A stretch of DNA of 64,000 nt from Pararhizobium sp. IMCC3301 (lineage in GTDB: Bacteria; Pseudomonadota; Alphaproteobacteria; Rhizobiales; GCA-2746425), in the NCBI RefSeq assembly GCF_030758315.1, contig NZ_CP132336.1, forward strand, positions 2,323,001 to 2,387,000, read 5' to 3'. Under the pieces are notes generated by a model that was given only the letters and a program-made list of their open reading frames with translations, searched no databases and was not told the origin of the DNA. The translations under genes were made by a program, and so were the position numbers. This document shows, one piece after another, positions 1-64,000 of the stretch (positions are counted from its first letter, which is position 1; the number at the start of each line of letters is the position of its first letter).

Positions 1-431
1 TGGTGCCGGTGCCTCTGCATCGCTGGCGGCTGCTGCGCCGGCGTTACAATCAGGCCGCCCTGTTGGCCCGCCACGTGGCGAGGCGGCATCAGCTTGAATT
101 TCAGCCTCTGGCGCTCAGCCGCATCCGTCCGACCGGTCGGCAGGTTGGTCTGACGCGGCGCGAACGCGCAGATAATGTTCGCGGCGCTTTTCGCGCTACG
201 CCGCAAGGTGCCATGGCGATGTCAGGCAGGCCGGTGCTTCTGATTGACGATGTTTTCACCACCGGTGCCACCATTGAGGCCGCCACCAGAGCTTGTTTGC
301 GCGCAGGTGCCGCAAAAGTGCTTGTGCTGACATTCGCCCTGGTCTCTGATCCGCTGGGATCGGCGGCTGAAGGGGTGATTTCCCAGACAGATTCGGCTGA
401 ACTGCCGATTGATCTGCCGATTGATCTGTAA
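1..431 (+). CDS. ComF-family phosphoribosyltransferase-like protein (3' part)
   Basis: This is the C-terminal part of a ComF-type protein; the reading frame is open through the left edge, so the start and any N-terminal zinc finger lie outside. About residues 77-90 of the visible part read VLLIDDVFTTGAT, the PRPP-binding loop of type I phosphoribosyltransferases. An upstream RRRYNQA segment is also typical of ComF. ComF proteins are linked to DNA uptake in competent bacteria, but in alphaproteobacteria the role is unproven. The last codons contain a perfect 12-bp tandem duplication (402-425), giving PID-L repeated twice before the stop. The family call is secure; the biochemical role is not. 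Confidence 0.85.
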   Translation, partial: VPVPLHRWRLLRRRYNQAALLARHVARRHQLEFQPLALSRIRPTGRQVGLTRRERADNVRGAFRATPQGAMAMSGRPVLLIDDVFTTGATIEAATRACLRAGAAKVLVLTFALVSDPLGSAAEGVISQTDSAELPIDLPIDL

Positions 432-507
432 GCCTGCGCTCAGCGATCTTGTGAAACATCTAAACGCGCGCCTATATAGGGGTGAAACGCAGCACAGAAG
501 GACTGCC

Positions 508-768
508 ATGAAAGACGTGACGATCTATACCCGTGCCATGTGCGGCTATTGTGCCGCCGCCAAATCTCTGCTTCAGCGCAAAGGCGTCGCCTTTCGCGAG
601 CATGATGCGACATTTGACCACGAATTGCGCCGTGAAATGATTCAGCGCGCCAACGGCCTGTCCACATTTCCGCAGATTTTCATCGGCGATATGCATGTCG
701 GCGGTTTTGATGAAATCAACGCGCTGGAGCGCGCCGGCAAACTCGATCCGTTGCTGCAAGCCGCATAA
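508..768 (+). CDS. grxC: Glutaredoxin 3 (GrxC type)
   Basis: An 86-residue glutaredoxin, the usual size for monomeric dithiol glutaredoxins. It carries the redox motif CGYC at residues 12-15, the cis-proline segment TFP near residue 53 and the glutathione-binding GGFDE segment near residue 65. It would reduce disulfides and protein-glutathione mixed disulfides in the cytoplasm using glutathione. The ATG at 508 gives the family's normal N-terminus, with GAAGGA a few bases upstream; the longer open frame does not belong to the protein. It lies between comF and a nitrilase-family gene, 11 bp before the latter, so the three may be co-transcribed. Confidence 0.93.
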   Translation: MKDVTIYTRAMCGYCAAAKSLLQRKGVAFREHDATFDHELRREMIQRANGLSTFPQIFIGDMHVGGFDEINALERAGKLDPLLQAA

Positions 769-779
769 GGTAGGATGAA

Positions 780-1655
780 ATGTCCCGACACGCATTCAAG
801 GCCGCCTGTATCCAGATGAATTCCGGCACCGCAGTGACGCCGAATGTCACTGCGGCAACAGATCTGATTCGCGCGGCTGCGGCAGCGGGCGCACACTATG
901 TCCAGACCCCGGAGATGACCACGATTGTCGAAAAGGATCGGGCCGCGCTTGAAGCCGCCATTGCGCCGCAGAATGAAAATCCGTCTGTAAGCGCATTTTC
1001 GCAACTGGCAAAAGATCTGAAAATCTGGCTGCATATCGGCTCCATGGCGATCGCGCTTCGCGCGCAAAGCGGTCCGACGATTGCCAATCGGGCATTCCTG
1101 TTCCGGCCGGACGGCCGGATTGCCGCTACTTACGACAAGATTCACATGTACGATGTGGATCTCGACAATGGCGAAAGCTGGCGCGAATCCAAAACCTATC
1201 GTCCCGGCACAGAGGCCAGGCTGGTGGATATGATGGTCGCGGGGACAGCGGTCAGGCTCGGCATCTCGATCTGTTACGATCTGCGGTTTCCCGCACTGTT
1301 TCGCACCTACGCCCAGGCCGGAGCAACAGTTCTGGGCACACCTGCCGTTTTCACCCGCCAGACCGGTGAGGCGCACTGGCATGTGCTTCAGCGCGCACGG
1401 GCCATCGAAAACGCTGCCTTCATGGTCTCAGCGGCCCAGGCGGGAAGCCATCAGGATGGCCGCGAAACATTTGGTCATTCGATGATTGTCGATCCCTGGG
1501 GTGCTATCCTGGCCGAAGCCGATGGCAGCAATGAAGCTGTGATTGTCGCCGAGATTGAGCCTGGACTGGCCGATGCTGCGCGCCGCAAGATACCGGCCCT
1601 GACGGCCGACCGGTCCGTTGAGCTGCAGATTATCAGCGAAAGCGCAGCGGCATGA
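780..1655 (+). CDS. Carbon-nitrogen hydrolase (Nit/omega-amidase type)
   Basis: A 291-residue nitrilase-superfamily protein. The Glu-Lys-Cys catalytic triad is visible: E45 in TPEM, K120 in YDKIHMYD and C165 in SICYDLRFP. The DLRFP context is typical of the Nit1/Nit2 branch, whose members hydrolyse deaminated glutathione or alpha-keto acid amides. A repair role for deaminated glutathione would fit the neighbouring glutaredoxin, but that is inference. The stop overlaps the start of the next gene by four bases (ATGA), which indicates translational coupling with the DUF1178 protein. Family membership is clear; the substrate is not. Confidence 0.9.
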   Translation: MSRHAFKAACIQMNSGTAVTPNVTAATDLIRAAAAAGAHYVQTPEMTTIVEKDRAALEAAIAPQNENPSVSAFSQLAKDLKIWLHIGSMAIALRAQSGPTIANRAFLFRPDGRIAATYDKIHMYDVDLDNGESWRESKTYRPGTEARLVDMMVAGTAVRLGISICYDLRFPALFRTYAQAGATVLGTPAVFTRQTGEAHWHVLQRARAIENAAFMVSAAQAGSHQDGRETFGHSMIVDPWGAILAEADGSNEAVIVAEIEPGLADAARRKIPALTADRSVELQIISESAAA

Positions 1656-2203
1656 TCCGCTTTTCGCTGCAGTGCAAGGATGCTCACCGCTTTGATGGCT
1701 GGTTCCGCTCGGGAGAGGATTTTCAGACCCAGCAGAAACGTGGCTTGCTGGCCTGTCCGCAATGCGGCACGACCACTGTTGAAAAAGCCCTGATGACACC
1801 GTCCGTGCCGAAAAAATCCAATCGGACCATGGAATCTGGCGGTGAAGGTCCGGCACAGGGCGAGAGAGACCTTGCATCAGATGCCCAATCCCAGCCGCGC
1901 CCCGCCGCAGCGAAAACGCCAATACCGGTTCCTATGGCCCGGAATCCGCAGGAGGCTATTTCTGCAATGCCGGCGGAATTGCAAGGCAAGGTTCTGCAGG
2001 CGATGAAGCAATGGCGTGACAATGTCATTGCAAATTCAGAACATGTCGGCACCCGCTTCGCCGAAGAAGCCCGCAAAATCCATTTCAACGAAGCCGATGA
2101 GCGGCCGATCTACGGCGAAGCCAGCGCTGACGAAGTTGAGGAATTGCTCGAAGAGGGAGTGGCCTGTGCGCCTCTTCCTGTTTTTCCCGAAGACCACAAT
2201 TAA
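1652..2203 (+). CDS. DUF1178 family protein
   Basis: A 183-residue protein starting within the stop of the upstream amidase gene. The N-terminus (MIRFSLQCKDAHRFDGWF) with C8 and a CPQCG knuckle at C35/C38 matches DUF1178, a small alphaproteobacterial family that looks like a metal-binding ribbon. The middle (about 50-95) is rich in Pro, Ala and Gln and probably disordered. The C-terminal half (about 100-170) is helical and acidic and ends in a Glu-rich segment. No catalytic residues are recognisable. Coupling to the nitrilase gene is the only functional clue. Function unknown. Confidence 0.82.
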   Translation: MIRFSLQCKDAHRFDGWFRSGEDFQTQQKRGLLACPQCGTTTVEKALMTPSVPKKSNRTMESGGEGPAQGERDLASDAQSQPRPAAAKTPIPVPMARNPQEAISAMPAELQGKVLQAMKQWRDNVIANSEHVGTRFAEEARKIHFNEADERPIYGEASADEVEELLEEGVACAPLPVFPEDHN

Positions 2204-2450
2204 AGCTGCCCCTCACAAGCAGACTTGTCTCGCCTCTCATGGGCCATGACTGCCTCAAAGGCATCTGATGGAACCCGGGTTTTTCTGTGCCTAAGGCTGA
2301 ACACCGGATTTTCTGTTGCCACGCAGGGCAATGCAAAAAAATGCAGCTCAGGTGCTGAATTGGACTTGTCGGAATCAAACCTTCGTCTCAAGCTACGTGG
2401 TCCCCTGTTTGGGGGATTTACTTTTCTACGGCAGGGAATATTCCGTCATT

Positions 2451-4571
2451 ATGAGCGCATTTTACAACAAAGTCTCACCGGCCTATCTGTTTCTTGGCGT
2501 GGTCCTGCTGGGCATCGCGTTGTCCATAGCCAGCATATTGGTAGCACTGTCTCAGCCCCAGCTTGATCTGCCCGTTGGCGCTGTCCCGGCCAGGGTCGGG
2601 GACATTGAGATTATTGCAAGCGATCTGGTCGAAGAACCGGATCAGTTGGGCAGCTATGCCGCGATTCAGGAATTTCGCGAACGGCAGACGCTGATTCGCG
2701 CTGAACTGGACCGGCAACAGCTCAGCATTCGTTATTTGCTGCCTGACGGGACCATAGAACAGAACAATTTTCAGGTGCGGCAACGCGACCTTGCCGACCT
2801 GCCATGGACCTTCTGGTTTCAGCTAGGAGTGGGGCTGGTATCGTTGTTCATCGGCGGTTGGGTGATCAGCCTGCGCCGCGATGATTGGGGCGCCCGGATG
2901 TTTGCGCTGACAGCGCTCTTTGTGCCGGTCTTTGCCAACGCTGCAGCGATTTACTCAACCCGCCAGATCGCGTTGGATGGTGCCCTGTTCCAGATCCTGT
3001 CCGGCATCAATGCCTTCGGTGCCATTTCATTCGGAATCGCCCTGGTCGGATTGTTTTCGCAGTATCCCAAGCCAATGTTCCGTCCAGTCTGGCTGCTGAT
3101 CCCTGCCGGACTTTATGGCATCGCCATCATATTGAATTTTTTCAGTACAGGGCCTGACAATATTGTTGGATATTCGGTCCTGTCGCAAATGCTGATCGCT
3201 CTCGTCCTTGGCATAATCCAGTGGTATCTCAGCCGGCGCGAGCCGTTGAACCGTGCCGGGTTGCGCTGGTTCATCCTGGTGTCACTGGTGGGCTGCTCGC
3301 TTTTCATCTTTCTGAGCTCCGCGCCCGCGACCCTTGGCATCACGGATACGGGATACGTACCGCAGGGCATCGCCTTTGCCTTCTTCAACATCATGCATGT
3401 CGGCCTGGCACTTGGTATCATGCGCTACAAAGTGTTCAATCTGGATCGCTGGTCCTATTACATCTGGCTTTGGTTAAGCGGGATGATCCTGATCCTGGTT
3501 CTGGATGTACTCCTGATCCGCTTTTTGCAGGGACAGCCTTGGCTGTCACTTGGGGCGGCGCTGTTGATTGCCGGGTTCCTGTATTTTCCCTTGCGCCAAT
3601 TGCTGCTGAAATTTCTTGTGCACCGACGGTCTGCATCGTTGAAGGGGCGCATGGCAGCCATTGTTGGCACGGCCCTGTCACCAACAAATCGCGAACATGC
3701 GCTCCGCTGGGATGCCCTGTTGTCAGATGTTTTCGCTCCATTGGCGCCGCCGGATATGGCTGGCCAGAAGGTAGACGCCCCGCGAATTGACGAAGACGGA
3801 TTGGCCCTGCTGATCCCCGGCATCGAGGGACTGGAACCGCGCCGCCTGCGCTATGCACAGCGCGGACGCCGTCTGTTTTCCCGTGATGATGTCGAGGTCG
3901 CGGCAAATATCCTGCAGATGCATGATCTGGCCTCCGACAGCCGCCGCGCCTATGAGCGTGGTGTCATTTTGGAGCGCGACCGGATCAGCCGCGATGTGCA
4001 TGACAATATCGGCGCGCAATTGCTGAGCGCCCTGCATTCGCGTGAAGTGTCGCGCAAGGATGATCTGTTGCGCGACAGTTTGAGTGACCTGCGCGCCATC
4101 ATCAATGACGGGTTTCAGGCCGAATTCGAATTGCTGCCGATGCTTGCCGATCTGCGCACGGAAGCAGCACAACGGCTGGAGGCCCACGGGGTCACGCTGA
4201 CATGGGCCGGACCGGCCTGCACGACGAACGATAACGGGCCGACTATTCCCTTTGAACTGGTCAACGGCCTGCGCTCAATACTGCGCGAGGCGGTGTCAAA
4301 CACATTGCGCCACTCCGGCGCAAAAACAGTGTGGATCAAAATCTCTCTGAACAATTCCGAAATCGCGCTTGATATCGAGGATGACGGCAAGGGGTTGCTT
4401 GATGAGACTCGGGCGGGAGATGGCCACGGCATCCCCAACATCATGGACCGTGCTGCCGTGCTGATGGGATTTAGCCAGATTGGCAACCGGCAAGAGGGAA
4501 AAACCGGCACCCGCATTCAGCTCACCCTGCCACTATATCCGGACGTCTTGCGCAGTCAGGTGGCACAATGA
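2451..4571 (+). CDS. Multi-membrane sensor histidine kinase (HisKA_3 type)
   Basis: A membrane sensor kinase of about 706 residues. From the ATG at 2451 (AGGGA twelve bases before it) the order is: one N-terminal membrane helix (about 12-34), a periplasmic segment of about 85 residues, roughly seven more membrane helices (about 118-385), a linker and a cytoplasmic kinase. The dimerisation box ERDRISRDVHDNIG puts the phospho-acceptor at about H517, and the ATPase domain has its N-box Asn near residue 617 and a DDGKGL motif. This is the NarL/LuxR-partner class, and the next gene is a LuxR-type regulator overlapping by four bases. The frame is open to 2316, but the extra residues look non-coding. 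The signal is unknown. Confidence 0.87.
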   Translation: MSAFYNKVSPAYLFLGVVLLGIALSIASILVALSQPQLDLPVGAVPARVGDIEIIASDLVEEPDQLGSYAAIQEFRERQTLIRAELDRQQLSIRYLLPDGTIEQNNFQVRQRDLADLPWTFWFQLGVGLVSLFIGGWVISLRRDDWGARMFALTALFVPVFANAAAIYSTRQIALDGALFQILSGINAFGAISFGIALVGLFSQYPKPMFRPVWLLIPAGLYGIAIILNFFSTGPDNIVGYSVLSQMLIALVLGIIQWYLSRREPLNRAGLRWFILVSLVGCSLFIFLSSAPATLGITDTGYVPQGIAFAFFNIMHVGLALGIMRYKVFNLDRWSYYIWLWLSGMILILVLDVLLIRFLQGQPWLSLGAALLIAGFLYFPLRQLLLKFLVHRRSASLKGRMAAIVGTALSPTNREHALRWDALLSDVFAPLAPPDMAGQKVDAPRIDEDGLALLIPGIEGLEPRRLRYAQRGRRLFSRDDVEVAANILQMHDLASDSRRAYERGVILERDRISRDVHDNIGAQLLSALHSREVSRKDDLLRDSLSDLRAIINDGFQAEFELLPMLADLRTEAAQRLEAHGVTLTWAGPACTTNDNGPTIPFELVNGLRSILREAVSNTLRHSGAKTVWIKISLNNSEIALDIEDDGKGLLDETRAGDGHGIPNIMDRAAVLMGFSQIGNRQEGKTGTRIQLTLPLYPDVLRSQVAQ

Positions 4572-5224
4572 TTCGTGACATCCTTATTCTTGAAGATGTG
4601 CGCCAGTCACGGGAATGGCTGGCCGAGATCATCGCCAGGATTTTTCCGGAATCGCACATTACCAAAGAAGCCACGCTGCGCGGTGCGGAACATGCCTGTG
4701 CGCGTCAGGCCTTTGATCTCGCATTGGTCGATTTGAGCCTGCCCGATGGCAAAGGCACGACCCTGCTACGGCGTCTGGCACAGGATCAGCCTGAATGTAT
4801 GACCGTTGTCACCACCGTGATGGCCGCCGACAGTGCGATCGTTTCAGCACTGGCCGCCGGAGCACAGGGCTATCTGCTGAAGAGTGAACCGGAGGATGTG
4901 CTGGAACACCAGTTGCGCCTTTTGCTGACCGGGGTCCCACCGCTCAGCCCCCAGATCGCGCGGCGCATCATGCGTCATTTTCAGCTGACCGGGCCGAATT
5001 ACGAGGTGACCGCCAAGCTGACCAAACGCGAGACCGAAGTGCTGCGCCTGATCGCGCGCGGACTGAGTGTCGCCGAAGTGGCCGAAACCTTCGGGCTGGC
5101 AGACAGTACCGTCATCACCCACATCAAATCGGTATATCGCAAGCTGGAAATCTCAAACCGCGCTGAAGCTGCACTGCATGCCAGCAGGCTGGGCCTGCTG
5201 GCCGATGACGCGCCCAAATGTTAA
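4568..5224 (+). CDS. LuxR/NarL-type response regulator
   Basis: A 218-residue response regulator with an N-terminal receiver domain (about 5-120; phospho-acceptor D55 in ALVDLSLPDG, conserved acidic pair ED at 9-10) and a C-terminal LuxR-type helix-turn-helix (about 150-212; TKRETEVLRLIARGLSVAEVA). It overlaps the upstream sensor kinase by ATGA, so the two almost certainly form a cognate pair. The gene converges on the sit-type metal transport operon with only 19 bp between stops; this does not make that operon its target. The regulon is unknown. Confidence 0.92.
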   Translation: MIRDILILEDVRQSREWLAEIIARIFPESHITKEATLRGAEHACARQAFDLALVDLSLPDGKGTTLLRRLAQDQPECMTVVTTVMAADSAIVSALAAGAQGYLLKSEPEDVLEHQLRLLLTGVPPLSPQIARRIMRHFQLTGPNYEVTAKLTKRETEVLRLIARGLSVAEVAETFGLADSTVITHIKSVYRKLEISNRAEAALHASRLGLLADDAPKC

Positions 5225-5243
5225 GCAACACTGCGTTCTTTTT

Positions 5244-6092
5244 TTAAAAGCTGGCAGGTTTGCGCAGCACGCCGCTTTTTGGACCAAGCAGAAACACAAC
5301 CACGAACAGCAGTGCCATCAGCACGACAATGGTCGGTGCCGGAGCACTGTCCAGATGAAAACTGGCAAAAATGCCGACGATCGAACTGAACACTGCGATC
5401 AGCACCGAATAGAGCAGCATCCGGTCAAACCGGTCGGTGAGAAGAAAAGCGATTGATCCCGGCGCAATCACCAGGGCAATCGACAGAATGATGCCAACGG
5501 CTGACAGCGCCCCGACAACGGTCAGCGACAGCAGCATCAGCAGGCCATAATGCAGCACCCTGACCGGCAGACCGATGGCACCGGCATGTTGCGGATCAAA
5601 TGAAAACAGCAGAAAATCCCGTCGCTTTGCAAGTATCACCACCATGGTGAAAATCGCGATTATGCTGGTCAGAACAATATCCTGAGGCGTCAGGCCCAGC
5701 ATGTTTCCGAACAGGATGTGATCCAGATGGACATTGGTTTCGACCTTCAGATACATCACCAGGCCAAGCCCGAACATGCCGGAAAACACCACGCCCAGGA
5801 CCGTATCCTGTTTGACCCGGCTGTTTTCCTGAATATAGCCGGCCGCCAGCGCACACAGCATTCCGGCGAGAAAGGCACCGACCACAACGGGGATGCCGAG
5901 CACAAAGGACACCACCACACCGGGCAGCACCGCATGGGACACGGCATCGCCCATCAGCGCCCATCCCTTCAGCACCAGAAAACACGACAACAGCGCTGCT
6001 GCTGCGGCGATCAGGACCGTAATCAGAAATGCCTGCTGCATGAACGGAAATGAAAATGGCACCCAGAAAAACTCAAGCATGGTGTTCAGCAT
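5244..6092 (-). CDS. sitD: Metal ABC transporter permease, SitD type
   Basis: A 282-residue inner-membrane permease of the ABC-3 (zinc/manganese/iron) family with about eight hydrophobic helices. The segment KGWALMGDAVSHAVLPG near residues 42-58 is the family hallmark shared with SitC. It is the last gene of a four-gene minus-strand operon (binding protein, ATPase, two permeases) and overlaps the preceding permease gene by 20 bp. Two distinct permeases are typical of SitABCD and MntABCD systems. It probably moves Mn(II), possibly Fe(II), into the cell. Confidence 0.9.
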   Translation of the reverse strand: MLNTMLEFFWVPFSFPFMQQAFLITVLIAAAAALLSCFLVLKGWALMGDAVSHAVLPGVVVSFVLGIPVVVGAFLAGMLCALAAGYIQENSRVKQDTVLGVVFSGMFGLGLVMYLKVETNVHLDHILFGNMLGLTPQDIVLTSIIAIFTMVVILAKRRDFLLFSFDPQHAGAIGLPVRVLHYGLLMLLSLTVVGALSAVGIILSIALVIAPGSIAFLLTDRFDRMLLYSVLIAVFSSIVGIFASFHLDSAPAPTIVVLMALLFVVVFLLGPKSGVLRKPASF

Positions 6093-6933
6093 TCAAAGTG
6101 GCGCGCCTGCGGGCAGCGAGCCTTCCATGTTTAGGGGCAAATACAAAGGCAGCGAGAAAAATCAGCGTCTGGAACACAACGATAATACCGCCGGTGGCGC
6201 CATCAATGTAATAGCTGCCATAAGCTCCGACCCAGCTTGTCACGGTGCCGATGACGACGGCAATGGCGATGAGGCGGGGAAAGCGGTCTGTCAGCAGATA
6301 GGCCGTAGCGCCGGGTGTTACCACCATCGCAATCACCAGAAAGGCCCCGACAGTCTGCAGCGCAGCAACCGTGGAGGCACTCAGCAGAGTAAAGAACAGC
6401 ACCTTCATGGCGCTCGGATTAATACCGATCGAGCGGGCATGACTTTCATCAAAGAATGTCACCATCAGATCCTTCCACTTCACCATCAGAATAGCCAGAG
6501 AGATGCCGCCGATCAGAACCAGCTGAATCGTGTCAAGGGTGCTGATGGCGAGCACATTGCCGAGAATAATGGTCTGTATGTTGACCGACGACGGCGACAG
6601 CGACACCATGAACAGGCCGAGCCCGAAAAAACTTGTGAAGATCATCCCGATAATGGCGTCTTCGCGCAATTTGGTGCGCTGATTCAGAAACAGCATCGCG
6701 CCCGCGGCCAGCCCGCCGGCAAAAAAGGCGCCTAGAGCAAAGGGCAATCCCAGCATATAGGCGCCGGCCACTCCGGGGACGATAGCGTGGGACAGCGCAT
6801 CACCGATCAGCGACCAGCCTTTCAGCATCAGGAAGGCCGACAGAAAGGCACATACGGCCCCGACAAGGGCACTGACAAACATCGCCTTCAGCATGAAGCC
6901 ATATTGGAACGGCTCCAACAGCAACTCGATCAT
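6073..6933 (-). CDS. sitC: Metal ABC transporter permease, SitC type
   Basis: A 286-residue ABC-3 family permease, paralogous to the downstream SitD-like protein. It contains the matching hallmark [17 protein letters not shown] near residues 43-59, followed by alternating hydrophobic helices to about residue 270. The start (ATG at 6933) overlaps the stop of the ATPase gene as ATGA. Together the two permeases would form the heteromeric membrane channel energised by the SitB-like ATPase. Substrate is inferred from the binding protein as Mn(II)/Fe(II). Confidence 0.9.
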
Positions 6934-7844
6934 CCGCGCTTGTCCTCGCTTGTCTCAGGCATGTGAGGCTCTTCATGCGCCGCACCGGTTTCGCCATACA
7001 GCACGAAGGGGCGTTCATCATCGGTGATCACCGTCACCTGCCGTGCATCATCGTCATCATGCAGATCAGCGCCACTGAGCACGTGGTGGCGCAGCACGCC
7101 GCCGAACGCATTCTGCAGATTGTCCTGGGTGAAGACCTGTTCGGTCGGTCCGGCCGCAAGAATGGTGCCTCGGATCAGCACAACGCGGTCGCAGAAATCC
7201 GGTACCGATCCCAGATTATGCGTCGCCACGAGCATCAGCCGACCCTCACTGCGCAATTCGCGCATCAGATCGATAATGGTGGTCTCGGTGGTGACATCGA
7301 CACCGGTAAAGGGTTCATCAAGCAGAATAATTCTGGCTTCCTGTGCCAGCGCCCGGGCGAGAAACACCCTTTTTTTCTGACCGCCGGACAATTCCCCGAT
7401 CTGGCGTTGGGAATAGGCTGACATGCCGACCCGGTTTAGCGCTTCATCAACCTTTTGCCGGTCTATCGGCCGTGGTATGCGCAGAAAATTCATGTGGCCG
7501 TAGCGCCCCATCATCACCACATCTTCCACCAGAACGGGAAAGTTCCAGTCGACTTCCTCATTCTGCGGAACATAGGCGACCACATTGCGTTTCAACGCGC
7601 GTTTGGCATCTTCCCCAAGAATGAGGACTCGTCCCCGGCTGATCGGAACGAACCCCATTATGGCCTTGAACAGGGTTGATTTTCCGCTGCCATTGACCCC
7701 GACCAGTGCCGTGATGCTGCCGCAGGGAATCTTGAAACTGGCATCATGCAATGCCGTGTGTCCGTTGCGGTAGGCAACGCTGACACCTTCCACGGACAGG
7801 CCTGCAGGCTCTGCCGCCTCAAGCTGGCCCACATCACTATTCAT
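6930..7844 (-). CDS. sitB: Metal ABC transporter ATP-binding protein, SitB type
   Basis: An ATPase of about 304 residues with Walker [10 protein letters not shown] (49-57), signature LSGGQKKR (152-159) and Walker B IILLDEP (172-178). I chose the ATG at 7844 because it overlaps the sitA stop by eight bases; an in-frame upstream start at 7862 would lie inside sitA. The C-terminal tail (about 250-304) is acidic and His/Asp-rich (LHDDDDARQ), an extension that could sense metal, though that is speculative. It powers uptake through the SitC/SitD-like pair. Confidence 0.9.
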
Positions 7845-8727
7845 CAGAAAATCCCTTGGCAACCGTCTCCACCGTCACCCGAAGCATGTCCAGGAAGGTC
7901 GGGACCGGCCCGTCAGCCTCTGACAGGGAGTCAACATACAGAACGCCGCCATAACGGGCACCGGTTTCCGCGGCAACCTGCCGCGCCGGTTTGTCGGAAA
8001 CCGTGCTTTCGCTGAACACAACCGGGATATTTTCGGCCCGCACCTTGTCAATCACGGCACGAACCTGTTGCGGCGACCCCTGCGCATCCGCATTGATCGG
8101 CCATAAAAACAGCTCTTTGAAGCCCAGATCGCGAGCCAGATAGGAAAATGCTCCCTCACTGGTTACCAGCCAGCGCTTCTCCGGCGCGATGCCCGCCAAT
8201 TGCGCCCGCAATGGTGCCAGGGTTTCGTCAAGTGTCGCACTGTAACGGGCGGCGTTTGCATTATAGACCGCTGCATTTTCCGGATCATGAGTGGCCAGCG
8301 CAGCACGGATATTTTCGACATAGATCAAGGCTGAGACCGGCGACATCCAGGCATGGGGATTGGGCTTTCCCTCATACGGTCCGCTGCCGATCCCGATCGG
8401 CTCGACACCGTCACTGACGACAGCGCTGGGAACCCCGCGCAGATTCCTGAAAAACCGTTCGAACCACAATTCCAGACCGAAGCCGTTCCACAGCACAAGG
8501 TCAGCGTCCTGGGCCTTCAGAATATCACGCGGCGTTGGCTGATAATTGTGAATTTCGGCACCGGGTTTCGTTACCGACTGAACCAGCGCAGCATCGCCTG
8601 CGACCTGCTGGGCCATATCAGAAATGACCGTGAATGTGGTCACGACCTTGAATTTTTCAGCCGCAGAAGCGGCGACGCCGGACCCGATTATCACCCAGGC
8701 GGCAGCCACAAGAATCACAGTACGCAT
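7837..8727 (-). CDS. sitA: Periplasmic Mn/Fe-binding protein, SitA type
   Basis: A 296-residue cluster A-I metal-binding lipoprotein-like or periplasmic protein. The start at 8727 gives a clear signal peptide ([22 protein letters not shown]) and has GGGA seven bases upstream; an ATG ten codons earlier is less likely. The four metal ligands expected from PsaA/SitA structures are in place: H60 (EIHNYQP), H125 (NPHAWM), E191 (TSEGAFSY) and D266 (YVDSLS). The His-His-Glu-Asp set and the absence of a long His-rich loop favour Mn(II)/Fe(II) over Zn(II). First gene of the sit operon. Confidence 0.9.
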
Positions 8728-8768
8728 GGAAAATCCCGAAAAGCAGCAAAAATTCATACCAGTGATTA

Positions 8769-8791
8769 TTGCAGTTAAGAATGATTTGCAA
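8769..8791 (-). promoter_or_regulatory. Fur/Mur-like palindrome before the sit operon
   Basis: TTGCA and TGCAA arms separated by 13 A/T-rich bases lie 42-64 bp upstream of the sitA start codon. On the minus strand a possible promoter (TTGCAA, 17 bp, TAATCA) overlaps it, so a bound repressor would block transcription. Rhizobial sit operons are controlled by the manganese regulator Mur; placement fits, but the match is by eye and unproven. Confidence 0.45.
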
Positions 8792-9002
8792 GTAGCAACT
8801 TTTTCACAAGCTGTGCGGGCTTAATTGGCGTCAATGTCGAAATGTCCTTTTGCTTGGTCACAAAATCGCGCTATTCCTTGGGGAATGAGGAAGATGATTA
8901 AATCATAATTCCTTGAATCGCGGCCCGTCGAAGGGCTGAGCTGGCCAAGGGCAGTCATGACAGACAGCTGGCCGGATGGTGTCTGATGGAGTGTGAGCGT
9001 TT

Positions 9003-10007
9003 ATGGCGCGTGATTACGATCCTTATCGGCTTTCATCGCCGCAGGTGTTTCTCTGGCGGATGATCATTTTTCTGGTCATCGTCGGTTTTCTGGCATTAAT
9101 TCTGTACCAGCAGATATTTACAGCCTTTGTCAGCAATCCGGGGCTGAACGGCGTCATCGTGGTGGTTTTATTCGTCGGTGTGCTGTTATCGTTGCGGCAG
9201 GTGCTGCTGCTGTTTCGCGAAGTGCACTGGGTCAACGGCTTTCGCCGCTCTGACCCGAATATCGAATATGCCAGACCCCCGATTCTGCTGGCACCGATGG
9301 CTGCCATGCTGGGGGATCGACTCGGCGCCATGGCGATCAGTCAGCAGACCATGCGTTCGGTTCTGGAATCGATTGGCGTCCGGCTTGATGAATCGCGTGA
9401 AATTCTGCGCTATCTCACTGGCCTTCTGGTGTTTCTCGGCCTGCTCGGCACATTTTGGGGTTTGCTGCGCACTGTCGGCTCGGTTGGCGATACCATCCAG
9501 TCGCTGAATGTCGGGTCAGGCGATGCCGGTGTCATTTTTGAAGATCTGAAAACCGGGCTGGAAGCCCCTCTGTCCGGCATGGGCACTGCGTTTTCCTCCT
9601 CTCTGTTCGGTCTCGCCGGGTCCCTTGTTCTCGGCTTTCTGGATTTGCAGGCCGGACAGGCCCAGAACCGATTCTACACCGATCTGGAAGACTGGCTGTC
9701 AACCGTTGCGGATCTGGAAGAGCCTTCCATGGACGGCAACGGCACCAATGCTCTGATGACAGAAGATCTGCGTATTGCCATCGATAAGCTGACCCGGACA
9801 ATGGCTCACGATTCCGGCAGCGGCACCCAGTCAACCAGCGCTGCCATGGCCAGCCTCGCCGAAGGCATCCAGGGCCTTGTTCAGCATATGCGTTCAGAAC
9901 AGCAGGTCGTGCGCAGCTGGGTTGAATCCCAGTCTGAGCAACACGATCAGGTCAGGCATCTGCTGGAAGCGCTGGTGCAGATCAACCGTCAACGTGATGG
10001 CGATTAG
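9003..10007 (+). CDS. MotA/TolQ/ExbB-family proton-channel protein (non-flagellar)
   Basis: A 334-residue inner-membrane protein. Two N-terminal helices (about 17-38 and 48-70) are followed by a cytoplasmic stretch and two further helices. The segment FLGLLGTFWGLLRTVGSV (about 144-161) and the later PLSGMGTAFSSSLFGLAGSLVLGFLD are the MotA/TolQ/ExbB signature. The C-terminal 110 residues are polar with a coiled-coil look. No other flagellar gene is nearby. The next gene encodes an OmpA-domain partner with a MotB-like membrane Asp, so the pair probably forms an ion-driven stator acting on the envelope. The energy-coupled target is unknown. Confidence 0.83.
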   Translation: MARDYDPYRLSSPQVFLWRMIIFLVIVGFLALILYQQIFTAFVSNPGLNGVIVVVLFVGVLLSLRQVLLLFREVHWVNGFRRSDPNIEYARPPILLAPMAAMLGDRLGAMAISQQTMRSVLESIGVRLDESREILRYLTGLLVFLGLLGTFWGLLRTVGSVGDTIQSLNVGSGDAGVIFEDLKTGLEAPLSGMGTAFSSSLFGLAGSLVLGFLDLQAGQAQNRFYTDLEDWLSTVADLEEPSMDGNGTNALMTEDLRIAIDKLTRTMAHDSGSGTQSTSAAMASLAEGIQGLVQHMRSEQQVVRSWVESQSEQHDQVRHLLEALVQINRQRDGD

Positions 10008-10020
10008 GGCGTAAAACACA

Positions 10021-11049
10021 ATGGCGCTGGCGAGATCAAGACGACGGGTGGTGCGCGGAGATTACTGGCCCGGCTTTGTCGACGCCATGGCCGCGCTTCT
10101 CCTCGTCATGATTTTCCTGCTGTCTTTGTTCATGCTGGCGCAATTTTTCCTCAGCCAGGAGATTTCCGGTCGCGATACACTGCTCAGCCGGCTGCAGTCA
10201 CAAATATCGGAACTGACGGAATTACTGGCTCTGGAGCGTACCGGACAAAGTGATCTGAAGGAAAGCCTGTCAATGATGCAATCCAGCCTGGCAGATACGG
10301 AACAGGAAAAACGGCGACTTGAGGAACTGCTGGCTGATCAGTCCGGCACCACAGCCGCCCGGGACGCGGAGTTGCAGGAAGCCAGGGCGAACCTTGATGA
10401 GGAGCGCCAGCTCTCCGAACGGACCCGCTCCCAGGTTGATCTGCTCAATCAGCAATTGTCGGCCTTGCGGCGTCAGATTGCATCGCTGGAGACCGCTCTT
10501 GAGGCCTCGGAGGACCGCGACCGGGAAAGCCAGACCCGGATTGCCGATCTGGGAAGCCGTCTCAATGTTGCCCTTGCGCAACGGGTTCAGGAGCTGTCGC
10601 GTTACCGCTCCGACTTCTTTGGCCGCTTGCGCGAAATTCTCAGCAACCGCTCCGATATCAGGGTGGTGGGAGACCGGTTTGTTTTCCAGTCCGAAGTGTT
10701 GTTTTCATCCGGAGCCGATGAATTGACAGCTGCGGGTTCTGCGGAAATGAATAAGCTTGGAGATGCACTTCTGGAATTGCGCAGCCAGATTCCCGACGAT
10801 ATCAATTGGGTGCTGCGGGTTGATGGTCACACCGACGCCCGCCCGGTCAGCGGCGCGAGCTTTAAAAGCAACTGGGAATTATCAGCAGCCCGTGCGATTT
10901 CTGTGGTCGAACATCTTGTGGAACGGGGTGTACCGCCCAACCGGCTGGTTGCAGCAGGTTTCGGTGAGTTTCAACCCATTGACGAAGGCGACAGTGCCGA
11001 AGCGCTGGCCCGCAACCGGCGCATCGAGTTGAAATTGACGGAGCGCTGA
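10021..11049 (+). CDS. OmpA/MotB-domain peptidoglycan-binding protein
   Basis: A 342-residue partner of the upstream channel protein. One N-terminal membrane helix (about 18-42, WPGFVDAMAALLLVMIF) carries an Asp in the position of the MotB proton-binding residue. Residues about 48-195 form a long coiled coil (Leu/Glu/Arg heptads). The C-terminal domain (about 215-340) is OmpA-like, with DGHTDARPVSG and NRRIELKL motifs for peptidoglycan binding. This architecture fits a stator B-subunit anchored in the wall. It starts 13 bp after the channel gene and is probably in one operon with it and the following small membrane protein. Confidence 0.85.
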   Translation: MALARSRRRVVRGDYWPGFVDAMAALLLVMIFLLSLFMLAQFFLSQEISGRDTLLSRLQSQISELTELLALERTGQSDLKESLSMMQSSLADTEQEKRRLEELLADQSGTTAARDAELQEARANLDEERQLSERTRSQVDLLNQQLSALRRQIASLETALEASEDRDRESQTRIADLGSRLNVALAQRVQELSRYRSDFFGRLREILSNRSDIRVVGDRFVFQSEVLFSSGADELTAAGSAEMNKLGDALLELRSQIPDDINWVLRVDGHTDARPVSGASFKSNWELSAARAISVVEHLVERGVPPNRLVAAGFGEFQPIDEGDSAEALARNRRIELKLTER

Positions 11050-11051
11050 TT

Positions 11052-11495
11052 TTGCCGCGGTCACAGACCTTGCGGAAGGCCGGTCCTGTGATGCTGCGCC
11101 TTGCTCTGCTGCTGCTGGTGCTCAGTCCGGCAATCCTGTTTGGCACGGCCCGCTTTGTTCTGTATCAGGCCGAAAAAACAGCGGATGGCAACCCGTTCTG
11201 TGTGCAATATGCCAGCCAGAACCGCGTCGCCCGGTATGCGCCCATACGCTCCTTGTGGGAACTGACCTTTGTCGCCATGCAGGCGCGCTATCTCGGTCTT
11301 GGAGGATCGCAAGGCAGGTCGTATTCTCTGCCTGGTGTCCTGGTCGTCGACAAGAATAACACAACTGAACTATGGGACTGGTCCTGGCGCATCCTCGGAT
11401 GGCGGCCGGTTTCCGATGGCGCACGACAGGCGCTGCGTATCGAAGCTGCCTGTACACCGGAGCGCGATTTTGGCGCGAGGCTTCCGGTGGTCTGA
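11052..11495 (+). CDS. Hypothetical membrane-anchored protein
   Basis: A protein of up to 147 residues that I do not recognise. The TTG at 11052 starts two bases after the OmpA-domain gene; an ATG at 11091 is an alternative and would start directly with a hydrophobic helix (MLRLALLLLVLSPAILFG), a signal anchor or signal peptide. The rest looks periplasmic and contains two Cys (in PFCVQYA and EAACTPE) that could form a disulfide. Its position suggests an accessory part of the proton-channel/OmpA pair. It ends 22 bp from the converging ABC exporter gene. Confidence 0.7.
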   Translation: MPRSQTLRKAGPVMLRLALLLLVLSPAILFGTARFVLYQAEKTADGNPFCVQYASQNRVARYAPIRSLWELTFVAMQARYLGLGGSQGRSYSLPGVLVVDKNNTTELWDWSWRILGWRPVSDGARQALRIEAACTPERDFGARLPVV

Positions 11496-11517
11496 ACATT
11501 CAGGACGCAATCAAGGT

Positions 11518-13335
<1,818 letters not shown>

Positions 13336-13503
13336 CTGAATTCATTCAAAATTGGGAATATGGACTGCCTTTTCCAACGAATGCTGATCAATGGCAAGCG
13401 ACAACACGCCGCAAAACTGGTTCTCATACCCCGTCGTCTCATCACAATATCGCGATCATTTGCGGTAAATCCGCTTGGCAAGCGGAGATTTTCGTCATTT
13501 TGG

Positions 13504-13533
13504 CTTGCGAAAGCCCACCGGATTGGCCTATAG
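13504..13533 (+). promoter_or_regulatory. Candidate sigma-70 promoter of rpmE
   Basis: CTTGCG (13504-13509) and CTATAG (13528-13533) with 18 bp between resemble the alphaproteobacterial housekeeping consensus. Transcription would start near 13540, giving a leader of about 100 bases before rpmE. The rest of the 303-bp gap between the exporter gene and rpmE shows nothing else apart from the leader hairpin. Confidence 0.45.
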
Positions 13534-13553
13534 CAACGGCGAGTTTTGCACAG

Positions 13554-13576
13554 ATCGGGCGCTATGCCCGATTTTT
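13554..13576 (+). terminator. Terminator-like hairpin in the rpmE leader
   Basis: A perfect 7-bp stem, ATCGGGC (13554-13560) with GCCCGAT (13566-13572), a GCTAT loop and a T-run to 13576. It has intrinsic-terminator form but sits between the candidate rpmE promoter and the gene, 62 bp before the start codon. It may be an attenuator; alternatively it ends a short upstream transcript. Confidence 0.5.
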
Positions 13577-13638
13577 AGTTTGCGACATACCGCATCAAAG
13601 GCGATGTCCGCCCCCATTACAATTGGAGTTTGAGGCTC

Positions 13639-13863
13639 ATGAAAGCTGATATACATCCCGAATACCACACCATCAATGTGGTAATGACAGACGGCACGGA
13701 ATACACCACACGCTCCACCTGGGGTGCTGAAGGCGATACAATGCGCCTTGATATCGATCCGACCTCCCATCCTGCCTGGACAGGTGGTGGCCAGCAATTG
13801 CTCGACCGTGGCGGACGTCTGTCACGCTTCAAGAATAAATTTGGCGGTTTCATCGGCAAATAA
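13639..13863 (+). CDS. rpmE: 50S ribosomal protein L31
   Basis: A 74-residue L31 starting [19 protein letters not shown]. The ATG at 13639 is the family start; the TTG three codons upstream is not needed. No zinc-binding CxxC pair is present, so this is the C-minus form, which does not depend on zinc. The C-terminal basic segment [12 protein letters not shown] matches alphaproteobacterial L31. The gene is monocistronic: a promoter candidate lies upstream and a strong terminator directly follows. Confidence 0.95.
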
Positions 13864-13887
13864 TTCAGCGCCAGCCGAATTGAAAAT

Positions 13888-13922
13888 ACCCGTGCAGGAT
13901 TTTATCCGGTGCGGGTTTTTTT
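13888..13922 (+). terminator. Rho-independent terminator of rpmE
   Basis: ACCCG...GGAT pairs with ATCC...CGGGT around a TTT loop, a 13-bp stem with two G-T pairs and one mismatch, followed by seven T. It begins 24 bp after the rpmE stop and touches the end of the converging DUF1465 gene. Confidence 0.85.
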
Positions 13923-14473
13923 CAGGTTTTGTCTGATGGCTGGAAGGCAGCGCTGAGGCGTGCCATCTGGTCAGCCAGCGCATCGCGCGCCACCGGTTCA
14001 GATACTGGCGCTCTGATACCGAATGACCGCCCGCCCATTCCGATATCCAGATGGCGGACACGCTCTTCCAGACGCCCCGACCGCTCAATCAGTTCCTTTA
14101 ACTCCGTCGGCAATTCATCCCAGCCAGCTCCGGTTCTGGACGGCTGCAGGCCGCCAAGGCGCACCTTTGCCTTTTCATCGATGCCCTGGCTGTTACTCAT
14201 TTCACCTTCATTGATCGCCCTTTGCAGCAAAAGCCATGATGCAATCTGCATCAGGCGCGTCGTCAGGCGCATTGATTCGCTGGCATAGGCAACCGATCCG
14301 AGCCGCGACAGCGACTTGGACACCGACCGTCCGGGACCGTCCAGATAGGACGCGGTTTCTTCAATCAACCGCATGCCACTATTGAACAGCGTCAGAAAGC
14401 CTTCGGTTTCCGCAATACGCGGTGCTATGGCGATGGCAGCCCGGCTCTTCGGCGTCTTGTCGTTGCGCGTCAT
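13922..14473 (-). CDS. DUF1465 / RcdA-type protein
   Basis: A 183-residue protein from the ATG at 14473; longer open frame upstream runs into low-complexity sequence and is unlikely to be coding. The core (about 20-110: EGFLTLFNSGMRLIEETASYLD, then RLTTRLMQIASWLLLQRA) matches DUF1465, the family of the Caulobacter adaptor RcdA, which helps the ClpXP protease degrade the cell-cycle regulator CtrA. A three-helix fold is expected. The tail (about 145-183) is acidic and flexible, as in RcdA, where it matters for adaptor function. An equivalent role here is inferred from family only. Confidence 0.8.
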   Translation of the reverse strand: MTRNDKTPKSRAAIAIAPRIAETEGFLTLFNSGMRLIEETASYLDGPGRSVSKSLSRLGSVAYASESMRLTTRLMQIASWLLLQRAINEGEMSNSQGIDEKAKVRLGGLQPSRTGAGWDELPTELKELIERSGRLEERVRHLDIGMGGRSFGIRAPVSEPVARDALADQMARLSAAFQPSDKT

Positions 14474-14639
14474 GATTTCTTTGCTCAAATATGATGGATT
14501 CGACCGGGAATCCGTCCTCATGATCAATGATTGCCAGATAAGTGTCAAAAAATCACTATGAGGTGGCGGCGGCCTGCACGCAAGACAGACGCGAATTTGT
14601 GTCAATTCTTTGTTAATATACACAGCGGACGGCCCGACC

Positions 14640-14705
14640 GGGCAAGCTCCGGGCAAGCTTCTGGTCGAGCTCTGGCCAAATTCTGGCCAAATTCTGGCGA
14701 AATTC
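14640..14705. repeat. Degenerate 11-bp tandem repeat, six units
   Basis: Six 11-bp units: GGGCAAGCTCC, GGGCAAGCTTC, TGGTCGAGCTC, TGGCCAAATTC twice, TGGCGAAATTC. The period is close to one helical turn. It lies upstream of the RcdA-type gene and just past the terminator of the candidate sRNA. It could be a binding array or a product of slippage. Confidence 0.75.
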
Positions 14706-14736
14706 TGGGGAGGCTGGCACAATGCGGTCCATTGCC

Positions 14737-14843
14737 AAAAAAAAGAGCCGCGGGAGGGAGCGGCTCTTTAAGTCTAACAGGGAGGCATCCAAACAGATGG
14801 GGGAGTGACCATCTGCCGGTCTGGAACATCCAGACACACTTTA
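14737..14843 (-). ncRNA. Candidate trans-acting sRNA with CUCC loops (alpha-r14-like)
   Basis: On the minus strand three hairpins follow one another: GTCTGG/CCAGAC (14819-14835); CAGATGG/CCATCTG with loop TCACTCCC (14794-14815); and a 10-bp stem with loop TCCCTCCC (14742-14769) followed by eight T, a classic terminator. A single-stranded GCCTCCC lies between the second and third. Repeated CUCC motifs in loops are the hallmark of rhizobial anti-Shine-Dalgarno sRNAs of the alpha-r14/NfeR type, and length (about 105 nt) fits. The 507-bp gap between the RcdA-type gene and pobA holds this RNA, the 11-bp repeats and an A/T-rich stretch (14850-14920) where its promoter should lie; no clear -35/-10 was found. 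Confidence 0.68.
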
Positions 14844-14979
14844 AGGTAGCGTGTAAAGGTTAATAACTACTTAACAGATTATATTTTTGCCGTGCGGCGC
14901 TATTAAACAATTATTAACCCTGTCTGACTGCCTGCCCAGCGTTTCTCACGTTTCGGCGCACTGGGCACTGGGGACGCCT

Positions 14980-16206
<1,227 letters not shown>

Positions 16207-16299
16207 TCAGCTGGCTGGTGTACGGCTTCACGATATGTGAAATAACCTGCCGGTGCGGCAATTCAACTCACTGCTTATCCCACTTTAGTCTCAGAATGT

Positions 16300-17844
16300 C
16301 TAAAACAGCTCGTCAGAGCGAGCCAGAAAGCATCCGGCGTTGAAGCCCATGGCGGGATTGAACACTGAGATTTTCTGCGTATTGTCGAGCAACATGGCAC
16401 GCAATGTCAGGGGCGGTGCACCTGCCATCTGACACCATTCGGCATCTGACCGGCCTTCGGAAATATGTGCCGGCGAACACACCACCGGATCAAGTGTCAG
16501 CCCGTTCATCAGCGACACATTCGGATGTGAGCCGAACCGGCGCATATAGACCGGCAGCCAGCCGAAACTGGCGGCAAAATCCGTCGCCACCGGGCTGCTG
16601 GGGGTCATTGGGGCCGCATCATTGGCACGCGCATATTTCAGCACATGGGTGTCCCAGTTCGACCAGCCGCGCAGAGTGTAGGTGATAGCACGATGCAGAT
16701 CCTGCCCCCGTGGCCAGCGCACATCATACAGATCGAAATCCTGAGACTTTGCGATTTCCGCCAGGGCAAACAGATAGGACAGTTTCAGTCCGGTATAGGA
16801 CAGAGCCATTGAGCCGCGTTTGGTTTCAGTTGGAAAACTGCCATCGGCACGCTGGTTCAGCAGAGCTGCCTCGAATTGGGGGAACCCCCGTTCAAACAGT
16901 TCCACATCACCCAGAAATGCACCAAGCGTCATGCTTGGCAGGACCGCTGCCAGAGCCTGGTTTCTGGCGATCGTATTGTCCATATCTCCGACAATATCGT
17001 TCTTCGTGGAGACAAAGTAAAACTGGTTGACGCGATCATACAGCCAGTCAAGCACTGGCGCCTGCTCCTCCAGCGCAGGATTGCTGATATGCGCAACTAC
17101 GGCGGTTGCGAATATCAGCGGCTGCAGGACAGTATTCGCGAGCCATGCTGTGTTTGCGAATTTCTCGGAATTTTCTACCTTCCTGGTCGTGGTGATCAGA
17201 GCATCTGCTTGTGGCCATTTCTGAATATAGGACCACAGCACCTCACATTGACCGGCATCCCCCGCCACGCAATTGGCCGTCGTCACCGAAATTCCTTCTG
17301 CCAGTGCCAAAGCCCAGTCCTGCTGACCTGGCCCCAGACCTGCAGTGACACCGGCAGTGACACCGGCAGCGAAAGACACGTCCGATTCCGAGAACCGCGT
17401 GACCGGTGCCCAGTCTGCAGTCACCTGCCGCAGATTCTGCCGATTGTTGCATTGCCGGGACCGAACGGCCTCATTCTCCTGCAGATAGGCCTGACGCTCC
17501 GCAAAATCTTCCAGGATTTGCCCGGGAAAAGGCAGCGTCTGGCCAGCAGCCACAATGCGATGCAGATTGTACAGCGAGGATCCGGAAATATCCTGCTGTT
17601 CAGGCAGATCAAGCGTGGCCCGGTATGCATTCAGCGCAGTGCGGGTTCTCCGCCCCCAGGCACCATCTGCCGTTCCTGGGTCAAACCCGAGCTCCTGAAG
17701 CGCTTCCTGAACATAGGCTACGGTTTCATTGGACTGTGCAGACACTCCGGGAACAGACACACACAGGGCAATCAGGAAAAGTGCTACTATACGCAAATTC
17801 AAATCCTTGCTTTGCGCCCCCAATGCCTTTGTCGAATTAACCAT
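16300..17844 (-). CDS. Secreted peptidoglycan-binding / alginate-lyase-like protein
   Basis: A 514-residue exported protein. The signal peptide (about 16-36, ending PGVSAQ) is followed by a PG_binding_1 domain (about 38-100: VQEALQELGFDPGTADGAWG). After a linker, residues about 190-430 resemble the alginate lyase (PL5-like) alpha/alpha barrel: NTAWLANTVLQP, DNTIARNQALAAVL and RGSMALSYTGLKLSYLFALAEI correspond to the conserved helices carrying substrate contacts. I could not confirm the catalytic His/Tyr set, so activity is uncertain. A perfect 12-bp in-frame duplication (17343-17366) gives VTAG twice. It may bind the wall and cut or sense an acidic polysaccharide. It probably stands alone. 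Confidence 0.72.
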   Translation of the reverse strand: MVNSTKALGAQSKDLNLRIVALFLIALCVSVPGVSAQSNETVAYVQEALQELGFDPGTADGAWGRRTRTALNAYRATLDLPEQQDISGSSLYNLHRIVAAGQTLPFPGQILEDFAERQAYLQENEAVRSRQCNNRQNLRQVTADWAPVTRFSESDVSFAAGVTAGVTAGLGPGQQDWALALAEGISVTTANCVAGDAGQCEVLWSYIQKWPQADALITTTRKVENSEKFANTAWLANTVLQPLIFATAVVAHISNPALEEQAPVLDWLYDRVNQFYFVSTKNDIVGDMDNTIARNQALAAVLPSMTLGAFLGDVELFERGFPQFEAALLNQRADGSFPTETKRGSMALSYTGLKLSYLFALAEIAKSQDFDLYDVRWPRGQDLHRAITYTLRGWSNWDTHVLKYARANDAAPMTPSSPVATDFAASFGWLPVYMRRFGSHPNVSLMNGLTLDPVVCSPAHISEGRSDAEWCQMAGAPPLTLRAMLLDNTQKISVFNPAMGFNAGCFLARSDELF

Positions 17845-18044
17845 AGATTAACACCGGATGAGGACGCCAGGTCAACCGCTGGCACAACATAATCGGAGTT
17901 CAAAATCACCTGTTCCCGCGCCCGGTTCCAGGCTGAAGTCAGATTTGACATTGCAACAGTATTTCGGATTTCTGAGCAATTATCTGGACTTTTGCCGCTG
18001 ACTGTTTTCAACATATGTGATCCGTCATCCATCCCAGAGAGAAC

Positions 18045-18899
18045 ATGCCACAACACAAAACTCAGGAGCCGTGCATAATCTGCGTGGCGATTACCGGCTC
18101 GGTATCCAGCAAAGCTCACAATCCGGCTGTTCCGATCTCGATTTCAGAACAGCTCGAAAGCACCCACGAATCATTCGATGCAGGAGCGTCCATCGCCCAT
18201 TGCCATGTGCGAAATGAAGACGGAACACCAAGCTCTGATCCCGAAAGATTTGCCCGGCTTCAGGAAGGCCTGCTGAAACATTGCCCCGGTCTCATTCTGC
18301 AGTTTTCCACAGGCGGCCGCTCCGGTGCCGGGCGCGAGCGCGGCGGCATGCTTCCGCTGCGGCCGGATATGGCGTCGCTTACAGTCGGGTCGACCAATTT
18401 TCCCACCCGGGTTTATGAAAATTCTCCCGAGCTGGTCGACTGGCTCAGCGGAGAAATGCTGGAGCACGATATTCGCGCCGAAATCGAAGTCTTTGATCTG
18501 TCCCATATTTTCAAGGCGGCGGACATGCTGGCCGCTGGGCAATTTAACGGGCCACCACATGTGCAGTTCGTCATGGGTGTCAAAAACTCCATGCCGCTCG
18601 ACCGGGCTGTGTTTGATTTTTATCGCCAGACCACGCAGCGGCTGATGCCTGAGGCAACATGGTGCGCAGCAGGAATTGGCCGCCATCAGATAACCATGAA
18701 CGAATGGTGTGTGGCCGAAGGTGGCCATGCCAGGACCGGCCTGGAAGATAATGTGCGCATGGACCAAGACACACTTGCGCCCTCCAATGCCGCTCTGGTG
18801 AGCCGGCTGGTTGATATCTGTCATGAGCACGGGCGCGAGGCGGCAACACCGGCAGAGGCCCGCACCATATTAGGCCTGCGGAAAAGTAGCGCTGCATGA
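18045..18899 (+). CDS. BKACE-family beta-keto acid cleavage enzyme (DUF849)
   Basis: A 284-residue protein of the BKACE family, zinc enzymes that transfer acetyl-CoA onto beta-keto acids; 3-keto-5-aminohexanoate cleavage enzyme is the prototype. Zinc ligands H52 and H54 are in AHCHVR, and the third ligand E234 is in TGLEDN near the C-terminus; E15x substitutions do not occur in the visible motifs. Its substrate cannot be read from the sequence. It is the first gene of a nine-kilobase operon and overlaps the following dipeptidase by ATGA, so the beta-keto acid may arise from an amino acid delivered by that pathway. Confidence 0.87.
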   Translation: MPQHKTQEPCIICVAITGSVSSKAHNPAVPISISEQLESTHESFDAGASIAHCHVRNEDGTPSSDPERFARLQEGLLKHCPGLILQFSTGGRSGAGRERGGMLPLRPDMASLTVGSTNFPTRVYENSPELVDWLSGEMLEHDIRAEIEVFDLSHIFKAADMLAAGQFNGPPHVQFVMGVKNSMPLDRAVFDFYRQTTQRLMPEATWCAAGIGRHQITMNEWCVAEGGHARTGLEDNVRMDQDTLAPSNAALVSRLVDICHEHGREAATPAEARTILGLRKSSAA

Positions 18900-19957
18900 T
18901 CGATCAGACCAAACCCCCGATTTTTGATGGCCACAATGATGTTCTGACCAAGCTGCTGCGCAAGGGGGAGCCGCATCCGGAGCATTATTTCATCGAAGGT
19001 GATACCGGCCATGTCGATCTGCCAAGATCTCGTCTTGGCGGGTTTTCCGGCGGGTTTTTTGCCGTCTGGGTGTCTTCACCGGTGGACAAGGCGTTCCGCT
19101 ACGAACAGATGGCCAAACCGAGTTACGATATTGAACTGCCGCCAGCTATCGAACAGGGCCAGGCGCTGAAGGTTGCGCTGTCGGAAGCCGCCAGCCTGTT
19201 GCGCCTCGAACAGGCCGGCGCACTCACCATCTGCAGAACCGCCTCCCAGCTTCGCCAGACCATCGAAGCCGGCCAGATGGCTGCCATATTTCACCTTGAG
19301 GGAGCGGAGGCGATTGATCCCGAATTTGCCGCACTGGACGTATTTTATGCAGCCGGCCTGCGCTCACTCGGCCCGGTCTGGAGCCGGCCTACGATTTTTG
19401 CCCATGGTGTGCCGTTCCGCTATCCCAGCGATCCGGATACCGGAGATGGGTTGAGCGCCATCGGCAAAGATCTGATACGGGCCTGCAACGCCCGAAAAAT
19501 CATGCTGGATCTGTCCCATATCAACGAAAAGGGGTTCTGGGATGTGGCGGCCCTGACAGATGCGCCGCTTGTTGCGACCCATTCAAATGCCCATGCAATC
19601 TGCCCCACTGCGCGCAATCTGACTGACCGGCAATTAGCCGCCATCCGCGAAAGCGACGGTATGGTGGGCCTGAATTTTGCGGTCGCTTTTCTGCGCGAAG
19701 ACGGCCAGATGACTGCTGATACCACGCTCGACATCATTCTGCGCCATTTCGACCATCTGATCGACAGGCTGGGTGAAGACCGGGTTGGCTTCGGTTCGGA
19801 TTTCGACGGCGCAATTGTGCCCCAGCCAATTGGCGATGTGACCGGGCTGCCAGTGTTGCGCAAAGCCATGCGAGACCATGGTTATGGCGAGGAGCTTATG
19901 GCAAAACTATGCTACGGAAACTGGCTCCGGGTTCTGCGAAAAACCTGGGGTGAATAA
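18896..19957 (+). CDS. Membrane-dipeptidase family (M19) dipeptidase
   Basis: A 353-residue M19 (renal dipeptidase type) zinc peptidase. The family ligands are visible: H13 and D15 in FDGHNDVL, a Glu in FHLEGAEAI, and His residues in LDLSHINEKGF and VATHSNAHAI, with the C-terminal VGFGSDFDG motif. No signal peptide is seen, so it should act in the cytoplasm. Enzymes of this family often accept dipeptides with a D-residue at the C-terminus. It lies between the BKACE gene (ATGA overlap) and a peptide transporter and should hydrolyse the imported dipeptide. Confidence 0.9.
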   Translation: MIDQTKPPIFDGHNDVLTKLLRKGEPHPEHYFIEGDTGHVDLPRSRLGGFSGGFFAVWVSSPVDKAFRYEQMAKPSYDIELPPAIEQGQALKVALSEAASLLRLEQAGALTICRTASQLRQTIEAGQMAAIFHLEGAEAIDPEFAALDVFYAAGLRSLGPVWSRPTIFAHGVPFRYPSDPDTGDGLSAIGKDLIRACNARKIMLDLSHINEKGFWDVAALTDAPLVATHSNAHAICPTARNLTDRQLAAIRESDGMVGLNFAVAFLREDGQMTADTTLDIILRHFDHLIDRLGEDRVGFGSDFDGAIVPQPIGDVTGLPVLRKAMRDHGYGEELMAKLCYGNWLRVLRKTWGE

Positions 19958-20106
19958 GTGCGTACCAACAGCCATGTTGAGGGGCCATGTTGCAGGTGTG
20001 CCTGACTGAAACAAGCTCGATCCCGGCAACAGGAATCCAGCACTGCGTCAGACAATCTGGACAACCATCAAAGACTCCGGCCTTGCATCTTCGAACAAAG
20101 TAGCGT

Positions 20107-20135
20107 GGGATGATGCCATGAACGGGCATCGTCCC
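20107..20135 (+). promoter_or_regulatory. Strong intercistronic hairpin before the binding-protein gene
   Basis: An 11-bp stem, GGGATGATGCC (20107-20117) with GGCATCGTCCC (20125-20135), one G-T pair and a 7-nt loop, no T-run. It lies in the 207-bp gap after the dipeptidase gene, 29 bp before the binding-protein start. A 5' stem-loop would protect the transporter mRNA after processing, a known way to raise binding-protein levels. Confidence 0.55.
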
Positions 20136-20164
20136 GGTTCTATCTATTTTTGAAGGAGGCCTCT

Positions 20165-21766
20165 ATGAAACTCATGAAAACACTGGTTGCCGGTGTTGCG
20201 CTGGGCGCAATCGCGTCTACCACAGTGCTGCCGGCATTTGCCCAAACGCCAGCCAACATGCTGATCATCGCCAACCGGATTGATGACATCACCACTCTTG
20301 ATCCGCAGGAAAGCTTTGAATTTGCCGGTTCAGACGTGCTGCGCAATGTCTACGGCCGGCTGGTCAATTTCGACCCTGCCGACCTTGCCGCCGGATACCA
20401 GCCTGACCTTGCAGAAAGCTGGGAAGTCTCCGAAGATGGCATGACCATTACCTTCACCATGCGGCAAGGCGTGACATTTCACTCCGGCAACCCGGTCACC
20501 GCAAAGGATGCAGAGTTCAGCCTGCGCCGCGCTGTAACGCTGAATAAAACACCGAGTTTTATTTTCACCCAGTTCGGTTTCACGCCGGAAAATATCGCTG
20601 AAACCATCGTTGCGACAGACGACAGAACCCTGAAAATCACCACCGACAAGCGCTACGCCACTTCGTTCGTGCTCAACTGCCTGACAGCCACAATCGGCGG
20701 CATTGTCGACAGCAAAGTCGCGATGGAACATGATGTCGACGGTGATCTGGGCAATGAATGGCTGAAGATCAACACAGCCGGTTCCGGCCCTTATAAGGAT
20801 GTGGTCTGGAAAGCCAATGAATCGGTCACCATGCTGGCCAATCCGGACTATTATGGCGGTGCGCCTGCCATGGAGCGTGTCATTGTCCGCCATGTTCAGG
20901 AAAGTGCCACTCAGCGCCTGCTTCTGGAGCGTGGCGACATTGATGTGGCGCGAAACCTCAACCCGGAGGATGTGGCGGGCATTTCCAGTGCGGAAGGCAT
21001 CACGGTCGACAGCGAGTTGCGTGGCCGGCTGATGTATTATTCGCTGAATCAGAAGAATGAAGCCCTGTCCAACCCGAAAGTCATCGAAGCCACCAAATAT
21101 CTGGTCGATTATGAAGGGATGCGGGACAGCTTCCTGAATGGCCAGTACACTATTCAGCAAGCCTTCCTGCCGCAGACCTATCTGGGAGCGATTGATGAAA
21201 CGCCCTACAGCCTCAATATCGAAAAAGCCAAGGGTCTGATGGAAGAAGCCGGATATGGCGACGGCATTGAAATAGAAGTTGGCGTGCGCGAGGCCCAGGA
21301 GCGCATTGAAATCGCCCAGGCGCTGCAGAACAATTTTGCCCAGGCCGGCATCAAGCTGAATATTACGGTCGGCACCGCAAAACAGGTTCTGGCGCGTTAC
21401 CGGGCCCGTGAACTGGACATGTATCTTGGCGCCTGGGGTCCTGATTATCCAGATCCCCACACCAATGCAGCCACCTTTGCGATGAACCCGGATAATTCCG
21501 ATGCGGCCGAAAATACCGGTTTCCTGGCCTGGCGTAATGCCTGGGATATCCCGGAAATGACCGAAAAAACCGCCGCCGCCGTTGTCGAGAATGACCGCGA
21601 AAAACGCGCTGAAATGTATCGCGAGATTCAGCGCGAACACCAGGCCACATCGCCCTTCGGGATCATGTTCCAGAAAATCGAGCAGACCGCCCGCAAAGAC
21701 AATGTGCAGGGCTTTTCAATCGGGGCTGCAATCACCGCAGCGGCCTATTGGAAAGTCACCAAATAA
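20165..21766 (+). CDS. Peptide-type ABC transporter substrate-binding protein
   Basis: A 533-residue extracellular solute-binding protein of family 5 (DppA/OppA class). The ATG at 20165 follows a near-perfect AAGGAGG site; an in-frame TTG at 20150 would include that site and is rejected. The signal peptide ends near residue 26 (LPAFAQ). The family segment LAESWEVSEDGMTITFTMRQGVTFHSG lies near residues 85-110. It delivers a peptide or similar compound to the DppBCDF-like system encoded next. Dipeptide is favoured by the adjacent dipeptidase, but opines and other compounds also use this family. Confidence 0.9.
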   Translation: MKLMKTLVAGVALGAIASTTVLPAFAQTPANMLIIANRIDDITTLDPQESFEFAGSDVLRNVYGRLVNFDPADLAAGYQPDLAESWEVSEDGMTITFTMRQGVTFHSGNPVTAKDAEFSLRRAVTLNKTPSFIFTQFGFTPENIAETIVATDDRTLKITTDKRYATSFVLNCLTATIGGIVDSKVAMEHDVDGDLGNEWLKINTAGSGPYKDVVWKANESVTMLANPDYYGGAPAMERVIVRHVQESATQRLLLERGDIDVARNLNPEDVAGISSAEGITVDSELRGRLMYYSLNQKNEALSNPKVIEATKYLVDYEGMRDSFLNGQYTIQQAFLPQTYLGAIDETPYSLNIEKAKGLMEEAGYGDGIEIEVGVREAQERIEIAQALQNNFAQAGIKLNITVGTAKQVLARYRARELDMYLGAWGPDYPDPHTNAATFAMNPDNSDAAENTGFLAWRNAWDIPEMTEKTAAAVVENDREKRAEMYREIQREHQATSPFGIMFQKIEQTARKDNVQGFSIGAAITAAAYWKVTK

Positions 21767-21778
21767 GGGTTCGCCAAT

Positions 21779-22834
21779 ATGGCATTGAGCGATATCGGGA
21801 AGGGACGCCGTGCGGTGCCCCTTCCGCCTGCCCTGATTAAATCCGGCAAAATAGCGCTGACCATTCTGGTCACTATGCTCGGTCTCATTTTCATTACCTT
21901 TATCATTGGCCGGGTCATGCCGGTAGACCCGGTGCTGGCGATTGTCGGCGAACGTGCCGCCAAGGACGTCTATAACGCCGCCTATCTGAAACTGGGTCTG
22001 GACAAGCCTCTGCTGATTCAGTTCTGGTACTATGTCAAAGACGTATTCACCGGCGATTTCGGAAAATCCCTGCTCACCGCAAGACCAGTGGTTGACGACA
22101 TTATCCGGGTTTTCCCGGCAACCCTGGAACTGGCGACCATCGGCACCATCATGGGCGTCGTGCTCGGCGTTCCGCTTGGCGTTCTGGCCGCAGTCCGGCG
22201 CGGCACCTGGATCGATCAGACCGCACGTGTGGTCGCGCTTGTCGGTTATTCCATGCCGATCTTCTGGCTCGGGCTGATGGGTCTGCTGATCTTCTATGGA
22301 ATTCTGGGCTGGGTCGGTGGCCCCGGTCGGCTCGATTTTTTCTATGACGGCCTGGTCCCGACCCGAACCGGAATGATACTGATCGACAGCGCCATTGCCG
22401 GCGACATGACCGTGTTCTGGAACGCGGTTTCGCATATTATTTTGCCGGCTTCGATTTTGGGTTATTATTCGCTGGCCTATATCAGCCGGATGACACGCAG
22501 CTTCATGCTTGAACAATTATCGGCGGAATATGTCACCACGGCGCGGGTCAAGGGCATGTCGGAACGTCAGGTCATCTGGGGCCACGCTTTCAAGAACATC
22601 CGCGTCCAGCTGATCACTGTCATTGCCCTGTCCTATGCCGGCCTGCTGGAAGGTTCGGTGCTCACCGAAATCATTTTTTCCTGGCCGGGAATCGGTTCCT
22701 ATATCACCACGGCCCTGTTGTCGGCCGACATGAATGCGGTTCTCGGAGGAACGGTGGTAGTCGGACTTGTTTTCGTGCTGTTCAATGTTCTGTCGGACCT
22801 GCTCTACCAGTTCTTCGACCCCCGGGCGAAATAG
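21779..22834 (+). CDS. Peptide ABC transporter permease (DppB class)
   Basis: A 351-residue inner-membrane permease with about six helices. The EAA loop that contacts the ATPase is at TTARVKGMSERQVIWGHAFKN (about 258-278). Residues 95-200 hold the conserved LELATIGTIMGVVLGVPLGVLAAVRR-like stretch of the family. It follows the binding-protein gene by 12 bp and forms a heterodimer with the next gene product. An unusually long insert (about 175-215) after the third helix is larger than in DppB of enterics. Confidence 0.9.
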   Translation: MALSDIGKGRRAVPLPPALIKSGKIALTILVTMLGLIFITFIIGRVMPVDPVLAIVGERAAKDVYNAAYLKLGLDKPLLIQFWYYVKDVFTGDFGKSLLTARPVVDDIIRVFPATLELATIGTIMGVVLGVPLGVLAAVRRGTWIDQTARVVALVGYSMPIFWLGLMGLLIFYGILGWVGGPGRLDFFYDGLVPTRTGMILIDSAIAGDMTVFWNAVSHIILPASILGYYSLAYISRMTRSFMLEQLSAEYVTTARVKGMSERQVIWGHAFKNIRVQLITVIALSYAGLLEGSVLTEIIFSWPGIGSYITTALLSADMNAVLGGTVVVGLVFVLFNVLSDLLYQFFDPRAK

Positions 22835-22842
22835 AGGCGCAG

Positions 22843-23781
22843 ATGTCACAACAAGATCTCGCCTCCGCCTCCCCTAAAGCTGCCTGGCGTGCCTGGCTGC
22901 TGACCGACACGCCGACATCGCGGCGGCACGCAAAACTGGCATCGCTGTATCAAAGCTGGCTTCAGTTCCGCGGCAATCCGATGGCTGTGTTCGGGCTGAT
23001 GATTCTCATTGCCCTTGTGTTGATTGCCGCTTTTGCACCACTGATTTCGCCTTATGATCCGTTTGTTCAGGAATTGGGCAATCGGCTTAAACCGCCCGGC
23101 GCCGAGGGTCATATTCTGGGTACCGATTCGCTTGGCCGTGATTTATTAAGCCGGCTAATTTACGGCGCGCGCATCACGCTTTATATTGTCACTCTGGTGG
23201 CCATCATCGCGCCACTGGTCGGACTTTTTGTCGGCACGGTCGCAGGCTATGCCGGAGGGTTTCTCGATGTCGTGCTGATGCGCATCACCGATATCTTTCT
23301 GGCCTTTCCGCGCCTTGTTCTGGCTCTGGCCTTTGTCGCCGCACTGGGCGCCGGCATTGAAAATGCGGTCCTGGCAATCTCGCTGACTGCCTGGCCGCCC
23401 TATGCCCGCATTGCCCGTGCCGAGACCCTGACAATCCGCAATTCCGATTATATTCACGCCGTGCGCCTGCAGGGCGCGGGTGCCCTGCGCATTATTATCA
23501 AGCACATCTGGCCATTGTGCATCTCATCGCTGATCATCCGTGTCACGCTTGATATGGCCGGAATTATTCTCGCTGCCGCCGGCCTTGGCTTTCTCGGTCT
23601 GGGCGCACAGCCGCCCTCCCCGGAGTGGGGCGCGATGGTGTCTGACGGCCGCAAGTTCATTCTCGATTTTTGGTGGGTCGCGACCATTCCAGGCCTTGCG
23701 ATTTTCATTGTCAGTCTGGCCTTCAATCTGCTGGGCGATGGTCTGCGCGATGTGCTGGATCCCAAGGAGAGTAGTGGATGA
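22843..23781 (+). CDS. Peptide ABC transporter permease (DppC class)
   Basis: A 312-residue second permease of the same transporter. The N-terminal OppC-type segment (about 40-65) precedes GHILGTDSLGRDLLSRLIYGAR, the hallmark of DppC/OppC proteins. Five to six helices follow, with the EAA loop at YIHAVRLQGAGALRIIIKHIWP. The stop codon overlaps the following ATPase start (ATGA), so expression is coupled. It pairs with the DppB-class protein to form the channel. Confidence 0.9.
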   Translation: MSQQDLASASPKAAWRAWLLTDTPTSRRHAKLASLYQSWLQFRGNPMAVFGLMILIALVLIAAFAPLISPYDPFVQELGNRLKPPGAEGHILGTDSLGRDLLSRLIYGARITLYIVTLVAIIAPLVGLFVGTVAGYAGGFLDVVLMRITDIFLAFPRLVLALAFVAALGAGIENAVLAISLTAWPPYARIARAETLTIRNSDYIHAVRLQGAGALRIIIKHIWPLCISSLIIRVTLDMAGIILAAAGLGFLGLGAQPPSPEWGAMVSDGRKFILDFWWVATIPGLAIFIVSLAFNLLGDGLRDVLDPKESSG

Positions 23782-24665
23782 CCGGGTCTCCAGCGCCAAA
23801 TCTGCTCGACCCCAATTTACTCGATGTAGAAGATTTGTGGGTGCGGTTTCCCACCCGCAGCGGCGTGTTCGATGCGGTCCGCGGCATATCCTTTTCGCTT
23901 GGCCGAGAGCGGCTTGGTATTGTCGGAGAAAGCGGGTCCGGCAAATCCATGACAGGCCGGGCGATTCTGCGCCTGATCCGCAGGCCTGGCCGGGTCGAGG
24001 CAAAGCGCATCGCTCTGGAAGGCCGCGACCTGATGGCTTTGTCGGAAAAGCAGATGCGTGCCGTGCGCGGCTACCAGATTTCAATGATCATGCAGGATCC
24101 GAAATTCTCGCTGAACCCGGTTCTGAAAGTCGGCCGCCAGATCATGGAGGCCTATCAGATCCATACAAAGGGCAGCACAAGCGAGGCCCGGCAGAAAACC
24201 ATCGAGATGCTGAAAGCCGTTGCCATCCGCGATCCGGAACGGGTCTTCGAAGCCTATCCGCACGAAATGTCCGGCGGTATGGGACAACGCGTGATGATTG
24301 CCATGATGATGATCCCCGATCCCAAAATTCTGATTGCTGACGAGCCGACCTCCGCGCTGGATGTATCTGTGCAGACCCAGGTTCTCGACATTATGGACAA
24401 GCTGGTGCGGGATCGCGGCATGGGACTGATTTTCATCAGTCATGATCTCAATCTGGTCGCTTCCTTCTGTGACCGGGTGCTGATCATGTATGGCGGGCGC
24501 ATTGTTGAAGTCTGTGACGCCGACAAATTGCACGAGGCCCAACATCCCTATACCCGCGGACTGCTGAATTCCCTGCCCCGGCTCGACGCGCCGCGTGCGC
24601 GACTGGAAGTCCTGAAGCGCGATCCGGCGTGGCGTGAAGAACCCAGCGTCAGCGGTGTGTTATGA
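23778..24665 (+). CDS. Peptide ABC transporter ATPase (DppD class)
   Basis: A 295-residue ATPase with Walker A GESGSGKS near residues 54-61, signature MSGGMGQR near 168 and Walker B ILIADEPTSALDVS near 187. The C-terminal oligopeptide-transporter extension (HPYTRGLLNSLPRLD) is present. The signature has GGMGQR where GGMRQR or GGQRQR is usual, a mild variation. Its stop overlaps the start of the second ATPase gene. It works as a heterodimer with the DppF-class protein. Confidence 0.9.
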   Translation: MTGSPAPNLLDPNLLDVEDLWVRFPTRSGVFDAVRGISFSLGRERLGIVGESGSGKSMTGRAILRLIRRPGRVEAKRIALEGRDLMALSEKQMRAVRGYQISMIMQDPKFSLNPVLKVGRQIMEAYQIHTKGSTSEARQKTIEMLKAVAIRDPERVFEAYPHEMSGGMGQRVMIAMMMIPDPKILIADEPTSALDVSVQTQVLDIMDKLVRDRGMGLIFISHDLNLVASFCDRVLIMYGGRIVEVCDADKLHEAQHPYTRGLLNSLPRLDAPRARLEVLKRDPAWREEPSVSGVL

Positions 24666-25429
24666 GCGGTATTGTTCTGAAACATCTGAATGTCTGGTTT
24701 GGACATGGCGGCGCCCGCGTTGATGCGGTGAAGGATGCCAGTTTCGAGGTTGCGCTTGGTGAAAGCTTTGGCCTGGTCGGCGAATCCGGCTCCGGCAAAT
24801 CCACCATATTGCGGGCCATTACCGGGCTGGCCGAAACCTGGAATGGCGGCATCGAGATCGATGGCAAGGCGCTTGGCGCCACGCGCGACAGTGAGTTCTA
24901 TAAAACCGTGCAGATGGTGTTTCAGGACCCCTATGCCTCCCTGCATCCGCGTCATACTGTCGATCAGGTGTTGAGCGAAACCCTGTCGCTGCACAGGTTT
25001 GACAATATTGAAATACGCATCGACAAGCTGCTGTCCGATGTCGGCCTTGGTCCGTCCTTCCGCTTCCGCTATCCGCATCAATTGTCAGGTGGCCAGCGCC
25101 AGCGCGTCGCCATTGCCCGCGCGCTTGCGCCGGAGCCGCGCATTTTGCTGCTCGATGAGCCCACTTCGGCACTCGATGTCTCGGTGCAGGCCGAAATTCT
25201 CAACCTTCTGACAGATCTGCGCGCTGAACGCGGGCTGACCTTTCTGATGGTCAGCCATGATCTGTCGGTGGTCAGCCATATGTGCAGCCGTATGGCGGTC
25301 ATGCAGCACGGCTATATTGTCGAACTACTATCTGTCGAAGACATGCGGGCGCAGAAAGCCAGCCACGACTACACCCGGCATCTGCTCGCCAGTTCGCTCG
25401 GGTTCAATCCCTCAGAAGCAGCGGAATAG
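24662..25429 (+). CDS. Peptide ABC transporter ATPase (DppF class)
   Basis: A 255-residue ATPase, the second nucleotide-binding subunit of the operon's transporter. Walker A is GESGSGKST near residue 40, signature LSGGQRQR near 141 and Walker B ILLLDEPTSALDVS near 161. It is shorter at the C-terminus than enteric DppF, ending in a brief HDYTRHLLASSLGF extension. It ends eight bases before the oxidase gene that closes the operon. Confidence 0.9.
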   Translation: MSGIVLKHLNVWFGHGGARVDAVKDASFEVALGESFGLVGESGSGKSTILRAITGLAETWNGGIEIDGKALGATRDSEFYKTVQMVFQDPYASLHPRHTVDQVLSETLSLHRFDNIEIRIDKLLSDVGLGPSFRFRYPHQLSGGQRQRVAIARALAPEPRILLLDEPTSALDVSVQAEILNLLTDLRAERGLTFLMVSHDLSVVSHMCSRMAVMQHGYIVELLSVEDMRAQKASHDYTRHLLASSLGFNPSEAAE

Positions 25430-25437
25430 AGCGTCTC

Positions 25438-26685
25438 ATGGAACGGGCCACTGTTCTGGTGCTGGGAGCCGGTATTGTCGGCGTATCAACCGCGTTGCAA
25501 CTGCAAAGCCGGGGAATTCCAGCTATTGTGATCGACCGGCACTCCCCGGGCCTTGGCGCATCCTTCGGCAATAGCGGTGTGATCCAGCGCGAGGCGGTGC
25601 TGCCCTATGCCATGCCGCGCGATGCAAAAACCCTGTTGAGGACGCTGCTTGGCCGCAACACCGCCGCGCGGCTGCAGCTGTCTGCCCTGCCCGGCCTGCT
25701 GCCATTCATGACCCGCTATTGGTGGTATTCTTCGAAGGCACGGCACCGGAGCATCGCAAAATCCTATGCCGGCCTGATCGAACGCTGCCTTGAGACCTGG
25801 CAGCAGGCGATCGCAGATACCGATGCCGGCAGTCTATTGTCGCACCAGGGCTATCTGGCGGGGTTTCGCACTCCGCACCGCTATGACGCCGCACGCACTG
25901 AAGCCGATGAGTTTGCCGAACAATACGGATTGTCAGTGTCACATCTGCAGGGCAGCTCTGAAATCTGCCAGGCGGTGCCGCATATCAGCTCGGCTTTTCA
26001 CGCCATGATCCACTATCATGATGCCGTGACTGTCAGTGATCCCCATGCCTTGCTGATACAACTTCTGGCGAAATTCCACAGCCTTGGTGGACGCTTTGCC
26101 AGCGCCGATGCGATGCAATTGACCGGTGATGCAAGCGGCTACAGCCTGCCCGGTGAAGCCGGCCCGATCCATGCCCGGCACGCGGTGATAGCGCTTGGCG
26201 CCGATGCGGCGCAATTGTCGGCAAAATTCAGCCTGAGACTGCCGATGGGTCTGAAGCGCGGATATCATGTTCATTTCAGGCAGGTGCCCCAAGCTCCGCT
26301 GGCAACGACGATTTTCGATGAGGAATATGGTTATGTGCTGACACCCAAATCCGCCGGCATCCGGCTTACCACAGGAGCCGAATTTGCCGCCCCGTCCGCA
26401 CCGCCCAGCCCGCGCCAATTGCAGCAGGTCACACCGATTGCGCAACGATTGCATCCGCTTGGCGACAAGGTAGAAACAACGCCATGGATGGGCATCCGTC
26501 CCTGTATGCCGGACATGCTTCCGGTGATCGGCGCAGTGCCCGGCTACAGCAATCTGTGGTGCGCCTTCGGACATGGCCACCAGGGCCTGACCCTGGGGCC
26601 GGTTACCGGCGACATCATCGCCGATCTGATCGAAGGCAGAGAGACAGAAATAAATCTTGCGCCGTTTTCACCGGCCAGGTTCTGA
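25438..26685 (+). CDS. DadA-like FAD-dependent amino-acid dehydrogenase
   Basis: A 415-residue FAD oxidoreductase of the DAO/DadA family. The N-terminal dinucleotide motif VLVLGAGIVGVSTAL is at 7-20, and the C-terminal segment GIRPCMPDMLPVIG followed by GHGHQGLTLGPVTG matches D-amino acid dehydrogenases. It would oxidise a D-amino acid to the alpha-keto acid, passing electrons to the respiratory chain. The ATG at 25438, eight bases after the ATPase stop, fits; the open frame extends upstream inside the ATPase gene and is not used. In this operon it probably handles the amino acid released by the M19 dipeptidase. Confidence 0.85.
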   Translation: MERATVLVLGAGIVGVSTALQLQSRGIPAIVIDRHSPGLGASFGNSGVIQREAVLPYAMPRDAKTLLRTLLGRNTAARLQLSALPGLLPFMTRYWWYSSKARHRSIAKSYAGLIERCLETWQQAIADTDAGSLLSHQGYLAGFRTPHRYDAARTEADEFAEQYGLSVSHLQGSSEICQAVPHISSAFHAMIHYHDAVTVSDPHALLIQLLAKFHSLGGRFASADAMQLTGDASGYSLPGEAGPIHARHAVIALGADAAQLSAKFSLRLPMGLKRGYHVHFRQVPQAPLATTIFDEEYGYVLTPKSAGIRLTTGAEFAAPSAPPSPRQLQQVTPIAQRLHPLGDKVETTPWMGIRPCMPDMLPVIGAVPGYSNLWCAFGHGHQGLTLGPVTGDIIADLIEGRETEINLAPFSPARF

Positions 26686-26701
26686 TCGTTAGTCGCCCTG
26701 A

Positions 26702-27271
26702 TCAATGCCGCATGGCGCCTTTTGCAATGGCCAGATGATGCGGCTGGTGATGCGCGCCGGTCGCCATCAAACCGAAAAACCCCAGCGCCCTGATCCGGGT
26801 AAGATCAGCGCTATTGTCCGGCTTCACGCGCAGGATCGCACCGTCCTGTGTCGTCTCTGCCGACACCGACCATCCCGCAACCTTGTTTAGCTCCAGAGCA
26901 TGAGCCGGAACCATTGCCTGGATTGCCCGCACTGTCGGGCCAGTCCCACGAATGGTGAAAACCATGGCACCGGACTGCTCACTCTGCTCTGCCGTGGCAC
27001 TCAGTGTCAGTGCATTCATATCGACGAGGTGTTCGCGCAGGCCCGCAATATCCACCGCAGACCAGTCCGTCTCCGGATCAGCTTCCAGAAGCGCCACGAT
27101 TTCTGCAATGGCGGCAAATGCCGATTGGCCGCCTTGTTTTGGAAAATCTTCACCGGTAACAGCGGCTTCGGGTTGCATTTGCCCGTGATGCCGCTCCACC
27201 GCGAACGAAGTTCCGCCTGCTGCAAGCAAAACGGCAGCGGCAATGAGGTGTCTGGTAAATTTCAGTTTCAT
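26702..27271 (-). CDS. Secreted His-rich protein of unknown function
   Basis: A 189-residue exported protein. The ATG at 27271 begins a clear signal peptide (MKLKFTRHLIAAAVLLAAGG, cleavage near SFA-V at 24). The mature chain begins ERHHGQMQP and ends with GAHHQPHHLAIAKGAMRH, so both ends are rich in His and Met, suggesting metal contact. The centre (about 50-150) has LREHLVDMNALTLSA and repeated beta-strand-like stretches. I do not recognise a named domain. It is divergent from a Crp/Fnr-type regulator gene with a palindromic site between them, so it is probably that regulator's target. A copper or other metal role is only a suggestion. Confidence 0.72.
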   Translation of the reverse strand: MKLKFTRHLIAAAVLLAAGGTSFAVERHHGQMQPEAAVTGEDFPKQGGQSAFAAIAEIVALLEADPETDWSAVDIAGLREHLVDMNALTLSATAEQSEQSGAMVFTIRGTGPTVRAIQAMVPAHALELNKVAGWSVSAETTQDGAILRVKPDNSADLTRIRALGFFGLMATGAHHQPHHLAIAKGAMRH

Positions 27272-27334
27272 GTTCGTTTTCGCCTGTCGATGAGTATCCA
27301 ACGGACTCAGACTAATCGCTTATGGCTTGCCAAT

Positions 27335-27352
27335 ATATGATTTGAATCATAT
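27335..27352. promoter_or_regulatory. FNR/FixK-like palindrome between divergent genes
   Basis: ATATGATTTGAATCATAT is a perfect palindrome except for its central TG and contains TGAT-N4-ATCA, the core of Crp/Fnr-family sites (TTGAT-N4-ATCAA). It is centred about 72 bp upstream of the secreted-protein start, a distance compatible with activation, and 18 bp upstream of the regulator's ATG, compatible with autorepression. Confidence 0.65.
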
Positions 27353-27361
27353 TCTGTGAAA

Positions 27362-27964
27362 ATGTTACCCATGCCCTTCAATTCTCTGCCGCGAACGGCG
27401 TTGAAACGGAACAGCGTCGCCAAAGGTGACATCCTGTTCCGGCAGAACGACGCTCCCGCCGCTTTGTATTTTCTGCAATCGGGGCACATGCAGATGCTGC
27501 GCCATACTGAAAACGGCGAGAGCATCATCATTCACAATGCTTTTGGCGGACAGACATTTGCCGAGGCATCTCTGTTTTCCAGCCATTATCATTGTGATGC
27601 ACAGGCTGTTGAGACGAGCGAATTAGTCGCCATGGACAAGGCCCGTATTTTAAAGACCATGCAGCAGAATGCTTTGTTTGCCCTTGCGCTTTCAGCGCGG
27701 TTTGCCGGACAGATACAGACCTATCGGCGCCGGCTTGAGCTGCTCGCCATCCGCAGCGCTGATCAGCGTGTTTTTGCCGCCATTGCTGACGGCATGTTAA
27801 CCGGCAGTGTCAAATCACTGGCGGCAGAGATCGGTCTGACTCACGAGGCAACCTATCGCGCACTGGCCAAATTGACCGCACGCGGCGCTCTGGTCAAAAC
27901 CGGCCGCGGCACCTATCAATTGGCCAGCAGCGAAACAACACAACACGGCAGGGTTACATCATGA
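27362..27964 (+). CDS. Crp/Fnr-family transcriptional regulator
   Basis: A 200-residue regulator with a cyclic-nucleotide-binding-like beta barrel (about 10-110) and a C-terminal winged helix (about 148-190: SVKSLAAEIGLTHEATYRALAKL). It has one Cys only (HYHCDAQ), so it lacks the Fe-S cluster cysteines of true FNR; the cAMP-contact RS pair is also not evident. The ligand is unknown. The start is either the ATG at 27362 or the GTG two codons earlier. The stop overlaps the downstream epimerase start (ATGA). It probably binds the palindrome just upstream and controls itself and the divergent secreted protein. Confidence 0.85.
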   Translation: MLPMPFNSLPRTALKRNSVAKGDILFRQNDAPAALYFLQSGHMQMLRHTENGESIIIHNAFGGQTFAEASLFSSHYHCDAQAVETSELVAMDKARILKTMQQNALFALALSARFAGQIQTYRRRLELLAIRSADQRVFAAIADGMLTGSVKSLAAEIGLTHEATYRALAKLTARGALVKTGRGTYQLASSETTQHGRVTS

Positions 27965-28851
27965 CAGGAAAACGCATTCTCTTCACCGGCGGCTCCGGCA
28001 AGGCCGGAAAACACGTCGTGCCCTATCTGCTTGATCAGGGCCACAGGGTGGTCAATGTGGATCTCAAACCACTCGACTATCCGGGCGTCGATAATCTGAT
28101 TGCCGACATCACCCAATCCGGACAGATGTTCAATGTCATGACGTCATATGCCAATTTTGATGAGCTGGAACCCGGCCTCGGCGTGCCGGAGTTTGATGCC
28201 GTCGTGCATTTTGCCGCTGTGCCGCGAATCTTGATCAATCCGGATAATGAAACCTTTCGCGTCAACACAATCGGCACTTACAATGTCATCGAGGCGGCGG
28301 TGAAACTGGGTATTCGCAAGATCATCATTGCATCGTCGGAAACCACCTATGGTGTCTGTTTCGCCGATGGCCGGGTCGATCCCGATTATCTGCCGGTGGA
28401 CGAGGATTATCCGGTCAATCCCATGGACAGCTACGGATTGTCGAAAGTTGTCAACGAAAACACCGCCCGTGCGTTTCAGCGCCGCTCCGGCTTCGACATT
28501 TATGCTCTGCGCATCGGCAATGTGATCGAGCCTCACGACTATGACCGGTTTCCGGGTTTCTTCGAAAATCCGGCACAGCGCCGCCGCAACATTTTCTGCT
28601 ACATTGATGCCCGCGACCTCGGTCAGATCGTCGATCTGTGCCTCAAAAAGGATGGGCTTGGCTATCAGGTCTTCAATGCCGGCAATAATGACAATTCCGC
28701 CAACATTCCCAGTGCCGAGTTGGCCAGGCGGTTTTTCCCGGATGTGAAGCTGACCCATGAACTGGGCGAAACAGAAGCGCTGTATTCCAACCGCAAAATC
28801 CGCGACGTGCTCGGATTTGAGGAACAGCACAATTGGCGCAAATATGTTTGA
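27961..28851 (+). CDS. NAD-dependent epimerase/dehydratase (extended SDR)
   Basis: A 296-residue extended short-chain dehydrogenase. The NAD-binding motif TGGSGKAG is at 9-16, and the catalytic set S125/S126-E-T-T and Y158-x3-K162 (DSYGLSK) is complete. The family includes sugar-nucleotide epimerases and uronate dehydrogenases; SSETTYG in place of SSxxVYG and the short C-terminus are reminiscent of the latter but not decisive. Translation is coupled to the Crp/Fnr-type regulator by a four-base overlap. Substrate unknown. Confidence 0.85.
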   Translation: MTGKRILFTGGSGKAGKHVVPYLLDQGHRVVNVDLKPLDYPGVDNLIADITQSGQMFNVMTSYANFDELEPGLGVPEFDAVVHFAAVPRILINPDNETFRVNTIGTYNVIEAAVKLGIRKIIIASSETTYGVCFADGRVDPDYLPVDEDYPVNPMDSYGLSKVVNENTARAFQRRSGFDIYALRIGNVIEPHDYDRFPGFFENPAQRRRNIFCYIDARDLGQIVDLCLKKDGLGYQVFNAGNNDNSANIPSAELARRFFPDVKLTHELGETEALYSNRKIRDVLGFEEQHNWRKYV

Positions 28852-28901
28852 AGCACGTATCATAGGCGCGGCTGAACCGATGAGGATACCCGAGCGGTCC
28901 C

Positions 28902-30752
28902 ATGCGACGTACTCTTAAATCCCGGCGCCTCGGCCTGTGGCTGGCCCTGGCAGCGGTATTATCCGTAGCCATTGGCTTAGCCGGCTTTGCGCGGGTAGAG
29001 CGTATTTTTCTGATCCGGTCCGCCCAACAAAGCCAGGGGACATTGCGTCTGGCGGTGGCCGGTTTACGCGGCGCGCTCAGCCGCTATGAACCGCTGCCCG
29101 GCCTGATCGCCGAGAAACCATCGATCAAATTACTGCTCGGCAAGTCCGCAGATCCGGACCTGATTGACGCGATTAACCTGGAACTCAAAAAGATTGCCGC
29201 ATCTGTCGGAGCCTCCGATATCTACGTGATTGACCGGAGCGGTTACACGTGGGCTGCAAGCAATTTCGATCAGCCGCATTCCTTTGTCGGGCTTAATTAT
29301 GCTTACCGGCCCTACTTTCAGCAGGCCAATGAAGGCGCGTTGGGGCGCTTCTTCGCTCTTGGCACCGCATCGTTGAAGCGCGGCTACTATTTTGCCGCGC
29401 CCGTCACTTTGTTGAATGATATAATCGGTGTTGTCACAATCAAGATTGCCGTGGACAATCTGGAGGCGGACTGGCAGGGCGCGGACAGCGAAATCCTTGT
29501 CACCGACCAATATGGCATCATTTTCATGTCAAGCCGACCCGAATGGCATTTCAAGAGCCTGCAACCGCTGGACTCTCTCGCCCTGGCGCAAATCAATGCC
29601 TCGCGCCAGTACCAACAGGAAAATCTTGGCTTGCTGGACTTGCAGAAAGACACTCTGAATGAAGCAGGCGTGGAGCGCTTTGTCATCGGCGCGGAGGGCA
29701 AGCGCGAAAATTTTGTCACAACATCGCTGAGCATCCCGGAGGCCGGCTGGACAGTTCATATTCTGACACCCACAACAGCCGCGCGCGCCCAGGCCTATAC
29801 ACTTGTCACCATGGCGGTTCTGGTGATGTTGCTGACAGCGCTGATCGCCGCCTTCATGCTGCAGCGCCGGGCCCGGTTGTTCGAACGAATCGAAGTGCAG
29901 CGCTCCGCTCAGGCATTGCTTGAAAACCGGGTTGCTGCGCGCACAACGGACCTCAACCTGGCCAACGCGCAGCTTCTTCAGGAAATCGAGGAGAGAAAAC
30001 TGGCAGAACAGCAATTGCGCAAATCCCAGTCCGATCTGGTTCAGGCTGGCAAGCTGGCAGCGCTCGGCCAAATGTCGGCAGCCCTGTCCCATGAATTCAA
30101 CCAGCCGCTGGCGGCTGTCAAAACCTACGCCGACAATGCAGTGACCTATCTGGACCGCAGCCGCCCGGAGGATGCCCGAGAAAATGTCGGCCGCATTTCA
30201 CAAATGGCCGACCGCATGGCCGCCATCAGCAAACATCTGCGCAATTTTGCTCGGCGTCCGCAGGAGCAGATCGGACCGGTATCCCTGCTGCCTGTCATCC
30301 ACGATGCCATTTCGATTCTTGCCGGTAAAATCCGCGACCGGAACGCACAGATTCTGTTCGATCCGCCGGCACATGATATCTGGATCATGGGCGGCCAGAT
30401 TCGCCTGCAGCAGGTCTTGGTCAATCTGATCAGCAATGCCCTTGACGCAAGTCCGGACGACCATGCCGAGCCGCTCATCATTGTGGCCATTGAAGAGACG
30501 GACAGCCGCGTCAGGATCGCTGTCCGCGATCAGGGTCCGGGCGTCAGCGAGCAAGTTGTCGGCCAGATTTTTGATCCCTTTTTCACCACCAAGGATCCCG
30601 GCCACGGGCTGGGGCTCGGTCTCTCGATTTCCTACAATATTATCCGCGATTTCGGCGGCCAGTTGTTGACCACAAATCACCCCGAAGGTGGGGCCGTCTT
30701 CACCATCGATCTGGTTGTTGCAGAACATATTATGGGAGCGGCTGCACAGTGA
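28902..30752 (+). CDS. dctB: C4-dicarboxylate sensor kinase, DctB type
   Basis: A 616-residue membrane kinase. Helix 1 (about 11-33) and helix 2 (about 300-322) bracket a periplasmic double-Cache (PDC) domain of about 260 residues with the YAYRPYFQQA and GRFFALGT ligand-site segments typical of DctB. A coiled coil (about 330-385) leads to the H-box ALSHEFNQPLAAVKTYADN with phospho-acceptor H397, and an ATPase domain with DQGPGV and GLGLGLSIS boxes. It senses succinate, fumarate or malate in the periplasm and phosphorylates DctD, encoded next with a GTGA overlap. Confidence 0.92.
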   Translation: MRRTLKSRRLGLWLALAAVLSVAIGLAGFARVERIFLIRSAQQSQGTLRLAVAGLRGALSRYEPLPGLIAEKPSIKLLLGKSADPDLIDAINLELKKIAASVGASDIYVIDRSGYTWAASNFDQPHSFVGLNYAYRPYFQQANEGALGRFFALGTASLKRGYYFAAPVTLLNDIIGVVTIKIAVDNLEADWQGADSEILVTDQYGIIFMSSRPEWHFKSLQPLDSLALAQINASRQYQQENLGLLDLQKDTLNEAGVERFVIGAEGKRENFVTTSLSIPEAGWTVHILTPTTAARAQAYTLVTMAVLVMLLTALIAAFMLQRRARLFERIEVQRSAQALLENRVAARTTDLNLANAQLLQEIEERKLAEQQLRKSQSDLVQAGKLAALGQMSAALSHEFNQPLAAVKTYADNAVTYLDRSRPEDARENVGRISQMADRMAAISKHLRNFARRPQEQIGPVSLLPVIHDAISILAGKIRDRNAQILFDPPAHDIWIMGGQIRLQQVLVNLISNALDASPDDHAEPLIIVAIEETDSRVRIAVRDQGPGVSEQVVGQIFDPFFTTKDPGHGLGLGLSISYNIIRDFGGQLLTTNHPEGGAVFTIDLVVAEHIMGAAAQ

Positions 30753-32107
30753 ACGGGCACACCATCCTGTTCGTTGATGACGAGGAACATCTGCGTCTGG
30801 CAGCCAGACAGGCGCTTGATTTGGCCGATCTTTCTGTCAGATGCCTTGAAGACGGCGCTCTTGCGCTCGATCTGCTGGGTCGCAGTTTTCCCGGCATTCT
30901 GATTTCCGATATACGCATGCCCGGTATGGATGGCATGACGCTGATGCAACGTGCGCTGGAGATTGACCCGGAGTTGCCGATTGTCCTGGTCACCGGCCAT
31001 GGCGATGTTGCCCTTGCGGTAGAGAGCATGAGACGTGGTGCCTATGACTTCATTGAAAAACCATTTGCTGCCAGCCACCTTGTCGAGGTTGCGCGGCGCG
31101 CCCTGGAGAAACGCCGTCTGACGCTGGAAAACCGTCAATTGCGCTCGGCAATAGGTGGTCGCGACCGTCTTGAGGCGCGTCTCATGGGACGCACCCGGAC
31201 AATGGTGCAATTGCGCCAGCAGATCCGCGCGGTCTCTCAAACCGATGCCGATGTTCTTTTCATCGGCGAAACCGGCACTGGCAAGGAAGTTGCCGCCCGG
31301 GCCTTGCACGCCATCAGCGAGCGGGCCGAAGCGCCGTTTGTTGCAATCAATTGCGGAGCCCTGCCAGTTGACCTTATTGAAAGCGAGTTGTTTGGCCATG
31401 AGATCGGGGCTTTTCCAGGCGCCACCCGCGCCCGCTATGGCAAATTTGAACATGCAAGGGGCGGCACAATTTTTCTCGATGAAATTGAAAGCATGCCGAT
31501 GGCTCTGCAGGTCAAGCTGCTCCGGGTGATTCAGGAGCGCAGTATCATACGGCTTGGCTCCAACGAACAGATTGCCCTCAACGTCCGCTTTATTGCCGCC
31601 AGCAAGCTGGATCTGGAGCGCGAGGCGCAGGCCGGACGGTTCCGCAGTGACCTGCTATACCGTCTGAACGTCGTCACCTTGCGCATGCCGAAACTGTCGG
31701 AACGCCGCGAGGATATTCCCCGGCTGTTCACCCAGCTGGTCAGCGAGGCGGCCGCCCGTTACAAAAGCGATACGCCACCCGTGCCGCCGTTCCTTCTGAT
31801 CTCGGTCGCCGAGCGGGACTGGCCCGGCAATGTGCGCGAATTGCGCAATGCAGCGGATAGATATGCGCTTGGACTTGATCTTGACTTTGCGCATACCGGA
31901 CCGGATCAGGACGAAAGTCTCGCAGACCGCGTCTCCGGGTTTGAACGCAACGCCATTGCCACCGCGCTGACGACACACAATGGAAGATTGAAGGACACCT
32001 ATACAGCCTTGGGCCTGTCGCGGAAGTCGCTGTATGAAAAGATGCAGAAATACAATCTCAGCCGCATGGATTTTTCAACCGCAGCCGAGGACGACGCTGA
32101 GCACTGA
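30749..32107 (+). CDS. dctD: Sigma-54-dependent response regulator, DctD type
   Basis: A 452-residue NtrC-family activator: receiver (about 5-120; D54), AAA+ domain (about 145-375; Walker A GETGTGKE at 173-180, Walker B GGTIFLDEIES) and a short C-terminal Fis-type helix-turn-helix (about 400-440). The sigma-54-contact loop reads GAFPGA (220-225) instead of GAFTGA; Thr to Pro at the key position is unusual for activators. The gene starts with GTG inside the dctB stop. It should activate the dctPQM operon that follows. Confidence 0.92.
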   Translation: MNGHTILFVDDEEHLRLAARQALDLADLSVRCLEDGALALDLLGRSFPGILISDIRMPGMDGMTLMQRALEIDPELPIVLVTGHGDVALAVESMRRGAYDFIEKPFAASHLVEVARRALEKRRLTLENRQLRSAIGGRDRLEARLMGRTRTMVQLRQQIRAVSQTDADVLFIGETGTGKEVAARALHAISERAEAPFVAINCGALPVDLIESELFGHEIGAFPGATRARYGKFEHARGGTIFLDEIESMPMALQVKLLRVIQERSIIRLGSNEQIALNVRFIAASKLDLEREAQAGRFRSDLLYRLNVVTLRMPKLSERREDIPRLFTQLVSEAAARYKSDTPPVPPFLLISVAERDWPGNVRELRNAADRYALGLDLDFAHTGPDQDESLADRVSGFERNAIATALTTHNGRLKDTYTALGLSRKSLYEKMQKYNLSRMDFSTAAEDDAEH

Positions 32108-32183
32108 TCGGCATGGGTGGAAGTTCTGGCATCCTGGCAACGCTGGCGTACCCATATCCACCCATTGCCACAAACCATCTGCC

Positions 32184-32242
32184 GGATTGTCGGCTGCCAG
32201 CTTGTTTTGGACTTGAAATCCCGAGCTGAAACTTGTGCAAGT
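32184..32242 (+). promoter_or_regulatory. dctD-dctP gap: weak sigma-54 candidate and a small dyad
   Basis: In the 246-bp gap I looked for a GG-N10-GC sigma-54 promoter. The only candidate has GG at 32184-32185 and CTGC at 32194-32197, a poor match outside the core. A perfect dyad ACTTG-TG-CAAGT lies at 32231-32242, downstream of that candidate rather than upstream, where DctD sites are expected. Neither is convincing. Confidence 0.2.
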
Positions 32243-32353
32243 GCTCCAGCGCACAATCCAAAGCTGTAAGCCAAGGCACCATGCCACGATGTGCTTTTGA
32301 ACCACGACTTTTGAATTGTTGTAAGCTGATACTAACGCAAAGGGAGGATATTC

Positions 32354-33358
32354 ATGCGTTTTCTCAAAACGGCGACTGCTGCCGCTGCACTGATTGCGAT
32401 TGCCACCACCGGCGCCATTGCAAGCTGCGAAGACGGCGAGGTTGTTATCAAATTCAGCCACGTCACCAACACCGACAAACACCCCAAAGGCATTGCCGCC
32501 ACCCTGCTGGCTGAACGTGTCAATGCGGAAATGAACGGCAAAGCCTGCATGGAAGTGTTTGCAAACTCGATTTTGTACACCGATGAAAAAGTTCTGGAAG
32601 CGATGCTGCAGGGCGATGTCCAGCTGGCTGCACCTTCCTTGTCTCTGTTCGAGAAATTTACCAAGAAATACCGCATTTTCGATCTGCCATTCATGTTCAA
32701 AAACATCAACGCGGTGGATGAGTTCCAGAATTCCGACGCTGGTCAGGCCATGAAAGATGACATGCAGCGCCGCGGCCTTCAGGGCCTGCAATTCTGGCAC
32801 AATGGAATGAAACAGATGTCGGCCAACAAGCCTTTGATTTTGCCGACTGATGCGCAGGGACTGAAATTCCGCGTGCAGCCATCGGACGTTCTGGTGGCAC
32901 AGATGGAGGCCATTGGCGGCAGCCCGCAGAAAATGGCTTTTGCGGAAGTCTACGGCGCTCTGCAGCAGGGTGTTGTGGACGGTCAGGAGAATACCTGGTC
33001 GAACATTTTCGGCCGCAAATTCTTCGAAGTTCAGGATGGCATTACCGAAACCAATCACGGCATCATAGACTATATGGTTGTTACCAGCGTCGACTGGCTC
33101 GACAGTCTGGATGCCGATGTGCGCGATCAGTTCCTGACCATTTTGAAGGAAGTCACCGAATTGCGGAACGCGGAATCCACCGCCGTCAATGAAAAAGCCA
33201 AACAGGCAATCATCGATGCGGGTGGTGAAGTCCGTCAATTGAATGCGGAACAACGCACAGCCTGGGTGGAAGCCATGAAGCCGGTCTGGACCCAGTTTGA
33301 AGGCGATGTTGGCGCTGACAGCATCGCAGCGGCCCAGGAAATTAACGGGCGCCATTGA
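32354..33358 (+). CDS. dctP: TRAP transporter C4-dicarboxylate-binding protein
   Basis: A 334-residue periplasmic binding protein of the DctP family. The signal peptide ends near residue 24 (TGAIAS). GGGAGG lies nine bases before the ATG. R173 in GLKFRVQPSD is the conserved carboxylate-binding arginine, and the VDGQENTWSNI segment near 210 is also conserved in C4-dicarboxylate members. It captures succinate, malate or fumarate for the DctQM membrane complex. It directly follows dctBD, which supports the substrate assignment. Confidence 0.93.
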   Translation: MRFLKTATAAAALIAIATTGAIASCEDGEVVIKFSHVTNTDKHPKGIAATLLAERVNAEMNGKACMEVFANSILYTDEKVLEAMLQGDVQLAAPSLSLFEKFTKKYRIFDLPFMFKNINAVDEFQNSDAGQAMKDDMQRRGLQGLQFWHNGMKQMSANKPLILPTDAQGLKFRVQPSDVLVAQMEAIGGSPQKMAFAEVYGALQQGVVDGQENTWSNIFGRKFFEVQDGITETNHGIIDYMVVTSVDWLDSLDADVRDQFLTILKEVTELRNAESTAVNEKAKQAIIDAGGEVRQLNAEQRTAWVEAMKPVWTQFEGDVGADSIAAAQEINGRH

Positions 33359-33366
33359 TTTTCTGC

Positions 33367-33395
33367 CCCGGCGACGCTGAAATTGCGCCGCCGGG
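33367..33395 (+). promoter_or_regulatory. Stem-loop between dctP and dctQ
   Basis: CCCGGCG (33367-33373) pairs with CGCCGGG (33389-33395) across a 15-nt loop, with no T-run. Placed just after dctP, it could stabilise the dctP message and lower dctQM expression, as is common in binding-protein operons. Confidence 0.5.
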
Positions 33396-33422
33396 ACTTC
33401 GAGAACGCCTGGGGAGGCGCAT

Positions 33423-34091
33423 ATGCGGGCGACGCGAAAACCGGTCACGGACGCGATAGAGGAAACTCTGATTGCAGCCATTCTCGGCATCATGACATTA
33501 ATCACCTTTGCCAATGTGCTGGTGCGCTACATCTTCAATTCCAATATCTTGTGGGCTCTGGAAGCCACGGTATTCCTGTTCGGCTGGCTTGTGCTTCTGG
33601 GCACTTCCTATGCCGTGAAAAAGAATATTCATCTGGGTGTGGATGTCGTCATCAACATGCTGGAGCCGCGTGTCCGGCGCAGTCTCGGCCTGATTTCCGT
33701 TGCGCTGTGTATCTTCTTTGCGGTCCTGCTGATGAAGGGTGCCTGGGACTATTGGGCCAATTTCGCGAATCTGCCGCAGACAACCGGACGCTGGTTCCCA
33801 ACCGGCTTTGAAACAGAGTTTCGCGGCCGCGCCTGGTATGAAGTTGGCGATGTTCCCATGCCCGAATGGCTGCGCTGGATGGAGGATGTCTTCAATGAAG
33901 GTGAGGAATACGAAAAAATCCCCAAGCTGATCCCCTATTTTGTGTTGCCGCTCTCCATGGCTTTGCTGCTGTTCCGGTTCCTGCAGGCGGCATGGCGGAT
34001 CTGGACCGGGCAATCCGACAGGCTGATCGCTTCTCATGAGGCGGAAGATGACATTGCAGAAGATTCGGCGCGAGTTGAGGGAACGCGGTAA
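33423..34091 (+). CDS. dctQ: TRAP transporter small permease DctQ
   Basis: A 222-residue membrane protein with four predicted helices (about 16-38, 48-70, 90-112 and 165-190) in the DctQ pattern; the FGWLVLLGTSYAVKKNIHLGVD segment is characteristic. An insert of about 45 polar residues (about 115-160) separates helices three and four, longer than in minimal DctQ proteins. GGGGAGG precedes the ATG. The stop overlaps the dctM start by one base. It bridges DctP and DctM in Na+-driven dicarboxylate uptake. Confidence 0.9.
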   Translation: MRATRKPVTDAIEETLIAAILGIMTLITFANVLVRYIFNSNILWALEATVFLFGWLVLLGTSYAVKKNIHLGVDVVINMLEPRVRRSLGLISVALCIFFAVLLMKGAWDYWANFANLPQTTGRWFPTGFETEFRGRAWYEVGDVPMPEWLRWMEDVFNEGEEYEKIPKLIPYFVLPLSMALLLFRFLQAAWRIWTGQSDRLIASHEAEDDIAEDSARVEGTR

Positions 34092-35485
34092 TGGAGGTCA
34101 TCTTTCTGTTTGCCATGGTGATCGGCCTGCTGCTGATCGGTGTTCCGATCGCCGTGTCTCTGGGCCTGTCCTCGATCCTGTTTCTGCTGCTGTATTCCGA
34201 TACTTCCCTTGCCTCGGTGGCACAGACTCTGTTTTCCGCCTTTGAAGGGCATTTTACCCTGCTCGCCATCCCCTTCTTCATTCTGGCGTCCTCATTCATG
34301 TCGACCGGTGGCGTTGCCCAGAGGATCATCCGGTTCTCGATTGCCTGTGTCGGCCATTTTCGCGGCGGCCTTGCCATCGCCGGCGTCTTTGCCTGCATGA
34401 TGTTTGCCGCCCTGTCCGGCTCATCCCCTGCAACTGTCGTCGCCATCGGCTCGATTGTCATCGCTGCCATGCGGCAGGCCGGTTACACCAAGGAATTTGC
34501 CGCCGGTGTGATTTGCAACGCCGGCACGCTGGGCATTCTGATCCCGCCTTCCATCGTGATGGTGGTATATGCAGCCGCCGTCGATGTGTCTGTCGGCCGC
34601 ATGTTTCTGGCCGGTGTCGTTCCCGGTATTCTTGCCGGTCTGTTCCTGATGGTGACGATCTATGTCATTGCCAAATACAAAAACATGCCAAAAGGCGAAT
34701 GGGCCGGTTGGCGCGAAGTCTGGTCGTCTTTCCGCGAAGCCGTCTGGGGCCTGTTGTTGATCGTCATCATCATGGTCGGCATTTATGGCATTCCTGGCAT
34801 AACGTCCGCCATTTTCACCCCCACGGAAGCGGCAGCTGTTGCCTCGGTCTATGCCTTTATCGTGGCAGTGTTCATCTATCGGGACATGGGTCCCCTGGCA
34901 GCGCGTGAGGGACGGCCGCAGCAAAGTCTGCTGCAAAAACCCGTAGCCCTCATCACCGCCTTTTTCCACAGGGATACGCGGCACACCCTGTTTGAAGCGG
35001 GGCGACTGACCATTGTCCTGATGTTCATCATCGCCAATGCGCTTATTCTAAAACACGTTCTCACCGAGGAGCAGGTGCCGCAGAATATTGCCGGCCTGAT
35101 GCTGGATGCCGGGTTTGGTCCGATAGTCTTCCTGATAGTGGTCAATGTCATTCTGCTGATCGGCGGCCAGTTCATGGAGCCTTCGGGTCTGCTGGTGATC
35201 GTTGCACCGCTGGTCTTCCCGATTGCCATGGAGCTGGGCATCGACCCGATACACCTTGGCATTATTATGGTGGTGAATATGGAAATCGGCATGATCACAC
35301 CCCCCGTCGGGCTCAATCTGTTCGTCACCTCAGGCGTGGCAAAAATGCCGATGATGGCAGTAGTCAGGGCCGCCCTGCCGTTCCTCGCAGTGCTGTTCGT
35401 ATTCCTGATTCTGGTGACCTATGTGCCAATCATCTCGACATGGCTGCCAACCCTGCTGATGGGGCCGGAGCTGGTGCTGAATTAG
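34091..35485 (+). CDS. dctM: TRAP transporter large permease DctM
   Basis: A 464-residue membrane protein with about twelve helices, the transport channel of the TRAP system. It carries family segments GVPIAVSLGLSSIL near the N-terminus, GIVIPPSIxM-like GILIPPSIVMVVYA near residue 150 and EIGMITPPVGLNLFV near residue 400. Length is somewhat above the common 425-440 because of a cytoplasmic loop (about 270-310). Last gene of the dct cluster. Confidence 0.93.
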   Translation: MEVIFLFAMVIGLLLIGVPIAVSLGLSSILFLLLYSDTSLASVAQTLFSAFEGHFTLLAIPFFILASSFMSTGGVAQRIIRFSIACVGHFRGGLAIAGVFACMMFAALSGSSPATVVAIGSIVIAAMRQAGYTKEFAAGVICNAGTLGILIPPSIVMVVYAAAVDVSVGRMFLAGVVPGILAGLFLMVTIYVIAKYKNMPKGEWAGWREVWSSFREAVWGLLLIVIIMVGIYGIPGITSAIFTPTEAAAVASVYAFIVAVFIYRDMGPLAAREGRPQQSLLQKPVALITAFFHRDTRHTLFEAGRLTIVLMFIIANALILKHVLTEEQVPQNIAGLMLDAGFGPIVFLIVVNVILLIGGQFMEPSGLLVIVAPLVFPIAMELGIDPIHLGIIMVVNMEIGMITPPVGLNLFVTSGVAKMPMMAVVRAALPFLAVLFVFLILVTYVPIISTWLPTLLMGPELVLN

Positions 35486-35516
35486 GAGGTTGAATTAGTT
35501 CGACGTTCCCACGCGG

Positions 35517-35834
35517 CTAATGATCTGAGGTAACCAGCAGGATTCGTTGCCAGTTGCGCCGCAAATGAAGCACCCGCATGATTTCTATATCAGACCCGTT
35601 GATGCGGTAGAAAATTCCATAATGATCATGATGGGTTAACCTGCCCAGACCAGGAACAAGATATGAGGCATCCTGCCCGGCGGTTTGCGGTTTATCAGTC
35701 AAGGTCGAAATCCGGGTTTCCAGCTCATGCATATATATTTGAAGCTGTTCGTCGCCCCACATGTCCCGCGTATAGCGGGCAATGTTCATGAGGTCTTCGC
35801 GAGCCGCTTTGGTGCGCCGAATCCGGAAAGTCAT
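35517..35834 (-). CDS. RelE/ParE-family toxin
   Basis: A 105-residue ParE-type toxin beginning MTFRIRRTKAAREDLMNIARYTRD, the usual fold of two helices and a beta sheet, ending with LHLRRNWQRIL. ParE toxins poison DNA gyrase. It follows a ribbon-helix-helix antitoxin gene with a four-base overlap, the order antitoxin then toxin, on the minus strand. The catalytic or gyrase-binding residues are not established from sequence alone. The pair sits between the dct cluster and an unrelated catabolic operon and may be a small mobile insertion. Confidence 0.88.
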   Translation of the reverse strand: MTFRIRRTKAAREDLMNIARYTRDMWGDEQLQIYMHELETRISTLTDKPQTAGQDASYLVPGLGRLTHHDHYGIFYRINGSDIEIMRVLHLRRNWQRILLVTSDH

Positions 35835-36085
35835 GTCCGCGTTTCTGAACTCACAGCATTGATAATGCCGTCCATATCATGATCTTCCAACTCGCCACGG
35901 CCCGCCTGCTGCACACCAATTTCAATCTGAGCTCTCAACCAATCTTCATAATAGCGACCTGCCACATCTCGTTGCAGCAAAAGGCGCAATGCTTCACGCA
36001 TGACCTCTGACGCATTGTTATAATGCCCAGAGGCTACGCGGTTTTTAACGAATTTCTCAAGCTCTGGCGTTAATGAGATATTCAA
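35831..36085 (-). CDS. ParD-family ribbon-helix-helix antitoxin
   Basis: An 84-residue antitoxin from a TTG start at 36085. That start gives the textbook ParD N-terminus (M)NISLTPELEKFVKNRVASG and has AAAGGA eight bases upstream; the longer frame to 36148 would add 21 unlikely residues and run into the operator. The N-terminal strand and two helices bind DNA; the C-terminal acidic part (about 50-84) wraps the toxin. It should repress its own operon with ParE. Confidence 0.85.
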   Translation of the reverse strand: MNISLTPELEKFVKNRVASGHYNNASEVMREALRLLLQRDVAGRYYEDWLRAQIEIGVQQAGRGELEDHDMDGIINAVSSETRT

Positions 36086-36138
36086 GTTGGCTGTCCTTTC
36101 CGGTTTGCATTGATCAGCAGAAGGTACCACAAGCGCTA

Positions 36139-36161
36139 ATAATAACAAAGATTGTTATTAT
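36139..36161. promoter_or_regulatory. Palindromic operator of the parDE pair
   Basis: ATAATAACAA and TTGTTATTAT form a perfect 10-bp inverted repeat around AGA, 54 bp upstream of the parD start. Its place and symmetry fit autoregulation by the ribbon-helix-helix antitoxin. Confidence 0.65.
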
Positions 36162-36172
36162 CGCCGCTTTAG

Positions 36173-36919
36173 TCAAATACAGCGCCCGCCATCCACTTCC
36201 ATGCACACGCCGGTCACCATACTGGCCTCGTCAGAACATAGAAAACTCGACACCGCGCCCATATCTTCCGGCGTCGAAAACCTGCCAAGGGGTATTGTGG
36301 CAAGGAATTGCGCCCGTCGTTCCGGCGTGTCCTCGCCCATGAAGGTTTTCAGCAGCGGCGTTTCACCGGCCACCGGGTTGATGGCATTGACCCGGATGCC
36401 GCATGGCGCAAGCTCCACAGCCATGGTCCTCGTCGCGGTAATCATCCAGCCCTTGCTGCAATTATACCAATTCAGCATCGGCCGCGGACTGACGCCGGCG
36501 GTTGAGGCAACGTTCAAAATGGCCCCGGATTTGCGCGCCTTCATATGCGGAACAATGTGCTTCGCGGTCAGATAGACCGATTTGACATTGACCGACAGAA
36601 CCCGGTCGAACTCAGCCTCGCTGACATCTTCCAGCGCCATCGGCATATGTGTAATACCGGCATTATTGACCAGAATATCAATACAGCCGAGCGTCTCGAT
36701 GGCGCTTTTGGCCATCGCTTCAACTTCATCAAAGCGCACCAGATCGACGCCGAAAGCCACTGCCTGATCACCAAATCCAGCCGCCATTTCGGTCGCACCG
36801 GCGGCGTTGATATCGGCAATCATGACCCGCGCCCCTTCGGCAATGAATTTGCGCACAATGCCGGCGCCAAATCCGGATGCGCCACCGGTGACAATGGCGG
36901 TTTTTCCCTCTAGCCGCAT
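36173..36919 (-). CDS. SDR-family oxidoreductase
   Basis: A 248-residue classical short-chain dehydrogenase. The cofactor motif TGGASGFG is at 11-18, NNAG at 85-88, and the catalytic S139, Y152 and K156 (WYNCSKG) are all present. D36 after the second strand (IADIN) favours NAD over NADP. It resembles 3-oxoacyl-ACP reductase/glucose dehydrogenase-type family members, which have very varied alcohol or keto substrates. It is the last gene of the deacylase-transporter operon, 14 bp after the aldehyde dehydrogenase gene. Confidence 0.88.
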   Translation of the reverse strand: MRLEGKTAIVTGGASGFGAGIVRKFIAEGARVMIADINAAGATEMAAGFGDQAVAFGVDLVRFDEVEAMAKSAIETLGCIDILVNNAGITHMPMALEDVSEAEFDRVLSVNVKSVYLTAKHIVPHMKARKSGAILNVASTAGVSPRPMLNWYNCSKGWMITATRTMAVELAPCGIRVNAINPVAGETPLLKTFMGEDTPERRAQFLATIPLGRFSTPEDMGAVSSFLCSDEASMVTGVCMEVDGGRCI

Positions 36920-36933
36920 GGAATATTTCTCCT

Positions 36934-38391
36934 TTATCCGTGAAATGCCGCGACGGTTTTCAATTTGGAAAACCCGTACAGAGCTTCAAATCCCTTTTCC
37001 CTTCCATGGCCGGATTTGCCGACACCGCCAAACGGCAATTCGACGCCGCCGCCGGCCCCGTAATTATTGATGAAAACCTGTCCGGAGCGTAGCGCTTTCG
37101 CCACCCGCATCTGCCGCGCGCCATCGCGGGTCCACACCGAGGCGACGAGCCCGTACTCGGTGCCGTTGGCGATCGCCAGCGCCTCGGCTTCATCGTCAAA
37201 CGGTATGATGACCTGTACCGGTCCGAAAATCTCGCTCTGCGCCAACACATGATCCGGCGCAACGTCGGCAAACAGGGTCGGTGCGACATAGTGGCCGCGC
37301 TCCGGCGCATCATCGACAATGCGGCCTTTCGCAACTTGTTGCAGATCGTCTCCCTTCGCCAGAAAACCGCCGACAAGCTGCTTCTGGCGCGCCGAAATCA
37401 GCGGGCCGACATCAAGATCAGCCAGCGCCGGGCCGACCCGCAGCGCCTCGTAACGCGCCGCCATTTTTTCTACAACGCTGTCATAGACGCTGCGCTGCAC
37501 CAGTATGCGCGAGGATGCGGAACAGGTCTGCCCGGCGTTCTGTATACCGGCATTCACCAGAAACGGCAGCGCGGCTTCCAGATCCGCATCATCAAACACC
37601 AGTTGCGGTGATTTTCCGCCCAGTTCCAATGTTACCGGCACAATATTGCGTGCGGCTGCAGTTTGAATGAGCGATCCCACTGCCACAGAACCAGTGAATG
37701 AAATATGATGAACTCCCTTATGCGCTGACAGCGCCGCCCCGGCTTCTTCACCAAGACCGGGCACCACATTCAGCGCCCCGGCCGGCAGACCGGCTTCCTC
37801 GGCGAGCGCTGCAAAGGCCAGTGCGCTCAGACAGGCTTCTTCAGCCGGCTTCAGAACCGCCGCATTGCCCATCGCCAGCGCCGCGCCCACAGAGCGGCCG
37901 ATGATCTGCATTGGATAGTTCCAGGGCACAATATGGCCGGTCACGCCATGGGGTTCACGCAGCGAATATACCGTATAGCCCTGCAGATAGGGGATCGTCG
38001 CACCGTGGATCTTGTCCGCCGCTCCGCCATAAAATTCCATATAGCGTGCCAGCGCTATTGCATCCGCCCGGGCCTGTTTCAGCGGCTTGCCGACATCGGC
38101 GGCTTCCAGTCGCGCCAGCTCCTCGGTTCGGCTCAGAACCAAAGCGCCAAGCCGGGCGAGAATGCGCCCGCGCTCCGGCGCGGTCATCCGGCCCCAGTCA
38201 CCCTGCAGAGCATCGCCGGCGGCCGCCACAGCAGCATCGATATCCGCCGCTGTGCCACGGGCAATGGCGCAGAGCACCGTGCCGGAAGACGGATCCTCCA
38301 GCTCGATTGTCTCACCTCCGGCAGGCCGCACCCAGCGGCCCCCGATAAAGCACAGCGCCGGATCAAACCAGAGATCATCTTTGAGGTTCAT
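36934..38391 (-). CDS. Aldehyde dehydrogenase
   Basis: A 485-residue NAD(P)-dependent aldehyde dehydrogenase. General base E256 (LELGGKSP) and nucleophile C290 (NAGQTCSASS) are in place, as are the PWNYP motif near 156 and the SFTGS cofactor motif at 231-235. It oxidises an aldehyde to the acid; sequence alone does not separate betaine-aldehyde, aminoaldehyde and other types. Its start overlaps the ABC transporter ATPase gene by 17 bp, so it belongs to the same operon and probably acts on a product of the imported compound. Confidence 0.9.
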   Translation of the reverse strand: MNLKDDLWFDPALCFIGGRWVRPAGGETIELEDPSSGTVLCAIARGTAADIDAAVAAAGDALQGDWGRMTAPERGRILARLGALVLSRTEELARLEAADVGKPLKQARADAIALARYMEFYGGAADKIHGATIPYLQGYTVYSLREPHGVTGHIVPWNYPMQIIGRSVGAALAMGNAAVLKPAEEACLSALAFAALAEEAGLPAGALNVVPGLGEEAGAALSAHKGVHHISFTGSVAVGSLIQTAAARNIVPVTLELGGKSPQLVFDDADLEAALPFLVNAGIQNAGQTCSASSRILVQRSVYDSVVEKMAARYEALRVGPALADLDVGPLISARQKQLVGGFLAKGDDLQQVAKGRIVDDAPERGHYVAPTLFADVAPDHVLAQSEIFGPVQVIIPFDDEAEALAIANGTEYGLVASVWTRDGARQMRVAKALRSGQVFINNYGAGGGVELPFGGVGKSGHGREKGFEALYGFSKLKTVAAFHG

Positions 38392-40000
38392 GGGTCATCC
38401 TTTCCACAGGCGGCTGTCCGGGCAGACGCGGTGCGGCCGCAATCAGCGATTTCGTATAAGCGTGCCGGGGATTGTCAAAAATCATATCGGTCCGGCCCTC
38501 TTCGACAATCCGCCCTGCCTTCATCACCAGAAGCCGGTCAGTGATGGAACGCACCACGGACAGATCGTGCGAAATAAACAGATAGGTCAGCCCGAGGCGC
38601 CCGGACAGATCCGCCAGAAGATCAAGGATCTGCGCCCGGATCGAAACATCCAGAGCCGACACCGCCTCATCCAGCACGATCAGTTTCGGCCTGATGATCA
38701 GCGCTCTGGCAATAGCAATCCGCTGGCGCTGACCACCGGAAAATTCATGGATATATTTTTCACCATCCGCGCCGTGCAGTCCAACACTTTCCAGCGCTTC
38801 GGTGACGGCCTTTTGAAGCGCCGCCCCGCGCGGCGGCGTATCCAGCAGATGAAACGGTTCAGCGACAAGACGCGCAACCCTGTGCCTGGGATTGAAAGAG
38901 CCGTAAGGATCCTGAAACACCACCTGCATCATCTGTCGCACGTCGCGTCTCACCCGATGGCCGGAATAGACCGGCAGCCCGCCGATCAGAATTTCCCCCT
39001 CCTGGACCTCTTCCAGTCCGAGTATGGCGCGGGTCAGAGTGGACTTGCCGCAGCCACTTTCCCCGACAAGCCCCAGGCTTTCGCCTTCAACAAGCGTGAA
39101 GCTGACATCGTTGACAGCCCTGAATTTGGCCGGGGGCGCAATCAGCGAAGTGCGCGGCAACACATAGTCTCGCGAGACATGTTTGACTTCGAGCAGCGGC
39201 ACGGCCTGCTCTGCGCCCGCTTCGCCACGGTCGGGAACATGGGATGAGGCTTCAAACAACGCCCGTGTATAGGGATGTTTCATGGTTTGAAACAGGGTTT
39301 TCGCCTTCCCGGTTTCAACCACGTCGCCTTGCTTCATGATGACCAGATCATCTGCCAGATTCGACACCACTGCCAGATCATGGGTAATCATCATCAGCGC
39401 CATATTGTCTTCGCGCACGAGTCGTTTCAGAAGCACCAGAATCTGCGCCTGGGTGGTGACATCCAGCGCAGTGGTCGGCTCGTCCGCGATCAGCAGTCCG
39501 GGGCGCAGCGCAATTGCCATGGCAATCACCACGCGCTGGCGCTGACCGCCGGACAATTCGTGCGGATAACGCGACAGCGGAAAATGGTTTGCGGGCAGCT
39601 CGACCCGGTCAAGCGTGTCGCGGGCAATGCGCCGGGCCTCCGCTTTCGAGGCCTTTTTATGAATCCGCACGGTCTCTGCAACCTGTTCACCAATGGTTTT
39701 CACCGGATTAAGCGCGGTCATCGGTTCCTGAAACACCATTCCCAGCTCATGGCCGCGCAGGCTGCACATCCGCGCCTCCGGGGCGGCGACAAGATCTTCG
39801 CCGTTCCACCTGATTTGCCCTCTGAGGGTGGCCCCTTCAGGCAGCAATTGCATCACTGAATAGGCAGCCATCGATTTACCCGAACCGGATTCTCCGATGA
39901 CGCCGACAATCTGGCCGGCATCGATGTCGAATGAAACGTCACGCAGGATCGGCGTGCGGTAGATATCAACACCGAGATGGTCGATTTGAAGCAGGCTCAT
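38375..40000 (-). CDS. Peptide ABC transporter ATPase, two fused domains
   Basis: A 541-residue protein with two complete ATPase domains, a fusion of DppD and DppF functions as in GsiA/YejF. Domain one has Walker A GESGSGKS near 36 and [11 protein letters not shown] near 175; domain two has GESGCGKST near 313, LSGGQRQR-type FSGGQRQR near 427 and [11 protein letters not shown] near 452. DEAVSALD replaces DEPVSALD, a change often seen in this branch. It energises the permeases encoded directly upstream (start overlaps the permease stop by four bases). Confidence 0.9.
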
Positions 40001-40866
40001 CGGCGCGCATTTCTCAGTCGCGGGTCAAACAGATCGCGCAATCCGTCGCCCATCAGATTGAGACCCAGAACCGTCAGCAAAATGGCAAAGCCAGGGAACA
40101 GCGCCATATGGGGCGCAAGCGTAATCAGCGTCTGGCTGTCGGCCAGCATGCGGCCCCAGCTTGGAATTGGCGGCTGCGCGCCGAGCCCGATATAGCTCAG
40201 CGCGGCTTCTGCGAGAATGCCCAGCGAGAATTGAATGGTGCCCTGCACAATCAGCAGGTTCATGATGTTGGGTAGAATATGCTCCACTGAAATGCGCACC
40301 GCACCCTTGCCGGCGACCCGCGCCGACAGCACATAATCCCGTGTCCACAACGACAGCGCCGAGCCGCGCGACAGCCGTGCAAACACCGGAATGTTGAAGA
40401 TTCCGATTGCGATAATGGCGTTCAGCGCGCTGGGGCCAAAAACTGCGGTAATCATGATTGCAATCAGAAGCGCGGGAAAGGCGAACACCAGATCATTGCC
40501 GCGCATGATCAGCTCGTCAATCATGCCGCCGCGCCGCGCCGCCGATGCCAGTCCGAGCGGCACCCCGGCCAGTATGCCGATCCCGACCGCCACCAGGGCA
40601 ACCGCGATCGAGGTTCTGGCACCGACCATGATCATCGATAAAATATCGCGGCCAAAATGATCGGTTCCAAACCAGTGCTGCAGATCCGGCGGCTTCAACT
40701 TGTTGGGAATGTTGAGACTTTCCACATCAAACGGCGTCCACAGATAAGACAGCAGGGCCGCGCCGACAAACAGTGCACTCAGGATCAGACCGATCATCAG
40801 ACTGCGCGAACGCAGGGCCTGCCGCAGCAGAGCGCTGTCTTGCGACGCCAGATCAGGTGCCGCCAT
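39997..40866 (-). CDS. Peptide ABC transporter permease (DppC class)
   Basis: A 289-residue permease with the N-terminal OppC segment and WFGTDHFGRDILSMIMVGARTS, the hallmark of DppC-class proteins, near residues 65-85. The EAA loop is at YVLSARVAGKGAVRISVEHILP (split here by family convention) near 180-200. It overlaps both neighbouring genes: its start by one base with the DppB-class gene, its stop by four with the ATPase gene. It is a subunit of the second peptide-type transporter in the window. Confidence 0.9.
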   Translation of the reverse strand: MAAPDLASQDSALLRQALRSRSLMIGLILSALFVGAALLSYLWTPFDVESLNIPNKLKPPDLQHWFGTDHFGRDILSMIMVGARTSIAVALVAVGIGILAGVPLGLASAARRGGMIDELIMRGNDLVFAFPALLIAIMITAVFGPSALNAIIAIGIFNIPVFARLSRGSALSLWTRDYVLSARVAGKGAVRISVEHILPNIMNLLIVQGTIQFSLGILAEAALSYIGLGAQPPIPSWGRMLADSQTLITLAPHMALFPGFAILLTVLGLNLMGDGLRDLFDPRLRNARR

Positions 40867-41813
40867 CAGCTCCGCCTCCGCAGTCTGGGATCAACCAGCG
40901 CATAGGCGATATCAACCGAGAAGTTCACAACGATCACGGCAAACACCAGCAGCATTACCACGCTTTCCACCACAATCAGATCGCGTTGCGAGATGCTCTG
41001 AAACACCAGGCGGCCTAGCCCTGGCAGGAAGAACACATTCTCGATGATGATCGCACCGGCCAGCAGAAACGAAAATTGCAGACCGAGAATAGTCAGCACC
41101 GGAATCATCGCATTGCGCAGGGCATGACGCCGCAACGCCTGACCGCGCGTCAGGCCTTTGGCGCGGGCAGTGCGGACAAAATCCTCGTCCAGCGTATCCA
41201 GAAGCGCCGAGCGCATGACGCGCGCCAGGATCGAAGCCTGCGGCAGGGCAAGGGAGATTGCTGGCAGGGTCAGCGCCTTGATGGCCAGCCAGAATCCACC
41301 ATCCCAGCCGGGAAAGCCGCCAGCGGAAAACCAGCGCAGATTGATCGCGAACACCAGCACCATCAGCATCGCAAACCAGAAATTGGGAATCGCCACACCC
41401 AGCTGGGTAATCCCCATTACCACTGTGTCAGCGACTGATCCTCGCCGCGCCGCCGCCAGTATACCGGCCGGAAAGGCGATCAATGTCGATAAAACAAGCG
41501 CAAACAGCGCCAGTGGCAGTGAAATCCACACCCGATCTCTGATCATGCCGGCCACTGGCGTGCGGTAGGTATAGGACGTGCCGAAATCTCCCGTCAGCAT
41601 GCCGCTGACCCAGTTCACATAGCGCTCAAACAGCGACACATTGAGGCCGAGTTCTTCACGCAGTGCGGCAATTGTATCGGCCTGCGCATTGATGCCGAGC
41701 ATGTAGGAGGCGGGATCGCCGGGAACCACTTCGATGGCCAGAAATATGACGAAGCTTGCGACGACAAGGCTGACGCTCAAAGACAATACCCGTTTCAGCG
41801 TATAGCGCAGCAT
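40866..41813 (-). CDS. Peptide ABC transporter permease (DppB class)
   Basis: A 315-residue permease starting MLRYTLKRVLSLSVSLVVAS, the normal DppB N-terminus, with six helices. The EAA loop FVRTARAKGLTRGQALRRHA is near residues 210-230. An 11-bp direct repeat (ATTCAATCATG, at 41812 and again about 18 bp on) overlaps its start codon, so a second ATG eight bases upstream exists out of frame. It is separated from the binding-protein gene by about 96 bp that contain a large hairpin. Confidence 0.9.
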   Translation of the reverse strand: MLRYTLKRVLSLSVSLVVASFVIFLAIEVVPGDPASYMLGINAQADTIAALREELGLNVSLFERYVNWVSGMLTGDFGTSYTYRTPVAGMIRDRVWISLPLALFALVLSTLIAFPAGILAAARRGSVADTVVMGITQLGVAIPNFWFAMLMVLVFAINLRWFSAGGFPGWDGGFWLAIKALTLPAISLALPQASILARVMRSALLDTLDEDFVRTARAKGLTRGQALRRHALRNAMIPVLTILGLQFSFLLAGAIIIENVFFLPGLGRLVFQSISQRDLIVVESVVMLLVFAVIVVNFSVDIAYALVDPRLRRRS

Positions 41814-41850
41814 TCAATCATGCTTCCGATTCAATCATGTCGGCAGAAAC

Positions 41851-41899
41851 GCATCCCGGCCAGAACAGCCAGAACAGCCAGACGGCCCGGCCGGGATGC
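41851..41899 (-). promoter_or_regulatory. Large stem-loop after the binding-protein gene
   Basis: GCATCCCGGCC (41851-41861) and GGCCGGGATGC (41889-41899) form a perfect 11-bp inverted repeat; the loop holds CCAGAACAG tandem copies. There is no T-run, so it is more likely a processing/stability element that raises binding-protein mRNA over permease mRNA, or a weak partial terminator. Confidence 0.6.
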
Positions 41900-41909
41900 G
41901 CAGGGATCA

Positions 41910-43397
41910 TCAGTCGGTCCAGGAAACCCCTGTCAGATCCACCGCCTGGGTCGGTGCATTGGCCCAGAGACCTTCGATCTTGGCGTTTGCAACACCTGTA
42001 TTTGCCAGCTGGAACAGATAGGCATTGACATAATCCTCGGAAATCATGGTCTGGGCTTTCTGCAGAAGTGATGTCCGTTCCGCCAGATCCGTCGAGGCAT
42101 TCAGATCTTTCATCACAGCCTGGAAAGCCGGATTGTCATACTGGAAATAGTAATCCGGCCGGGCGTAGATGCCAATATCCATCGGCTCGGTATGGGACAC
42201 GATGGTGAGGCCGAAATCCTTGCCACGGAACACCTGCTCCAGCCACTGCGCCCATTCCAGATTGGAAATCTCGACCGTAATTCCGACGGCTTTCAGTTGC
42301 GCGGCAATGATCTCGCCCCCGCGCCTTGCATAGGATGGCGGCGGCAGTTTCAGTGTCGTAGTGAAACCATCGGCCAGCCCGGCTTCCGCAAGAAGCGCCC
42401 GGGACCTGTCCGGATCATAGGCCGAATTCGCCGTCAGATCGATATAGTCCGGATTGTGCGGCGCGAAATGGCTGCCGATCGGGGTGCCATAGCCGAACAT
42501 TGCACCATCGATGATGGCCGAGCGATCTACTGCATGGGCGACCGCTTCGCGGACCTTGATATTGTCAAATGGCGGCAACTTGTTGTTGATCCCGAGAATG
42601 GTCTCACCTTCGGTCGAGCCGACCAGAACCTTGAAACGTGGATCGGCAGCAAATTGCGCCAGATTTTCCGGTGCCGGAAACGCCATGAAGGCATCGACGT
42701 CTTCCGCCATGACTGCGGCAAAGGCAGCCGTTGGATCGGAAATGAACTTGAATGTGGCCTTGTCGAGACTGATCGGCTTGCCCCAGTAATCCGGATTCCT
42801 GGCCAGCTCAATACGATCACCCTGCACCCAGTTGGACAGCACGAACGGCCCGGTTCCAACTGGTTTGGTCTTTATGTTGTCGATGCTTTCAGGGGCAACG
42901 ATAATTGCATCGCCCCAGGCCATATTGAACAGGAAGCTGCCATTTTGCTGCGACAGCGTGACTTTCACCGTCAGCGGATCGACGACGTCCACAGTGGCGA
43001 TATCGGCAAACAGCGCCTTTTGCGCATTGGTGCTGTCGTCGGCGCGGGCACGCTCCAACGAGAACTTCACATCCTCGGCATCCATCGTTGTGCCATCATG
43101 AAATTTGACGCCGCTGTTGAGCGTGAATGTATAGCTCAGACCGTCATCGGAAATCTCCCAGCTTTTTGCCAGACCGGGCACAATCGAGCCATCAGAGGCA
43201 AACCTGGTCAGGCCCTCGAAAATATTGGCATAGACCACCTGATCAATCGCTCCGGCAGCTTCGCTCGTCGGGTCGAGATGCGGCGGCTCCAGTTGCAGAC
43301 CCACAGTAATATCCGTTCTGGCAGCACTGGCAGTGCCGGCACTGATTGCCATGGCCAGGGCGGCGGCAATGGCAAAAATCGTTTTCCCGTAAATCAT
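41910..43397 (-). CDS. Peptide-type ABC transporter substrate-binding protein
   Basis: A 495-residue family 5 solute-binding protein. The signal peptide ends near residue 25 (AGTASA). LAKSWEISDDGLSYTFTLNSGVKFHDG near residues 80-105 is the family block; the C-terminal part is the second lobe. It is only distantly similar to the binding protein at 20165. The ligand is probably related to the upstream M20 deacylase, for example an N-acyl amino compound, by genomic context only. Confidence 0.9.
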   Translation of the reverse strand: MIYGKTIFAIAAALAMAISAGTASAARTDITVGLQLEPPHLDPTSEAAGAIDQVVYANIFEGLTRFASDGSIVPGLAKSWEISDDGLSYTFTLNSGVKFHDGTTMDAEDVKFSLERARADDSTNAQKALFADIATVDVVDPLTVKVTLSQQNGSFLFNMAWGDAIIVAPESIDNIKTKPVGTGPFVLSNWVQGDRIELARNPDYWGKPISLDKATFKFISDPTAAFAAVMAEDVDAFMAFPAPENLAQFAADPRFKVLVGSTEGETILGINNKLPPFDNIKVREAVAHAVDRSAIIDGAMFGYGTPIGSHFAPHNPDYIDLTANSAYDPDRSRALLAEAGLADGFTTTLKLPPPSYARRGGEIIAAQLKAVGITVEISNLEWAQWLEQVFRGKDFGLTIVSHTEPMDIGIYARPDYYFQYDNPAFQAVMKDLNASTDLAERTSLLQKAQTMISEDYVNAYLFQLANTGVANAKIEGLWANAPTQAVDLTGVSWTD

Positions 43398-43416
43398 CTA
43401 ACAGTCCCTTTTCTGA

Positions 43417-44718
43417 TCATTCATCCCGATCTGACAAAAGTTGAATGAGAGTGCGCCCCATAACTTTTGCAGAGTCAATCATATCCTCAACGCCGATATA
43501 TTCGTCAGGCTTATGCGCCAGATCCAGTATACCGGGACCATAAGCAATGCAATTCTTCAGGCGACCGATGCGGTCGATATGCTTTTGGTCATAGGTCCCC
43601 GGTGACACAACATATTGCGGAGCCATTCCTAGCACCTCTTCTATCGCCCTTGAAACGGTTTTTACAATGGGTGCGTCTCTCGCTGTCATCGTTGGCAGAA
43701 CCTGATGCATGTCTTTGATATCATATCGGAATTTGTCGCGCCGTGCCTTCACGGTCTCAAGAATCTCGCTGATCTCCCGTTTCACATCATCGATATTTTC
43801 TTCCATCAGAAACCTGCGATCAATCACCATGCGGCAGCTGTCCGGCACACAGGCCGAAGGCCAGCCGTTGAAATCTGCTGGCAACTCGTCCTGGCCGCCA
43901 TGCAGGGAATTGATGTTGAGGGTCGATTGTCGTGCACCTTCGGGAACCACCGGCATGGCGGTGTGTTTCTGCTGCAGCGCGGGAAACAGAGTGGTTTCCA
44001 TTTCCTCCAGCACCGCACCCATATGGCGCACTGCGCAATCCCCCAGAAACGGCATCGAGCCGTGGGCAATTTCACCACGGGTTTCAATTTCTGCCCACCA
44101 CACGCCGCGATGGCCAAGACAGACCCGGTCCTTGTTGAGCGGTTCGGGAATGATGACATGCTGCACGCGCTGTGGTGAAAACCAGCCTTTTTCGGCAAGA
44201 TAGGCAACGCCGCCATAACCCCCGGTTTCCTCGTCAGCGGTGCCGGAAATTTCAATCGCGCCGGAAAATTGCGGATTGAGTTCCAGAAATGCTTCGGCGG
44301 CAATGATTGAAGCCGCCAGCCCGCCCTTCATGTCGCAGGCGCCGCGGCCGTAGATTTTGCCGTCTTTCAACTCACCGCCAAACGGATCGAAGGTCCAGTC
44401 ACGGCCGACTTCCACCACATCCGTATGAGAGTTGAAATGGATGCAATCGCCGCTGCGGCCCCCATCATAGCGGGCCACAACATTCCAGCGCGGCAGCGCA
44501 TCACTGTCCCCGGGCGCGCCCTCCGCACGGACCATCTCAACCTCAAAGCCCCTGCGCTTCAGGCGATTGGCAAGAAATTCGCAGATCTCCAGGTAATTAT
44601 TGCCCGGCGGATTGAGCGTCGGAATGCGGATCAGATCCTGTGTCAGGGCAATCAGATCTTCGCGGCGCGCCTCTATCAGGTCGGACAAAGCATCGGCCGG
44701 CTTCACCTTCGGTTGCAT
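43417..44718 (-). CDS. M20-family deacylase (ArgE/DapE type)
   Basis: A 433-residue M20 metallohydrolase. Metal ligands and base are visible: H98 and D100 (SHTDVV), D129 (ACDMKGG), E163/E164 (ADEETGGYGG). The ATG at 44718 has GGGAGA six bases upstream and is preferred to 44769. The family removes acyl groups from amino acids and relatives (acetylornithine, succinyl-diaminopimelate). As first gene of an operon with a peptide-type transporter, an aldehyde dehydrogenase and an SDR, it probably starts catabolism of an N-acylated compound, not arginine or lysine synthesis. Confidence 0.88.
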   Translation of the reverse strand: MQPKVKPADALSDLIEARREDLIALTQDLIRIPTLNPPGNNYLEICEFLANRLKRRGFEVEMVRAEGAPGDSDALPRWNVVARYDGGRSGDCIHFNSHTDVVEVGRDWTFDPFGGELKDGKIYGRGACDMKGGLAASIIAAEAFLELNPQFSGAIEISGTADEETGGYGGVAYLAEKGWFSPQRVQHVIIPEPLNKDRVCLGHRGVWWAEIETRGEIAHGSMPFLGDCAVRHMGAVLEEMETTLFPALQQKHTAMPVVPEGARQSTLNINSLHGGQDELPADFNGWPSACVPDSCRMVIDRRFLMEENIDDVKREISEILETVKARRDKFRYDIKDMHQVLPTMTARDAPIVKTVSRAIEEVLGMAPQYVVSPGTYDQKHIDRIGRLKNCIAYGPGILDLAHKPDEYIGVEDMIDSAKVMGRTLIQLLSDRDE

Positions 44719-44788
44719 CGGGTCTCCCGTTTCGTTCGAGATGGAATTTTCAGGTCCTGCTATCCGCATCAGTATCAGCAGATTTCCC

Positions 44789-44830
44789 TACGGTCTCAAG
44801 ACCGTATAAACACGGTTAGGCCGGACCATA
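44789..44830. promoter_or_regulatory. Palindrome plus half-site in the deacylase/regulator gap
   Basis: TACGGTCTCAAGACCGTA (44789-44806) is a perfect 8-bp inverted repeat around CA; a further half-site GACCATA follows at 44824-44830. The palindrome lies 71-88 bp upstream of the deacylase start and 42-59 bp upstream of the regulator start, a fitting place for control of both by the PAS-LuxR protein. Confidence 0.6.
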
Positions 44831-44847
44831 GGAGGCTGCGTTTAACG

Positions 44848-45396
44848 ATGGAACAGGATCTGGCCATGCTGGCCTTTGACGAAGCACCGATCGGCATTGT
44901 GCTGACCGAACACAGGATCATGAAAAGCTGCAATGCAACCTTTGCAAACCTGTTCGGGTATGAAAAACAAGAGCTGATAAACCAGTCTTTCCGGATGCTG
45001 TATTCCAACCGTCAGGAGTTTGACGCGATCCGCGATATTGGACTTAAACCACTGCAGGAAAAGGGAATTTACTCTGACGAACGGATCATGAAACGGCGCG
45101 ACGGCACGCCGTTCTGGTGCCGTTTCAGAGCCCGTACCCTGACCCGACACAAACCGTTGCAGCGCAGTGTGTTGAGCTTTGCAGTGATCTCCGACACCAT
45201 TGCCAACGTGCGGCTGACACCGCGCGAGCGGCAAATCGTGTTACAGCTCAGCAAGGGTCAGACCAGCAAGCAGATCGCCCGTTCTCTCGGCCTGTCACCG
45301 CGTACCATTGAAGATGTCCGCAGCCGGTTGTTGAAGAAATTCGATGTGCGAAACGCCGCCGAACTTCTGACCCATATGATTGGTGTTGAATTTTAG
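44848..45396 (+). CDS. PAS-LuxR-type transcriptional regulator
   Basis: A 182-residue one-component regulator. The ATG at 44848 has AGGAGG 12 bases upstream; the longer open frame runs back through the divergent gene and is not used. A PAS domain (about 5-110: FDEAPIGIVLTEHRIMKSCN, MKRRDGTPFWCRFRAR) precedes a LuxR helix-turn-helix (about 117-178: LTPRERQIVLQLSKGQTSKQIA). No receiver or kinase is adjacent, so PAS probably senses a small ligand. It is divergent from the deacylase operon, and similar TAYGGTC half-sites lie on both sides of it. Confidence 0.87.
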   Translation: MEQDLAMLAFDEAPIGIVLTEHRIMKSCNATFANLFGYEKQELINQSFRMLYSNRQEFDAIRDIGLKPLQEKGIYSDERIMKRRDGTPFWCRFRARTLTRHKPLQRSVLSFAVISDTIANVRLTPRERQIVLQLSKGQTSKQIARSLGLSPRTIEDVRSRLLKKFDVRNAAELLTHMIGVEF

Positions 45397-45433
45397 GAAA
45401 CAGGGCACGGTTTCGATGTTTGTGCCAGCCCGC

Positions 45434-45465
45434 TACGGTCTGAAGATGGTCCCGGAGCGACCATA
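45434..45465. promoter_or_regulatory. Second cluster of TAYGGTC half-sites
   Basis: TACGGTC (45434-45440), ATGGTC (45446-45451) and GACCATA (45459-45465) repeat the pattern found upstream of the PAS-LuxR gene, including the same GACCATAGG end. It lies 37 bp after that gene's stop, in the 232-bp gap before the OmpR-type regulator. No other feature is seen in that gap. Confidence 0.5.
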
Positions 45466-45628
45466 GGCCGCAACTTTTTTCCATCCGTCAGAGCTTATCC
45501 GGAATAACAGTATTTCCGGACCGTTTCTGGCGGTTTTCAGCAGTTTTTTCCTGTCTATTATGGCCGAAAATGTTACAATTCGCCGGGTCTATAATCCCTC
45601 AGCCGAGCCATCTTTGTGAAAGTCCAAA

Positions 45629-46306
45629 ATGCGCATATTGATCGTCGAAGATGACAAGCCGACAGCAGAGTTTGTTGAAGCCGGCCTGCGCGAACTCGGC
45701 CATGTGGTGGATCTGGTCAACAATGGCCGGGACGGCGTTATGTACGCCCTCGACGAAGCCTATGATCTGGCTGTGATAGATCGCATGCTGCCCGTATTGG
45801 ATGGTGTTGCCATTGTCAAAACTCTGCGCGCCTCCGGGTCCGGTCTGCCGATTATCCTGCTCACCGCCATGGGCGGCGTCGATGACCGGGTCGAGGGGCT
45901 GGAAGCCGGCGCCGATGATTATCTGGTCAAGCCGTTTGCGTTTTCAGAATTAATGGCCCGCATCAATGCGCTGGCCCGGCGGCCTTCGCTGAAGGCCCAG
46001 ATTACCGAACTGCATGTCGCCGATCTGACTCTGGATCTGGTGCGGCGGACCACAATGCGGGCTGGTCGCAACATTGATCTCAAGCCCCGTGAATTTTCAG
46101 TTCTCGAAGTGCTGATGCGCAATGAGGGCCGGGTCGTAACCCGCACCATGCTGCTGGAAAAAGTCTGGGACTTCAATTTTCTGCCGCAGACCAGCGTTGT
46201 CGAAACCCTGATTTCGCGGCTGCGCGCGAAAATTGACAAACCGTTTGACGTGCAATTGCTGCATACGGTCCGCAACACAGGATATTCTGTCCATGCGCCC
46301 CGCTAA
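45629..46306 (+). CDS. OmpR/PhoB-family response regulator
   Basis: A 225-residue regulator with a receiver (about 1-118; D51 in VIDRMLP, K101-region KPFAFSEL) and a winged-helix DNA-binding domain (about 128-222). It overlaps its kinase gene by 14 bases. The cluster continues with dgkA and an eptA-type gene on the opposite strand, as in PmrA/BasR-type systems that control lipid A modification. That link is inferred from position, as no binding site was identified. Confidence 0.92.
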   Translation: MRILIVEDDKPTAEFVEAGLRELGHVVDLVNNGRDGVMYALDEAYDLAVIDRMLPVLDGVAIVKTLRASGSGLPIILLTAMGGVDDRVEGLEAGADDYLVKPFAFSELMARINALARRPSLKAQITELHVADLTLDLVRRTTMRAGRNIDLKPREFSVLEVLMRNEGRVVTRTMLLEKVWDFNFLPQTSVVETLISRLRAKIDKPFDVQLLHTVRNTGYSVHAPR

Positions 46307-47669
46307 AATTTATCGCAGCGCCGCTGCAAAATTGGCTGCTGCATTTTTCGGCGTGTTTTTATTGTTATTCCTGATTGCAACGGTAACAACATATCTGTCT
46401 CTGCGTGATGAGCTGATTGAAACCGTCGATGACCGGCTGAAGCCGGAGCATGAAATAATCTCTGCATTATGGAATCCCGATGCGCGAGACAGTTTCATCG
46501 AGAATGTCCGGGCTCTGGCTGCTTTAAGTGATCCGAAAATCAGTGTTCTGCTACTGACTGCCAGCGGCGGCAGCCGACTGGCGGGAAATGTCGACCCTTT
46601 CCCGGTCAAATCTGGATTTTCTATGGATCCGCTGACGCAGGTGAAACGCCGCGAGGACTATTCCTACCGGCTATATTCCAGGCCGGTTGGTGATATGCAA
46701 CTGACCATAGGCGGCAGTCTTGAAGATACTCAGGAATTGCTGGAAACCTCACTGATCAATCTGGCCTGGACGTCCGCACTTGCCGTTTTTCTCGCGATCA
46801 TCGGGTCGGTTTTCCTCAGCCGGAAAGTTCAGCGGCGGCTCAGTCTGGTGTCGGACACCATGAACCGGGTAGCAGGGGGAAATCTCGACGCCCGCATTCC
46901 CCTGTCAAAGTCCGCCGATGATCTTGACCGATTATCCGGCACGATCAACGATGCTCTGGACCAGCTCAAACTTCTTGTCGACGGCATGCGCCAAGTGACA
47001 ACCGATATTGCCCATGATTTGAAGACGCCGCTAAACCGCCTCGCTTTTACAATTGAGGACGCACTGCAGAAGGATGCGGCAGGCGAGCCTGTATCCAAGC
47101 GGTTGGAAGTGGCACGTGATGAATGCGAAAACATCAACCGGACATTTGAAGCTTTGCTGCGGATTGCCCAGATTGAGGCCGGTGCCCGCAACAAGTCACA
47201 TTTTGTAGCGCTGGATCTGACCGCCCTGATTGAAACAATTGCCGATATTTATGCCGATGTCGCCACTGACAGCGGCATGTCACTGCAGACTGAGCCTGCG
47301 GGTCCGCCGGTTTTGATTGTCGGCGATGAGCAATTGCTGATGCAGATGCTGGTTAATCTGGTAGAAAATGCGATCCGCCATTGCGGCCCGGACACCGTCA
47401 TCAGCCTTGCCACGAGTGTCTCTGACGATCAGCCCCAAATCCGGATTTCCGACACAGGGCCGGGCATTCCCGAGAACGAGCGATGCAATGTCCTGCGCCG
47501 GCTTTATCGGCTGGAAAAGAGCAGAACCACATCCGGCAATGGTCTTGGCCTTGCGCTGGTGAAAGCTGTGGCGGAAATGCATGGCGCCCGCGCTGAACTG
47601 ACTGACAATCAACCTGGCCTTCAGGTCAGTATTGTGTTTCCTGCAACAAGCGGTGAAACAATCACATAA
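46293..47669 (+). CDS. Sensor histidine kinase with HAMP domain
   Basis: A 458-residue kinase. Helix 1 (about 11-34) and helix 2 (about 155-178) flank a periplasmic sensor of about 120 residues. HAMP (about 180-232) leads to the H-box [14 protein letters not shown] with H241, then N-box LVENAIRH and G-boxes DTGPGIP and [21 protein letters not shown] replaces the usual xLFxPFxR-type F-box. The start at 46293 lies inside the response-regulator gene. Its 3' end overlaps the convergent dgkA by 49 bp. The signal is unknown; PmrB-like sensing of metal or cationic peptides is possible. Confidence 0.9.
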
Positions 47670-48067
47670 AGCGCATACAGCATATTCGCCGCCAGCAGGC
47701 AGAATACCGCGAAAGAGCCGAGATCCTTGGCGTCCCGGGCAGATGATGACCATTGCGGCGAGATCCGGTCCACCACAATTTCGATGGCAGTGTTCAAAGC
47801 TTCCACCGCGACCAGCAGCAGGAACAACCCGCCTGCAATCAGATAGCTGGCAAAAGCCGCACCCGACAACACAAAGCCAAACACAATCACGGCGAACAGA
47901 ATGAGTTCATGACGGAATGCCGTTTCGCCGAGCAATCGTTTTGCGCCACCGCTGGAATATCGCGCCGCCGCCAGCACATGGGCAGCCCCATGAGCACGCG
48001 GCGGAACGCGTTCCGGTTGATGAGCCGGTTGATGAGGGAGATTTATCGGCTGGTGGGAGATCGTCAT
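47621..48067 (-). CDS. dgkA: Diacylglycerol kinase
   Basis: A 148-residue DgkA-type membrane kinase: three helices (about 55-72, 74-92 and 118-140) with the active-site block [16 protein letters not shown] (88-103; E89, N92, E96) and KDLGSFAVF. It phosphorylates diacylglycerol to phosphatidate. The N-terminal 45 residues are a His/Pro-rich extension not found in E. coli DgkA; part comes from a 12-bp tandem repeat (48013-48036). It follows an eptA-type gene by four bases; the transferase makes diacylglycerol from phosphatidylethanolamine, which DgkA would recycle. Confidence 0.9.
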
Positions 48068-48071
48068 CGGC

Positions 48072-49730
48072 TCATCGATCCGTTGTCATGGCAAGGCTGG
48101 CCGGATTCTGCGCCATGCAGGTGCCAAACAGATCCAGCGCCGGCTGCCGCACTTCAGTCTCAATATTCAGCAGACCGAGCATCGAATGAAACAGATTGTC
48201 CTGGGATACCGGGCTGTCTTTCCTGGCGCTGACACAGTCCGTATTCAAATTCATCTGGTTTTTGAATTCTTCGGAAAACCACGCCACAAACGGAACCTTG
48301 GTTTGCTCCTCAGGCGCGATGAAATAGGGTGCGCCATGGAGGTAAAGCCCGGATTCTCCCAGCGATTCGCCGTGATCTGACATAAAGATCACCGCCGTTG
48401 CCAGCGTATCACTTTTGCTCTTGGCAAGATCGATGATATCCGCAACGTTCTTATCTGTGTAAAGGATCGTATTGTCATAGGCGGCAACAATTTCCTCCTG
48501 GGTACAGTCGGCAAATTGAGCCGTCCGGCAGGCCGGAGCGAACACTTCCATCGCCTGGGGATAGCGCTTGTAATAGGCCGGGCCATGACTGCCGATCTGA
48601 TGCATCACCAGCAAGGTATTGTCCTTGGCCTCGCCGATAAACGGCTTCAGAGTTTCAGTAAAGATGCCATCGTCACACTCGCCATCGCGGCAGAACTCGG
48701 GGTTGGTCCCGTTTGACAATTTCTGGTTTGGTACGCGTTTGGCGATGCCTTTATTGCCCGTATTATTCTCCCACCAGGCGACCTGAAATCCTGCTCGCTG
48801 GACAATATCCAGCAGATTTTCCGAAGCTTTGCCTTTTTCGTTGCTGAAACTATCGCGGGCATAATGCGAGAACATGCAGGGCAGGGAAACCGCAGTGGCG
48901 GTCCCGCAACTGGAGGTATCGGAAAAATTGATGACATCACGTTTTGCCAGTTGCGGTGTGGTGTTGCGTTCATACCCGTTCAGGCCAAAATTTTGCGCCC
49001 GCGCGGTTTCGCCGATAACCAGCACCACAAAGAGCGGCTTCGTCGCAGCTTTCAGAACAGTTCCCTGCCTGGCATCCGTTCCCAGTGGTTGAGCCACGAT
49101 ATTCGTTTCACGCATCGCCCGGCGGACATATTTTACAGCGCCTGCGACAGGGGCCGCAGGGTTGATCACAGCCATAAAATCCTGGCGCTCACGAAAGATC
49201 GAGGAATAGGCGGAAAAATTGGACAGCATGATGGTGCCGCCGACCACCAGAGTGATCGCGACAAAAGCCGCGTTGAACAGAACCTGTTTCAGCACTGGCC
49301 CCCGTTTCACAGTGACAAAAGCTACAAATGCTATCGGCAGCACGGCGAAGACCAGCAGATGCAACCAGAAGGCAGGCGTCATCAGGTCCGACGCTTCGTT
49401 AACGGTGGTGGTGACAGTGTTGCGGATCATCTCATGATCAATGACAACGCCGAATCCGTCGACAAAATAGGCGGATATCGCCGCCACCAGGATGAAAAAT
49501 ATCAGAACCGGTTTGAAAACATACTTGTTGGAGAACACCAGCAGCCCGGCAATATGCGCCAGCAGCAGAGTGACAGCCAACAGGACCAGCTTGCCGGAAT
49601 GGCCATCAAACACAGCGACCCCGCGTGACCAGAATGTATTGTTCAGGCCGGCAAACAGATAGAGCGTTACCAGAGCGCTCAACAGGACAGGGGAAAGTGC
49701 CGGACGAGTCAGCTTGGGAACACGCAACAT
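48072..49730 (-). CDS. eptA: Phosphoethanolamine transferase, EptA type
   Basis: A 552-residue inner-membrane enzyme: five N-terminal helices (about 12-170), then a periplasmic sulfatase-fold domain. The zinc/catalytic residues are visible: E241 (IGETAR), nucleophile T277 in [15 protein letters not shown], and SDHGESLGE near residue 450; paired Cys (275/285) fit the known disulfides. It transfers phosphoethanolamine from phosphatidylethanolamine to lipid A or another glycan, which usually lowers cationic-peptide binding. The ATG at 49730 has AAAGG at good spacing. It forms an operon with dgkA. Confidence 0.88.
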
Positions 49731-49954
49731 AAAAAGCCTTTGGGTGGCTGGACACAAAAAAGACACTCACTCCTGGCTGCCTTGAACCGCAGTGATGGCC
49801 GCATCCTTCAAATAATAACGTCCTGTCTACGCCCTGCTCTTTTCGGCGCTCTGTCAGATGTCTTACATCTGTGTAAGAAATCAGCCTATGTCCGAGCGGC
49901 CATAGCGGCAGCTGGCCACACCGGTGTTTTTGGAATGCAGTGCAGCATCGCTAT

Positions 49955-49982
49955 TTGACTTCCGTTCCGGCTTTGCTAACAA
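49955..49982 (+). promoter_or_regulatory. Candidate promoter of tRNA-Arg
   Basis: TTGACT (49955-49960) and TAACAA (49977-49982) with 16 bp between lie about 20 bp upstream of the tRNA. The -35 is good, the -10 weak. Confidence 0.45.
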
Positions 49983-50002
49983 GGGCAGGTAAAGCGTGCT
50001 GG

Positions 50003-50079
50003 GGTCCCGTAGCTCAGCAGGATAGAGCATCAGATTCCTAATCTGAGGGTCACTGGTTCGAATCCAGTCGGGATCACCA
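50003..50079 (+). tRNA. tRNA-Arg (CCT anticodon)
   Basis: A complete 77-nt cloverleaf: acceptor GGTCCCG with CGGGATC (one G-T pair), D arm GCTC/GAGC, anticodon stem TCAGA/TCTGA with loop TTCCTAA (anticodon CCT at loop positions 3-5), T arm ACTGG-TTCGAAT-CCAGT, discriminator A and an encoded CCA. It reads AGG codons for arginine. I see no integrated element at its 3' end; the next gene begins 50 bp later. Confidence 0.97.
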
Positions 50080-50128
50080 TCCATCTTCACGCCAGAAAGG
50101 CCAGTGAGGCCAGAAAGGATTGTGTGTG

Positions 50129-50698
50129 ATGACACTGCCAGATCGCAGACAGGTTTTGCGATATGTTCTGCTTGCAGGCATGTCCGGAACCGGTGCCATC
50201 ACCCTGTCCGGTTGCATCGGTAGCGGGATCGCACCCGGTCTGTCGAAAAACGCCGGAAAAGAAGGCTTGGATCCTTCCATGGCGAGGATCATCACCACTG
50301 CCACTCACACCTCCAAAGGCGCGTCTCTGACCTCCGCCTACCGTGCCGGCAAGGGCCTTGGGCCGGTGACGAGCAATGCCAAATTGCAGCGCATGGCGGA
50401 AGGTCATGCCATGGCCATGGCCCGCACCGGAAAAGTCCAGCATTCCATCGGTTTTGGCGATAATTTTGTGCGACGCCTCTATGCATCGGGTTATGATGCC
50501 CAGGAAGCTGCAGAAAATATCGCCGGCGGGTTCGACACAATAGAAGAGGCCATGATCGGCTGGCAGACTTCGGCCGGTCATCGCAAGAACCTGCTCAAGC
50601 CAGCGGTTCGTGAAATCGGAATTGGCGTCAGCCAGAACCCGACCACTCATCTGGAAACCTATTGGGCAATGGTTCTGGGTGTTCAGGTCCAGGCATGA
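50129..50698 (+). CDS. CAP/SCP-domain lipoprotein
   Basis: A 189-residue exported protein. The ATG at 50129 has AAAGGA upstream. A lipobox LSGC puts the lipidated Cys at 29 after a signal segment with a twin-Arg-like RRQVL. The CAP domain (about 50-185) contains LQRMAEGHAMAMARTGKVQHS, ENIAGGFDTIEEAMIGWQTSAGHRKNLL split across its core and the GHRKNLL / WAMVLG motifs. Bacterial CAP proteins are mostly of unknown function, sometimes in envelope or spore assembly. It stands alone between the tRNA and an acyl-CoA synthetase gene. Confidence 0.87.
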   Translation: MTLPDRRQVLRYVLLAGMSGTGAITLSGCIGSGIAPGLSKNAGKEGLDPSMARIITTATHTSKGASLTSAYRAGKGLGPVTSNAKLQRMAEGHAMAMARTGKVQHSIGFGDNFVRRLYASGYDAQEAAENIAGGFDTIEEAMIGWQTSAGHRKNLLKPAVREIGIGVSQNPTTHLETYWAMVLGVQVQA

Positions 50699-50736
50699 TG
50701 CCGATCCTGCCACTCTGTGGAGCCCGCTAGGCGCAG

Positions 50737-52416
50737 ATGCTCGATTATGCCGCCAGTTACGATGCGCTCTACCGCAATTTCTGCTGGCGCATTCCGGCCC
50801 GGTTCAACATCGCTGAAGCCTGTTGCGAAACCTGGCGCAGGCGCGAGCCAAACCGCGTTGCCCTACATCATATCCTGGCCGATGGCGATGTTCAGAACTG
50901 GACATTCAGCCAGCTAAGCATTGCATCTAATAAGCTGGCTAATTATTTCTGCTCCAGCGGTTGCGCGCCGGGCGAGCGGATCGGAATTCTGTTGCCTCAG
51001 GCACCTGAAACGCTGATCTCGCATCTGGCCACCTATAAGGCAGGACTGATCGCAGTGCCGCTGGCGCTGCTGTTCGGTCCAGACGCCTTGGCCTACCGGT
51101 TGAAAGATGGCGGTGTTTCCTGCGTCATTACCAATGCGCAGGGGTTGGAGAAACTGCTGGCTCTGCAGTCGCAATTGCCGGATCTGCGCAGCATCATCGT
51201 CGCAGATATGGCGCCGCAAGTGCCCCTGCCCGATCATGTCCACCATTTTGACGAGATTCAGCAGAAAGCCTCTGCCACCTTCCAGATGTGCAGGACCGGG
51301 CCGGATGATCCGGCCATGATGATTTATACCTCCGGCACCACAGGGGCACCGAAAGGCGCGCTTCACGGCCATCGCGTGGTGCTGGGCCATCTGCCCGGCA
51401 TGCAGATGTCGCATAATTTTCTGCCCCAGCCGGGAGACCGCATCTGGACCCCAGCCGACTGGGCCTGGGCGGGGGGCCTGCTCAACGTGCTTCTGCCATC
51501 GCTGCTGCTTGGCGTCGCCGTTGTTTCCAGCGCCGTGCAGAAATTCGATCCCGAATGGGCGTTCGATCTGATGCAGACCCGGGGTGTGGTCAACGCCTTT
51601 ATTCCGCCAACCGCACTGAAAATGCTGCGCGCAGTGCCTCATCCGGCCGAACGCTTTGCTCTGCATTTGCGCACGCTGGCATCTGCCGGTGAAGCGCTCG
51701 GCGCTGAAACCTATCACTGGGTGCAGCACAGTCTCAGCCTGACGGTCAATGATGCCTATGGCCAGACCGAATGCAATCTGGTGCTGGGATCGTGCTCAGC
51801 GCTCGGGATAAGCCGCGCCGGTGCCATTGGCCGCATCGTTCCGGGGCACCAGCTCGCCATTCTGGATGAGGACGGATCTGTCGTACCGCCCGGCACCCAG
51901 GGCGAAATCGCCATTCGCGCCCCGGATCCGGTGATGATGCTGTCCTATTGGAACAAACCGGCGGAAACCGCAGCCAAATTCAAGGGACCGGACAAGGACT
52001 GGTTTACAACCGGCGATCAGGCAGTGATGGATGAAGAGGGTTTTGTCAGCTTTGTTGGTCGCGATGACGATATCATCACCTCGGCAGGCTATCGCATCGG
52101 ACCAACCGAGGTGGAAGACACTTTGTTGAGCCACCCTTCTGTCGTTCTGGCGGCGGCAATCGGCAAGCCTGATCCTTTGCGCACGGAAATCGTCAAGGCC
52201 TATGTTGTTCTGGCGGATGGCTACGAGCCATCGGCAGAGCTTGCCGGCAACATTCAGGACTATGTCCGCAATCGCCTGTCAGCTCATGCGTATCCGCGTG
52301 AAATTGCCTTCCGTTCGGCACTTCCATTGACCACATCTGGAAAAATAATTCGGCGCACCCTGCGCCAGGAGGCTATCTGCGAAGCCGCTGCCGCAAAGCC
52401 CTTGCCACCTGTCTGA
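50737..52416 (+). CDS. AMP-dependent acyl-CoA synthetase
   Basis: A 559-residue adenylate-forming enzyme. The phosphate-binding loop YTSGTTGAPKGALHGHR starts near residue 197; NDAYGQTECN is the second core motif near 332; the TTGDQAVMDEEGFVSFVGRDDDII block follows near 425; and the C-terminal TTSGKIIRR with catalytic Lys is near residue 536. It activates a carboxylic acid via acyl-AMP to the CoA thioester. It resembles the acetyl/medium-chain (AcsM-like) group; the substrate is not clear. Its last 44 bases overlap the convergent acetyltransferase gene. Confidence 0.9.
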   Translation: MLDYAASYDALYRNFCWRIPARFNIAEACCETWRRREPNRVALHHILADGDVQNWTFSQLSIASNKLANYFCSSGCAPGERIGILLPQAPETLISHLATYKAGLIAVPLALLFGPDALAYRLKDGGVSCVITNAQGLEKLLALQSQLPDLRSIIVADMAPQVPLPDHVHHFDEIQQKASATFQMCRTGPDDPAMMIYTSGTTGAPKGALHGHRVVLGHLPGMQMSHNFLPQPGDRIWTPADWAWAGGLLNVLLPSLLLGVAVVSSAVQKFDPEWAFDLMQTRGVVNAFIPPTALKMLRAVPHPAERFALHLRTLASAGEALGAETYHWVQHSLSLTVNDAYGQTECNLVLGSCSALGISRAGAIGRIVPGHQLAILDEDGSVVPPGTQGEIAIRAPDPVMMLSYWNKPAETAAKFKGPDKDWFTTGDQAVMDEEGFVSFVGRDDDIITSAGYRIGPTEVEDTLLSHPSVVLAAAIGKPDPLRTEIVKAYVVLADGYEPSAELAGNIQDYVRNRLSAHAYPREIAFRSALPLTTSGKIIRRTLRQEAICEAAAAKPLPPV

Positions 52417-53539
52417 GGCGGGCTTCAGCCTGATAGAAGCCTGACAGGGTTCGGGCCGGAGCATGAGAGCCCTTCAGAGGAACCACCAGAGTGCCCACGG
52501 TGAGACGCTGCGGCCAGAGCCATCCGACCAGCGGATGCTCGGGTCCGGCCAGGGAATCAATCCAGATCGGGGTGTTTTCAGCTGCAAAGCGCCGCGACGC
52601 CGCCAGAATCACCTGATAGCCCGGCGATACGGCGTCATAATCTGTATTGTGGCCGATTTTCCAAACCACGCCGCGGCCCGCGATCTCAAAGCTGATCACC
52701 ATAGCAACGCTCTGATTGCCCTGTCGCTGCGGGTCCTCGAGACTATCAATCGCCAGCGTGTCCTGCGCCCCGTGGCTTGCCACCAATTCGCTGGCATAGG
52801 CCAGTGCCGTGTCACTTTGTTTCAGCGCCGAGCCAGCCGCACCCTTCCAGCCCATCGCCTCCAGCTCACAGAATTGCCGAAAGCCTTCATCACGGGCCGC
52901 ATCACCGCGCAGAACCCGATGCACCAGCGGAAGGGTCCGCTGCATTTTCCGCAGTTTCTTTTTGCGTTGCGCTGACAGCGCGGCCGCCTCTGTCCAGTCG
53001 GATGTCAACACAGCGCGCTCGGCAATGCCGGACCAGAAGCCGGCTCTGCCGTCTTGGCGGCCACCCGGCAGCGCAACCGCTGTTGCCAGGGTGCTGCCGG
53101 TTTCCAGCAACGGACATGCCAGAGCCGAAAAACCCCTGTCTGCCAATTCCTCGAACAGCAGATCCGGCCGCAGCCGTTTATCCGCCAGTGGTGTGCCCAA
53201 AGGGGCGTAGGTGTGTGTCCAAATCCTGACGAGGGAGAAGCTGGCAATCCGCGAGATAACAACAGGAGCTGCCAGACAAAGCCGGCCGTCCTGAAACCAT
53301 AACAGCCAGTCAATCGACCCTCTGGACAGGCTTGCCGAGGCGGCAACTGCACGCGGTGCGAAAAATACATTGCCGCTGTGGCGGGCTGCCGGCTGGTGCG
53401 CGAGTTGCTCAATAGCCGATAGATCGGCCTTCGAAAGAGCGTCATGCCGCACCAGTTTCAAGGCACAGGACGCTGCGCTTTCAGCAGTGTCTAAGCCGCT
53501 GTTTTCCTCAAATGCGAGGACAGGAGCTGATAAGGACAT
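52373..53539 (-). CDS. GNAT-type acetyltransferase (CelD/BcsL or FemAB-like)
   Basis: A protein of about 388 residues from the ATG at 53539 (a longer frame reaches 53719). The C-terminal half (about 190-350) shows the acetyltransferase_6 pattern: KKLRKMQRTL near 190, a WKGxxGSAL-type site near 236 and a beta-strand run VVWKIGHNTDYDAVSPGYQVIL near 295. Such CelD/BcsL proteins are linked to polysaccharide or lipid acylation in several alphaproteobacteria. No polysaccharide genes are adjacent. Substrate unknown. Confidence 0.75.
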   Translation of the reverse strand: MSLSAPVLAFEENSGLDTAESAASCALKLVRHDALSKADLSAIEQLAHQPAARHSGNVFFAPRAVAASASLSRGSIDWLLWFQDGRLCLAAPVVISRIASFSLVRIWTHTYAPLGTPLADKRLRPDLLFEELADRGFSALACPLLETGSTLATAVALPGGRQDGRAGFWSGIAERAVLTSDWTEAAALSAQRKKKLRKMQRTLPLVHRVLRGDAARDEGFRQFCELEAMGWKGAAGSALKQSDTALAYASELVASHGAQDTLAIDSLEDPQRQGNQSVAMVISFEIAGRGVVWKIGHNTDYDAVSPGYQVILAASRRFAAENTPIWIDSLAGPEHPLVGWLWPQRLTVGTLVVPLKGSHAPARTLSGFYQAEARLRQVARALRQRLRR

Positions 53540-53782
53540 GGGCACACCATCTCTGCGACGGTTTGGGTGAGGCGATGGCACCAACATCTGCTGTTGATGT
53601 AAATTGCACGTTAATTGCGGGCTCTCGATGCGTGCCATGGTTAACACCACCTGATGAGCCAACCTCGCATCTGGCTCGCTTGCAGTTCGAATGCACTGTT
53701 TCATCGACGATTGCGCCAAGACACTGCTTCACAAATCCCGCAAGCTAAGGTAAACCGGCGCCAATCAATAAGGGAATTCAAG

Positions 53783-54388
53783 ATGGACAAGTTCGACAAA
53801 TTGACCGCAGTGGCTGCACCGATGCCGATCATCAATATCGACACCGACATGATTATCCCGAAGCAATATCTCAAAACCATCAAACGGACCGGGCTTGGAT
53901 CCGCTTTATTCTCGGAAATGCGCTATAATGATGATGGCTCGGAGAATGCCGGTTTCGTGCTCAACAAACCTGCATACCGCAATGCCAGTATTCTGGTGGC
54001 AGGTGATAATTTCGGCTGCGGCTCCAGCCGCGAACACGCGCCCTGGGCCTTGAAGGATTTCGGCATTACCTGTGTCATCTCCACCAGTTTCGCCGATATT
54101 TTCTACAATAATTGCTTCAAGAACGGCATTCTTCCCATTGTCGTCAGCCCGGAAGAACTGGACAAGCTGATGGATGACGCGGAACGCGGTGCCAACGCGA
54201 CTTTGAGCGTTGATCTGGAAACCCAGGAAATCCGGGGGCCCGATGGCGGCGTGATTGCATTCGAGATTGACGCTTTCAAGAAACACTGTCTGATTAACGG
54301 GCTCGACGACATTGCACTGACCATGGAAAAAGCTGCAAATATTGACGCTTATGAAGCAAAGCAGAGCGATGCGCGGCCCTGGGCATAG
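53783..54388 (+). CDS. leuD: 3-isopropylmalate dehydratase small subunit
   Basis: A 201-residue LeuD of normal length, starting [22 protein letters not shown]. The [17 protein letters not shown] substrate-specificity block is at about 74-90. With LeuC (not in the window) it isomerises 2-isopropylmalate to 3-isopropylmalate in leucine synthesis. The ATG at 53783 has AAGGGA nearby. It begins the leuD-ridA-like-leuB group. Confidence 0.96.
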
Positions 54389-54412
54389 TCCCCCGCCTTG
54401 GGATTTGAAGAC

Positions 54413-54829
54413 ATGACCAGAAAACGAATTTCCACCGGGTCGCAGTTTGAGACGACCGCCGGCTATTCCCGGGCTGTCATTCAGGACAATTGGTGTTTTG
54501 TATCCGGCACGACCGGATATGATTACAGCACTATGGAATTGCCAGACAGTCTGGAAGCCCAGCTGGCAAATGTGTTCGCCACCATTGATGCCACACTGAA
54601 ACAGGCCGGATTTTTGCGCTCAGACGTTATCCGGGTTGTTTATTATGTGGCGGATCGCAATTTGGTCGAACTGGTGTTTCCCCTTGCAGGCGTCTATTTC
54701 AGCGGGATTCAGCCGGCCGCTACAATGGTGATCTGCGATCTGATTGAACCGGCCATGAAAATTGAGATCGAAATCACTGCCCTGAAAGCCCGCATCTCGA
54801 CCGAGAGTGAGCCGGCCCTCCTGACTTAG
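54413..54829 (+). CDS. RidA-family protein lacking the catalytic arginine
   Basis: A 138-residue RidA/YjgF-fold protein. RidA proteins hydrolyse reactive 2-aminoacrylate through an Arg in the PARSxV segment. Here the aligned segment is IQPAATMVICDL, with Ala in the arginine place, so imine deaminase activity is unlikely. The following KIEIEITALK strand is conserved. Many non-archetypal Rid proteins lack this Arg and have unknown roles. The ATG at 54413 gives the normal N-terminus. Sitting between leuD and leuB suggests a link to branched-chain metabolism. Confidence 0.82.
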   Translation: MTRKRISTGSQFETTAGYSRAVIQDNWCFVSGTTGYDYSTMELPDSLEAQLANVFATIDATLKQAGFLRSDVIRVVYYVADRNLVELVFPLAGVYFSGIQPAATMVICDLIEPAMKIEIEITALKARISTESEPALLT

Positions 54830-54842
54830 AGCACGGCAGTTT

Positions 54843-54873
54843 CTGAAGAATCCGCCGTTTCAGAGTTCTTCAG
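54843..54873 (+). terminator. Inverted repeat before leuB
   Basis: CTGAAGAA (54843-54850) pairs with TTCTTCAG (54866-54873) across 15 bases, with no T-run. It lies between the Rid gene and leuB and may be a weak terminator, attenuator or processing site. Confidence 0.3.
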
Positions 54874-54948
54874 CGGGGCAGGCACTTGCCAGCGCAGGAA
54901 AGCCGCTTTATCCCAGCTTCAACAAAGCTTTTCATCAAGGACCGTTCT

Positions 54949-56073
54949 ATGACCACCCACAAACTTCTGCTTCTTCCCGGTGACGGCATCGGCCCGGATG
55001 TCATGACTGAAGTGAAATCCGTCCTGGCCTGGATCGAAAAGGCCGGTCTGGCCGGTTTTGAACTGGAAGAGGATCTGGTCGGTGGCGCGGCCTTTGACGC
55101 CCATGGCAAAGCGATTTCCGATGATGCCATGGCGCTGGCGCAGGCGGCGGACGCTGTGCTTTTCGGAGCCGTCGGCGGCCCCAAATGGGACGATGTGCCT
55201 TATGATGTGCGCCCGGAAGCCGGCCTGTTGCGGTTGCGCAAGGATATGGAGCTGTTTGCAAATCTGCGTCCGGCGATCTGCTATGGCGCGCTGGCCGATT
55301 CCTCATCCTTGAAACGGGAAATCGTCGAAGATCTTGATATTCTCATCGTCCGTGAACTCACCGGCGGCGTCTATTTCGGCGAGCCGAAGGAAATTATTGA
55401 TCTTGGCAACGGCCAGCAGCGCGGCATTGATACCCAGATTTATGATACCTATGAAATTGAACGCATTACCCGCGTTGCATTTGACATGGCCAGAACCCGC
55501 AATGGCAAGGTCACATCCATGGAAAAACGCAACGTCATGAAATCCGGCGTGCTCTGGAACCAGATCGTCACACGGGTCCATGCCGAGGAATTTTCTGATA
55601 TGGAGCTGGATCATATGCTGGCGGATGCCGGTGCAATGCAACTGGTGCGGCGTCCAAAGCAGTTCGATGTTATCGTCACTGACAATCTGTTTGGCGATGT
55701 TCTATCGGATATTGCCGCCATGCTGACCGGCTCGCTGGGCATGCTGCCCTCAGCCTCGCTTGGCGCGCCGGATGCTCTCACTGGCAGGCGTAAATCGCTT
55801 TATGAGCCGGTCCACGGATCGGCCCCGGATATCGCCGGCAGCGGCAATGCCAACCCGATTGCGATGATTTCCAGTCTGGCGATGGCCTTGCGCTATTCAC
55901 TCGATATGGGCGACACTGCCAGCCTGATCGAAAAAGCCATCGCGAATGTCCTGGACCAGGGCATTCGCACAGCCGATATTTACACTGATGGCATGACGAA
56001 AGTCGGCACCCATGGCATGGGCGCAGCTATTCTGTCCGAGCTGGATAGTTTATCAGAAGGCACTGAGGCTTGA
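54949..56073 (+). CDS. leuB: 3-isopropylmalate dehydrogenase
   Basis: A 374-residue LeuB of normal length. It starts [19 protein letters not shown]; the substrate/metal region includes [12 protein letters not shown] (near 136) and [16 protein letters not shown] (near 240), and [16 protein letters not shown] (near 288) is the NAD-binding loop. It oxidises and decarboxylates 3-isopropylmalate to 2-oxoisocaproate. The ATG at 54949 is preferred to the in-frame upstream codon at 54886. A GNAT gene follows four bases later. Confidence 0.96.
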
Positions 56074-56077
56074 ACCA

Positions 56078-56599
56078 ATGACATCTGACGGGACATCGAA
56101 GACTACACAAACAGACGCGCAGGAACAGGCAATTGATGGGCTTTCCCTGCGGCTTCTGGCGGATGGTGATGCCCTGATTCTGGCGCCCTTGCTTGCCTCT
56201 TACGCGCAATTGCTGCGCCGTGGCGCGCCGCGCCGCCCGGACCGCTATTATGCCGAAACCCTGCTTCAGGACCGCACCGCCGAAGTACTGGGTGCTTTCC
56301 GCAGTGCGGAACTGGTGGGATTTGCGATCTTTTTTGATCTGCCGGAAGCGGTTAGCGGCCGCCGCACCGGACAAATGGATGATCTTTTTATTTCCCATGA
56401 GCACAGGGGACTGGGCATCAGCACCGAACTGGTTCGGCACCTGACCCAAATCGGGCACAGCCGCAACTGGACCTATCTGCGCTGGCTGGTCTCGGAAAAG
56501 AACGACATTGCGATGCGGATTTATTCCGACCTGTGTGAACCGGCCGCCTTCAAAAGCTTTGTCATACCGGTCAACCCGTCAACCGATTTAAGCGCCTGA
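56078..56599 (+). CDS. GNAT-family N-acetyltransferase
   Basis: A 173-residue GNAT protein. The acetyl-CoA-binding motif A is QMDDLFISHEHRGLGIS with the HRGLGI loop near residues 112-116. The N-terminal 25 residues are polar and unconserved-looking. It starts four bases after leuB and is probably in the same transcript, but no leucine-pathway role is known for such proteins. Substrate unknown. Confidence 0.85.
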   Translation: MTSDGTSKTTQTDAQEQAIDGLSLRLLADGDALILAPLLASYAQLLRRGAPRRPDRYYAETLLQDRTAEVLGAFRSAELVGFAIFFDLPEAVSGRRTGQMDDLFISHEHRGLGISTELVRHLTQIGHSRNWTYLRWLVSEKNDIAMRIYSDLCEPAAFKSFVIPVNPSTDLSA

Positions 56600-56667
56600 C
56601 AGGATCACCTGTAGCGCGTTATCGTCGAGCGCTCCAGGACTGGCATCAATTGGCCGTCCGATCGTTC

Positions 56668-57576
56668 TCACCATTCAATCATAACCGCTCCGGCGGCAAT
56701 CAGGCCAATCAGCAGCAGACGCGGCACCGTCACCTTTTCCTTGAAGATGAAAACACCCAGTGCGGTGCCGAAAATGATCGATGTCTCGCGCAGGGCCGCG
56801 ACAGTGGCGACCTGGCCGAGGCGCGTCGCCAGCATAATTGCGCCGAAGCTGATAACACCGATCAATGCGCCGAACAGACCTCTGGTAAACAGGGCAGCCT
56901 TGTCGATTGGCGTCTCAAGACGGCGATATTTCAGCCCGGCTATGATGGGTGATCCAAACAGCCCGGAAAAGAAAAACCACGCCAGAAAGGTAAACGGATT
57001 GTCAGCCAGCCGAATGCCATAAGCGTCCACCGTGGTGTAAACCGCGATTAGCACGCCAGTTCCCATGGCAAATCCTATGGCCAGTTTCAGACCGCGCATA
57101 TTGACGCCGAGAGCGATCGCACTGCGCAAATTGACTTGGGCAAGAGCTAGAATCCCGCCGGAAATCATGATGATGCCAAGCCACTGATTTAAAGTGAGTA
57201 TTTCATCAAAAACGATCATCGCTGCAAGGGCAGTGAGCAACGGGCCGGACCCGCGGCCGATGGGATAGACCAGCACAAAGGCACCATGTTCGAACGATTT
57301 CACTTGAAACCATTCATAGGCAAAATGCACCACATAGACGATTCCGAGGATCGGCCATAATTCGGGCGTTGGCCATGGCGTAACGAACAGGGCAATCGGC
57401 GCTGCCGCTGTTCCGTAACAGATATTGATCGCACCCCGATTCAGGAGTGGGTCGCCGGATTTGACGACTGCCCCGAAGATCGCATGGGCCATTGCCGACA
57501 GGAGGGCGAGAACAAGGGCAATCAAAGCACCTGTTTCGGTGCCCTCGACAGATTTTATGATTTCGACAATATTCAT
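56668..57576 (-). CDS. EamA/DMT-superfamily permease
   Basis: A 302-residue membrane protein with about ten helices in two EamA-like halves (about 10-140 and 155-300), the drug/metabolite transporter pattern. The ATG at 57576 (MNIVEIIKS) is chosen because the upstream frame to 57696 reads as non-coding Arg/Ser-rich sequence. It probably exports or imports an unknown metabolite. It is convergent with the GNAT gene and divergent from the broken DUF3052 gene. Confidence 0.85.
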   Translation of the reverse strand: MNIVEIIKSVEGTETGALIALVLALLSAMAHAIFGAVVKSGDPLLNRGAINICYGTAAAPIALFVTPWPTPELWPILGIVYVVHFAYEWFQVKSFEHGAFVLVYPIGRGSGPLLTALAAMIVFDEILTLNQWLGIIMISGGILALAQVNLRSAIALGVNMRGLKLAIGFAMGTGVLIAVYTTVDAYGIRLADNPFTFLAWFFFSGLFGSPIIAGLKYRRLETPIDKAALFTRGLFGALIGVISFGAIMLATRLGQVATVAALRETSIIFGTALGVFIFKEKVTVPRLLLIGLIAAGAVMIEW

Positions 57577-57757
57577 CGGGTTCCGATTTGATGTGCTGTC
57601 CGCAGGGAAACTTTGACTGGTTGCCAAGACCATATCTGGGCCGCATCTGCAACTCCTTATGGCAGATGCACCTGCACCAACGGGGGACCTGGCCACCTGC
57701 TGTTCAACCTGCCGGGTTCAGCTATAAGAACCGAACCACCAGACGGGATCACAGACA

Positions 57758-58155
57758 TTGGCTTCTGGCTATTCCGCAACACCGCTTTTCAGAAAACTCG
57801 GACTGAAGCCGGGTATGCGGGCGATCGCGCTGAATGCGCCAGGTCATTACATCACTCTGCTTGGCGCTGATGCGGAGGGAGTCGATTGGGTGAGTGAAAT
57901 GGGTCAGGGAATTCAGTTCATCCATCTGTTCACCATGTCCGCGACAGACTGCTTCCCACCTGCCTTGAACACCTCGATCGGTCCGGCATGATCTGGGTAT
58001 CATGGCCGAAGAAAGCCTCCAAAGTACCAACCGACATTGTTGAAGACACAATACGTTTCGTCTGTCTTCCTCTGGGCCTTGTCGATGTGAAGGTCTGTGC
58101 TGTGGATGAGACCTGGTCCGGACTGAAATTGATGATCCGCAAGGAACTGCGCTGA
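57758..58155 (+). pseudogene. DUF3052 family gene broken by a one-base frameshift
   Basis: The first frame (57758-57991, TTG start) reads ASGYSATPLFRKLGLKPGMR and continues through the family's middle until a stop at 57989-57991. The rest (57988-58155) reads MIWVSWPKKASKVPTDIVED and VDVKVCAVDETWSGLKL in the frame one base back, the conserved DUF3052 C-terminus ending at a normal stop. Loss of a single base just before 57988 explains both. The second half has kept its sequence well, so the change is recent, a sequencing error, or a programmed shift. Function of the family is unknown. Confidence 0.8.
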
Positions 58156-58190
58156 ACACGTCCTGGATTATTTTGCGCAGTGGCGGCCCA

Positions 58191-58739
58191 TCAGGGCATG
58201 GTTCCCGAGCGCAGCGCGCCCGCACCCAGTGGCCTCTGCATCAGCACACTGTCGAGCCAGCGATTGTGTTTCCAGCCGACATTTCTGAAAACACCGGCAT
58301 GTTCAAAGCCAAGCCTTTCATGCAGGGCGATCGAGGCTTTGTGCTTGCTGTCGCCGATGACAGCAATCATCTGGCGGAAATCTTTGGCAGTGGCCTGCTC
58401 AATCAAGGCGGCCAGAAGAGCTTTGCCAACGCCATGGCCGCGCGCCATGGGTGCAAGATAGATGGAATCTTCAACGGTAAAGCGGTAGGCCGGGCGTGGC
58501 CGGTAGGGTCCGGCATAGGCATAACCTAACACCTGGCCTTCTGTTGATCTGGCGACGAAATACGGAAAGCCCTGATCGGTCAGCGCGTGGCAGCGCCGGG
58601 TCATTTCTGGCAGATCCGGCGGCGTCAACTCAAATGTGGCTGTTCCGGTCAACACCGCGTCGGCATAGATGGCCTGAATGGAGGGCAGATCCTGCGCATC
58701 TGGTGGTGAGATATGAACTCCGGACAGGTCAACGGACAT
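58191..58739 (-). CDS. GNAT acetyltransferase, phosphinothricin-acetyltransferase type
   Basis: A 182-residue GNAT protein of the Pat/Bar/YncA branch. TATFELTPPDLPEM near residue 33, YAYAGPYRPRPAYRFTVEDSIYL near 73 and the acetyl-CoA loop RGHGVGKAL near 100 are typical, and the ALHERLGFEHAGV block near 140 completes the fold. Relatives acetylate phosphinothricin or methionine sulfoximine and sulfone; the native substrate here is not known. Confidence 0.88.
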   Translation of the reverse strand: MSVDLSGVHISPPDAQDLPSIQAIYADAVLTGTATFELTPPDLPEMTRRCHALTDQGFPYFVARSTEGQVLGYAYAGPYRPRPAYRFTVEDSIYLAPMARGHGVGKALLAALIEQATAKDFRQMIAVIGDSKHKASIALHERLGFEHAGVFRNVGWKHNRWLDSVLMQRPLGAGALRSGTMP

Positions 58740-58767
58740 TGTTCAGCACACCTAGAGTATCCGAATC

Positions 58768-58794
58768 AAAAAACGCGGCCGGTTGGGCCGCGTT
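58768..58794 (-). terminator. Rho-independent terminator after the Bax-inhibitor-1 gene
   Basis: A perfect 9-bp stem, AACGCGGCC (58772-58780) with GGCCGCGTT (58786-58794), loop GGTTG on the plus strand, with six A before it. Read on the minus strand it is a stem followed by a T-run, ending transcripts of the gene at 58823-59596, 28 bp downstream of its stop. Confidence 0.85.
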
Positions 58795-58822
58795 CCTGAA
58801 ATATTTAAACTGGCATCTCTTG

Positions 58823-59596
58823 CTAATTGCGATTTCCGAACAGATGCAGCAGCATGATGAACATGTTGATGAAATCCAGATACAGTCTCAAAGCACCCAT
58901 GATAGCCTTGCGACCGGAAACGGTCCCGTCATCATTGACATTGTACATTTCCTTGATCTTTTGCGTGTCATAGGCAGTAAGCCCTGCAAACACCAGCACA
59001 CCAATGACCGAAATGGCGAATTGGAGCGCACTTGACTGAAGGAAAATATTCACGACCGCCGCGATGATGATGCCGATCAGGCCCATCATCAGGAACGATC
59101 CCCAGCCCGACAGATCCTTTTTGGTCGTGTAGCCATAGAGGCTGAGACCCAGGAAAGAGGCAGACGTCACGAAGAATACCTGCGTGATGCTTTCTGGTGT
59201 GTAGATCACAAAAATCGACGACAGCGACACACCAACCAGCGCAGCATAGGCCCAGAAGGTCATCTGCGCAGCACCGACACTCATTGTATGAACGCGGAAC
59301 GACAGGAAGAATACCAACCCCAGAGGAGCCAGCATCACAACCCAGCGCAATGGCGAGGTAAACAGGGTCACACCGAAATCGGTGAGCATTTTGCCATTTG
59401 GCAATTGTGCGGCAGCCGAGCCCGCATCACCTGTTGTTGCCATATTGGCAAACAGCAGGGCAGCAACACCCGTCAGCGCAAGGCCGATGGCCATGTAGTT
59501 ATAGACCTTAAGCATGTAGGCGCGCAGGCCTTCATCAATGCCAGCTTGGGTTTGGACGCCGGCTTGCCCAATTGTACGACGATTAATTTCAGCCAT
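58823..59596 (-). CDS. Bax inhibitor-1/YccA-family membrane protein
   Basis: A 257-residue protein with seven hydrophobic helices, the BI-1/YccA fold. The N-terminal soluble part (about 1-28) is short. GLTAYDTQKIKEMYNV near residue 210 is a conserved block holding acidic residues that line the calcium-leak pore in characterised homologues. Bacterial members interact with FtsH or act as pH-gated calcium leaks. It is monocistronic with its own terminator. Confidence 0.92.
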   Translation of the reverse strand: MAEINRRTIGQAGVQTQAGIDEGLRAYMLKVYNYMAIGLALTGVAALLFANMATTGDAGSAAAQLPNGKMLTDFGVTLFTSPLRWVVMLAPLGLVFFLSFRVHTMSVGAAQMTFWAYAALVGVSLSSIFVIYTPESITQVFFVTSASFLGLSLYGYTTKKDLSGWGSFLMMGLIGIIIAAVVNIFLQSSALQFAISVIGVLVFAGLTAYDTQKIKEMYNVNDDGTVSGRKAIMGALRLYLDFINMFIMLLHLFGNRN

Positions 59597-59815
59597 TATT
59601 TCCTCTTAGAAACAAATTAAGAGATGGGATGAGCAACCCCGGTTAAAACTCTCCAGTAATATGGTGGTATTTTGCCGTAAGAACAAGACCATAGAATCGG
59701 AATCGCAGATCAGCGGGCTGGCGCCGTGCTGCTGCCCTGATTTTTCCCGGCAGGCTTCAAGCGCAGTACTGGATCGCCTGTTCCGCGGACGTTTCCGGCA
59801 GAGCCGGATTGGCGT

Positions 59816-60709
59816 CTATTGCCTCAGTCTGGCGGTGATAAAGTCGAGTTGGTCCAGCGTCTTGTATTTAACGCGCAACTCGCCGCCGCCATTTGGCTTG
59901 TGTCTGAGATCAACCACCAGCCCGAGGACTTCTGACAAGCTGTTCTCCAGCGCCTGTGTGTCAGCATCCTTGACGGACGAGGCTGCCGCAGACCTGGTTG
60001 CACCGGAAGCAGAACCACCACCGGCGGTGCGCGCCAGAGTTTCCGCAGCGCGGACACTCATATGGCCCTCAACGATTTGCGCCGCAAGGGCAGCCGGATC
60101 GTCCGCTGTCACCAGAATTTTAGCATGACCAGCGGTGAGATCACCCGCCTGCAGCAATTGCTGCACATGATCGGGCAGCTTCAGCAGCCGCAATGTGTTG
60201 GCAACATGGCTGCGGCTCTTGCCGATAACACTGGCAAGATCCTGCTGGGTATAGTCAAACCCGTCGAGCAATTGCTGATAGCCGCGAGCCTCTTCGATCG
60301 GGTTGAGGTCAGCCCGCTGGACGTTTTCCACAATGGCGAGTTCAAGCGCTTCCTTATCACTAACCGCTTGAATTAAAACAGGTATTTCATGAAGGCCGGC
60401 TTGTTGCGCAGCCCGCCACCGGCGCTCGCCAGCAATGATCTCATAGCGGTTCTCGCTGATCGGCTGACCCGGCTGCGGGCGCACCAGGATCGGCTGCACA
60501 ATGCCCTTTTCACGCACGGATCGAGTCAGATCTTCCAGATCGTCCGCTGCAAAACTGCGTCTGGGATTATTTGGATTGGGCGTGACGAATTCAATTGGAA
60601 CGCGGCGTTGCGACCGGGCCCGTTCGACCGCTTCTGCATCTGTGTCCACATCCCCCAGCAGGGCCGCAAGGCCGCGGCCAAGGCGCTTTCTGGAAATATC
60701 GTCTGCCAT
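59816..60709 (-). CDS. parB: Chromosome partitioning protein ParB
   Basis: A 297-residue ParB. The N-terminus RKRLGRGLAALLGD (8-20) is the ParA-interaction tail; GERRWRA (94-100) is the CTP-binding arginine patch; a helix-turn-helix (about 150-180, TQQDLASVIGKSRSHVANTL) reads parS; the C-terminus dimerises. The start at 60709 gives the standard N-terminus. It binds parS (found at 61949) and spreads to segregate the origin. 19 bp separate it from parA. The 219 bp before the Bax-inhibitor gene contain nothing I recognise. Confidence 0.95.
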   Translation of the reverse strand: MADDISRKRLGRGLAALLGDVDTDAEAVERARSQRRVPIEFVTPNPNNPRRSFAADDLEDLTRSVREKGIVQPILVRPQPGQPISENRYEIIAGERRWRAAQQAGLHEIPVLIQAVSDKEALELAIVENVQRADLNPIEEARGYQQLLDGFDYTQQDLASVIGKSRSHVANTLRLLKLPDHVQQLLQAGDLTAGHAKILVTADDPAALAAQIVEGHMSVRAAETLARTAGGGSASGATRSAAASSVKDADTQALENSLSEVLGLVVDLRHKPNGGGELRVKYKTLDQLDFITARLRQ

Positions 60710-60728
60710 GATAAGGGCTCTTTTGCTT

Positions 60729-61589
60729 TTAGGCCGCACGAAGGGTGCGCTCTCGTTGGATGATTTCCGAGGCCAGTTTCATATAGGCCTGACTGCCGCG
60801 GCATTTCAGATCATACAGCAGCACCGGCTTGCCATAGGATGGCGCTTCGGAAACACGGACATTGCGCGGAATAACCGTATTGTAAACCTTGTTCCCCATA
60901 TGGGCGCGGACATCTTCTGCCACCTGGTGAGACAGATTGTTGCGGTCATCCACCATGGTCAGGACCACACCGTGAATCGACAATTTGGGATTGAGGGTGC
61001 GGCGCACCTGCTCCACGGTGGACAGCAGCTGGCTCAAACCTTCCAGGGCAAAAAATTCGCACTGCAATGGTACCAAGATGGCATCGGCGGCCGTCATCGC
61101 GTTGATGGTCAGCAGATTGAGCGATGGCGGACAATCAACAAGCACATAGGTATAGGCCTCGCCTGTCGCGCCCGGTTCCAAATTCAGACCGTCAATCGCG
61201 CTGCGCAGCCGGTGGGTCCGGTCCGGCATTTGCGCAATCTCCAGCTCAAGCCCGAGCAGATCGAGCGTCGAGGGCGCAACGTCAAGACGCGGCACTGACG
61301 TCGGCATCGCCGCCTCGCTCATGACGGCATCGCCGCACAGCACGTGATAGGTTGAGCATTGCCGGGTTTTGCGGTCAATTCCAAGGCCGGTGCTGGCATT
61401 GCCCTGGGGGTCCAGATCGACAATCAGCACACGCTCGCCAATCGCTGCCAAGGCTGTGCCCAGATTGATGGCGGTGGTGGTTTTGCCGACACCACCCTTC
61501 TGATTCGCCAGAGCAAGAACCCTTGGCCGCGCCGCAGTCAGATCCGCAACCGGCCTGTCTGCGCCGTCTTGTGTGGTTTTTTGGTCCAT
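60729..61589 (-). CDS. parA: Chromosome partitioning ATPase ParA
   Basis: A 286-residue ParA/Soj ATPase with the deviant Walker A KGGVGKTT (31-38), DLDPQGNAS (A' box) and DCPPSLNLLT (Walker B) motifs. It binds DNA non-specifically in the ATP form and drives ParB-parS segregation. The ATG at 61589 is preferred to an in-frame TTG at 61610. The 20-residue N-terminal extension before the first strand is common in alphaproteobacteria. It lies upstream of parB and after rsmG. Confidence 0.96.
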   Translation of the reverse strand: MDQKTTQDGADRPVADLTAARPRVLALANQKGGVGKTTTAINLGTALAAIGERVLIVDLDPQGNASTGLGIDRKTRQCSTYHVLCGDAVMSEAAMPTSVPRLDVAPSTLDLLGLELEIAQMPDRTHRLRSAIDGLNLEPGATGEAYTYVLVDCPPSLNLLTINAMTAADAILVPLQCEFFALEGLSQLLSTVEQVRRTLNPKLSIHGVVLTMVDDRNNLSHQVAEDVRAHMGNKVYNTVIPRNVRVSEAPSYGKPVLLYDLKCRGSQAYMKLASEIIQRERTLRAA

Positions 61590-61654
61590 CAACACGATTA
61601 TTTCACCCAAAGTAGAAGCAAATTTACGTCAGCTGCATCAAGCCAGGCAGTCGT

Positions 61655-62311
61655 TCACCTGCGAATTTGCAGGTTCGAAATGGCAAGAATCACACTGCTC
61701 TCATCCAGTTGACTTTGGTGTTGTATCACATCGAAATCCCAATATTTAGATGCTTTTTCAATTTCAGACGCAAAATCTTGTCCCTTGTGGACAAGTGCAC
61801 ATGTTTTTGGTCCCATCAGCGGAGCCATCAAATCACACAGTTTTGGCAAGGGCGCCAGCGCCCTGGCAGTGATGATATCGGGAACATGAGGCAGATGCGA
61901 AATCGGTACGGACTCGATTCGATTATTTATGATGATAGCCGGTCGGGCTGTTTCACGTGAAACAGCCCGCAGGAAGGCACATTTGCGGCCATTGGCTTCG
62001 ATCATTGTCACTGATCCCACCGGCAGTTCTTGCCCCGACAAAGGGCGTCCCAGCAACACCACTGCACCTGGCAGACCGGCTCCGCTGCCAATATCAAGCC
62101 AGTGGGCGTTGACAGGAGCGTATTGCAGTAATTGATAACAATCAGAAATATGGCGCTTCCAGAGCCCGTCCAGGGTCGAGCCAGAAACAAGATTCTTTGC
62201 CCGCTGCCATTCGATCAGCAAAGCTGCATAACGCTCGAGCCGGGCCATGACATCCGGTTGAACATCATAAAACTGCTGGAAAGCTTCACGCTCTGCCACG
62301 CCGCCGTTCAT
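61655..62311 (-). CDS. rsmG: 16S rRNA (guanine-527-N7) methyltransferase
   Basis: A protein of about 218 residues from the ATG at 62311; an in-frame start at 62410 would overlap mnmG and give an atypically long 251 residues, so the shorter form is preferred. The SAM motif LDIGSGAGLPG is near 70-80 and ITARALAPLPKL near 143 is family-specific. It methylates G527 of 16S rRNA; loss gives low-level streptomycin resistance. The sequence RAVSRETARP is encoded by the parS palindrome inside the gene. Confidence 0.93.
   Translation of the reverse strand: MNGGVAEREAFQQFYDVQPDVMARLERYAALLIEWQRAKNLVSGSTLDGLWKRHISDCYQLLQYAPVNAHWLDIGSGAGLPGAVVLLGRPLSGQELPVGSVTMIEANGRKCAFLRAVSRETARPAIIINNRIESVPISHLPHVPDIITARALAPLPKLCDLMAPLMGPKTCALVHKGQDFASEIEKASKYWDFDVIQHQSQLDESSVILAISNLQIRR
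61944..61969. promoter_or_regulatory. parS centromere site
   Basis: The 16-bp consensus TGTTTCACGTGAAACA is perfect at 61949-61964, and the symmetry extends by five more base pairs each side to 61944-61969. ParB nucleates here. It lies inside rsmG, about 1.2 kb from parB, so this region is origin-proximal. I saw no second copy in the window. Confidence 0.95.
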
Positions 62312-62381
62312 CGCTGGTATCTCGCCGCCACAGGAAATTTGGAACGCGGCACTGCCGATCCCGCGCGCCATACACAACACA

Positions 62382-64000
62382 TCAGGCTGCGGTGCCACGC
62401 CGTTTGACATAAGCCAGCAACAAAGTCAGCGCAGCCGGTGTCACGCCTTCAATACGCGACGCCTGTCCCAGTGTCGCGGGTTTCGCAATCGTCAGTTTCT
62501 GACTGACCTCATTGGAGATACCCGGCAACTGGCTGAAATCAAGATCCATCGGTAAGGCAATTTGTTCATCCCGTCTGAAAGCGTGAATATCAGCCTTCTG
62601 CCGATCCAGATAAACCGCATATTTTGCTTCTGTTTCCAGCTGTTGTTTTAATCTTGGGCTAAATCCCGCAATCTGCGGCCAGAAGTCGATCAGTGATTCC
62701 AGTGATACAGTCGGATAAGACAGCAACCCAAACAAATCCCGGCGCCGCCCATCCTGGTTGATCTTGATTCCGGCTCTTGCCAGAGCAGACGGCAGCACGT
62801 CGATAGATTGGGCATGTGCCACGGTTGTGGCAAACTCTGACTGCCAGGCACTGTAACGGCGCCAACGCCCATCGCCCACAATCCCGCAGGCATAACCTTT
62901 CTCCGTGAGGCGGAGATCGGCGTTGTCTGCCCGCAACGACAAGCGGTATTCAGCGCGCGATGTGAACATCCGATAAGGTTCGGTCACACCCCGTGTTGTC
63001 AGATCATCACACATGACACCCAGATAGGCTTCCGACCGGTCGAAAATGATTTCGCTCGCGTCCCCGGCTTTCCGCGCTGCATTCAGTCCGGCAATCAGTC
63101 CCTGGCCGCCAGCTTCCTCATAGCCGGTGGTGCCGTTGATCTGCCCAGCCAGATAAAGACCGGGCAGTGCGATGGTTTCCAGTGTCGGCTTTAACTCACG
63201 CGGGTCAACATGGTCATATTCAATTGCATAACCAGATTGCAAAATATTGACCTGCTCAAGCCCGGGAATGCTGCGAACAAATAGATCCTGGACGTCACGA
63301 GGCAGGCTGGTAGAGATGCCATTGGGATAGATCGTATGATCGGTGAGACCTTCCGGTTCCAGAAAGATCTGATGGTGATCCCGCTCGGCAAAGCGCACAA
63401 TCTTGTCCTCGATCGACGGGCAATAACGCGGGCCAACCCCTGAGATCTGTCCGGAATACATCGCCGATTTCAACAGATTATCAGCGATAATCTTATGGGT
63501 TTCCGGAGTTGTCCGTGTGAGATGGCAGGTTACCTGCGGCGTTGTGATCTCATCATTCATAAACGAAAACGGCACTGGTGTTTCATCGCCGGGCTGCTGC
63601 TGCAGCTGCCCCCAGTCAATGGTCCGGCCATCCAATCGCGGAGGTGTCCCGGTTTTCAGGCGGCCAAGTTTGAAGCCGTGGGCCAGAAAGGATTGCGCCA
63701 GGCCGATGGAAGGTGCCTCGCCAACGCGCCCGGCCTCAACGCGCTCATTTCCCATATGGATCAAGCCACGCAGAAACGTTCCCGTAGTGATCACCAGAGC
63801 AGCGCAGTGCAGCGTTTCGCCAGTGTCCAACAGCAAGCCGCTGATGCCGGCGGAGTCGGTCAGGATCTGCTCTGCCGAAGCTTCAATTACTCTGAGACCG
63901 GCCTGAGCAGTGATTTCCCGCTGCATAGCCCTTTTATATAATCCGCGATCAATTTGCGCGCGCGGACCCTGCACTGCCGGGCCTTTGCGCTGATTGAGCA
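62382..64000 (-). CDS. mnmG: tRNA uridine 5-carboxymethylaminomethyl modification enzyme MnmG (5' end cut)
   Basis: The C-terminal five-sixths of MnmG (GidA); the frame is open through the right edge and already reads [18 protein letters not shown] there, so about the first 85 residues, including the FAD motif, are missing. Family blocks are clear: [30 protein letters not shown] and [19 protein letters not shown] (the last near the middle). With MnmE it modifies the wobble uridine of several tRNAs. The stop lies upstream of rsmG on the same strand, in the usual mnmG-rsmG-parA-parB order. Confidence 0.96.

Follow-up and report, generated by a model that had tools for sequence, protein, structure and literature searches.

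The 64,000-nt stretch of DNA analysed here (the window) carries a predicted small RNA (sRNA) gene between an upstream pobA-type gene and a downstream rcdA-type gene, all three on the minus strand (Table 1). The original prediction described an sRNA gene with anti-Shine-Dalgarno motifs, a terminator, and an extent of 14737-14843, and our analysis bears it out on each of these points. The three successive hairpins were reproduced by folding at the positions listed in Table 1; the last, described as a perfect terminator, has a 10-bp stem at 14769-14742 and is followed by a T-run, and the CUCCC motifs lie in the two loops (hairpin 2 and terminator) and the linker to which they had been assigned. 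The 5' end, placed near 14843, agrees with the match to R1, which runs from 14836, and with the start near 14836-14837 suggested by the promoter logo; R1 is our own covariance model, built from the predicted transcript only and with the window RNA in its training set. Based on its conservation, this locus almost certainly holds a real sRNA gene.

Table 1 Predicted features of the sRNA locus and its neighbours
Feature	Position	Strand	Basis
rcdA-type gene (DUF1465), conserved downstream neighbour	13922..14473	-	PF07323 168.5 bits, synteny
sRNA gene, borderline BjrC1505 family, predicted transcript ~100 nt	14738..14836	-	R1 72.5 bits
Hairpin 3, intrinsic terminator, loop UCCCUCCC, T-run	14738..14769	-	Folding and covariation
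Linker with conserved core GCCUCCCUGUU (14786-14776), likely pairing region	14770..14792	-	A4 conservation
Hairpin 2, anti-SD-like loop UCACUCCC	14793..14816	-	Folding and covariation
Hairpin 1, GUCUGG AUGUU CCAGAC	14819..14835	-	Folding and covariation
Predicted -10, TACCTT, weak match	14843..14848	-	Logo columns +26 to +31
Exact CtrA box TTAA-N7-TTAA, TTAAGTAGTTATTAA then CC	14860..14874	-	-90 from core, 0 mismatches
Second exact CtrA-like box TTAATAATTGTTTAA, upstream of the predicted sRNA promoter	14903..14917	-	Similar distance in relatives
pobA-type FAD monooxygenase, upstream neighbour	14980..16158	-	PF01494 296.1 bits

Compared with dinucleotide shuffles, the folding energy has z = -4.97 for 14737-14843 and z = -5.29 for 14731-14877, and 0 of 200 shuffles equalled it in either case. 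For 14737-14843, the optimal structure pairs part of hairpins 1 and 2 otherwise, whereas its centroid retains the second and third hairpins in full and the first for the most part. When the own-genome RNA is folded, the UCC of the core is mostly paired, forming a 3-bp GGA/UCC mini-hairpin in the linker, which counts against the reading that we prefer below.

Family assignment and covariation

BjrC1505 (RF02356) is the sole sRNA match from Rfam within the window; its full-length covariance model (positions 1-140) matches 14877-14738 at 50.6 bits, marginally above the cut-off of 50. The window RNA shares with BjrC1505 the core, the three hairpins, and the terminator, including the conserved GCCUCCCUGUU linker that is a trait of the family, and we regard it as a borderline member. 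The original report of BjrC1505 is said to concern B. japonicum, and no published role for it was found in the open-access literature. The family is thus already in Rfam; what is new is that CtrA likely controls it and that it is attached to rcdA throughout the order.

The original prediction had expected an RNA of alpha-r14/NfeR type and a corresponding covariance match; such a match exists, only to BjrC1505 rather than to alpha-r14 (RF02344), in which membership is ruled out on score (21.9 bits, cut-off 58.8). Membership in suhB/MmgR (RF00519), with which AbcR is partly homologous, is also ruled out on score (28.3 bits, cut-off 41). The alpha-r14/NfeR1 and AbcR/MmgR RNAs share hairpins, unpaired CUCC anti-Shine-Dalgarno motifs, and a terminator with the window RNA, and CUCC in successive hairpin loops, a feature of alpha-r14, is present here as an analogy only; both are multi-copy in S. 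meliloti according to the accessible text of a 2020 review (PMC7143759), whereas the window RNA is single copy. The same text ties two S. meliloti trans-sRNAs to the cell cycle, EcpR1 and GspR (PMC7143759). EcpR1 (SmelC291), in the available part of its description a Rhizobiales-wide, stress-induced cell-cycle sRNA, differs in lying between divK-pleD and rpmG, in having two hairpins with the loop UCCGCCGCAUCU, and in belonging to another family (PMC4414408); with pobA and rcdA as neighbours and UCCGCCGCAUCU absent from its sequence, the window RNA is not EcpR1.

R1 detects a single copy in the own genome, with 19.2 bits for the runner-up, and the second place for RF02356 scores 23.8. Of 61 genomes of the order, counting the own one, 43 exceed the RF02356 cut-off and 55 have a match at E<=1; at class level, 14 of 289 genomes exceed it. 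The other four same-genus genomes score 41.8-48.6, under the cut-off; at the curated cut-off none of seven Rhizobiaceae loci has an Rfam match, and the three scored with RF02356 reach 31.5-40.9 against 50. Extra sRNA copies were seen in a few genomes. In G269 there are two in tandem on one contig (C10:30-127 and 227-327) and one more at C15:29-126, all at contig ends, where assembly effects are possible; G061 has extra copies on C124 and C110; and the order-level loci L040, L045, L051, and L053 are further copies (R1 42.9-74.3) without rcdA in the stretch examined.

For the analysis of covariation, 149 transcripts were thinned at 88% similarity to 70 representatives, 57 of them non-Rhizobiaceae-type and 13 Rhizobiaceae-type. 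Alignment A4 holds 42 of the 57; 15 more divergent representatives, removed by hand, and the 13 Rhizobiaceae-type ones are not part of it. Because RNAalifold on A4 alone gave just hairpin 1 and one long-range pairing, which we take to be false, the three-hairpin structure was named by hand from single folds and then counted. For this structure, compensatory changes occur at 16 of 17 pairs (5/5, 6/6, and 5/6 of the counted pairs in hairpins 1, 2, and 3), 46 cells are changed on both sides compared with 10.4 +/- 2.8 in shuffles, and the paired cells fall from 89% to 36-50% when the partners are shifted by 1-3 columns. Minimum-energy folds with at least three hairpins were obtained for 40 of 42 A4 members, 12 of the 15 left out, and 13 of 13 Rhizobiaceae-type transcripts; a fourth hairpin is additionally present in the best fold of 27 of the 42 A4 members. 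All 70 non-redundant transcripts, the 13 Rhizobiaceae-type ones included, fold below z = -2 (mean -5.0).

Conservation in relatives, the absence of which had been named beforehand as speaking against the gene, is found in the linker as well as in the stems. The linker CCUCCCUGUU is the most conserved stretch of the RNA in the A4 columns, and the core CUCCCUGU occurs unaltered in 65 of the 70 representatives, in which its mean unpaired probability is 0.81 compared with 0.43 for the whole RNA, the core being higher in 65 of 65. Because the stems vary with their pairing kept and the linker GACGCCUCCCUGUU is nearly invariant, the RNA looks like a base-pairing sRNA whose seed lies in the linker. 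Family membership, the three covarying hairpins, and a core that is conserved and mostly unpaired across the family are thus what can be read directly from the sequences. The CUCC motif stands before the core and also in the terminator in five of five members in the window's genus, and its presence in the terminator distinguishes them from BjrC1505; among the 70 representatives, it stands before the core in 35 and after it in 16.

Linkage of the RNA gene to rcdA

CtrA is the master regulator of the cell cycle, and rcdA is a cell-cycle gene. Among 90 loci gathered with Rfam, a set in which weak and chance matches are included, an RcdA ORF was found in 63, without exception downstream of the RNA and on its strand. 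The rcdA gene is present at 28 of the 30 best order-level loci (L003-L032; missing in L012 and L017), and BjrC1505 relatives scoring 90-125 bits mostly show the same linkage. Because looking near RNAs would bias the linkage, loci were also chosen by the RcdA protein, using an RcdA alignment search of named genomes that takes in Stappia, Labrenzia/Roseibium, Devosia, Rhizobium, Ensifer, and Agrobacterium and keeping the best 80 of 560 confirmed candidates. Among these best 80 of 560, 11 of which belonged, like the window RNA, to the R1 training alignment, 78 have an R1 match upstream of rcdA at E<=4.5e-6, the next match having E = 0.68, and 76 have the core string upstream of rcdA. R1 misses L114, with only 327 nt upstream to scan, and L166, in which such an RNA was not seen upstream of rcdA. 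In the 78 loci (from the best 80 of 560), the distance from the RNA terminator to the start of the RcdA match is 87-426 nt. At two loci from two families outside the order, the gene examined downstream of the RNA (L066 1880-3127 and L078 1618-3144) encodes a Cys/Met PLP enzyme and is not rcdA.

On the upstream side, pobA precedes the RNA on the same strand here and lies near it in three of four same-genus relatives (tblastn), as it would if the RNA were merely the terminator or 3' UTR of its upstream gene and functionless by itself. This is very improbable: two covarying hairpins and the conserved core stand ahead of the terminator, a promoter-like CtrA box is conserved, and tblastn detected no pobA among L002-L032 and L036-L171, the upstream gene in S. 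fredii and A. vitis being a DUF1192 gene.

The arrangement in S. fredii, where a 100-nt R1 match (L137) lies between the DUF1192 gene and rcdA, all on one strand, also connects the family to an RNA already described. As given in the accessible text of PMC2573895 and PMC7143759, S. meliloti Sm84/SmelC671 is 100 nt long and lies on the forward strand between SMc03988> and SMc03989>, with a Northern band of ~80 nt (PMC2873474, PMC2573895). Its length and, by way of S. fredii, its gene order are like those of the window RNA, and on these two counts it is probably the S. meliloti homologue of the BjrC1505-family RNA.

The CtrA box and the predicted promoter

The exact CtrA box of the window is part of the sequence TTAAGTAGTTATTAACC at 14874-14858. 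Because the Rfam model overlaps this site, the RcdA-selected loci are the fair set in which to count it. In 73 of 76 such loci (from the best 80 of 560), the box is present with at most one mismatch, i.e. 46 of the 76 (best 80 of 560) have an exact box, 27 have one mismatch, and 3 have two; in 71 of the 76 (best 80 of 560), its position falls within one 16-nt range. When all units with at least 110 nt upstream were scanned (157 of 159), a box with at most one mismatch was found within 150 nt in 150, with a shuffle expectation of 17.4, and an exact box in 82, with a shuffle expectation of 1.1. The promoter logo has the order box, 9-nt spacer, TATTAT; relative to the start predicted from this order, the box spans roughly -38 to -24, and in the window the full TTAA-N7-TTAA likewise lies in the -35 region relative to that start. 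In Caulobacter, CtrA-activated promoters have the full motif near -35, e.g. at -39 in ctrA P2, according to the accessible text of PMC4287350. The predicted -10 of the window, 9 nt past the TTAACC half-site, is a poor match to the family consensus TATTAT, which counts against this promoter. CtrA itself is encoded in the own genome (NF045991, 420.7 bits, cut-off 350). The box at a fixed distance, the linkage to rcdA, and the CtrA protein are all evident in the sequences. We regard control of the RNA by CtrA as very likely.

It would follow that the first ~40 positions of RF02356, its 5' third, represent promoter DNA with the CtrA box, and in this the Rfam model differs from the window RNA as we delimit it. 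The 5' stems of RF02356 (positions about 1-40) coincide with the CtrA promoter, and the boundary of the family probably needs correction. The second CtrA-like box TTAATAATTGTTTAA is located at -133 in L001 and L034 (no mismatch) and L033 (one mismatch) and at -134 in L035 (one mismatch); it is missing in L036 of the same genus and thus present in three of four relatives, once exactly and twice with one mismatch.

Transcription might instead start ~35 nt earlier, at 14877, from the sigma-70-like element TTAATA-17-TATAAT at 14906-14878, with CtrA acting as a repressor or being irrelevant. The element agrees with the sigma-70 consensus at 10 of 12 positions, its TATAAT (14883-14878) stands directly ahead of the first position of the Rfam model, and the whole 147 nt folds well; moreover, Sm84, the probable S. 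meliloti homologue, was assigned a predicted sigma-70 promoter by its finders in the part of their report available (PMC2573895). We nevertheless consider this start rather unlikely: in the same-genus loci L033-L035 the exact TATAAT is absent from this place, the 5' region keeps TTAA-N7-TTAA instead, and the 5' stems of the Rfam model carry non-standard pairs in the window sequence. A longer transcript from the sigma-70-like TATAAT is possible in this one genome.

Whether the box belongs to the RNA or to rcdA can be judged from loci that lack rcdA. Across the class, R1 matches with E<=0.001 came from 53 of 289 genomes and amount to 58 places, and the box was checked at 27 of the 58, the better-scoring part (less L340, at a contig end, and L071 and L310, which were already among the loci). 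A box with at most one mismatch is present in the 60 nt before the RNA at 24 of these 27 places (expected 2.9), and rcdA is nearby at 13; at the 14 without rcdA in the stretch examined (1.5 kb or to the contig end), the box is kept in 13. A caveat is that the Rfam model, which overlaps the box at its 5' end, had turned up 25 of these 27 genomes beforehand; the two new to R1 (G276 and G087) both have exact boxes. In addition, the gap separating the RNA from rcdA contains a second exact CtrA box at all 44 Rhizobiaceae-type loci vs 0 of 34 others (from the best 80 of 560), and when one mismatch is allowed such a gap box is present in 52 of 78 RcdA-selected loci (best 80 of 560; 7.3 expected). In L092-L171, the gap box, of TTAACCCTTTCTTAAGA type, mostly lies about 120-165 nt ahead of the RcdA match. 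Because loci without rcdA keep the box and Rhizobiaceae carry an additional one for rcdA, the box appears to follow the RNA.

These loci also bear on the suggestion that the RNA is a cis-acting leader or attenuator of rcdA, i.e. that its terminator decides rcdA expression within a CtrA-driven transcript. The constant position of rcdA downstream on the same strand would suit such a leader, as would the presence of the RNA upstream of rcdA in nearly all of the best 80 of 560 and the CtrA motifs reported in the accessible text of PMC3616915 for S. meliloti rcdA and of PMC10469942 for agrobacteria, the latter with several rcdA start sites. A leader is nonetheless improbable in view of the strong terminator with the gap of 87-426 nt behind it, the box at rcdA-less loci, the two such loci that run into a Cys/Met PLP enzyme gene, and the separate box before rcdA in Rhizobiaceae-type loci; an antiterminator was not noticed on inspection of the computed folds. 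For S. meliloti, the accessible part of PMC4433202 describes a CtrA ChIP-seq signal at the rcdA promoter region and unchanged rcdA expression on CtrA depletion; binding without a response of rcdA is expected if the site serves another transcript, and because of the second Rhizobiaceae box the ChIP signal could come from either box. A report of a CtrA-driven sRNA at rcdA was not found in the open-access literature, subscription papers being outside the scope of the search.

Candidate targets and proposed action

Pairing with the ribosome sites of transporter mRNAs had been part of the original prediction. In the own genome, ORFs of at least 80 aa preceded by ACAGGGAG plus a start codon number 15, of which 10 encode transporter parts. 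For AAGGGAG ribosome sites, the fraction is about 17/30, based on the first 25 of 42 families listed and assuming that the SBP_bac_1 and Peripla_BP_5 rows repeat members counted as SBP_bac_8 and Peripla_BP_6 (here, 20 places without a locus gave 18 stretches, two pairs being the same site). The control motif AGAGGAA, for which 30 of 59 places were examined, gave transporter parts in 2 of 16. GGGAG sites thus precede transporters in about 27/45 cases vs 2/16 for AGAGGAA (Fisher p = 0.0012), and the longer match ACAGGGAG does not differ from AAGGGAG (10/15 vs about 17/30, Fisher p = 0.75). In G044, a genome of another family, 0 of 11 ACAGGGAG ORFs match a transporter family (Pfam). The transporter-target idea thus gains limited support, from the richness in transporters of genes with GGGAG sites; an extra preference for the longer complement is lacking, and the initial 10/15 is explained by the use of GGGAG ribosome sites in the own genome and is not repeated in G044. 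Because transporters here use GGGAG sites, any CUCCC RNA could pair with them, and the window RNA is not singled out. Solute-binding and other transporter genes of the own genome (G000) favour GGGAG sites, which may expose them to any CUCCC sRNA.

A role in nutrient uptake of the alpha-r14/NfeR or AbcR kind, exerted mainly on transporter mRNAs, would account for the 10 of 15 and for the excess of transporters in the GGGAG class. It would leave unexplained that the longer match is not enriched and that G044 shows nothing of the kind, and the scores under the ar14 and suhB/MmgR cut-offs also disagree with it; a main role at transporter mRNAs is accordingly unlikely. The best computed duplexes include an NMT1-type binding protein (12-nt perfect match, -23.3 kcal/mol) and an acyl-CoA synthetase (-24.8 kcal/mol).

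Comparable in some respects is CcnA of Caulobacter, in the accessible text of PMC8959179 an ncRNA that is probably CtrA-activated and acts through a C-rich loop at the ribosome sites of ctrA and gcrA. CcnA is encoded near the replication origin (PMC8959179), whereas the window RNA adjoins rcdA, and in a Caulobacter control genome RF02356 matches nothing at E<=1 and one place, below the cut-off, at E<=10. CcnA also appears to differ in its targets: CAGGGAG is present in 0 of 22 leaders (21 gcrA and the own ctrA; 110 nt), by which we rejected gcrA and ctrA as targets of the window RNA; GGGAG is present in 4 of the 22, and the own gcrA is the single case in which it stands close to the start codon. 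A conserved target with the full complement of the 14-nt core was likewise rejected, as 26 genomes yielded 21 perfect matches, of which 20 are the sRNA itself; the remaining one (G012 C292) is not an R1 match and does not adjoin rcdA or pobA.

Our preferred reading, to which we assign a probability of roughly 0.7, is that the locus encodes a CtrA-activated, independently transcribed trans-acting anti-Shine-Dalgarno sRNA of ~100 nt that belongs to the BjrC1505 family. Because a full CtrA site covers the -35 region of the predicted RNA promoter, CtrA~P would most likely turn on the RNA at those cell-cycle stages at which CtrA is active. Transcription would stop at the RNA's own terminator, ahead of rcdA. 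The linker CCUCCCUGUU would pair with GGGAG-type Shine-Dalgarno sequences, assisted in the window's genus by the CUCCC of two loops, and this pairing would reduce the translation of mRNAs with such sites. Transcription at this locus, activation rather than repression by CtrA, pairing with ribosome sites, and the choice of mRNAs hit are the steps that we infer; among them, an anti-Shine-Dalgarno action is reasonably likely.

The RNA is probably a widespread and overlooked part of cell-cycle control in related bacteria, judging from its distribution and its box. More broadly, BjrC1505 and its unannotated members in Rhizobiaceae may together act generally as non-coding output of CtrA, in Hyphomicrobiales and also outside this order, such that each CtrA pulse makes an anti-Shine-Dalgarno RNA ahead of rcdA, the gene for a CtrA-destroying adaptor, and the binding credited to the rcdA promoter is largely that of the RNA; we see the chances of this generalization as even. 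If true, it would explain why rcdA in S. meliloti is bound by CtrA yet unresponsive to its depletion. BjrC1505, a catalogue entry without a role, would gain a regulator, CtrA, and a place in a circuit beside rcdA, its 5' end would be corrected, and a pairing site open to testing would be defined; with the family extended to Rhizobiaceae, laboratory Sinorhizobium and Agrobacterium could be used directly.
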